From: Alphaproteobacteria bacterium
GTDB taxonomy: Bacteria > Pseudomonadota > Alphaproteobacteria > Thalassobaculales > Thalassobaculaceae
Reading direction: 5' to 3'
Length of the DNA stretch: 35,241 nucleotides
Assembly: GCA_024742605.1 (NCBI GenBank)
Contig: JANSYC010000040.1
Location: 1-35,241, forward strand
Positions 1 to 35,241 of the stretch are shown here, piece by piece (the first letter of the stretch is position 1; every line of letters starts with the position of its first letter). Position numbers and translations under genes: made by a program. Under the pieces are notes generated by a model. It saw only the letters and a program-made list of their open reading frames with translations. It was not told the DNA's origin and searched no databases.

Positions 1-150
1 AGCCGCCTGCAATCCCGCGCGGACGGCATTCGATTCGCATTGTCCACCGACAGCCTGACCCTGCGACAGGCCAAGGAATTGCAGCAAACACTCCACAATC
101 TGGAATTGGCGATCCGGGGCATGGAACTGAACCGCAAGGAGAACGGCTGA
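1..150 (+). CDS. C-terminal end of an unidentified protein
   Basis: An open frame runs from the first base to a TGA at 148-150, giving the last 49 residues of a protein whose start lies outside the window. The tail is polar and probably helical, with heptad-like Leu spacing in a stretch containing LRQAKELQQTL and LELAIRGMEL. That could be a short coiled coil. No family is recognised. The coding call rests on the open frame and its position upstream of an intergenic promoter region, so it is tentative. Confidence 0.5.
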   Translation, partial: SRLQSRADGIRFALSTDSLTLRQAKELQQTLHNLELAIRGMELNRKENG

Positions 151-244
151 CAGGCCACGAAGCGGCGATTTAATGCTCGCCGAATAGCCATTGGTTGATT
201 AAGGTTTGTGCGTAAATTTGTCCGCATGACGCGCTTGCCTAATG

Positions 245-261
245 ATTCAGCGATTCTGAAT
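245..261. promoter_or_regulatory. Inverted repeat ATTCAG-N5-CTGAAT, candidate operator
   Basis: Perfect 6-bp arms (245-250 and 256-261) around a 5-bp centre lie one base upstream of the sigma-54-like -24 element, and about 70 bp upstream of the importer operon. The placement suits an operator for a local regulator, but no matching regulator gene is visible in the window. Confidence 0.4.
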
Positions 262-262
262 T

Positions 263-278
263 TGGCACGCATCGTGCT
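263..278 (+). promoter_or_regulatory. Candidate sigma-54 (RpoN) promoter for the importer-hydantoinase operon
   Basis: TGGCACG-CATC-GTGCT matches the RpoN consensus TGGCACG-N4-TTGCW with one mismatch (G for the first T of the -12 block). The invariant GG (264-265) and GC (276-277) are in exact register. It predicts transcription starting near 288-290, about 40 nt before the first candidate start codon. The same bases also form a palindrome, GCACG-CAT-CGTGC (265-277), so a repressor operator is an alternative. No convincing NtrC site was found upstream. Confidence 0.5.
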
Positions 279-328
279 GACTTACGCGCCATGAACCCGA
301 GACGCCCCCGGCGGTTTCATCGACCGGT

Positions 329-1495
329 TTGCGGATCGAAATCTCGGACGTGCAAAGGATTACGCATCAGGTGGCAGGCGCTCCGCAAGACATCGAGCTC
401 GTGGGTCTCACCAAGCGTTTCGGAACGGTCGAGGCGGTACGGTCGATCAATGTCCGGATCCCCGGCGGTAGCTATTGCTGCCTGCTCGGCCCGTCGGGAT
501 GCGGGAAGACCACGACGCTGCGGATGATCGCGGGGCACGAGCCGATCTCGGATGGCGACGTGGTGATCGGGTCATCCAATGTCACCCGCCAGCCGCCCGC
601 CCAGCGCGGCACGGCCATGATGTTTCAGAGCTACGCCCTGTTCCCGCATCTGTCCTGTCTGGAGAACGTGGCGTTCAGTCTGCAGATGCAAGGTGTCGGC
701 AAGGCGGAGCGTCACGAGGCCGCCCACGAGTACCTCAGACTGGTCGAGATGGACGCCCAGGCGGCGCGGCTTCCGAACCAGCTGTCCGGCGGGCAGCAGC
801 AGCGGGTGGCCCTGGCCCGCGCGCTGGTGACCAAACCGGATGTGCTTCTCCTGGACGAGCCGCTGTCGGCGCTCGACCCGTTCCTGCGGGTGCGGATGCG
901 CGAGGAACTGAAACGGCTCCAGTCAGAACTGGGCATCAGTTTCGTGCACGTCACCCACAGCCAGGAGGAGGCCATGGCGCTGGCGGACCTCGTCGTGGTC
1001 ATGAATGACGGCCGGATCGAGCAGGCGAATTCCCCGCGCGAGGTCTTCGAATGGCCCGCCAGTGTCTTCGTGGCCCGTTTCATCGGCGACCATAACGTGA
1101 TCAGCGGGACCGTCGACGGCCTTCACGGGGCAACCGCCTGGATCAAGGGAAACGGCGAGGTGCGGTTCTCCCTGCCGGCGGACGGCCTTTCCGTCGGGGA
1201 CTCGGTCGACGCCGCCATCCGCTCCGACAAACTTCAGATGGCACCGATCACGTCAGCACCGGCAGAGCATGAGGCCGAAAGCGAGGACGGCTTCACCGCC
1301 ACCATCGCCTCAATCGAATATCTTGGACTATGGGTCCGACTGGGTCTGGATTTGCCGGGCCTGACGGATTTCCGCGTCTCACAACCGGACACCGCATTCT
1401 TCGCCGACAGCCTTCATGTGGGCGACCGCGTGCGGGTGAGCTGGAGTTCCTCCAATCTGCACCGGTTGGGTGCGGATCGGAAGCATATCCACTGA
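329..1495 (+). CDS. ABC transporter ATP-binding protein, PotA-like (polyamine/opine type)
   Basis: This is the ATPase that drives the importer encoded by the next three genes, acting as a dimer on the cytoplasmic face of the permeases. Walker A GPSGCGKTT is at residues 54-62, the Q-loop Gln at 100, signature LSGGQQQR at 152-159, Walker B VLLLDEP at 172-178 and the switch His at 210. A C-terminal TOBE-like region follows from about residue 270. At 388 residues it has normal PotA length. The start is uncertain: TTG at 329 has no clear ribosome site, and GTG at 350 or 371 would also keep the whole ATPase domain. The stop overlaps the ribosome site of the binding-protein gene, so the two are translationally close. 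The family is certain; the substrate is inferred from the downstream enzymes. Confidence 0.93.
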   Translation: MRIEISDVQRITHQVAGAPQDIELVGLTKRFGTVEAVRSINVRIPGGSYCCLLGPSGCGKTTTLRMIAGHEPISDGDVVIGSSNVTRQPPAQRGTAMMFQSYALFPHLSCLENVAFSLQMQGVGKAERHEAAHEYLRLVEMDAQAARLPNQLSGGQQQRVALARALVTKPDVLLLDEPLSALDPFLRVRMREELKRLQSELGISFVHVTHSQEEAMALADLVVVMNDGRIEQANSPREVFEWPASVFVARFIGDHNVISGTVDGLHGATAWIKGNGEVRFSLPADGLSVGDSVDAAIRSDKLQMAPITSAPAEHEAESEDGFTATIASIEYLGLWVRLGLDLPGLTDFRVSQPDTAFFADSLHVGDRVRVSWSSSNLHRLGADRKHIH

Positions 1496-1506
1496 GGAGG
1501 ACCGAC

Positions 1507-2784
1507 ATGTCGATACCGAAAAACCCGCTTTCCCGCCGCTCCGTGCTGAAGGGAACCGCAGCAACCGTTCTGGCCGGCACCACCGCCGGGTTGAGCGCGC
1601 CCTTCGTACACGCGGCCGACCCGATCACGCTCCGCATCGCCGGAACCGGCGTGAACCAGTTCAAGCAGCTGGCGGACAAGGCAAAGGAAGATCTGGGTTT
1701 CACCATCCAGTACACCTCGCTCACCTCGGACGACGTGGTGAAACGGGCGGTGACCCAGCCGACCTCCTTCGATCTGCTGGATGCCGAGTACTGGATGCTC
1801 AAGAAGATCGTGCCTGGCGGTAAGCTGCGGGGCATGGATGTCAACAAGATCAAGTACTACGACAAGATCGTGCCGATCTTCACCAAGGGTGAACTGCCGG
1901 ACGGCACACCGGTCGCCCGGGAAGGCATCTCACCGATCAAGGTCAGCTATCTGACCGCGTCGGAATCGACCGAATTCGCCGACGGCCCAACCGACTACAT
2001 GACCCTGATCCCCACCGTCTACAACGCCGACACTTTGGGGATTCGTCCGGATTTGATCGGACGTCCGATCGACTCTTGGGCCGAACTTCTGAACCCGGAG
2101 TTCAAGGGCAAGGCCTCGATCCTGAACATTCCGTCGATCGGCATCATGGATGCGGCGATGGTCTGCGAGTCCACCGGTCTGGTCAGTTATGTGGATAAGG
2201 GCAACATGACCAAGGAGGAGATCGACGCCACCATCAAGGTCATGACCGAAGCCAAGAAGGACGGCCAGTTCCGCGCCTTCTGGAAAGAGTTTAACGAGAG
2301 CGTCAACCTGATGGCCTCCGGCGAGGTGGTGATCCAGTCCATGTGGTCGCCGGCCGTGACCAAGGTGCGTCAGCAAGGCGTGCCCTGCATCTATCAGCCG
2401 CTCAAGGAAGGCTATCGCGCGTGGGCCGGCGGCCTGGGCATGCCGACCCATGTCGACGGCAAGCAGCTCGATGCGGTCTATGAGTTCGTGAACTGGTACC
2501 TGTCCGGCTGGGCAGGTGCGTTCCTGAACCGTCAGGGCTACTACACAGCCGTTCTGGAGACCGCGAAAGAGAACATGAGCGCGAATGAGTGGGATTTCTG
2601 GATGGAGGGCAAGCCTGCCAAGTCCGACATCCTCAGCCCGACCGGTGAGCCGATCGAGCCGGCCGGCGCCGTCCGCGACGGCGGCTCGTTCTGGGACCGG
2701 ATGGGCAGCGTCTCGGTCTGGAACACCGTCATGGACGAGGACCGCTATATGGTCCGCAAGTGGAACGAGTTCATCGCCGCGTAA
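1507..2784 (+). CDS. ABC transporter substrate-binding protein, PotD-like, Tat-exported
   Basis: This is the periplasmic receptor of the importer. The start is ATG 1507, preceded by GAGGAGG at 1494-1500, which overlaps the stop of the ATPase gene; the longer open frame upstream is read-through into that gene. The product is 425 residues. The N-terminus carries a twin-arginine signal, SRRSVLKG (residues 9-16), then a hydrophobic stretch and a likely cleavage site after VHA (residue 36). Tat export implies folding before secretion. The mature part resembles the spermidine/putrescine-binding (SBP_bac) class. The ligand cannot be read from the sequence. Co-transcription with hydantoinase and racemase genes suggests a cyclic ureide, lactam or N-carbamoyl compound rather than a polyamine. 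Confidence 0.92.
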   Translation: MSIPKNPLSRRSVLKGTAATVLAGTTAGLSAPFVHAADPITLRIAGTGVNQFKQLADKAKEDLGFTIQYTSLTSDDVVKRAVTQPTSFDLLDAEYWMLKKIVPGGKLRGMDVNKIKYYDKIVPIFTKGELPDGTPVAREGISPIKVSYLTASESTEFADGPTDYMTLIPTVYNADTLGIRPDLIGRPIDSWAELLNPEFKGKASILNIPSIGIMDAAMVCESTGLVSYVDKGNMTKEEIDATIKVMTEAKKDGQFRAFWKEFNESVNLMASGEVVIQSMWSPAVTKVRQQGVPCIYQPLKEGYRAWAGGLGMPTHVDGKQLDAVYEFVNWYLSGWAGAFLNRQGYYTAVLETAKENMSANEWDFWMEGKPAKSDILSPTGEPIEPAGAVRDGGSFWDRMGSVSVWNTVMDEDRYMVRKWNEFIAA

Positions 2785-2802
2785 GCGACTTCTGGATGGT
2801 TC

Positions 2803-2831
2803 GGGCCGGTGATCAAACTCACCGGCCCTTT
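2803..2831 (+). terminator. Intra-operon hairpin between binding-protein and permease genes
   Basis: GGGCCGGTG (2803-2811) pairs perfectly with CACCGGCCC (2820-2828) across an 8-nt loop and is followed by TTT. The short U run suggests a weak or partial terminator, or a structure that stabilises the 3' end of the binding-protein message. Either would let the receptor outnumber the membrane subunits, a common arrangement in ABC importer operons. Confidence 0.6.
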
Positions 2832-2854
2832 CCCAAACCTCCTAAGGATACCTG

Positions 2855-3712
2855 ATGGACCGCAGCCGACCCTGGATCACCTACCTGCAGGCGACGCCGC
2901 TGAGCTTGGTGTTCCTGGTGTTCTTCGTCGTGCCCATCGCGATGGTCGTGGTCGTCAGCTTCTTCGACTATCAGGCCTATGACATTCTGATTCCGGACTT
3001 CACCTTCGTGAACTATGAGGATGTGTTCACCGCCAACGTGACCTACCAGACCTACTGGATCACGCTGAAGTTCTGCCTGACGGTCTGGGCGATCACCTTG
3101 GCTCTCGGTTTCACCATCGCCTATTTCCTCGCCTTCCATGTCCGCACGGTGACCATGCAGATCGTGCTGTTCCTGCTGTGCACCATCCCGTTCTGGACCT
3201 CCATCGTGATCCGGATGATCGCCTGGATACCGCTGCTGGGGCGCAACGGTTTGATCAACAATGCCCTGGTCGGCACCGGAATCGTCCACGAGCCCCTCGA
3301 ATGGCTGCTGTTCAGCGAATTCGCGGTGATTGTGGGCTATGTCCACCTCTACACCCTGTTCATGATCGTGCCGATCTTCAACTCGATGATGCGGATCGAC
3401 CGGCGTCTGCTGGAAGCCGCCGTCGACGGCGGCGCGACCGGATGGCAGACCGTCCGGCATGTGATCATCCCATTGTCCAAGCCCGGTATCGCCATCGGCT
3501 CGATCTTCGTGATCGCCATGGTGATGGGAGACTTCGTGACCGTGAACGTGCTGGGTGGCGGCCAGATCGCCTCAATCGGCAAGATGATCGCGACCGAGCT
3601 GTCCTATCTTCAGTTCCCGCCCGCCGCCGCCAGTGCCATGGTACTGATGGGTCTGGTGATCGTGCTCATCGCGCTGCTGATGCGGTTCGCCGACGTCCGA
3701 AAGGAGCTGTGA
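2855..3712 (+). CDS. ABC transporter permease, PotB-like
   Basis: First inner-membrane subunit of the importer, 285 residues. The first membrane segment is at about residues 14-38 (LSLVFLVFFVVPIAMVVVV). Several more follow, and the cytoplasmic EAA loop begins EAAVDGGATGWQTVRHVIIP near residue 188; this loop docks with the ATPase. ATG 2855 lies 6 nt after an AAGGA ribosome site, just beyond the intra-operon hairpin. Only one base separates its stop from the next permease start. Family assignment to the binding-protein-dependent transport permeases (PotB/HisM class) is secure; the transported molecule is not known from sequence. Confidence 0.93.
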   Translation: MDRSRPWITYLQATPLSLVFLVFFVVPIAMVVVVSFFDYQAYDILIPDFTFVNYEDVFTANVTYQTYWITLKFCLTVWAITLALGFTIAYFLAFHVRTVTMQIVLFLLCTIPFWTSIVIRMIAWIPLLGRNGLINNALVGTGIVHEPLEWLLFSEFAVIVGYVHLYTLFMIVPIFNSMMRIDRRLLEAAVDGGATGWQTVRHVIIPLSKPGIAIGSIFVIAMVMGDFVTVNVLGGGQIASIGKMIATELSYLQFPPAAASAMVLMGLVIVLIALLMRFADVRKEL

Positions 3713-3713
3713 G

Positions 3714-4559
3714 ATGCACCACGGCGCGCGCCCCCGCAGTTTCTACGTGCTCGCTTCCGTGTTCGCGATCTTCGTGGTGTTTCTGTACGGCCCGATGCTC
3801 ACCGTGATCCTGTTGGCCTTTCAAGGCCCGGACGGCGGCCTGACGTTCCCGATGAACGGTGTGTCGCTGCACTGGTTCGCCGATATCTTCCAGCCCCAAT
3901 CGATTGGCGATATCTGGGGCTCGTTCTCACGCTCAATCTGGCTCGGGCTGATGGTGATGGTGCTGACCGTGGTGATCGCCTTCGCAGCAGGGTTGGCGTT
4001 CCGGCGCAGGTTCAAGGGCAGCGGCGTACTGTTCTACATCGTGATCGCCAGCCTGATCATGCCCTCGATCGTCGTCAGCCTCGGCATCGGCTCGATGTTC
4101 GAGTTCCTCGGCATTCCGCGCACCTGGTGGAGTTCGGGGCTGGGGGCCCACCTGACCTGGACCCTTCCCTTCGGCCTGCTGATCATGTTCGCGGTCTTCA
4201 ACCGGTTCGATCCGGCCTATGAGGAAGCCGCCCGCGATCTGGGGGCGTCCGGGTGGCAGACCATCCGCTATGTGGTTCTGCCGATCGTCGCCCCCAGTCT
4301 GGTCGGCGTGGCCCTGTTCGGTTTCACCCTGTCCTATGATGAGATATCGCGGACGTCCCAGTCGGTCGGCCCGCTGAACACCCTTCCGCTGGAGCTCCAG
4401 GCGATGCAGACCAACGTGACCACGCCGGTGATCTACGCGCTGGGGGCCTACACGACGGCTCTGTCGCTGATCGTGATCGGCATCTGCCTCAGCCTGGTGG
4501 CGATGGTGCGACGGCGACGGCGCAAGCACGGCTCGGATGCCGGCATGGGCATGGTTTAG
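3714..4559 (+). CDS. ABC transporter permease, PotC-like
   Basis: Second membrane subunit, 281 residues, forming a heterodimeric channel with the preceding PotB-like protein. It has a first membrane segment at about residues 10-33 and an EAA loop reading EEAARDLGASGWQTIRYVVL in the second half. The C-terminus is very basic (RRRRRK), as expected on the cytoplasmic side. The start sits one base after the upstream stop, so translation is probably coupled. The racemase gene follows 11 bases after the stop, in line with one polycistronic message. Confidence 0.93.
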   Translation: MHHGARPRSFYVLASVFAIFVVFLYGPMLTVILLAFQGPDGGLTFPMNGVSLHWFADIFQPQSIGDIWGSFSRSIWLGLMVMVLTVVIAFAAGLAFRRRFKGSGVLFYIVIASLIMPSIVVSLGIGSMFEFLGIPRTWWSSGLGAHLTWTLPFGLLIMFAVFNRFDPAYEEAARDLGASGWQTIRYVVLPIVAPSLVGVALFGFTLSYDEISRTSQSVGPLNTLPLELQAMQTNVTTPVIYALGAYTTALSLIVIGICLSLVAMVRRRRRKHGSDAGMGMV

Positions 4560-4570
4560 GACACATCCGC

Positions 4571-5317
4571 ATGCGTATTCTCGTCGTGAACCCCAACACC
4601 ACATCCTCGATGACCGACAAGATCCGGGATACGGCGCTCGCTGTAGCGGCGCCCGGGACCGAGATCCTGGCGCTCAACCCCGCCGACGGTCCGGTCAGCA
4701 TCGAAGGTCACTATGACGAAGCGATGTCCCTTCCAGGCCTTTTGACCGAGACCCGCAAAGGCGTGGCCGACGGTGCGGATGCGGTTGTGATCGCGTGCTT
4801 CGACGACTCCGGGCTAGAGGCCTGCCGGGAGATGGTCGACGTCCCCGTCCTCGGCATCTGCGAGGCGGCGATGGCAGCAGCGTCCATGGTCGGGCACGGT
4901 TTTTCCGTCGTCACCACCCTGCCCCGCGCGACCCCCATCATCGAGGCCCTGGCGCTGAAATACGGCTACGAGCGGCACTGTCGGCGGGTGCGTGCGGCCG
5001 CGATTCCCGTGCTGGCGCTGGAAGAGGACAGCAAGGCGGCAGCCGAGAAGGTCCGCGCCGAGGTGCTGGCTGCGATCGAGGAGGATGGCGCCGAAGCCGT
5101 CCTGCTGGGATGCGCCGGCATGACCGATCTGGCGGCGGCGCTGAGCGCCGAGACCGGCGTGCCGGTGATCGACGGGGTTGCGGCCGCGGTCAAGTTCGCC
5201 GAGGCCCTGGTGGGTCTGGGACTGAAAACCTGCAAGCGGGGCGCTTATGCTCCGCCACGCCCGAAGACATATTCCGGTGCGCTCGCCGCCTTTGCACCCA
5301 CCGGCAAGACCAGCTAG
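4571..5317 (+). CDS. Asp/Glu/hydantoin racemase family protein
   Basis: Cofactor-independent racemase of the HyuE type, 248 residues. It opens with the family signature ILVVNPNTTSSMT. The two cysteines that act as the proton-exchanging pair fall in VVIACFDDS (Cys76) and LLGCAGMTDL (Cys181). These positions match the catalytic cysteines described for the Sinorhizobium hydantoin racemase, as far as I recall. The enzyme would interconvert D and L forms of a 5-substituted hydantoin or allantoin so that a stereospecific ring-opening enzyme can use all of the substrate. The hyuA-like gene begins 14 bases later. Allantoin racemase is the main alternative, but no allantoinase or allantoicase is seen here. 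Confidence 0.88.
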   Translation: MRILVVNPNTTSSMTDKIRDTALAVAAPGTEILALNPADGPVSIEGHYDEAMSLPGLLTETRKGVADGADAVVIACFDDSGLEACREMVDVPVLGICEAAMAAASMVGHGFSVVTTLPRATPIIEALALKYGYERHCRRVRAAAIPVLALEEDSKAAAEKVRAEVLAAIEEDGAEAVLLGCAGMTDLAAALSAETGVPVIDGVAAAVKFAEALVGLGLKTCKRGAYAPPRPKTYSGALAAFAPTGKTS

Positions 5318-5331
5318 CTCAGGGGATTGAC

Positions 5332-7410
5332 ATGCGACTGATCGGCGTCGACGTCGGCGGCACTTTCACGGATCTGGTCTACACCGACACCGACGAGGGC
5401 CGGACGGTAATCCACAAGACACCGACCACCACCGGCGACCCGTCGAGAGGCGTGATCGAGGGGTCGCTGGAACTGTGCCGCCGGGTCGGTGTCGACCCTG
5501 CGAGTATCGATCATCTGATGCACGGCACCACCATCGCGACCAACGCGGTCCTTGAATATGACGGGTCGGTCACCGGTATGATCACCACCGAGGGCTATCG
5601 CGACGTGGTTCATATCGGCCGTCATCAGCGCCCGCAGCACTACTCGATCATGCAGAATATCCCGTGGCAGGACCGCCCGCTGGTCCGCCGCCGCCATAGG
5701 AAGACCGTGCGCGAACGGCTGATCCCGCCGACCGGCGAGGTGCTGATCCCGCTCGACGAGGAGGGTGTGCGCCAAGCCGCGCGCGAACTGCGGGAAGCCG
5801 GGGTCGTCGCCATCTCGATCTGCTTTCTGTTCTCCTATCTCGATCCGGTCCATGAGGATCGCGCACGGGAAATCGTCTTGAAGGAGTATCCCGACTGCTT
5901 CGTCTCCACCTCCTCGTCCCTCTCCCCCCAATTCCGGGAGTTCGAGCGGTTCACCACGGCCGCGATGAACGCCTTCATAGGCCCCAAGGTCCGCGATTAC
6001 GTCGGCCAGCTGGAAGGCAGCATGACGGCGAGCGGCATCGGCTCCGACCTGCACGTCATGGGCTCGAATGGGGGCGTGGCGACGGCGGCGATGGTGGCGG
6101 AGAAACCAATCCTCACACTCCTGTCCGGGCCGGCCGCCGGCATTCTCGGTGGATACTGGAGCGGCGAACTGTCCGGCTACCGGAACCTGATCACCTTCGA
6201 TGTGGGCGGGACATCCGCCGATATCGGTCTGGCGGTCGACGGCGTGTTCGCCGAGGCAACGGCGCGGGACACCTGGATCGGCGGATATCCGGTGCTGGCA
6301 CCGATGATGGACATTCACACGATCGGTGCGGGCGGCGGCTCGATCGCAACGGTCGACGCGGGCGGCGCCTTCCGGGTCGGTCCGCGCAGCGCGGGTGCTC
6401 AGCCCGGACCGGCGGCTTACGGACACGGCGGCGACAAGCCGACGGTCACCGACGCCCATGTGGTGCTCGGGCGGTTGGATGCAGACAACTTCCTGGGCGG
6501 CGCCATGTCGCTCGACGGTGCCGCAGCACGTCGGGTGATCGAAGGTCTGGCAGCTGACCTAAATCTCGGTGTCGAAGAGACGGCGGCCGGCGTGCTGACC
6601 ATCATCAACGCCAACATGGCGAACGCGATCCGCTCCCGCACCGTGCAGAAGGGCCACGATCCCCGCGACTTCGCGCTGGTGGCGTTCGGCGGAGCGGGGC
6701 CTCTGCATGCCGCCGATGTTGCGGATCTGCTAGATATCCCGACCGTGCTGATCCCGGCCTATCCCGGCATCACATCGGCGGTCGGCCTGCTGACCACGGA
6801 TCTGAAATACGATGCGATCCGTACCGAGTTCCAGGTCAGCGGCGCGCTGGATCTGACCCGACTGAACACCGACTTCGCAGCGATGGAAGCGCAGCTCAGC
6901 GCGCAACTGGCCGCCGACAAGGTAGACCCCGCCCAGGTCCGGTTCCGCCGCGCCGGCGATCTTCGGTATGTGGGCCAAGGCTACGAGTTGCGGGTCGGGT
7001 TCCCCGAATCCGACCTGAACCAGACGGCCATCGCACAGGTCCTGGCCGACTTCGCCGCTGCCCACGAAGCCGAATACGGCCACGCCTTTCCGGACAGCGC
7101 GGTTGAGATCGTCAACATCCGGGTCACGGCGATCGGCTCCGTGCCCAAGATCGACCCACCAACCTTCGGCGGCGGCGATTCGGTCGAGGACGCGACCCTG
7201 CGGTTCGGCACCACCTGGTTCCGCACCGACGGAGCCGTTCAAGCAGTCGACACACCGTTTCTGGATCGCGGCAGGCTGCCGATCGATGTTCTGATCCAGG
7301 GGCCGGCGGTGATTCTGCAAACCGATACCACCACGGTGGTCCCGCCGGACTGGCATCTGAGAGCCGATGCCGCCGGCAACCTGATCATCACCCGGGGAGC
7401 ACCGTCATGA
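5332..7410 (+). CDS. hyuA: Hydantoinase/oxoprolinase subunit A (HyuA family)
   Basis: The ATP-binding subunit of a hydantoinase/5-oxoprolinase-type amidase, 692 residues. ATG 5332 is chosen because MRLIGVDVGGTFTDLVYTD is the conserved N-terminus; the longer open frame upstream is a shadow of the racemase gene. The actin-like ATPase fold shows DVGGTFTDL near residue 6, a second phosphate loop DVGGTSADIGL near residue 290 and GAGGGSIA near 333. Its last four bases overlap the next gene (ATGA), coupling it to subunit B. Family members include N-methylhydantoinase, 5-oxoprolinase and acetone carboxylase subunits. The adjacent racemase favours hydantoin-like substrates. The true substrate is inferred, not shown. 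Confidence 0.92.
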   Translation: MRLIGVDVGGTFTDLVYTDTDEGRTVIHKTPTTTGDPSRGVIEGSLELCRRVGVDPASIDHLMHGTTIATNAVLEYDGSVTGMITTEGYRDVVHIGRHQRPQHYSIMQNIPWQDRPLVRRRHRKTVRERLIPPTGEVLIPLDEEGVRQAARELREAGVVAISICFLFSYLDPVHEDRAREIVLKEYPDCFVSTSSSLSPQFREFERFTTAAMNAFIGPKVRDYVGQLEGSMTASGIGSDLHVMGSNGGVATAAMVAEKPILTLLSGPAAGILGGYWSGELSGYRNLITFDVGGTSADIGLAVDGVFAEATARDTWIGGYPVLAPMMDIHTIGAGGGSIATVDAGGAFRVGPRSAGAQPGPAAYGHGGDKPTVTDAHVVLGRLDADNFLGGAMSLDGAAARRVIEGLAADLNLGVEETAAGVLTIINANMANAIRSRTVQKGHDPRDFALVAFGGAGPLHAADVADLLDIPTVLIPAYPGITSAVGLLTTDLKYDAIRTEFQVSGALDLTRLNTDFAAMEAQLSAQLAADKVDPAQVRFRRAGDLRYVGQGYELRVGFPESDLNQTAIAQVLADFAAAHEAEYGHAFPDSAVEIVNIRVTAIGSVPKIDPPTFGGGDSVEDATLRFGTTWFRTDGAVQAVDTPFLDRGRLPIDVLIQGPAVILQTDTTTVVPPDWHLRADAAGNLIITRGAPS

Positions 7411-9179
7411 CGACCGGCACCAGGACTGTCGATCCCGTGACCATCTCGGTCATCCAGGGGGCGCTTGAGAACATCGCCGTGGAGATGGGCTACCGGCTGA
7501 TGCGGATGTCCTATTCCTCGATCATCCGGGAATCGGAGGATTTCGGGGCCGGGCTGGTCGACGCGGCAGGTCGGGGCCTCGCCGAGTCCGCCCAATCGAC
7601 GCCGCTGCAGTCCGGCCCGATCCCCGGATACATCAAGGGAATCAACCGCATCATGGCGGCGCGGGGCGAAGTGGTGCGACCCGGTGATGTGATCATGCAC
7701 AACGACGCCTATTCCGGTGCCAGCCACGGCCCGGACGTGGCCTTCATGGTGCCGGTCTTCCACGGCGAGCGACTCATCGCCTGGGCCGGGACCACCGCCC
7801 ACCATCTCGACATCGGTTCCCTGACGCCGGGCAGCTGCGGGATCGTGGACGCGATGGACGCCTATGCCGAGGGCCTGCAGTTCAAGGCCATCAAGGTCTA
7901 TGAGGAAGGCCGCAGGGTGCCGCAGGTCTGGCAAATTCTGCGGGACAACATCCGGGTTTCTGATCTGGTGGTCGGCGACATGGAGGCGCAGATCGCCGCC
8001 GCCCGGATCGGCGCCAAACGCTTCGAGGAGTTGATGGCGCGCTATGGCGTCGAGACCCTGGAGGCCGCCTGTGAGGGCGCCATGGATCATGCCGAACGGC
8101 TGATGCGCAACGCCATCGCGAAGCTGCCGGACGGAGACTACACCGCCACCACCTATATCGACGGATTTCTCGATTCCCCCGACCCGAAGAAAAAGGCCCT
8201 GCCGCTGGTGGTCACCCTGCGGGTGCGCGGAGAGGAGATTGAGGTTGACCTGACCGGCACCGCAGATCAGATCGACGACGCGCCGATCAACATGCCGCTG
8301 GTCGGCACGGCCGACATCGCGATCTGGCTGACCATCCGCTCGGTTCTGCTGGATACTGCGGTTCACGGCCACATCCCGGTGAACGAGGGCCTGACACGAC
8401 CGATCAAGCTCACCGTCCCGGAAGGCTGTCTCGCCAATCCGATCTTCCCGGCGCCCACCATCGCCCGGTTCTGCCCCGGCAACCAGCTCGCCGACACGGT
8501 GATGAAGGCGCTGGCACAGGCGGCCCCCCACAATGTCTCGGCCGGGATCGGAAATCTGAAGGTGATCGCGTTCTCCGGGCTGAACGCGGGACAGCACTGG
8601 GTGCACATGGAGATCTTCGAAGGCAGCTATGGCGGCCGTCCGGGAATGGACGGCATGGATGCGGTCGACACGCTCTACGCCAATACCCGGAACAACCCGA
8701 TCGAGGATATCGAGACCCACCTGCCCCTGCGCGTCTCCCGCTACGAGCTGCGGGAGGACGTGGTGGGGGCCGGAAAATGGCGCGGCGGCCTCGGCTCGGT
8801 CCGGGAATTTGAATACCTTGCCGACGGCGGTGCCTCCGTCGAAGGCGAAGGTCACGGGTTTGCGCCCTGGGGCTTCGACGGCGGGGCCGAGGGCAAGCCC
8901 GCGGAACTGCGGCTGGTACCGCCAACGGGAGCGGATCCGCGTGAACTGCCTTCGAAAGTCCCGCACATGCGGATCAAGGCGGGGGACATCTTCCGCTGCG
9001 TCGGGCCGGCCGGCGGCGGCTACGGCAATCCGCTGGAACGGGATCCGCAGGCGGTCCTCGACGATGTATTGGACGGGCTGATCAGCGCCGAGACCGCGAA
9101 AACCGCTTTCGGTGTGGTCGTGTCCGGCGACGGTACCGTCGATAGTGCCGCAACGGACTCGCTGCGGGCAGCCACCTGA
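7407..9179 (+). CDS. hyuB: Hydantoinase/oxoprolinase subunit B (HyuB family)
   Basis: Partner of the preceding HyuA-type subunit, 590 residues. In this family the B chain carries the ring-opening half of the reaction. It begins with the family hallmark DPVTISVIQGALENIAVEMG and ends in GPAGGGYGNPLERDP, the usual C-terminal signature. Internal conserved blocks include HNDAYSGASHGPD near residue 97. The ATGA overlap with hyuA indicates 1:1 expression. A strong hairpin lies five bases after the stop, so this is the last gene of the operon. No separate N-carbamoyl amino acid hydrolase gene follows, so the ring-opened product would need an enzyme encoded elsewhere. Confidence 0.92.
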   Translation: MTTGTRTVDPVTISVIQGALENIAVEMGYRLMRMSYSSIIRESEDFGAGLVDAAGRGLAESAQSTPLQSGPIPGYIKGINRIMAARGEVVRPGDVIMHNDAYSGASHGPDVAFMVPVFHGERLIAWAGTTAHHLDIGSLTPGSCGIVDAMDAYAEGLQFKAIKVYEEGRRVPQVWQILRDNIRVSDLVVGDMEAQIAAARIGAKRFEELMARYGVETLEAACEGAMDHAERLMRNAIAKLPDGDYTATTYIDGFLDSPDPKKKALPLVVTLRVRGEEIEVDLTGTADQIDDAPINMPLVGTADIAIWLTIRSVLLDTAVHGHIPVNEGLTRPIKLTVPEGCLANPIFPAPTIARFCPGNQLADTVMKALAQAAPHNVSAGIGNLKVIAFSGLNAGQHWVHMEIFEGSYGGRPGMDGMDAVDTLYANTRNNPIEDIETHLPLRVSRYELREDVVGAGKWRGGLGSVREFEYLADGGASVEGEGHGFAPWGFDGGAEGKPAELRLVPPTGADPRELPSKVPHMRIKAGDIFRCVGPAGGGYGNPLERDPQAVLDDVLDGLISAETAKTAFGVVVSGDGTVDSAATDSLRAAT

Positions 9180-9184
9180 CGCGA

Positions 9185-9216
9185 AAACGGCCGCTCCGAT
9201 GAAGGGGCGGCCGTTT
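9185..9216. terminator. Bidirectional hairpin terminator after hyuB
   Basis: AAACGGCCGCTCC (9185-9197) pairs with GGGGCGGCCGTTT (9204-9216) over 13 bp, with a single G-U wobble and a 6-nt loop. The A-rich left arm and T-rich right arm make it usable in both directions. It would end the hyu operon on the plus strand and the 26-codon ORF on the minus strand. Confidence 0.85.
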
Positions 9217-9255
9217 CCTTGAGATGATTAGGTCGTGGACCTAGAACTGGTGCGG

Positions 9256-9336
9256 TCAGGCGGCCACCAGAGGCTGCTCCGATGCCGTCATAATCCGCAC
9301 GGTCTTCACGAACCGCATCTCGAGATCAAAAGACAC
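9256..9336 (-). CDS. 26-residue ORF behind an ideal ribosome site; unknown small protein or leader peptide
   Basis: GTG at 9336 opens a 27-codon frame ending in TGA at 9258-9256. It is unusual because AAAGGAGGTGATCC lies immediately upstream with ideal spacing, a much stronger ribosome site than any other in the window. The predicted peptide starts (M/V)SFDLEMRFVKTVRIM and ends EQPLVAA; it has no Cys, no clear membrane segment and no PqqA-type ExxxY motif. The hyu terminator follows 40 bases after the stop. An isocitrate lyase remnant lies upstream on the same strand. It could be a leader peptide, a peptide precursor whose maturation genes are elsewhere, or a free-standing small protein. No function is assigned. 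Confidence 0.5.
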   Translation of the reverse strand: MSFDLEMRFVKTVRIMTASEQPLVAA

Positions 9337-9351
9337 TGGATCACCTCCTTT
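9337..9351 (-). promoter_or_regulatory. Near-perfect anti-16S Shine-Dalgarno sequence
   Basis: On the plus strand TGGATCACCTCCTTT equals the universal 3' end of 16S rRNA, so the minus-strand message can pair with it over about 14 bases. Spacing from AGGAGG to the GTG start is 7 nt. The match to 16S does not continue beyond this end, so it is a ribosome site rather than an rRNA gene fragment. Confidence 0.75.
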
Positions 9352-9357
9352 CGGTTG

Positions 9358-9374
9358 TTGTCGTCGACAGACAA
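9358..9374. promoter_or_regulatory. Dyad TTGTC-N7-GACAA upstream of the small ORF
   Basis: Perfect 5-bp arms surround a centre containing GTCGAC, only 6 bp upstream of the strong ribosome site. A second perfect 12-bp palindrome, TGTCGGCCGACA, lies at 9391-9402. Both could be operators or 5' leader hairpins. No regulator is identified. Confidence 0.35.
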
Positions 9375-9443
9375 AGTGTGGGTGAGTCGCTGTCGGCCGA
9401 CAAGTCCCTGCAATCGAAAAAATTGCGATGCCAGAGGCGGATA

Positions 9444-10223
9444 TCAGACCCGCGCGCCTTCCTGAACGATGGTGAACCTGGCATTGCAGATCGAGCGCGT
9501 CTCGACGGCGAGATCCTCCCAGGCCCGTTTTGCCGCATCGGGACAGGTGAACGAGGGCGAGCAATTGTAGGCCAGCATCTGATCCGGGAAGTCTCGCCGG
9601 ATCGCTTCCGCGAAGGTGCGCGCCTGCTCGAGATTCGGAGTCGAGGTCTCCATCCAAAGCAGATCCGAATACGGCGCGAAGGCGAGCCTGCGGGCGACGC
9701 AGCGCTCGAATTCGGTGCCGTCCTTCAGACGGTGGAAGCCCTCGGCCGTGCGCTCCCCCATAAGTAAGGGGTGGTCCCTCGGGTCCACATCGGAGGTGAT
9801 CAGCCTGGCGCTTTCCGCATCGGTCCGGCAGATCACCAGGGTCGAGGTGCCCATCACGTCGGCCGCCATCCGGGCCGCGTTCAGGTTCGCGATATGCTGC
9901 TGCATCGGGACCAGGACCTTGCCGCCCATGTGGCCGCATTTCTTCTCGGAGGCCAACTGGTCTTCGAAATGAACGCCCGCGGCCCCCGCCTCGATGAAGG
10001 CCTTGGTCAGTTCGAACGCGTTCAGCACGCCGCCGAACCCGGCCTCGCAATCGGCGACGATCGGCGCGAACCAATCCTCGACCGTCCTTTTGCCTTCCAT
10101 ATGCTCGATCTGATCGGCGCGGGTCAGGGTGTTGTTGATCCGGCGCACCAGGTCCGGGCCGCTATTGGCCGGATACAGACTCTGGTCCGGATACATCGCA
10201 CCCGCCCCGTTGGCGTCCGCCGC
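9444..10223 (-). pseudogene. aceA: Isocitrate lyase remnant, truncated at both ends
   Basis: The translation is unmistakably isocitrate lyase in its middle: [20 protein letters not shown], then the metal-binding [10 protein letters not shown], the catalytic KKCGH loop and LAYNCSPSF. Similarity begins abruptly at codon 10223-10221; before it the frame reads unrelated sequence back to a stop. Similarity ends near 9549, after which about 34 unrelated residues lead to TGA at 9444. Missing are roughly the first 110 residues and the C-terminal part that completes the neighbouring active site. The open middle spans about 240 codons against some 430 in the family. It retains catalytic residues and has no internal stop, so the damage looks recent. 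ATG 10196 has no ribosome site. An active enzyme is unlikely. Confidence 0.82.
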
Positions 10224-10286
10224 GCCCGACCCTTCGAATTCGTCAGATAGAGGGCTCTCCGGTTCTTGAGGCCGCCCCAGCTTTTA

Positions 10287-10313
10287 TTGACAGATGGGCT
10301 GTTCTTTTATAAG
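10287..10313 (+). promoter_or_regulatory. Putative imuA promoter
   Basis: TTGACA (10287-10292) is a perfect -35 box, and TATAAG (10308-10313) 15 bp later is a reasonable -10. Transcription would start about 7 bases on, within a base or two of the imuA ATG, giving a nearly leaderless message. The short spacer lowers certainty. Confidence 0.55.
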
Positions 10314-10327
10314 AACAAAACATGAAC
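10301..10327 (+). promoter_or_regulatory. LexA (SOS) operator of the alphaproteobacterial type
   Basis: GAAC-AAAACAT-GAAC (10313-10327) is an exact GAAC-N7-GAAC direct repeat, the known LexA box of Alphaproteobacteria. Its second half overlaps the imuA start codon. An inverted repeat, GTTCTTTTATAAGAAC (10301-10316), overlaps it and covers the -10 region. LexA bound here would block initiation, so the cassette should be DNA-damage inducible. Confidence 0.82.
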
Positions 10328-11182
10328 ATAAAATGCAAACCCTTCCCTGAAGCCTCTGCCGCCCCGGCCGATGTGGGGGCTTTGCGGGAACTTGTGCGGC
10401 GCATGGAACGGGGAGACGGGAGCGTCTCGGCGCGCGGACTGACCCTTGGCTGTCAGGCTCTCGACGATGCTCTGCCGGAGGGTGGGCTGCCGCTCGGCAG
10501 GGTGCACGAGATTCTCGGTCCCGCCCGCTCGGATGTGCGGGATGCGGCGGCCTTCGGCTTCACCACCGCCCTGCTCGCCCTGCTGATGGAGGCGCGCCCG
10601 CACGAGGGGCCGGTGATCTGGTGTCCGCGCAGCGCGAATCTGCTGGGCGGCGCGCTCTACACCCGCGGATTGGCCGGTCTGGGTCTGGATGCCGACCGGC
10701 TGATCCTGGTCGAGACACGGGATGAGGCGGAGCGGATCTGGGCGCTGGAGGAGGCGCTGTCGACCAAGGGAGTCCTGGCGGCCCTGGCGGAGCTGGATCC
10801 GGTGCGCGCGGGCAAGCGGGACGACAGGACCGGCCGGCGGCTGCAGTTGGCGGCCGAGCGGAGCGGTGTGACCGGGTTCCTGCTCCGCCCACGCATGGCG
10901 ACCGCTTCCGGCCCGGCCGCGCGCGCCACCACCCACGTCGAAAGCCGCTGGCAGGTCAGCGCCGCACCCTCGCCGCTCGCCCCACACGACACCCGTCCGG
11001 TCTGGTCGGTGATGCTGGAGCGCGCCAAACGCGCCCGACGCATGACGTCCGAGCCCTGCCGGATCGCCTGGGATCCGGAGCACTTGTCCTTTTCCGAGGT
11101 GGTCGGTCGACCGACAGAAGTTGCACATGACTCCCCCGTTCCTGACGTCAGAGGAGATCGCCATTATGACCGTGTCGCATGA
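10322..11182 (+). CDS. imuA: ImuA, SulA/RecA-like accessory protein of mutagenic repair
   Basis: First gene of the imuA-imuB-dnaE2 cassette, 286 residues. It resembles a RecA core lacking a good Walker A motif: LTLGCQALDDALPEGGLPLGRVHEILGP near residues 40-69 is the characteristic N-terminal block. A RecA-like region with VIWCPRS follows. In this family the protein supports ImuB and DnaE2 during translesion synthesis by contacting the other components and RecA. The ATG sits inside the LexA box. The last 17 bases overlap the imuB start, so the genes are co-translated. The C-terminal region is Arg-rich and less conserved. Confidence 0.9.
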   Translation: MNIKCKPFPEASAAPADVGALRELVRRMERGDGSVSARGLTLGCQALDDALPEGGLPLGRVHEILGPARSDVRDAAAFGFTTALLALLMEARPHEGPVIWCPRSANLLGGALYTRGLAGLGLDADRLILVETRDEAERIWALEEALSTKGVLAALAELDPVRAGKRDDRTGRRLQLAAERSGVTGFLLRPRMATASGPAARATTHVESRWQVSAAPSPLAPHDTRPVWSVMLERAKRARRMTSEPCRIAWDPEHLSFSEVVGRPTEVAHDSPVPDVRGDRHYDRVA

Positions 11183-12740
11183 AAATTCCCCGCAATCCCG
11201 CCGAATCCTGTCGCTCTGGCTGCCGCGCTTCGCCACCGAACGCCGGGACATCGAGACTCCGGACGGACGCCCGCAGGTCCTGACCCGGGCCGAGCGGGGC
11301 CGGCTGGTGCTGACCGCGGTCGACGGACATGCGACGGCGGCGGGGCTCGAACCCGGCATGGCGCTCGCCGACGCCCGCGCGATGGAACCGGATCTGGTGG
11401 TGGATGAATGGTCGATGGAGGCAGACGGCGCCCGGCTGCGCGATCTGGCCCGCTGGTGCCTGCGCTACACTCCCTTGGTCTCACTCGACCCGTCCTCCAG
11501 CTGTGTGTCCGGGACCATCGGCGGCGATGCCGGAGTGTGGCTGGATGTCACCGGCTGCGCGCATCTGTTCGGCGGCGAGGAGGCGATGGTCGCCGATCTG
11601 GTGAACCGGCTGGCGGGGCTCGGCCTGACCGCCCACGCGGCCCTGGCCGGAACCCCCGGAGTCGCCTGGGCGATCGCCCATCTCGCGGCTCCCGCCAGGG
11701 GCTGGTGCGTGGTCCCGGATGGTCAGGAACGCGCCGCGATCCGCGATCTTCCGACCGTCGCCCTGCGCCTGCCCGCCGCCGATGTGGAGGCGCTGGAGCG
11801 GATGGGGCTGCGTACGGCGGGTCATCTGATGGATCTGCCACGCGGCCCGCTGACCGCCCGGTTCGGGATCGAGCCGGGCCGCCGCATCGATCAGGCCTTG
11901 GGACGCATCGGGGAGCCGATCACCCCGCTTGCCCCGCCAGCCCCGCACCGGGTCCGGTTCGGCCTGCCGGAGCCGATCGCCGACCGGGAGGATCTGGCCC
12001 ACGGGGTCCGTCGTCTGCTGGCCCGGATGTGTGCGCGGCTGGAGCGGGAGCGGGCGGGATTCCGCCGTCTGCGGATCGACTTCTTCCGGGCCGACGGCTC
12101 CACCCGGTCCCTGTCGCTGTCCACCGGCCGGCCGGCGCGGGACCCGGAGGCGCTGTTCCGGCTGATCGACGGCAAGCTCGATCATCTCGATCCCGGGTTC
12201 GGCGTCGATGTGATGGTGCTGGAAGGCGAATGGGTTGAGGGCACCGTCAGTCACCAGCGTGATCTCGCAGGCGCCACCGCCGCGGGCCGCGACGACGAGG
12301 CGGTCTCGGCCCTGCTGGACCGGCTCACCAACCGGTTGGGACCAACCAGGGTCCATCGCCCGCTCCCCGTCGAAAGTCATCTTCCGGAACGGGCCGAGAC
12401 ACGCGCTCCGGCGCAGAGCCCGGCCCGCTGGAAGACCGCCGCCATGCCCCCGGTGCCCCGCCCCATCCGGCTGTTGTCCCGGCCGGAGCCGGTGGCGGCG
12501 ATCGCCCTGCTGCCCGACCATCCGCCCGCCAGGTTCCAATGGCGCGGGGTCGACTATCGGGTCGCCCGCGCGGCCGGTCCCGAGCGGGTGGCGCCGGAAT
12601 GGTGGCGGTCCGGGAGCAGCCAGACCCGGGACTATTTCCGGGTCGAGGATGACGAAGGACGCCGGTTCTGGCTGTACCGGGAGGGGCTGGTTGAACGCGG
12701 ACAGGCGGCCGCCTGGATGATGCACGGCCTGATGGCTTGA
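11166..12740 (+). CDS. imuB: ImuB, catalytically inactive Y-family polymerase-like protein
   Basis: A 524-residue Y-family (DinB-like) protein that links ImuA, DnaE2 and the sliding clamp in damage-induced mutagenesis. The start is taken at ATG 11166, 9 nt after GAGGAG (11151-11156); TTG 11121 or ATG 11127 would add about 13-15 residues. The first strand reads RRILSLWLPRFATER where an active Y-family polymerase has its catalytic acidic residue, in agreement with the inactive ImuB class. Helix-hairpin-like and little-finger regions follow (LPAADVEALERMGLRTAGHL near residue 200). It lies 12 bases before dnaE2 and overlaps imuA. Confidence 0.92.
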   Translation: MTVSHENSPQSRRILSLWLPRFATERRDIETPDGRPQVLTRAERGRLVLTAVDGHATAAGLEPGMALADARAMEPDLVVDEWSMEADGARLRDLARWCLRYTPLVSLDPSSSCVSGTIGGDAGVWLDVTGCAHLFGGEEAMVADLVNRLAGLGLTAHAALAGTPGVAWAIAHLAAPARGWCVVPDGQERAAIRDLPTVALRLPAADVEALERMGLRTAGHLMDLPRGPLTARFGIEPGRRIDQALGRIGEPITPLAPPAPHRVRFGLPEPIADREDLAHGVRRLLARMCARLERERAGFRRLRIDFFRADGSTRSLSLSTGRPARDPEALFRLIDGKLDHLDPGFGVDVMVLEGEWVEGTVSHQRDLAGATAAGRDDEAVSALLDRLTNRLGPTRVHRPLPVESHLPERAETRAPAQSPARWKTAAMPPVPRPIRLLSRPEPVAAIALLPDHPPARFQWRGVDYRVARAAGPERVAPEWWRSGSSQTRDYFRVEDDEGRRFWLYREGLVERGQAAAWMMHGLMA

Positions 12741-12752
12741 GCGGGACGATCC

Positions 12753-15700
12753 ATGGCCGGATATGCCGAGCTGTGCGTCACCAGCAATTTCTCGTTCCTC
12801 AGTGGTGCCTCCCATCCGGAGGAGCTGGTGCGGATGGCCGCCATGCTCGGCCTGCAGGCGATCGCGATTACCGACCGGAACAGTCTGGCGGGCGTGGTCC
12901 GCGCCCATGCGGAGCTCAAACGGATAGCTGAGGAGGGCGGAGGCCAGATCCAGCTGATACCCGGCGCCCGGATCGAACTGCAGGACGGCCCGCCGGTGAT
13001 CCTGCTGCCGACCGACAGGAGCGCCTATGGCCGGCTGTCCCGGCTGATCAGCCTGGGACGCAGACGGGCGCCCAAGGGGGCCTGTCTGCTGAGCCTGGCC
13101 GATCTGAAAGCCCATGAGGCGGGATCGATCCTGATCCTCCCCCCGCCCGACACCGCCGTTCCGGACCAGACCTTCGTCGACGCGGCCACCGCCCTGGCCG
13201 AAGGTCGCGACGGGCGCGTCTATCTCGCCCTCTCCAGGCTGTATCGCGGCGACGACGACGCCCGGCTCGCCACCCTTTCGGATCTCGGCACACGGCTCGG
13301 TCTTCAAGTCGTGGCGACCAATGACGTCCTCTATCACACGCCCGATCGGCGGCCGCTTCAGGACGTGCTGAGCTGCATACGGGAGCAGACCACGATCGAT
13401 GCTGCCGGATACCGCCTCGCCGCCAATGCCGAACGGCACCTGAAACCGCCGGAGGAGATGGCCCGGCTGTTCCGTGACCACCCGAGCGCCGTCGCGAACG
13501 GCCTGGACATTGCGGCCCGGTGCCGGTTCTCGCTCGACGAGCTGCGCTACGAGTATCCCGAGGAGGTGTCCGAAGGTCAGAATCCGCAGAACATCCTGGA
13601 ACGCCTCACCTTTGAGGGCGCGGATCTGCGCTATCCGGACGGTATACCGGACAAAGTCCGGACACAGATCGCCCATGAGACGGCGCTGATCGCGAAGCTC
13701 GAGTACGCTCCCTATTTCCTCACCGTGCACGACATCGTCCGCTTCGCCCGGTCTCGCGGCATTCTCTGTCAGGGACGCGGCTCGGCGGCCAATTCGGCCG
13801 TCTGCTACTGCCTGGGCATCACCGCCATCGACCCGGTCAAGATGGACCTGCTGTTCGAACGCTTCGTCAGCGAGGCCCGGGGCGAGCCGCCCGATATCGA
13901 CGTGGATTTCGAACACGAGCGGCGGGAGGAGGTAATCCAATACATCTACGGCAAATACGGCCGGCACCGGGCCGGCCTGGCGGCGACCGTGATCTCCTAC
14001 CGGGCACGATCGGCCTTGCGGGAGGTCGGCAAGGCGATGGGATTGTCCGAGGACACGGTCGGGGTGCTGTCCGGGCAGGTCTGGGGGTGGAACGGCGAGG
14101 GCGTGACCGACGAGCGGGTTCGGGAGACCGGTCTCGACCCCGACGACCGGCGGCTCCGGCAGGCCCTGATCCTGGCCCGTCAGATCGGCGGTTTTCCCCG
14201 CCATCTCTCCCAGCATGTCGGCGGCTTCGTGATCACCCAAGGACGGTTGGACGAACTGGTGCCGATCGAGAACGCGGCGATGGAGGACCGTACCGTCGTC
14301 GAATGGGACAAGGACGACCTGGATACGCTTGGCATCCTGAAGGTCGATGTGCTGGGGCTCGGCATGCTGAGCTGCGTGCGGCGGGCCTTCGATCTGCTGC
14401 GGGACCACAGGGGCCTGGACTTCGATCTCGCCACCGTTCCGCAGGATGATCCGGCGGTCTACGACATGCTGTGCCGGGGGGATTCCCTGGGCGTGTTTCA
14501 GGTCGAAAGCCGGGCGCAGATGGCGATGCTGCCGCGCCTGCGGCCGCGGACCTTCTACGATCTGGTCGTGCAGGTCGCGATCGTCCGGCCGGGACCGATC
14601 CAGGGCGACATGGTTCACCCCTATCTCCGACGCCGCAATGGGGAGGAGCGGGTTGCCTATCCGTCGGACGCGCTGCGTCAGGTCCTGAGCAAGACGCTGG
14701 GCGTGCCGCTGTTCCAGGAACAGGCGATGAAGATCGCCATCGTGGCCGCCGGGTTCACGCCGGACGAGGCCGACCGGCTGCGCAAGGCGATGGCCACCTT
14801 CAAACGCAGCGGCGACATCCACAAGTTCGGCGAGAAGCTGGAGCGCGGCATGGTCGACAACGGCTATGACCGGGAGTTCGCCCAGCGCTGCTTCAAGCAG
14901 ATCGAAGGGTTCGGGACCTACGGGTTTCCGGAGAGCCATGCGGCAAGCTTCGCGCTGCTGGTCTACGTCTCCTCCTGGATCAAATGCCACCATCCGGACA
15001 TGTTCGCCGCCGCCCTGCTGAACAGCCAGCCGATGGGATTCTACGCCCCGGCCCAGATCGTTCGGGACGCCCGCGAGCACGGTGTCCGGGTGCGCCCGCC
15101 GGACGTGAACGCAAGCGCCTGGGACTGCACCTTGGAGCCCGCGCCCGATGGCCGCCTGGCGCTCCGGCTGGGCCTGCGGCAGATCAAGGGTTTCTCCGAG
15201 ATCGCCGCCGCCCGACTGGTGATGGCCCGCGGCGCGGGCTATGCCGAGCCCCTCGATCTGTGGCGACGGGCCGGTCTGGAAAAACGCGATCTCGAGGCCC
15301 TGGCGCGCGGGGACGCGTTCGGGTCGATGGGGGTGTCGCGGCGGGACGCGTTCTGGGCGATGCGGGCCGTCGCCTCCGCTTTGGACGGCCCCGTCGGGAA
15401 GGCCGGAGGGACGGATTCACTGCCGCTGTTCGCCCATATGAACGCGTCCCGCCCGGAGCCGGCGGTCAAACTCCCCCACGCCCCGATCGGTGAAGAGGTG
15501 GTGGACGACTACATGGCGCTGCGCCTGTCCCTCAAGGCACACCCTCTTCAGCTGCTGCGCCCGACCCTGAAAGCCGAGGGACGGCGGACATGCGTGGACC
15601 TCGGCCGCTTCAAGGACGGCCAGCGGATCCGGCTGGCGGGTCTGGTCCTGGTCCGTCAGCGCCCCGGCACCGCCAAGGGGGTGATCTTCATCACCCTGGA

Positions 15701-16103
15701 GGACGAAAGCGGGATCGCCAATCTGATCGTCTGGTCCGATGTGTTCGAGCGATTCCGGCGGATCGTGCTCGGCGCCAAGCTCCTGGGCGTGACCGGCCGG
15801 GTCCAGCGGGGCGACCGGGGGGCGAACACGGTGATCCACGTGGTGGTTGAACAGCTCGAGAACCTGACACCGGAGCTCGCCAGGCTGACCGACGGAAGCC
15901 TTGATGAGGACGGTTTCGGCGCCGCCATGGCCAATGCCGACGAGGTGCGGCGCCCGACCAACGATCACCGCGCGGAAAAGAAGGCCTCAGATCGCGCCCG
16001 CGCCCTGGCGCAGCCGGTCCCCAAACTGGAGCCGGCCGAGCCCCGCACCCATCCCCGCAACGTGAAGACAGATCTACGGGTGGTCAGCCGGAATTTCCAC
16101 TAA
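12753..16103 (+). CDS. dnaE2: DnaE2/ImuC, error-prone DNA polymerase III alpha subunit
   Basis: The polymerase of the cassette, 1116 residues, a C-family enzyme used for error-prone gap filling after DNA damage. The N-terminal PHP domain begins YAELCVTSNFSFLSGASHPEE. The palm shows GRGSAANSAVCYCLG and the catalytic triad in PDIDVDF (Asp381, Asp383, Asp385). The helix-hairpin-helix and OB-fold regions follow, and it ends in SRNFH, close to the usual DnaE2 terminus. It is shorter than replicative DnaE1 (about 1150-1180), as expected. The stop abuts the end of a convergent small gene (TAA 16101-16103 against a minus-strand stop at 16102-16100), so there is no room for a separate terminator. Confidence 0.95.
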   Translation: MAGYAELCVTSNFSFLSGASHPEELVRMAAMLGLQAIAITDRNSLAGVVRAHAELKRIAEEGGGQIQLIPGARIELQDGPPVILLPTDRSAYGRLSRLISLGRRRAPKGACLLSLADLKAHEAGSILILPPPDTAVPDQTFVDAATALAEGRDGRVYLALSRLYRGDDDARLATLSDLGTRLGLQVVATNDVLYHTPDRRPLQDVLSCIREQTTIDAAGYRLAANAERHLKPPEEMARLFRDHPSAVANGLDIAARCRFSLDELRYEYPEEVSEGQNPQNILERLTFEGADLRYPDGIPDKVRTQIAHETALIAKLEYAPYFLTVHDIVRFARSRGILCQGRGSAANSAVCYCLGITAIDPVKMDLLFERFVSEARGEPPDIDVDFEHERREEVIQYIYGKYGRHRAGLAATVISYRARSALREVGKAMGLSEDTVGVLSGQVWGWNGEGVTDERVRETGLDPDDRRLRQALILARQIGGFPRHLSQHVGGFVITQGRLDELVPIENAAMEDRTVVEWDKDDLDTLGILKVDVLGLGMLSCVRRAFDLLRDHRGLDFDLATVPQDDPAVYDMLCRGDSLGVFQVESRAQMAMLPRLRPRTFYDLVVQVAIVRPGPIQGDMVHPYLRRRNGEERVAYPSDALRQVLSKTLGVPLFQEQAMKIAIVAAGFTPDEADRLRKAMATFKRSGDIHKFGEKLERGMVDNGYDREFAQRCFKQIEGFGTYGFPESHAASFALLVYVSSWIKCHHPDMFAAALLNSQPMGFYAPAQIVRDAREHGVRVRPPDVNASAWDCTLEPAPDGRLALRLGLRQIKGFSEIAAARLVMARGAGYAEPLDLWRRAGLEKRDLEALARGDAFGSMGVSRRDAFWAMRAVASALDGPVGKAGGTDSLPLFAHMNASRPEPAVKLPHAPIGEEVVDDYMALRLSLKAHPLQLLRPTLKAEGRRTCVDLGRFKDGQRIRLAGLVLVRQRPGTAKGVIFITLEDESGIANLIVWSDVFERFRRIVLGAKLLGVTGRVQRGDRGANTVIHVVVEQLENLTPELARLTDGSLDEDGFGAAMANADEVRRPTNDHRAEKKASDRARALAQPVPKLEPAEPRTHPRNVKTDLRVVSRNFH

Positions 16104-16195
16104 ACCAGCCAAAACCGGATCACCAGAGAGACCGCCCCCACCGCCGCGACCCCCGCGAGCCAGAGAGCGACGAACCAAAGCAGCTTCTTGCTCAA
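16100..16195 (-). CDS. DUF2474 family small membrane protein of the bd-type oxidase
   Basis: A 31-residue protein starting at TTG 16195, whose last two bases are shared with the cioB stop (TTGA overlap). It reads (M)SKKLLWFVALWLAGVAAVG and so on: a short basic start, one membrane helix and an Arg-containing end, which fits the DUF2474 proteins found after cydB/cioB. Single-helix partners of bd oxidases (CydX, CydH and similar) are known to stabilise the haem sites; the same role is inferred here. Its stop touches the convergent dnaE2 stop. It is too short for ordinary gene callers and easily missed. Confidence 0.85.
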   Translation of the reverse strand: MSKKLLWFVALWLAGVAAVGAVSLVIRFWLV

Positions 16196-17208
16196 TGATA
16201 GCCCTCGTCCGGGTCGAGCTTGCCGCGGAACACCCAGTAGGCATAGGCGGTGTAGATCAGGATGATCGGCAGCAGCACCGAGGTCCCGACCAGCAGGAAC
16301 AGCAGGCTGTCATCCGGTGCGGCCGCGGCCCGATAGCTGATGCTGGGCGGCACGATGTTCGGATACAGGCTGATCGCGATCCCGACATAGCACAGCACGA
16401 ACAATCCGTTGGCCGCCAGGAACGGCGACAGGTCCCGTTTGGTGGCCAAACCCCGGAACAGCACCACCGTCATCGCCGCAACCAGGACCGGCACCACTCC
16501 GCTGAACAGGATCGCCGGGAAGCTGAGCCAGCGGTCAAAATACTGCGGGTGCAGGAACGGGGTCCAGAGGCTGACGATCCCAATCAGGGCAAGCGTCCCG
16601 ACCCCGGTCACCCAGGCCACCCGGTTCGCGAAGTCATGCACCGGCCCCTCGGTCTTCAGTATCAGCCAGGTCGCCCCCAGAAGCGCGTAGCCGACCACAA
16701 CCGCAGCACCGGTCAGCATGCTGAACGGCGACAGCCAATCCCACCACCCACCGGCATAGGCCCGGTCCACCACGTGAATGCCCTGCAGCACCGCCCCGAG
16801 CGCGACCCCTTGGGAGAACGCAGCGATGGTGGAGCCCCCGGCGAAGGCCACATTCCAGACCCACCGGGCCCGCTTGGTGCGCCAGCGAAACTCGAAGGCC
16901 ACGCCGCGGAAAACCAGCGCCAGCAGCATCGCAAGCAACGGCGCATACAAGGCCGGAAGCAGGGTCGCGTAGGCCAGCGGGAAGACCGCGAACAACCCTC
17001 CGCCGCCGAGCACGAGCCAGGTTTCGTTCCCGTCCCAGATCGGCGCCACCGAATTCATCGCCAGATCCCGGTGCCGCTCCTCACGGATCAATGGGAACAG
17101 GATGCCGATGCCGAGATCGAATCCGTCCAGAAGCACGTAGAGCAGCACCGCCGTCGCGATCAGCATCGCCCAGATGAAGGGCAGGTCAAGGCTTGCGAGA
17201 AAGTCCAT
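16192..17208 (-). CDS. cioB: Cytochrome bd/CIO quinol oxidase subunit II
   Basis: Subunit II of a bd-type quinol oxidase in the inner membrane, 338 residues with about eight membrane helices. The start MDFLASLDLPFIWAMLIATA is followed by LYVLLDGFDLGIGILFP, the conserved first-helix signature of CydB, and by APIWDGNETWLVLGGGGLFA. It begins 3 bases after the cioA stop and overlaps the DUF2474 start, so the three form one operon. CydB does not bind haem in the best-studied enzymes; it stabilises subunit I and its haems. The naming as CIO rather than classical CydB follows from the short Q-loop of the partner. Confidence 0.94.
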   Translation of the reverse strand: MDFLASLDLPFIWAMLIATAVLLYVLLDGFDLGIGILFPLIREERHRDLAMNSVAPIWDGNETWLVLGGGGLFAVFPLAYATLLPALYAPLLAMLLALVFRGVAFEFRWRTKRARWVWNVAFAGGSTIAAFSQGVALGAVLQGIHVVDRAYAGGWWDWLSPFSMLTGAAVVVGYALLGATWLILKTEGPVHDFANRVAWVTGVGTLALIGIVSLWTPFLHPQYFDRWLSFPAILFSGVVPVLVAAMTVVLFRGLATKRDLSPFLAANGLFVLCYVGIAISLYPNIVPPSISYRAAAAPDDSLLFLLVGTSVLLPIILIYTAYAYWVFRGKLDPDEGYH

Positions 17209-17211
17209 CCG

Positions 17212-18627
17212 CTATTCCCCCGCCTGCTGGTGCGCCTTCGGTCCACGCGGATCCGTCACCGGCGTGATACCCGCGGTACGGATCGGACCTTCGATGTCCC
17301 AGTCCTGATCGCGTCTCGGCGATTTCGACATCATCCTCAAAAGATAAAAAGTCCCGGCGCCGAACACGGCGAAATAGACGAACACAAAGGCGATCAGAGA
17401 GGCCCGCACCGCCGGGGCCTCGATCGGGGCCACCGACTCCGCGGTCGTCAACAGCCCGTAGACCGTATAGGGCTGCCGTCCGACCTCGGTCGTGATCCAG
17501 CCGGCCAGCACGGCGATGAAACCGCTCGGCGCCATCAGAACGCTCGCCCGCAGGAGCCACCGATTGTCGTAGAGCGTGCCCTTGTTCCGGCACCACAGGC
17601 TCCAGATCCCCAGTGCGGCCATCAGCATGCCGATCCCGACCATCACGCGGAAACTGTAGAAGATGATATCCGCCGGCGGCCGCTCGGCCTTCGGCCAGTC
17701 CTTCAGCCCCTTGATTTCGCCGTCCAATGTATGGGTCAGGATCAGTGAGCCGAGATAGGGGATCTCGATCTTGTTGCGAACCACTTCCTCGCCGTCGTCC
17801 GGAAAACCGAACAGGATCAGCGGCGCGCCCTTCTGAGTGTCGTAGTGCCCTTCCATAGCAGCGACCTTGGCCGGCTGATATTCTAGTGTGTTGAGCCCGT
17901 GCATGTCGCCGGCCACGATCTGGATCGGCGCGACGATGGCCGCCATCCAGAGCGCCATCGAGAACATCGTCCGGGCCTGCCGATTGCCCCGGTCCCGCAA
18001 CAGGTGCCAGGCCCCGACACCACCCACTACGAACGCCGTCGTCAGATAGGCTGCCAGCACCATGTGCGCGAGCCGGTACGGAAAGGAGGGGTTGAAGACG
18101 ACCGCGAACCAGTCCTCGGCCACGAACTGGCCCACCTCGTTGATCGTGTGCCCGGTGGGAGTGTGCATCCAGGAGTTCACCGACAGGATCCAGAAGGCCG
18201 AAAACAGGGTTCCGACCGCCACCATCAGGGTCGCGAGGAAATGCAGTCTGGGCCCGACCCGGTTGAGGCCGAACAGCATGATCCCCAGGAAGCCGGCTTC
18301 GAGGAAAAACGCGCTCAGAACCTCGTAGCCCATCAGCGGACCCAGAATCGGCCCCGTCTTGTCCGCGAATACGCTCCAATTGGTACCGAACTGGTAACTC
18401 ATCACGATGCCGGAGACGACGCCCATGCCGAAGGCCACCGCGAAGATCTTCTTCCAGTATTCGAACAGGGTGAAATAGGCCTGGTCGCGGGTCCACAGCC
18501 ACAATCCCTCCAGCACCGCGAGGTAACTCGCCAGGCCGATGGAGAAGGCAGGGAAAATGATGTGGAACGAGACCGTGAACGCAAATTGTATACGCGCGAG
18601 CAAGATGGCATCGGCGTTTTCAATCAT
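17212..18627 (-). CDS. cioA: Cytochrome bd-type (cyanide-insensitive) quinol oxidase subunit I
   Basis: The haem-bearing subunit that oxidises quinol and reduces O2 without pumping protons, 471 residues. Candidate haem ligands are His22 (SFHIIFPAFSIGL), His188 (PYRLAHM) and Met329 (FRVMVG). Conserved acids Glu102 and Glu110 lie in YEVLSAFFLEAGF, and GRQPYTVYG follows the quinol-side region. The loop between the helix around residue 240 and FRVMVG is short, which is typical of the CIO branch. High-affinity O2 removal would suit a phototroph whose pigment genes are oxygen-regulated, but co-regulation with the bch genes is inference. No clear Fnr box was found upstream. Confidence 0.94.
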   Translation of the reverse strand: MIENADAILLARIQFAFTVSFHIIFPAFSIGLASYLAVLEGLWLWTRDQAYFTLFEYWKKIFAVAFGMGVVSGIVMSYQFGTNWSVFADKTGPILGPLMGYEVLSAFFLEAGFLGIMLFGLNRVGPRLHFLATLMVAVGTLFSAFWILSVNSWMHTPTGHTINEVGQFVAEDWFAVVFNPSFPYRLAHMVLAAYLTTAFVVGGVGAWHLLRDRGNRQARTMFSMALWMAAIVAPIQIVAGDMHGLNTLEYQPAKVAAMEGHYDTQKGAPLILFGFPDDGEEVVRNKIEIPYLGSLILTHTLDGEIKGLKDWPKAERPPADIIFYSFRVMVGIGMLMAALGIWSLWCRNKGTLYDNRWLLRASVLMAPSGFIAVLAGWITTEVGRQPYTVYGLLTTAESVAPIEAPAVRASLIAFVFVYFAVFGAGTFYLLRMMSKSPRRDQDWDIEGPIRTAGITPVTDPRGPKAHQQAGE

Positions 18628-18679
18628 CTGAAATCCCCAATCGACCGGTTTCGACGCTCATAATCACCAAAAGAGCCGT

Positions 18680-18746
18680 ACCTGTCGCGACTCGATCGCG
18701 CGGTGGGACCTTAAGCCGCGATCGTCAGCGACGCAGCCGCATCGCC
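18680..18746. repeat. Imperfect direct repeat, copy A
   Basis: ACCTGTCGCGA is followed about 20 bp later by CTTAAGCCGC and a further 26 matched positions. It pairs with copy B (19911-19975): 11 of 11 bases match in the first block and about 30 of 36 in the second, with an unalignable middle of equal length within one base. On the minus strand copy A ends in RLRR-stop and copy B in RWRR-stop. Confidence 0.65.
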
Positions 18747-18785
18747 CTATTCAGCTCGTGGAACCGCAGAACTCGGAGATCGGCC

Positions 18786-19745
18786 TTAAAGGTTCTTATC
18801 CGCAACCATCACCAAGCTACCGAAATACTCCACGCCATTCACCTGGGCCGCGCCGAGCCGCGAAAACTCGACCGTTTCAAAATATGGGCGAAACAGGTCT
18901 TCCAAGCTGAGCTGCGTAAAGAAGTTGCAATGCGTCGCTTCGAGAAGATGCCAGGGAAGAATGCCGGCGGAGAAGCACGTGGGAATGCACTCGATGTCCG
19001 GCACCGTCACGATCAGCCGGTTCAAAGACAGTCTCGACAGCTCCGCCGCTGCCTCCTTATAGGTCGGTATGTGTTCCAGGACCTCGGAGCACAGGACCGT
19101 GTGCGCAGGACGGACCGGGCTCGGAAAAGCCCCATCGTAGAGCACGACATGATCGACCGCCTGTGGGCGCAATGCATCCCGGATCCGGGCCTCATCGAGT
19201 TCCAGTCCGGTCACGGAGACACCCAAGCGAGCCAACTCCGAAACCATGGCGCCGGAGCCGCATCCGAAGTCGACCACATCACCTGCTCGCTGCATCAGGA
19301 GAGCGAGAACTTCCGGGTTGAACCTGGGATCCGGCGGGCCGGAGCCGTATATGTGCTCCCGCCGCAAGGGCTCCGAAACTCGGAAAATATGATCGTATGC
19401 CGGTTTCTGAAACCTGAACTCGCCAAGTGCGAGTTCGTGCTTTTCATCCAACTCCAGGCAAATGTCGCGCAAAACGACAGCGTACAGTTCTTCCGGAATC
19501 AGACAGTCGATACAAAGCCCCGACTGACCGACACCAACCGACTCATTGATCGCAACATCGCTTCGGCTGTATCGAAAGACTTTATGTAAGACCAGATCAC
19601 GGCCATCGACCGAGACCCGTGGACACTGAATTTTCCCGGTTTCGTGTTCGGACCACCCACGCAGCCTGACGATGCCTGAAACACTCAACTCGCATGAATC
19701 AATAAACCCGCCAGAAAAACCACCGGCGACATCAATCTTCTGCAC
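18786..19745 (-). CDS. Class I SAM-dependent methyltransferase of unknown substrate
   Basis: A 319-residue protein with a GTG start at 19745, 8 nt after GGAG. Residues 1-120 form a beta-rich domain of a kind that precedes glycosyltransferase or methyltransferase domains in surface-glycan proteins, though I do not recognise it firmly. The Rossmann methyltransferase domain starts at VVDFGCGSG (157-165, SAM-binding motif I). Then come GLELDE (acid loop for the ribose) and CSEVLEHIP (motif IV region). The C-terminal block PWHLLEATHCNFFTQLSLEDL resembles methyltransferases acting on lipids or glycans. The gene stands alone, is visibly richer in A+T than its neighbours and lies between two repeat copies. 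Acquisition by transfer is inferred. The substrate is unknown. Confidence 0.8.
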   Translation of the reverse strand: MQKIDVAGGFSGGFIDSCELSVSGIVRLRGWSEHETGKIQCPRVSVDGRDLVLHKVFRYSRSDVAINESVGVGQSGLCIDCLIPEELYAVVLRDICLELDEKHELALGEFRFQKPAYDHIFRVSEPLRREHIYGSGPPDPRFNPEVLALLMQRAGDVVDFGCGSGAMVSELARLGVSVTGLELDEARIRDALRPQAVDHVVLYDGAFPSPVRPAHTVLCSEVLEHIPTYKEAAAELSRLSLNRLIVTVPDIECIPTCFSAGILPWHLLEATHCNFFTQLSLEDLFRPYFETVEFSRLGAAQVNGVEYFGSLVMVADKNL

Positions 19746-19792
19746 GGCTTAACTCCATGATGTTCGCGCGATCCGCCAGGGTATTCCGGGAA

Positions 19793-19816
19793 TGTCTTAC
19801 AAATCCGCGCAAGACA
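19793..19816. promoter_or_regulatory. Inverted repeat TGTCTT-N12-AAGACA upstream of the methyltransferase
   Basis: Perfect 6-bp arms lie about 50-70 bp upstream of the GTG start, overlapping a small palindrome ATTCC-G-GGAAT (19783-19793). It fits an operator position. No regulator is known. Confidence 0.4.
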
Positions 19817-19883
19817 AACCCCGCAGCGTAACTCTGTCGGGCGGGTTGTGGGACAAGGTATTGAGGGTCAAGCAGCGAAAGTC

Positions 19884-19895
19884 ACCGTCGACGGT
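19884..19895. other. Perfect palindrome ACCGTCGACGGT
   Basis: A self-complementary 12-mer between the methyltransferase promoter region and the end of the small membrane gene. With no T-tract it is not a convincing terminator. Its role is unknown. Confidence 0.3.
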
Positions 19896-19910
19896 CGTGA
19901 ACACGGCTGA

Positions 19911-19975
19911 ACCTGTCGCGAACGACGTGCCGACCGAATCTTAAGCCGCAATTGTCAGCGGCGCCACCGCACCGC
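19911..19975. repeat. Imperfect direct repeat, copy B (3' end of the small membrane gene)
   Basis: Partner of copy A at 18680-18746. Copy B includes the last codons and stop (TGA, plus-strand 19955-19957) of the 89-residue membrane protein and its 3' flank, so it is likely the original. Copy A is then a displaced duplicate on the far side of the methyltransferase gene. Confidence 0.65.
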
Positions 19976-20224
19976 TAGATCGAAGACATGCGCCATCAGC
20001 GCCACCGTCGCGCCGAGGGCGACCCAGATCCACTCCGCGCCCGTCAACGCGGCAGCCAGCGCGCCCCAGAGCCCCGCGCCCGCCAGCAGCATGGGAAGCG
20101 CGTTCCGGGGCGACACCCCGCGCCCGGTGACTCGGAAGTACAGGCTGAGTGCGACGAATTCGGCCGCCAAGACGGCGAGCGCCACCCATGCAATGGTTCC
20201 GCTTGCGACGAGGGATTGGAGCAT
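19955..20224 (-). CDS. Small membrane protein of unknown function downstream of tspO
   Basis: An 89-residue protein with three predicted membrane segments, at about residues 9-29, 44-63 and 67-83 (for example IAWVALAVLAAEFVALSLYF). It ends in a basic tail, RWRR. ATG 20224 lies 4 bases after the tspO stop, so the two are almost certainly translated from one message. No family is recognised. Its position as last gene after bchP and tspO suggests a supporting membrane role at the edge of the photosynthesis cluster. Its 3' end is duplicated beyond the methyltransferase gene. An overlapping frame at 19941-20189 has biased composition and no membrane pattern and was rejected. Confidence 0.75.
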   Translation of the reverse strand: MLQSLVASGTIAWVALAVLAAEFVALSLYFRVTGRGVSPRNALPMLLAGAGLWGALAAALTGAEWIWVALGATVALMAHVFDLAVRWRR

Positions 20225-20228
20225 TCGG

Positions 20229-20717
20229 TTATCCGAACGTGTTCAGCTGGACCACCGCCGCGTTCAACGCCGCAGCGAAGGTGACCCAGACGAGGTAGGG
20301 CACCAGCAGCCAGGCCGCCGCCCTCACCGGACGCCACAGCAGCACGATCAGAAGCAGCACCGAAGACCAGAGCAGCCCCACTTCCAACAGCGCCAGATCC
20401 GGACGCTGCGCCAGAAAGAACAACGCACTCCAGCCGACATTGAACAGGGCGTTCAGGCCGAACAGGCAGACCATCCCGGCCCGCGCCCGGGGATGGGCCA
20501 GCCCCCGCCAGGCTTTCGCGCCCGACAGGGCGGCCAGCGCGAAGATCAGGGTCCACGCCGGAGCGAAGGCCCAATCCGGCGGCTTCCACGCAGGCTGTTC
20601 GAGGCTGTAATACCAGGGACCCAGCTGGGTCATGCTGCCGCCCAGCATTGCCACAACGAACGCGCACAGTCCCGCGACGACAATCGGGTTCCGGAGAAAA
20701 CGCCAGCGCGGGCTCAT
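20229..20717 (-). CDS. tspO: TspO/MBR (CrtK) tryptophan-rich sensory protein
   Basis: A five-helix outer-membrane or envelope protein that binds tetrapyrroles and tunes photosynthesis gene expression in Rhodobacter; 162 residues. Hallmarks are WYYSLEQPAWKPPDWAF near residues 35-51 and LNALFNVGWSALFF near 89-102. PYLVWVTFAAALNAAV near the end carries the conserved Trp and Asn. It starts 21 bases after bchP and ends 4 bases before the small membrane gene. In Rhodobacter the homologue sits among the crt genes; here it is in a bchP-linked operon, which ties it to late bacteriochlorophyll steps. Signalling of porphyrin or oxygen status is known for the family and inferred here. Confidence 0.93.
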   Translation of the reverse strand: MSPRWRFLRNPIVVAGLCAFVVAMLGGSMTQLGPWYYSLEQPAWKPPDWAFAPAWTLIFALAALSGAKAWRGLAHPRARAGMVCLFGLNALFNVGWSALFFLAQRPDLALLEVGLLWSSVLLLIVLLWRPVRAAAWLLVPYLVWVTFAAALNAAVVQLNTFG

Positions 20718-20738
20718 GGTCTGTTCGGTTCCGTTGGG

Positions 20739-21941
20739 TTATCCCCTATCGGGACGGACGATACCGAGCAGATGTCCCATATCCTTGAAGAAGATCCGGA
20801 TATGGGCCATCGGATCGGCCTTCACCAGACGTTTGTTCATATAGGCGTCCCAGGTCAACCGCTGGACATCCGGATCCGCGCACATGGTCACGAAGCGCTC
20901 TCGGCGCTTGTCGCTGCTGTACCAGAAATACTGCATGATCCCCAGCACCCAGAACACCTTGCCGCACTCCTTCATGAAGTGCTTGCGGGCAAGTTTCAGC
21001 GCGCTGGCCTGTCCGGTCTCCAGAAAGACCTCGACCGCCTCCGCCGCACGCCGCCCCCCGAGCATGGCATAGTAGATGCCCTCGCCCGAAGCCGGCGCGA
21101 CCACACCGGAGGAATCGCCCGCGAGCACGACATTCCGTCCGTCGTCCCAGCGCTTCAACGGTTTGAGCGGAATCGGCGCCCCCTCGACCCGCACGGTCTC
21201 CGCCTTGTCGAGTCCGGTTGCAGCCCGCAGATCGCTCACCGCGCCTTTCAGGGAGAACCCCTTGTTGGCGCTGCCGACCCCGATGCTCGCGTGCTCGCCA
21301 TGGGGAAAGACCCAGGCGTAGAAGTCCGGCGACAGCTTGCCCTGGTAATAGACATCCGCCCGTGTGCCGTCGTAGTCGGCGGCCTGCTGGACCGGCGGCG
21401 ACTTGATGATCTCGTGATAGGCGAAGACGCAGGGGATCTTGTCCGCGCCCTTGACCGACTGCCGTGCGACTTTCGAGCGCGCGCCATCCGCCCCGATGAT
21501 GGAGGTGGCCCGGACCGCCACCGGCGCATCGGTCTTGGAGGCGCCCTTGGGCCGGTAGTAAAGCGTGACCCGGCCGTCGGACTCGCGCTCGAACCGCTCG
21601 AAACTGCCGGTCCGACGCTCCGCACCGTAGGCGGCGGCGCGTTCCCGCAGCCACTCATCGAAATGTTCCCGATCCACCATGCCGACAAACCCGCCGTCGA
21701 TCGGCATGTCCACCTGATTGTCGGATGGCGAAATCATCCGGGCCGAGCTCGCCCGCGCCACCAGCAGGGACAGCGGAATATCGAAATCCCGGATCAGCCG
21801 GGGCGGGATGGCGCCGCCGCAGGGTTTGATCCGGCCCGCCTTGTCCAGCAGGAGGACGGAACGCCCGGACTGGGCGAGATCCGTTGCGGCGGTCGCCCCT
21901 GCGGGTCCGCCACCGACCACGATCACATCAAACTCATCCAT
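20739..21941 (-). CDS. bchP: Geranylgeranyl diphosphate/bacteriochlorophyll reductase BchP
   Basis: A flavoprotein that reduces the geranylgeranyl tail of bacteriochlorophyll to phytyl, the last step of pigment synthesis; 400 residues. The N-terminal FAD-binding motif is VIVVGGGPAGATAATDLA (residues 6-23). It is followed by GRIKPCGGAIPPRLI, typical of the geranylgeranyl reductase family. A second FAD block, VVLAGDSSGVVAPASGEGI, is near residue 270, and the C-terminal region MQYFWYSSDKRRERFV is also family-like. It lies 46 bases after the MFS gene and 21 bases before tspO. The order bchG-MFS-bchP is conserved in purple bacteria, which supports BchP over the related plant-type or archaeal reductases. 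Confidence 0.95.
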   Translation of the reverse strand: MDEFDVIVVGGGPAGATAATDLAQSGRSVLLLDKAGRIKPCGGAIPPRLIRDFDIPLSLLVARASSARMISPSDNQVDMPIDGGFVGMVDREHFDEWLRERAAAYGAERRTGSFERFERESDGRVTLYYRPKGASKTDAPVAVRATSIIGADGARSKVARQSVKGADKIPCVFAYHEIIKSPPVQQAADYDGTRADVYYQGKLSPDFYAWVFPHGEHASIGVGSANKGFSLKGAVSDLRAATGLDKAETVRVEGAPIPLKPLKRWDDGRNVVLAGDSSGVVAPASGEGIYYAMLGGRRAAEAVEVFLETGQASALKLARKHFMKECGKVFWVLGIMQYFWYSSDKRRERFVTMCADPDVQRLTWDAYMNKRLVKADPMAHIRIFFKDMGHLLGIVRPDRG

Positions 21942-21987
21942 GGGAGTCTCCTTCCCTCAACCACGTTCAACGCCCCGGTTCGGGCTG

Positions 21988-23331
21988 TCACGTTGCGGGC
22001 AACGGCGAAGGCTCGCCGCGGCCCATTTCCGATACTGCGGGCGGCGTATGGCCGACCCGTGCCGCCAGAACGGCGGAGACCAGGAACATCAGTCCCTCGC
22101 CGCAGAAAACGATTCCATAAGCGATTGCAGGCAGATCCCAGATCAGCCGGGTCACGTCGATCGCCACCGTTCCCAGAAATCCGCCGAGACCAAAGGCGAT
22201 GGCCTGCGCCGCCCCCCACAGCCCCATCCGGACCCCTTCCCGGCTCTGCCGCCCCTGGCCGACCAGGCGCATCATCGAGCCGATCGCCGCCACCGCGAAA
22301 ACCCCGTTGGAAAAGCCGAGCGCGAAGACCGAGGCCTTCAGCGGCCAGCCCGGCCCATACAGCCCGCCACCTGCGATCAGCAAGAGCGACAGGGCGGAGG
22401 CGATACAGCCACCGACCGTCCACATCGCCAGATTGCCGAGCACCCGTCCGCCGATCACCGAACCGCAGATCGCAACCAGGATCATGCCAAGCATCACCCC
22501 GCCGCTCTGCACACCGGCTAGCTGGGTGGACTGGCCCGGCGTCATCCCGAACACGGTTCCCGCGAAGGGTTCCAGAATCAGATCCTGCGCGCTGTAGGCC
22601 AGCATCGAGACGAACACGAAAATCGTGAACCGGCGGGCCTTTTCCTCCGACCAGACCTCGCGCAGCGCGGCCCGGAAATCCGGTTTCTCCGGCGCGTCCC
22701 CGACACGGCTCTCGGCCGCCGCGTGGCCCTCGACCCGCCAAACCGCGAGCAGGGTGACCAGAACCGCGAGACCCGAGACCGACGCCGTCACCACCACCAG
22801 ACGGGTGGAGGAATAGGGATCCAGGAAATGCCCGGCCGTCAGCGCCGTCACCACGAATCCGCCGATCATCATGATCCACACGATGGTCGCGGCGGCGGGT
22901 CGGCGCACATCCGCCGTCCGTTTGGCCAGCAGGACCAGAAGCGACGTGCCGGACGCCCCCACGCCGACGCCGATGGCGAGGAACGCCAGAACCGCGAGCG
23001 CCGACCCCAGAAGCACATTGGTTTCCATGACGGCCGTGGCCATCGCGGCCCCGACCCCGCCCAAACCCAGAACGATCATGCCGCCGATGATCCAGGGCGT
23101 CCGCCGTCCGCCGATGTCCGAGCCGTACCCCAAACGCGGCCGCAGCATCTGCACCGCGTAATGCCAGGCGACCAAAGCCCCCGGCAGCATCGCGGCGAGC
23201 TGCAGTTCGACCACCATCACCCGATTCATCGTGGATGTGGTGAGCACCACGATGGCGCCGAGGGCGGTCTGGACCAGTCCCAACCGGATGATCCCAAGCC
23301 AGCCCAACGGAGCGGGTGCACGGATCTCCAT
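21988..23331 (-). CDS. MFS protein of the PucC/LhaA (BCD chlorophyll transporter) family
   Basis: A 12-helix membrane protein, 447 residues, of the family comprising PucC, LhaA and the bchG-bchP-linked ORF428/Bch2. These are thought to deliver bacteriochlorophyll or help assemble light-harvesting complexes. The start is ATG 23331, in a TGATG overlap with the bchG stop; the longer frame upstream is a shadow of bchG. Features include TTSTMNRVMVVELQLAA after the first helix, RPRLGYGSDIGGRRTPWI in the first cytoplasmic loop and MLAYSAQDLILEPFAG in the second half. Its place between bchG and bchP points to the ORF428 subgroup. It may pass the finished pigment from BchG/BchP to antenna assembly (inference). 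Confidence 0.92.
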   Translation of the reverse strand: MEIRAPAPLGWLGIIRLGLVQTALGAIVVLTTSTMNRVMVVELQLAAMLPGALVAWHYAVQMLRPRLGYGSDIGGRRTPWIIGGMIVLGLGGVGAAMATAVMETNVLLGSALAVLAFLAIGVGVGASGTSLLVLLAKRTADVRRPAAATIVWIMMIGGFVVTALTAGHFLDPYSSTRLVVVTASVSGLAVLVTLLAVWRVEGHAAAESRVGDAPEKPDFRAALREVWSEEKARRFTIFVFVSMLAYSAQDLILEPFAGTVFGMTPGQSTQLAGVQSGGVMLGMILVAICGSVIGGRVLGNLAMWTVGGCIASALSLLLIAGGGLYGPGWPLKASVFALGFSNGVFAVAAIGSMMRLVGQGRQSREGVRMGLWGAAQAIAFGLGGFLGTVAIDVTRLIWDLPAIAYGIVFCGEGLMFLVSAVLAARVGHTPPAVSEMGRGEPSPLPAT

Positions 23332-24254
23332 CACATCCCCACATCCTGCAGAACGGCAAAGGCCGACACCATCATTCCTGAGACGTACATCAGAATTCCG
23401 GTCGCATTGTACCAAGGGGCATGTTTCTTGGGGTCCTTCAGCAGCCGGGTCATCAACCCGATCTGGATGACCAGCAGAGTGGCCACCGCCAACGCGAACC
23501 AGGGATGCCCCCAATCCGCGAGCACCGCGACGACGATCACCTGCGGCGCCGCCATGAACATGCAGGCGACGAAGGCTGCCGGCCCGGCGCCCAGCAGAAC
23601 CGGCAGGGAGTCGACCCCCATCCGCTTGTCGCCTTCGATCGATTTAAAATCGTTCAGGGTCATGATGCCATGGGCACCGGCACTGTAGAGACCCGCCAGG
23701 ATCACGATCGGCCAGCCGGGAAAATCAGCGAAGACAATGGCGGCGGCCGTGAACCAGGGCAGGCCCTCATAGCAGACCGCGACCGCCGTGTTGCCCATCC
23801 AGCCATTCCGCTTCAGCCGGAACGGCGGCGCGCTGTAGGCCCAGGCCAAGATCAATCCGACAATGGCCGCGATAAACCCCCAGGTGCCGAGAAGGGTCGC
23901 GACGGCAAGGGAGACCGCGGTCCAGATGATTGCGATATACAGGCCCCAACGGCCCGGAATCCGTCCAGAGGGAATCGGCCGGTTCGGCTCGTTGATCGCG
24001 TCCACATGCCGGTCGAACCAGTCGTTGACCGCCTGACTGGTGCCGCACACCAACGGGCCCGCGAGCATCACGCCGATCAGGACAACCGGCCAGCGTTCGA
24101 ACACATCCCAACCGGAGAAGAATCCGGCCGAGACCAGCCCGCAGCCGAACGCCCACATCGGTGGAAACCATGTAATTGGTTTCAACAATTCCAGGATGGC
24201 TGCCGGAGCGGGTATCGCCGGAAGAGCCTCGGGTGCTGCGGGTGCACTGTTCAT
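23331..24254 (-). CDS. bchG: Bacteriochlorophyll synthase BchG
   Basis: An inner-membrane prenyltransferase of the UbiA superfamily that esterifies bacteriochlorophyllide with geranylgeranyl diphosphate; 307 residues. The first Asp-rich motif is NDWFDRHVDAINEPNRPIPS near residues 77-96, and the second region contains YSAPPFRLKRNGW and LNDFKSIEGDKRMG, both characteristic of chlorophyll synthases. About nine membrane helices are visible. It is first in the leftward operon bchG-MFS-bchP-tspO, with coupled translation to the MFS gene. Two PpsR-like boxes lie 30-72 bp upstream of its ATG, so aerobic repression by PpsR is expected. Confidence 0.96.
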   Translation of the reverse strand: MNSAPAAPEALPAIPAPAAILELLKPITWFPPMWAFGCGLVSAGFFSGWDVFERWPVVLIGVMLAGPLVCGTSQAVNDWFDRHVDAINEPNRPIPSGRIPGRWGLYIAIIWTAVSLAVATLLGTWGFIAAIVGLILAWAYSAPPFRLKRNGWMGNTAVAVCYEGLPWFTAAAIVFADFPGWPIVILAGLYSAGAHGIMTLNDFKSIEGDKRMGVDSLPVLLGAGPAAFVACMFMAAPQVIVVAVLADWGHPWFALAVATLLVIQIGLMTRLLKDPKKHAPWYNATGILMYVSGMMVSAFAVLQDVGM

Positions 24255-24283
24255 GGCAGAACGGTACCGTCACCGTCCCAATG

Positions 24284-24301
24284 CGTCAATTAAACCTGAC
24301 A
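24284..24301 (-). promoter_or_regulatory. PpsR/CrtJ-like box upstream of bchG, proximal
   Basis: Minus strand reads TGTCAGGTTTAATTGACG: TGTCA and TGACG half-sites in the TGT-N12-ACR arrangement. It differs from the textbook TGT-N12-ACA only at the last base. It is centred about 38 bp upstream of the bchG start. Confidence 0.7.
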
Positions 24302-24308
24302 GATTGAT

Positions 24309-24326
24309 CGTCAAGAAACCGCGACA
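24309..24326 (-). promoter_or_regulatory. PpsR/CrtJ-like box upstream of bchG, distal
   Basis: Minus strand reads TGTCGCGGTTTCTTGACG, again TGT-N12-ACG, 25 bp upstream of the first box. Paired boxes are typical because PpsR binds cooperatively as a tetramer. It also lies in the ppsR-bchG gap (24255-24352). Confidence 0.65.
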
Positions 24327-24352
24327 GATAACCGCGTCAAATCAGCCGGCTC

Positions 24353-25792
24353 TCAATCCGCATCGCCGTCCAAATCCCCAAGCCCGTAGCGCCGCAATTT
24401 AACGTACAGACTCTGTCGGCTGAGACCGAGCATTTCGGCGGCCGAGGCCCGGTTGTCGCCGGTCAGCTCCAAAGCCGCCTCAATGCACAACCGCTCAATC
24501 ATATCAGTCGTCTCACGCACAAGTTCCTTGAGCGAGACCCGCCCCACCAACTGTGTCAGCTGTTCGACGGAACGGGGCAAAGCCGCGTCATTGGCGGTCA
24601 GCATGGGCATACGGCGCGCGACGCCCCGAACGGTAAAGCCGAAGCAGGCCTCATCCCCTGACGGAACCGAGACCGCGGAAACCTCGACCTCTTCGTCGCT
24701 GCCGAATTCGCCCCGCATGACCGTCGCGAAATGCCGGATCGCGCCGTGTTCCCGAAGATTGGCGACCATCACGCTGAAATCGACTCCGGTCCGACCCATC
24801 CACCGATCCAGCGGCTCTCCGCGCAGCTGATTCTCCGTGGCCATCTGAGCCAGGTCGAGAAACGCGGTGTTGGCAGCCAGAACACGCATGTCGGGGCCGG
24901 TGACCACGAAACCGTCCGGCAGTCCTTCGACCACCTTCAGCAGTTTGGCGCCGGTCTCGGACAGGTCACGAGCGCTGTTCTGGTTGGCACCGGGTCCGGA
25001 CAGGCGGACGAGAAAATAGGCTGCCGACCCCTGCCGGAACAGCGAAGCGGAGACATTGCTCGCCTCGGGTTGTTTTTTCATACGCGCTGGCACGTCCAAG
25101 GCGCGGCCGGTGCTGCGCAGGCCGGCCAGCATCCCCTGAACGGTGGGATAGGCGTCCGCCTCGAAAAAGTCCCGCAGGTCGCGGCCGACGATAACGCCGG
25201 CATCACCGCCCAGACGTTCGATTGCCGCCGGATTCGCTTCCATCACTTTGTTCGTGGTGGCGTCGACAATCATCACCGACTCGGACGCGATCTGGAACAA
25301 CAGGCGATAACGGGTCTCTTCGTGCCGCAGGCGCGCGTATTCGCGCTCCATCGACTGCTGAGCCTCGACCAGCCGGCGCTGCAAAGCCGCCATGGAGCGA
25401 AGATCCCTGCCGAGTGCGATCATCATCCCACCGGACCCCATGCGGACGGTGGAATACCGGATCGGAATATCGGGGCCGTTGGTGGTCGGATGATTGACCT
25501 GACGCCAGCGGGGCGCCTCGTCGGATATTGCATCCGCCATCATCTCGGAGACCTTCGACCTGCTTTCCTCGGTAACGGTCTCAAGCCATGTCTGTCCGCG
25601 CCAAGCCAGATAGCCTTCCTTCTCGAAGTCCTCACTCCCGAACGAAAGATCGATCACCCGACCGTCCTCGTCGAGAACAAGGGCAATATCGGCAGAGGCC
25701 GCGATCAATCTCGCAGCGATATCCGGAGTCATCCCCGAGAACGTGCTCTCGGGAGCCTGAAATCGCGTTATCGCCTGAGAAGAGGCCGGCAT
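24353..25792 (-). CDS. ppsR: PpsR/CrtJ, PAS-domain repressor of photosynthesis genes
   Basis: The redox- and light-responsive repressor of bch, crt and puc genes, 479 residues. It contains an N-terminal PAS region (about 20-130), a Gln-rich linker helix (LQRRLVEAQQSMEREYARLR, 137-156), two PAS domains (about 158-265 and 280-390) and a Fis-type helix-turn-helix (DNRASAAEMLGLSRQSLYVK, 446-465). The HTH cysteine is present (Cys436, in RLCIEAAL, equivalent to Cys424 of R. sphaeroides as recalled). The only other cysteine is Cys383. At the expected place of the second redox cysteine (FLVRL, 260-264) there is Val262. A disulphide switch as proposed for Rhodobacter is therefore doubtful here. The gene is adjacent to and co-oriented with aerR, its antirepressor. 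Confidence 0.95.
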   Translation of the reverse strand: MPASSQAITRFQAPESTFSGMTPDIAARLIAASADIALVLDEDGRVIDLSFGSEDFEKEGYLAWRGQTWLETVTEESRSKVSEMMADAISDEAPRWRQVNHPTTNGPDIPIRYSTVRMGSGGMMIALGRDLRSMAALQRRLVEAQQSMEREYARLRHEETRYRLLFQIASESVMIVDATTNKVMEANPAAIERLGGDAGVIVGRDLRDFFEADAYPTVQGMLAGLRSTGRALDVPARMKKQPEASNVSASLFRQGSAAYFLVRLSGPGANQNSARDLSETGAKLLKVVEGLPDGFVVTGPDMRVLAANTAFLDLAQMATENQLRGEPLDRWMGRTGVDFSVMVANLREHGAIRHFATVMRGEFGSDEEVEVSAVSVPSGDEACFGFTVRGVARRMPMLTANDAALPRSVEQLTQLVGRVSLKELVRETTDMIERLCIEAALELTGDNRASAAEMLGLSRQSLYVKLRRYGLGDLDGDAD

Positions 25793-25856
25793 ACGTTCGC
25801 TACTCCAAAACTTTTAAGACTCCGGACAATCAGACGTCCCTAATCCAAAGCCATCA

Positions 25857-25875
25857 ACGACACATCAAGTCGTTC
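25857..25875. promoter_or_regulatory. Inverted repeat AACGAC-N7-GTCGTT between aerR and ppsR
   Basis: Perfect 6-bp arms lie in the 126-bp gap upstream of ppsR, about 65-83 bp before its start. It could be an operator for ppsR autoregulation or a hairpin after aerR. It does not match the TGT-N12-ACR boxes. Confidence 0.35.
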
Positions 25876-25918
25876 CGTTCATATCGCCAAGCCCGGCAGA
25901 CCAGACACGCAAATCCCT

Positions 25919-26890
25919 TTATTCGGCCACCTGCGTCTGGCGGGTAATCCGATCCGCCTCAACGACGGCTTGAAGTCCGTCCACAGCCAAAGCGTCTGCA
26001 CCAACCGTTTCAGCCAAGCCCGGCTGCCCCACAAATGCAGGACCTCCTACCAATATACCCATACTTGGGTTACGGGAACCTTTACGCAAGGCGGTTATCA
26101 ACGGTCTCAACATGTCGGCTTGTTCCTCGGTTCCCATGGTGAAACCGACCGCCGAATACCACTCCCGTTTTACAACCTCCAGGAGACCGTCCGTCGACCC
26201 GGCCGCCTCAATGTGGACATCCCAACCGGCCCGACGGAAGAAATCCTCCACCATCAGGAGCCCGAACGTATGCTGTTCGCCGGGAATGGCGGCGAGAAAG
26301 ATACGGCGATTCTCGTCGACCCGCCGCGGTATCTTTTCGCCCAAAGGGTTCGATTCCCGCAGCACCTGCTGCAGCATCCCGAGGCCGAGCGTCACCTCGG
26401 TAAAATCGCGGCGATCTTCCTTCCAATCCTCACCGAGACGGCGCGCGGCGGGCTGCATGACATTCAGCAGCAGGTCTTCCCAACCCATTCCGTCCCGCAA
26501 CAGACCGTCGACATACGCCCGGGCGGTCGAAATATCTTTCTCGATCAGAATGGTATTGAATGCACCGATATCCATCTCGTCGATCCCGTCATGTAACCGA
26601 TTCGAACGAACACGCCTCTCGGCCTCGGACCTCTCCGGCTCGGCGGCCACGTCATCTGGTGCACATCCAGGGACGGCCAAACTAGGCGCATTCGGCCCGC
26701 TATGCATCAACATCAAACGAGGGATGATTTCCGCTTCGATGGTTCGCACCAATTGAGTGCGCCTTGTGGCAGGCGATTCGATGCCGGCCAAGGCCTCGAA
26801 AATGTCAGAGCTGAAAGGCCGTTCCGTCGCCACGTCCGGCATCGGCGCCGAATAATCGGTATGTGTCTGATTGTGATCTGACAAAGACAT
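25919..26890 (-). CDS. aerR: AerR/PpaA, B12-binding antirepressor of PpsR
   Basis: A cobalamin-binding regulator that, in Rhodobacter, binds B12 under light and counteracts PpsR/CrtJ; 323 residues from ATG 26890. That start is preferred because GGGGGGA lies 4-5 nt upstream; ATG 26905 would add five residues. The helical B12-cap region is around residues 100-185 (MGWEDLLLNVMQPAARRLGEDW). The B12-binding Rossmann fold follows, with the axial-ligand motif GEQHTFG (His207). Later come GFTMGTEEQ and ILVGGPAFVG, typical of the domain. A long N-terminal extension (about 95 residues) is not recognised. PpaA and AerR are names for close homologues and cannot be separated by eye. Confidence 0.92.
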   Translation of the reverse strand: MSLSDHNQTHTDYSAPMPDVATERPFSSDIFEALAGIESPATRRTQLVRTIEAEIIPRLMLMHSGPNAPSLAVPGCAPDDVAAEPERSEAERRVRSNRLHDGIDEMDIGAFNTILIEKDISTARAYVDGLLRDGMGWEDLLLNVMQPAARRLGEDWKEDRRDFTEVTLGLGMLQQVLRESNPLGEKIPRRVDENRRIFLAAIPGEQHTFGLLMVEDFFRRAGWDVHIEAAGSTDGLLEVVKREWYSAVGFTMGTEEQADMLRPLITALRKGSRNPSMGILVGGPAFVGQPGLAETVGADALAVDGLQAVVEADRITRQTQVAE

Positions 26891-27155
26891 GTGTCCCCCC
26901 CGCATCGTAATCCTGAAGGGAGGGCATCACACCTCCAGGAGCGCCATTGTCTCAGGCTTCCCTGTCTGTAAGCCGCGGACCATTCGAATTTAAACTCAGG
27001 GATGCACGTGTCCGCTGCCTCTTCAGACATTGAATTTCAACCGGTCCGGCAGCCTAGTCTCGTCTTATTGCTGGTCCACGCGGCCTTTTTTATGCCGCTA
27101 TGACCCAGCTCTTAGCCTGAAATACAGTACACCCAGAAATTCCCCGCGCCAAGTG

Positions 27156-27185
27156 TTGTAAATTTTAGTTTACGTCGTGTATGGT
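27156..27185 (+). promoter_or_regulatory. Putative bchF operon promoter
   Basis: TTGTAA (27156-27161), an 18-bp spacer and TATGGT (27180-27185) make a moderate sigma-70-type promoter. The PpsR-like box overlaps the -35 element and the second dyad the -10, so a bound repressor would block it. Start of transcription near 27192 would leave a leader of about 110 nt. Confidence 0.45.
27157..27174 (+). promoter_or_regulatory. PpsR/CrtJ-like box upstream of bchF
   Basis: TGTAAATTTTAGTTTACG is a near-perfect palindrome (TGTAAA and TTTACG arms, 6-bp centre), again TGT-N12-ACG like the two bchG boxes. Three bases downstream lies a perfect dyad, GTGTA-TGGTT-TACAC (27177-27191), which contains TGT-N7-ACA and may be a half-spaced second site. 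Confidence 0.7.
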
Positions 27186-27304
27186 TTACACATTGAGGGG
27201 GTCATCCGATCAACGGCGACCCAAAAAGCGAACCCGCAAGGGACCACAGCAGGGAGCTTTATGTTGGACAGATCTCATTTCCTTACGCGCACGGAGATTG
27301 CGCA

Positions 27305-29109
<1,805 letters not shown>

Positions 29110-29113
29110 GGCC

Positions 29114-30742
29114 ATGAAACTGACCGTCTGGACCTACGAGGGCCCGCCGCATGTCGGCGCGATGCGGATCGCGACCGCGATGAAGGATGTGCACTACATC
29201 CTGCATGCGCCGCAGGGCGATACCTATGCCGACCTGCTGTTCACGATGATCGAGCGCCGCAAGACACGCCCGCCGGTCACCTACACCACGTTCCAGGCCC
29301 GCGATCTGGGCAGCGATACGGCGGAACTGTTCAAGACCGCCTGCAAGGACGCGGTCGAGCGCTTCAAGCCGCAGGCCATCCTGGTGGGAGCCTCCTGCAC
29401 CGCCGAGTTGATCCAGGACGATCCGGCCGGGCTGAGCAAGGCGCTCAATCTGGATATTCCGGTCGTTCCCCTGGAGCTGCCGTCCTACCAGCGCAAGGAA
29501 AACTGGGGCGCCGCCGAGACCTTCTACCAGATGGTCCGGGTGATCACCGGCGCCCACGCGCCGGCGCCCGGTGCCGAACGCCCGGAGCGGTCCGCCGATC
29601 GTCCGCCAAGTTGCAACATTCTCGGCGGCACGGCTCTCGGCTTCCGGCACCGCGACGACGTCATCGAGGTGCGTCGGCTGCTCGACGCCCTCGGCGTGGC
29701 GGTGAACGTGATCGCGCCGTGGGAGGCGACCCCCGCCGATCTCGCGCGTCTCGGCGATGCCGACTTCAACGTGGTGCTGTATCCCGAGATCGCTGAACCG
29801 GCCGCGCGCTGGCTCGAGAAAACCTTCAAGCAGCCCCGCACCAAGACGATTCCGGTCGGCGTGGGCGGCACCCGCGATTTTCTGCGCGAGGTGGCCGGGC
29901 TGGCCGGCATGGACCCCGACAAGGCGGTCGAGACCGCCGAGAGCCGCCTGCCCTGGTACGCCCGGTCGGTCGATTCGAACTATCTGACCGGCAAGCGGGT
30001 GTTCGTCTTCGGCGAAGCCAACCGCGCCGTCGCGATCGCGCGGGTCGCCAAGGAGGAACTGGGCTTCGAGGTCGTCGGCCTGGGCTGCTACAACCGGGAA
30101 TTCGCCCGCGACATCCGGGACGCCGCCGCCACGTACGGCGTCGAGCCGCTGATCAGCGACGACTATCTCGAGGTCGAGGAAAAGATCGCGGAGAGCCAGC
30201 CCGAGATGGTGCTCGGCACCCAGATGGAACGCCATATCGCCAAGCGTTTGGGCATTCCCTGCGCGGTGATCTCGGCACCGGTCCATGTGCAGGACTTCCC
30301 GGCCCGCTTCTCGCCGCAGATGGGCTTCGAGGGGGCCAACGTCCTGTTCGACACCCTGGTTCATCCCCTGATGATGGGTCTGGAAGAACACCTGCTCGGC
30401 ATGTTCCGGGGCGATTTCGAATTCAACGACGAGGCGTCTCCCTCCCACTACGGGCATGTCTCGGGTGGTGTCACGCACCCGGCTCCGCAGACGGCGGAGA
30501 GCGTGGGCGAGACCCAGATCAAGGTGCTGGCCGGCGCGCCGGAAGCTCCGGTTGCCGACCAGCCGGTTGCCGCACCGGGTGAGCCTGTTTGGGATCAGTC
30601 CGCCGAGAAGGAACTCAAGAAAATCCCGTTCTTCGTGCGCGGTAAGGCCCGCCGGAACACCGAGATCTACGCGAAAGAGAGTGGTGTCGCGACCATCACC
30701 GTCGAGACCTTGTATGATGCCAAAGCGCACTTCGGTAAGTGA
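29114..30742 (+). CDS. bchB: Light-independent protochlorophyllide reductase subunit B
   Basis: The NifK-like partner of BchN, 542 residues. Asp36 ([10 protein letters not shown]), which ligates the shared cluster in place of a fourth cysteine, and Cys95 (VGASCTAEL) are both at their canonical positions. The C-terminal domain, after a Pro/Ala-rich linker near residue 480, ends with [17 protein letters not shown] and [11 protein letters not shown], the BchB/ChlB C-terminal helical region. The length is about 15-20 residues above the usual 525, accounted for by the linker. Its final 29 bases overlap the chosen bchH start. Confidence 0.97.
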
Positions 30743-33700
30743 CATAACACCCATTCGGGTGGTCATCGTCACGCTGGACGGACATCTGGCGAACGCGGTG
30801 ACGCGCGCGTCCGGACTGCTGCGCTCCGAGCTTCCCGGCCTGCAGGTCGGCTTTCACGCGGCCTCCGACTGGGGCGACGACGCAGAAGCGCTGGCGCGCT
30901 GCATCGCCGATCTGGAACGGGCGGACATCATCATCGCGACCATGATGTTCGTCGAAGAGAACATCCAAGCCATTCTGCCGACCCTGAAGGCCCGCCGCGA
31001 CTCCTGCGACGCCCTGGTCTGCTGCATGTCCGAAGGCGAGGTGATGAAACTCACCCGCATCGGCGGCTTCTCCATGGACGGCAGCCAGAAAGGCCCGCTG
31101 TCGCTGCTGAAGAAACTGCGCGGCAGCAAGAAGGGCGGGGCGCCCAAATCCGGTGCCAGCCAGATGGCGATGCTGCGGCGGATTCCGCGCATTCTGAAGT
31201 TCATTCCCGGGGCGGCCCAGGACGTACGCGCCTATTTCCTGACCCTGCAGTACTGGCTGGCCGGTTCCGACGTGAACATGGCCAACATGCTGCGCATGCT
31301 GATCAACCGCTACGCGGACGGGGCGCGGCGGCATCTGCGCGGCACCTTGACCCCGCAGGCACCGGTGGACTACCCGGAAGTCGGTCTCTACCATCCGAAG
31401 CTCGAGAACCGGATCACCGAGTCCCTCGATAAGCTCCCCAGGTTCACCGACACCAAGGGCAAGCCGAAGGGCCGGGTCGGCGTACTGGTGATGCGCTCCT
31501 ACGTTCTGGCGGGCGACAGCTCGCACTACAACGCCATGCTGATGGAGTTGGAGAAGCGCGGCCTTGAGGTGATCCCTGCCTTCGCGAGCGGCCTCGACTG
31601 CCGTCCTGCGATCGAGGCGTATTTCATGAAGGACGGACAGGCGACCGTCGACGCGGTCCTGTCCCTGACCGGGTTCTCCCTGGTCGGCGGCCCGGCCTAC
31701 AACGACTCAACCGCCGCCCAGGACATGCTCGCCAAGCTGGATGTGCCCTACATCGTGGCCCAGGCGGTGGAGTTCCAGACGCTGGAGCAATGGCGCGGCA
31801 ACGACCGCGGCCTGCTGCCGGTCGAGGCCACCATCCTGGTCGCGATCCCGGAGCTGGACGGGGCCACCTCGCCGACCGTGTTCGGCGGCCGCACCGGCGA
31901 CACCAGGACCTGCGCGAACTGCGATCCGAGCTGGTGCACCAACAAGGACAGCGCCCGGGCCATGTGTCCTGATGTGGAGCGGGTCCGGCAACTGGCGCGA
32001 CGCGTGGAGAAGCTGGTGAGTCTGCGTCGGGCCAAGCGGGCCGAGCGCAAGCTTGCCGTCGTGCTGTTCAATTTTCCGCCCAATGCCGGGGCAACCGGGA
32101 CCGCCGCCTACCTGTCGGTCTTCCGGTCCCTGTTCAATACCCTGAAAGGGCTGGCGACCGAAGGCTACACGATCGACCTCCCCGCCTCGGTCGAGGAGTT
32201 GCAGGACCGGGTTCTGGGCGGCAATTCCGCGACGCTCGGCTCCGATGCCAACGTGATGGCGCGGATCCCGGTCGACGACCACGTCCGGCGGGAGCCGTGG
32301 CTGCAGGAGATCGAAGCCGCCTGGGGGCCCGCCCCGGGCCGGCAGCTCACCGATGGCGGCAACATCCAGGTGCTGGGCGAGATGTTCGGCAATGTCATGG
32401 TCGGCGTCCAGCCGGGCTTCGGCTACGAGGGCGACCCGATGCGGTTGCTGTTCGAGAAGGGCCTGGCCCCGACCCACGCGTTCTCGGCCTTCTACAGATA
32501 TCTCCGGGAAGATTTCGGTGCCCATGCGGTACTGCATTTCGGCACCCACGGGGCGCTCGAATTCATGCCCGGCAAGCAGACCGGGCTGACCGGCGACTGC
32601 TGGCCGGACCGTCTGATCGGCGACATGCCGAACATCTATCTCTATGCCGCCAACAATCCGTCCGAGGGCACCATCGCCAAGCGGCGGGCCGCGGCCACCC
32701 TGGTCAGCTACCTGACCCCGCCGGTCACCAATGCAGGGCTCTACAAGGGCCTGGCCGAGTTGAAATCCTCGATTGACCGCTGGCGTATGCTGCCGCCGGA
32801 AGCCGAGACCGAACGCGAACAGATGCTGCCGGTGATCCAGGCCCAGGGCGCTGCCACCGAATTGGCGGCGCTTGATCCCGCCTGGACTTCCTCAGAAGGC
32901 GAGGCACGGGTCCAGGAGCTGTTCAAAGAGGTGATGGAGCTCGAAAGCACGCTGATCCCGCACGGTCTGCATGTGGTCGGCGAGATTCCGACCGCCGAAG
33001 AGCGTGTCGATCTGCTGGCCGCGATGGGTGAGGCCCGCACCGGCGTTGTTCCAAGCCGGGACCAGATCATCCGGCTGGTCGGCGGCATGGCGCCGCAGGA
33101 CATCGCGATGCGCGAAGACGGTGTCAACGCCACCATCGAGGACATCAAGAACCTGCAGGATCTGGCCGAGATCGACGCCAAGCTTCAGGTCAACGGCGAG
33201 ATCCAGGCCCTGGTCCACGCGCTCGACGGACGGTTCGTGAAACCGGTGTCGGGCGGCGATCTGATCCGCACCCCTTCGATCCTGCCGACCGGCCGGAACG
33301 TCCACGGTTTCGATCCGTTCCGCCTGCCGAGCGCCTATGCCGTGGCCGACGGCGCGGCCCAGGCGCAACGGTTGCTCGACCGGCACCTCGCAGACGGGAA
33401 GGGCGTGCCCCGCTCGGTCGCAATCGTGCTCTGGGGGACCGACAATCTGAAGAGCGAAGGCGGGCCGATCGGCCAGGCTCTGGCATTGATGGGGGCGAAA
33501 CCGCGCTTCGACAGCTACGGACGGCTGTGCGGCGCCGATCTGATCCCGCTCGAGGAGTTGGGCCGTCCGCGGATCGACGTGGTGATGACCCTGTCCGGCA
33601 TTTTCCGCGATCTGCTCCCTCTGCAGACCAAGCTGCTGGCGGAAGCCGCGTTCCTGGCGGCCGCGGCCGAGAACGAGCCGCTGGAGATGAATCACATCCG

Positions 33701-34487
33701 CGCCCACGCGCTGGTCTATCAGGAGCAGAACGGCTGCGATCTGGAGACCGCCTCCCTGCGGGTGTTCAGCAACGCCGACGGCGCCTATGGGGCGAATGTG
33801 AACCTGCTGGTCGACAGCGGCGCCTGGGACGACGAAGACGAGCTGGCGGAGGCCTATACCAAGCGCAAGTGCTTCGCCTATGACCGCCACGGCCGACCGG
33901 GCAACCAGTCGAAACTGCTCGAGAGCGTGCTGGGCGACATCGATCTGGCCTACCAGAATCTCGAATCGGTGGAGCTGGGCGTCACGACGGTCGACCACTA
34001 TTTCGACACGCTGGGCGGCATCGGTCGCGCGGTGCGCCGGGCCTCCGGCTCGGACGTGCCGATCTATATCGGCGATCAGACCCGCGGCGAAGGGCTGGTC
34101 CGCACCTTGGGCGAGCAGGTCGCCCTTGAAAGCCGCACCCGCATGCTGAACCCGAAATGGTACGAAGGCATGCTTGAGCACGGCTACGAAGGCGTGCGCA
34201 ATATCGAAGCGCAGCTGACGAACACTTTGGGCTGGTCGGCGACGACCGGCCAGGTCGATCCCTGGGTCTACCAGCAGATCACCCAGACCTTCGTACTCGA
34301 CACCGAAATGCGCGAGCGGTTGGCGCACCTGAACCCGAAGGCTTCGGCCCGGGTCGCCAACCGTCTGCTGGAAGCGCACGAACGCAATTATTGGGTCCCC
34401 GACGACGCCACTCTCGCAGCCCTTCGCCAAGCCGGCGAAGAGCTTGAGGACAGACTGGAAGGCGTGGCCGACGGGGTCGCCGCATGA
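30714..34487 (+). CDS. bchH: Magnesium chelatase subunit H
   Basis: The large porphyrin-binding subunit of Mg-chelatase, 1257 residues, which inserts Mg2+ into protoporphyrin IX with BchI and BchD (encoded elsewhere). The conserved N-terminus [16 protein letters not shown] fixes the start near ATG 30714 or 30717, inside bchB; the longer frame upstream is bchB read in another frame. CobN/BchH blocks include the Cys-rich [20 protein letters not shown] (near residue 400), [19 protein letters not shown] (near 610) and [14 protein letters not shown] near 1060. The overlap with bchB implies translational coupling. BchL follows 21 bases after the stop. Confidence 0.96.
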
Positions 34488-34496
34488 ACACTGTAA

Positions 34497-35241
<745 letters not shown>

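Follow-up and report, generated by a model that had tools for sequence, protein, structure and literature searches.

The best reading of this locus is that a lineage-specific islet came in at the 3' end of a gene of the photosynthesis cluster and that the end of that gene was duplicated. Approximately 1.2 kb of DNA with one methyltransferase gene probably entered between cydA and the gene for an 89-residue protein, which we call p89, and about 66 bp at the p89 stop codon were duplicated. We see two copies of the repeat on either side of the methyltransferase gene, a single-copy empty site in a sister species, a hybrid make-up of that site, and no orthologue of the methyltransferase in the other genomes of the order examined, at the threshold used.

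Organization of the locus

The window, the whole stretch of 35,241 nucleotides that was analysed, derives from a photosynthetic bacterium. Its minus strand carries, in order, bchG, a pucC-like gene, bchP, tspO, p89, the methyltransferase gene, cydA and cydB, where bchG, pucC and cydB are presumed identities that we assign by recognition and not by family search. Below, the repeat copy nearer to cydA is the left copy, the one at p89 is the right copy, and the DNA between them is the insert. The features are as follows.

17212..18627, minus strand: cydA, cytochrome bd oxidase subunit I (Pfam PF01654, E 1.4e-167; 93% identical in the sister species)
18680..18745: left repeat copy (66 bp); the cydA side is native, the other side is the displaced p89 tail, AMRLRR-stop
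18710..18719: core block CTTAAGCCGC of the left copy, identical to that of the right copy and of the empty site
18786..19745, minus strand: methyltransferase gene, 319 aa, class I SAM (Methyltransf_23), alone in the insert
19746..19910: part of the insert upstream of the methyltransferase gene, 165 bp, G+C 0.57
19911..19975: right repeat copy (65 bp); one side of the core is displaced cydA-side sequence, the other is the native p89 3' end, AVRWRR-stop
19940..19949: core block CTTAAGCCGC of the right copy
19955..20224, minus strand: p89, 89-residue membrane-type gene, a neighbour of photosynthesis-cluster genes in relatives
20229..20717, minus strand: tspO (PF03073, E 1.4e-36)
20739..21941, minus strand: bchP, geranylgeranyl reductase, photosynthesis gene cluster (TIGR02023, 512 bits against a cut-off of 343)

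The cydA start and the left copy are 52 bp apart. The segment 18600-18679, which runs from the opening bases of cydA into its upstream DNA, is almost the same in both species (26/30 directly before the repeat, with few differences elsewhere) and is likely to be a cydA control region. No sigma-70-like promoter was found in 19746..19910 (0.5 expected from shuffling that stretch). Just before the methyltransferase start, at 19748-19757, part of the core block can be seen by eye in inverted form, as TTAAGCCG; this is likely a chance occurrence.

The p89 protein has no match at E<=0.001 in Pfam or NCBIfam. When sought in 98 genomes, its own included, it matched in 10 at E<=0.01, four of these weakly (E above 1e-5). 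In four genomes from other genera of the same family (G022, G026, G030 and G035; 39-47% identity) p89 adjoins bchP, and neither tspO nor cydA was matched beside it within the 9-10 kb examined, so that the ancestral state of the p89-cydA interval is unreadable there. Among the best 80 tspO loci listed from public genomes, 63 also have bchP and 14 have a p89 match (tblastn), and no cydA or methyltransferase match at E<=1e-4 was found in their flanks, some of which are short. In photosynthesis gene clusters of both Alpha- and Betaproteobacteria, relatives of p89 come after tspO or bchP, and p89 is, as judged from its sequence and neighbourhoods, an unnamed conserved photosynthesis-cluster protein. 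We found no literature on this locus among titles and the beginnings of abstracts, which is no proof of absence.

Similarity of the two repeat copies

The right copy consists of the p89 3' end together with the DNA downstream of it, and the left copy holds a displaced tail. A first-pass annotation of the window had described two stretches of about 66 bp that share two blocks at equal spacing, one of them being the tail of p89 (RWRR-stop) and the other a displaced tail (RLRR-stop). Both tails are present as described, reading AVRWRR-stop and AMRLRR-stop, and the likeness is borne out by the shuffling tests given below; the spacing between the blocks is nearly equal, at 19 nt in one copy and 18 nt in the other. 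The 11-bp block ACCTGTCGCGA is exact in both window copies, as is the 10-bp block CTTAAGCCGC, which is followed by 20/26 like positions that include the last p89 codons and the stop. The likeness ends where the tail ends (20/26 inside, 10/26 beyond). Over the whole copies 46 of 65 gap-free columns are alike. In the middle stretch between the blocks the MAFFT alignment has 5 of 18 gap-free columns alike, which is chance level, and the same stretch fares better in a pairwise alignment with three gaps. Mismatches are clustered, as all 13 of those in the first 39 gap-free columns lie within the middle 18 (hypergeometric 1e-6, the stretch having been picked on inspection).

The first-pass annotation had allowed that the similarity might be no better than that of shuffled sequence. 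The local alignment score of the two copies is 29, which was reached by none of 2000 dinucleotide-shuffled pairs and by none of 300 shuffled probes aligned to the whole window (these scored at most 21), and the best other place in the window scores 15. When the left copy was used in a DNA search of the whole genome, with matches accepted up to E 10, the right copy was absent from the matches; so weak a similarity escapes such a search, and the case for it is carried by the local tests.

An empty site in the sister species

G001 is the sole other genome of the genus examined, and in it we find what the first-pass annotation had predicted, an empty site where the repeat is single and the methyltransferase is missing. 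Its locus (L023) has tspO, p89 and cydAB in the same order, with identities of 79% for p89, 94% for tspO, 95% for the bchP end, 93% for cydA and 97% for cydB, and the p89-cydA interval spans about 100 bp with one copy of the repeat. The assembly, of about 950 contigs, has 87% completeness and 5% contamination, and the empty site lies within one contig; as G001 is incomplete and contaminated, absence of the methyltransferase elsewhere in that genome is uncertain.

The block CTTAAGCCGC is identical at 10/10 positions in the left copy, the right copy and the empty site. To either side of it the G001 site resembles a different window copy: on the cydA side it is like the left copy at 19/30 positions vs 12/29 for the right copy, and on the gene side it is like the right copy at 22/26 positions vs 18/26 for the left. 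The agreement is sharper in the flanks beyond the repeat (26/30 vs 13/30 and 22/26 vs 11/26).

Age and direction of the change

The native halves, as we use the term, are the left copy on its cydA side and the right copy on its gene side; the other two are the displaced halves. On the cydA side, states unique to one sequence number 2 in the native half, 6 in G001 and 9 in the displaced half, with 2 positions all different, 1 gap and 10 the same; on the gene side the corresponding numbers are 1, 3 and 5, with 17 the same. The displaced halves have thus changed most and the native window halves least, by small numbers. At 4 positions of the 11-bp block G001 differs from a state common to both window copies.

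Synonymous divergence between the species (pS) is 0.28-0.46 for five genes, one of them a 121-codon piece, which about equals the divergence of the copies, so the duplication is old, of the order of the species split. The states in the 11-bp block lean towards a duplication after that split, with before and after separated by small numbers. As to direction, gain in the lineage of the window is favoured by the other 35 genomes of the order examined, in none of which the methyltransferase has a match at E<=1e-12, by the lack of a full-length match in 60 relatives, and by the lower GC3 of the gene; a genus represented by two genomes allows a preference here and no proof.

The methyltransferase

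The methyltransferase gene has a G+C of 0.566 and a GC3 of 0.653, as against a GC3 of 0.78-0.86 in seven neighbouring ORFs and a G+C of 0.645 for the window. It is therefore A+T-richer than its neighbours, as had been noticed at the outset, but is not unique in this, since G+C falls to the same level or below it in windows whose starts lie at about 24.9-27.1 kb. This second zone of low G+C, at about 24900-27700, equals the insert in this respect, with 1220-bp windows reaching 0.557.

At its C terminus the protein carries a class I methyltransferase domain (Methyltransf_23, 55.5 bits, cut-off 27), and it has an N-terminal part that is common to relatives near glycan genes. A match to the methyltransferase domain at E<=0.001 is present in 38 of the 60 relatives, the best being 42% over 87 residues, with no full-length orthologue as judged from these partial matches. 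At E<=1e-15 a relative was found in 1 of 384 other genomes of the class (G091, 36% identity, residues 13-314) and in 0 of 397 other genomes of the phylum, in searches of genomes sampled from larger groups with at most five candidates scored per genome. Two Rhizobium tumorigenes plasmids carry a relative with 32% and 31% identity at 97% coverage. Full-length relatives are thus rare in the sequences searched. One match was found in viral contigs (33% over residues 150-236) and none in the phage sequences searched. Among solved structures the methyltransferase domain alone matches, with a best E of 5e-6, and a single-sequence structure prediction gave a mean pLDDT of 31.6, too low for use. The next best match in the genome itself lies within a 626-aa ORF that is convergent with a tyrosine-recombinase gene near a contig end; the region concerned is L146 983-4177, on contig C116.

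The plasmid and G091 proteins share the same two-part build over nearly the full length at 31-36% identity, and a three-way alignment shows that the methyltransferase motif region and PWHLLE-TH-NFFT are kept. These relatives lie near glycan genes, whereas the window gene stands alone between tspO-p89 and cydAB. On the one of the two plasmids that was examined, the gene is near pseudaminic acid genes and transposases; the neighbours of the G091 gene are presumably a large glycosyltransferase and a polysaccharide-type ABC transporter ATPase, identified by recognition and not by family search. By analogy with these neighbourhoods, the protein probably methylates a surface glycan or a precursor of one.

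Searches for further copies of the repeat

The first-pass annotation had proposed a search for the repeat beside other cargo genes, and here the outcome was negative. No second site of this kind was found in the genome, either with the left copy as a DNA probe, which is insensitive to copies as diverged as the right one, or with pattern searches, which are strict. The exact block pair has no further occurrence in its own genome, a single one in G001, at the empty site, and none in the 59 other relatives searched. A third ACCTGTCGCGA in the genome (C171) is not accompanied by the second block within the 601 bases read. The DNA probe also gave 16-bp matches on C116 and C57, which are short and fall within ORFs, and the pattern search gave one three-mismatch match, on C101.

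Among the 80 tspO loci, 54 have an ORF of 70-130 aa after tspO and 26 do not. A hotspot behind this ORF was considered and rejected, as in 51 of the 54 loci the tail repeat is no better than in that locus's own 30 shuffles; three loci (L046, L052 and L059) exceed their shuffles by one point, and the window itself scores 24 against a shuffle maximum of 19. The test is loose, in that p89 is matched in 14 of the 80 loci, so that many of these ORFs are not p89, and some of the downstream stretches are short. No clear repeat was found in the 54 loci.

Discussion

How the islet came to be inserted can be proposed only tentatively, and the chances of the following mechanism fall somewhat short of even. 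A small element carrying one methyltransferase gene, and since then without a recombinase, would have integrated between p89 and cydA. Recombination would have taken place at or near CTTAAGCCGC, just beyond the p89 stop, with the use of a recombinase, and the element would have brought along an imperfect copy of the p89 end, as integrative elements at gene ends do. The insert has no recombinase gene, its one gene of size being the methyltransferase, and there is no tyrosine-recombinase match on the contig of the window; the genome has 18 matches to tyrosine-recombinase domains, 16 of them above the cut-off, which makes a trans-acting enzyme conceivable. In favour of an attachment site are also the hybrid empty site, the identical 10-bp block just past the p89 stop and the imperfect gene end on the far side. 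Counting against an element of this kind are the lack of a second site in the genome searches above and of a hotspot in the tspO loci; in addition, a plain duplication that later decayed would also give imperfect likeness on both sides of the block, and the 4 positions of the 11-bp block shared against G001 suit a duplication after the split better than an element with an independently evolved site. Of the earlier proposal of an insertion with duplication of a gene end, as seen for site-specific or recombination-mediated cargo, the first part is supported by the empty site in G001 and by the lack of a full-length orthologue in the 60 relatives, and the second has found neither a recombinase in the insert nor a second instance.

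An explanation that calls for no enzyme is the repair of a staggered break, or a like aberrant event, in which the target of about 66 bp was copied to both sides of captured foreign DNA and the copies then diverged. There are 9 states in which the window copies agree and G001 differs, and the few unique states of the native halves (2 and 1), beside those of G001 (6 and 3) and the many of the displaced halves (9 and 5), would be expected if the duplication followed the split and the displaced halves lost constraint. The ends of the insert are likewise in keeping with it, as a TTCAGC-type inverted match noticed by eye is at chance level (504 of 2000 shuffles as good) and was rejected as a terminal repeat. 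However, decay has not been even, the left arm between the blocks being near chance while both blocks are perfect, so this explanation needs selection on the blocks; to our knowledge, moreover, transposon target duplications are all shorter than 66 bp. We regard it as possible but rather unlikely. More doubtful still is that the copies and the methyltransferase are older than both species and that in G001 the copies recombined at the block, with loss of the gene. The hybrid G001 site is what such a deletion would leave, gain and loss giving the same structure, and the left-right divergence is about as large as the synonymous divergence between the species. Against this, the genome of the window is alone among the 36 of the order in having a match to the gene at E<=1e-12, the states of the 11-bp block common to the window copies suit a later duplication, and the methyltransferase differs from its neighbours in composition.

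The likeness could instead be functional, a transcript end or regulatory element belonging to each transcription unit and not a duplicated target, and the retention of TGTCGCG and CTTAAGCCGC in all three copies at near-constant spacing is what one would look for in such an element. A hairpin or terminator in the repeat was nevertheless rejected, since the three copies fold as RNA no better than shuffled sequence does (z -0.26, -0.16 and +0.95) and a terminator scan is empty in the repeats, with three sites in the methyltransferase gene (2.0 expected). The displaced tail also keeps a decayed gene end, needless for a regulator, and the rarity of the exact block pair (see above) again speaks against a general element; we consider this very improbable. 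We give even less credence to the idea that the 66-bp stretch is a two-block recombination site at which an undescribed recombinase, acting in trans, moves single-gene cassettes in the manner of an integron without an integron.

The insertion with a duplicated gene end can be set against known systems. Transposon insertions with target-site duplication are alike in having cargo between direct repeats of the target and a single-copy empty site, and differ in that the repeat here is longer and there are no terminal inverted repeats and no transposase. Integron gene cassettes are alike in having one gene with a stretch of the size of a recombination site on its 3' side, but no copy contains GTTRRRY or RYYYAAC, the motifs as we know them, and a search of the genome for the integron integrase (TIGR02249) gave 0 matches above the cut-off and 7 below. 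The transposon and integron readings therefore fail on the features tested. A further class is that of integrative elements and genomic islets whose insertion at a gene's 3' end leaves direct repeats of that end (attL and attR). The present locus resembles them in that the repeats include the last codons and the stop, an identical block is present in both ends and in the empty site, cargo lies between, the host gene is whole, and a relative has an empty site with a single attachment site; it differs in having no integrase, in its size of about 1.2 kb with one gene, in its diverged repeats, in its location at a protein gene and not a tRNA gene, and in that no other cargo was seen at the same site. 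Were other cargo to occur there, a dedicated recombinase would be indicated, and only then would the locus be of greater importance. What we have is a clean case, complete with a corresponding empty site, in which one gene has joined the margin of a photosynthesis gene cluster and the target has been doubled. The reading as an old, lineage-specific gene insertion with a duplicated gene end is well supported; an event of this kind is ordinary, and nothing found here calls for a new mechanism.
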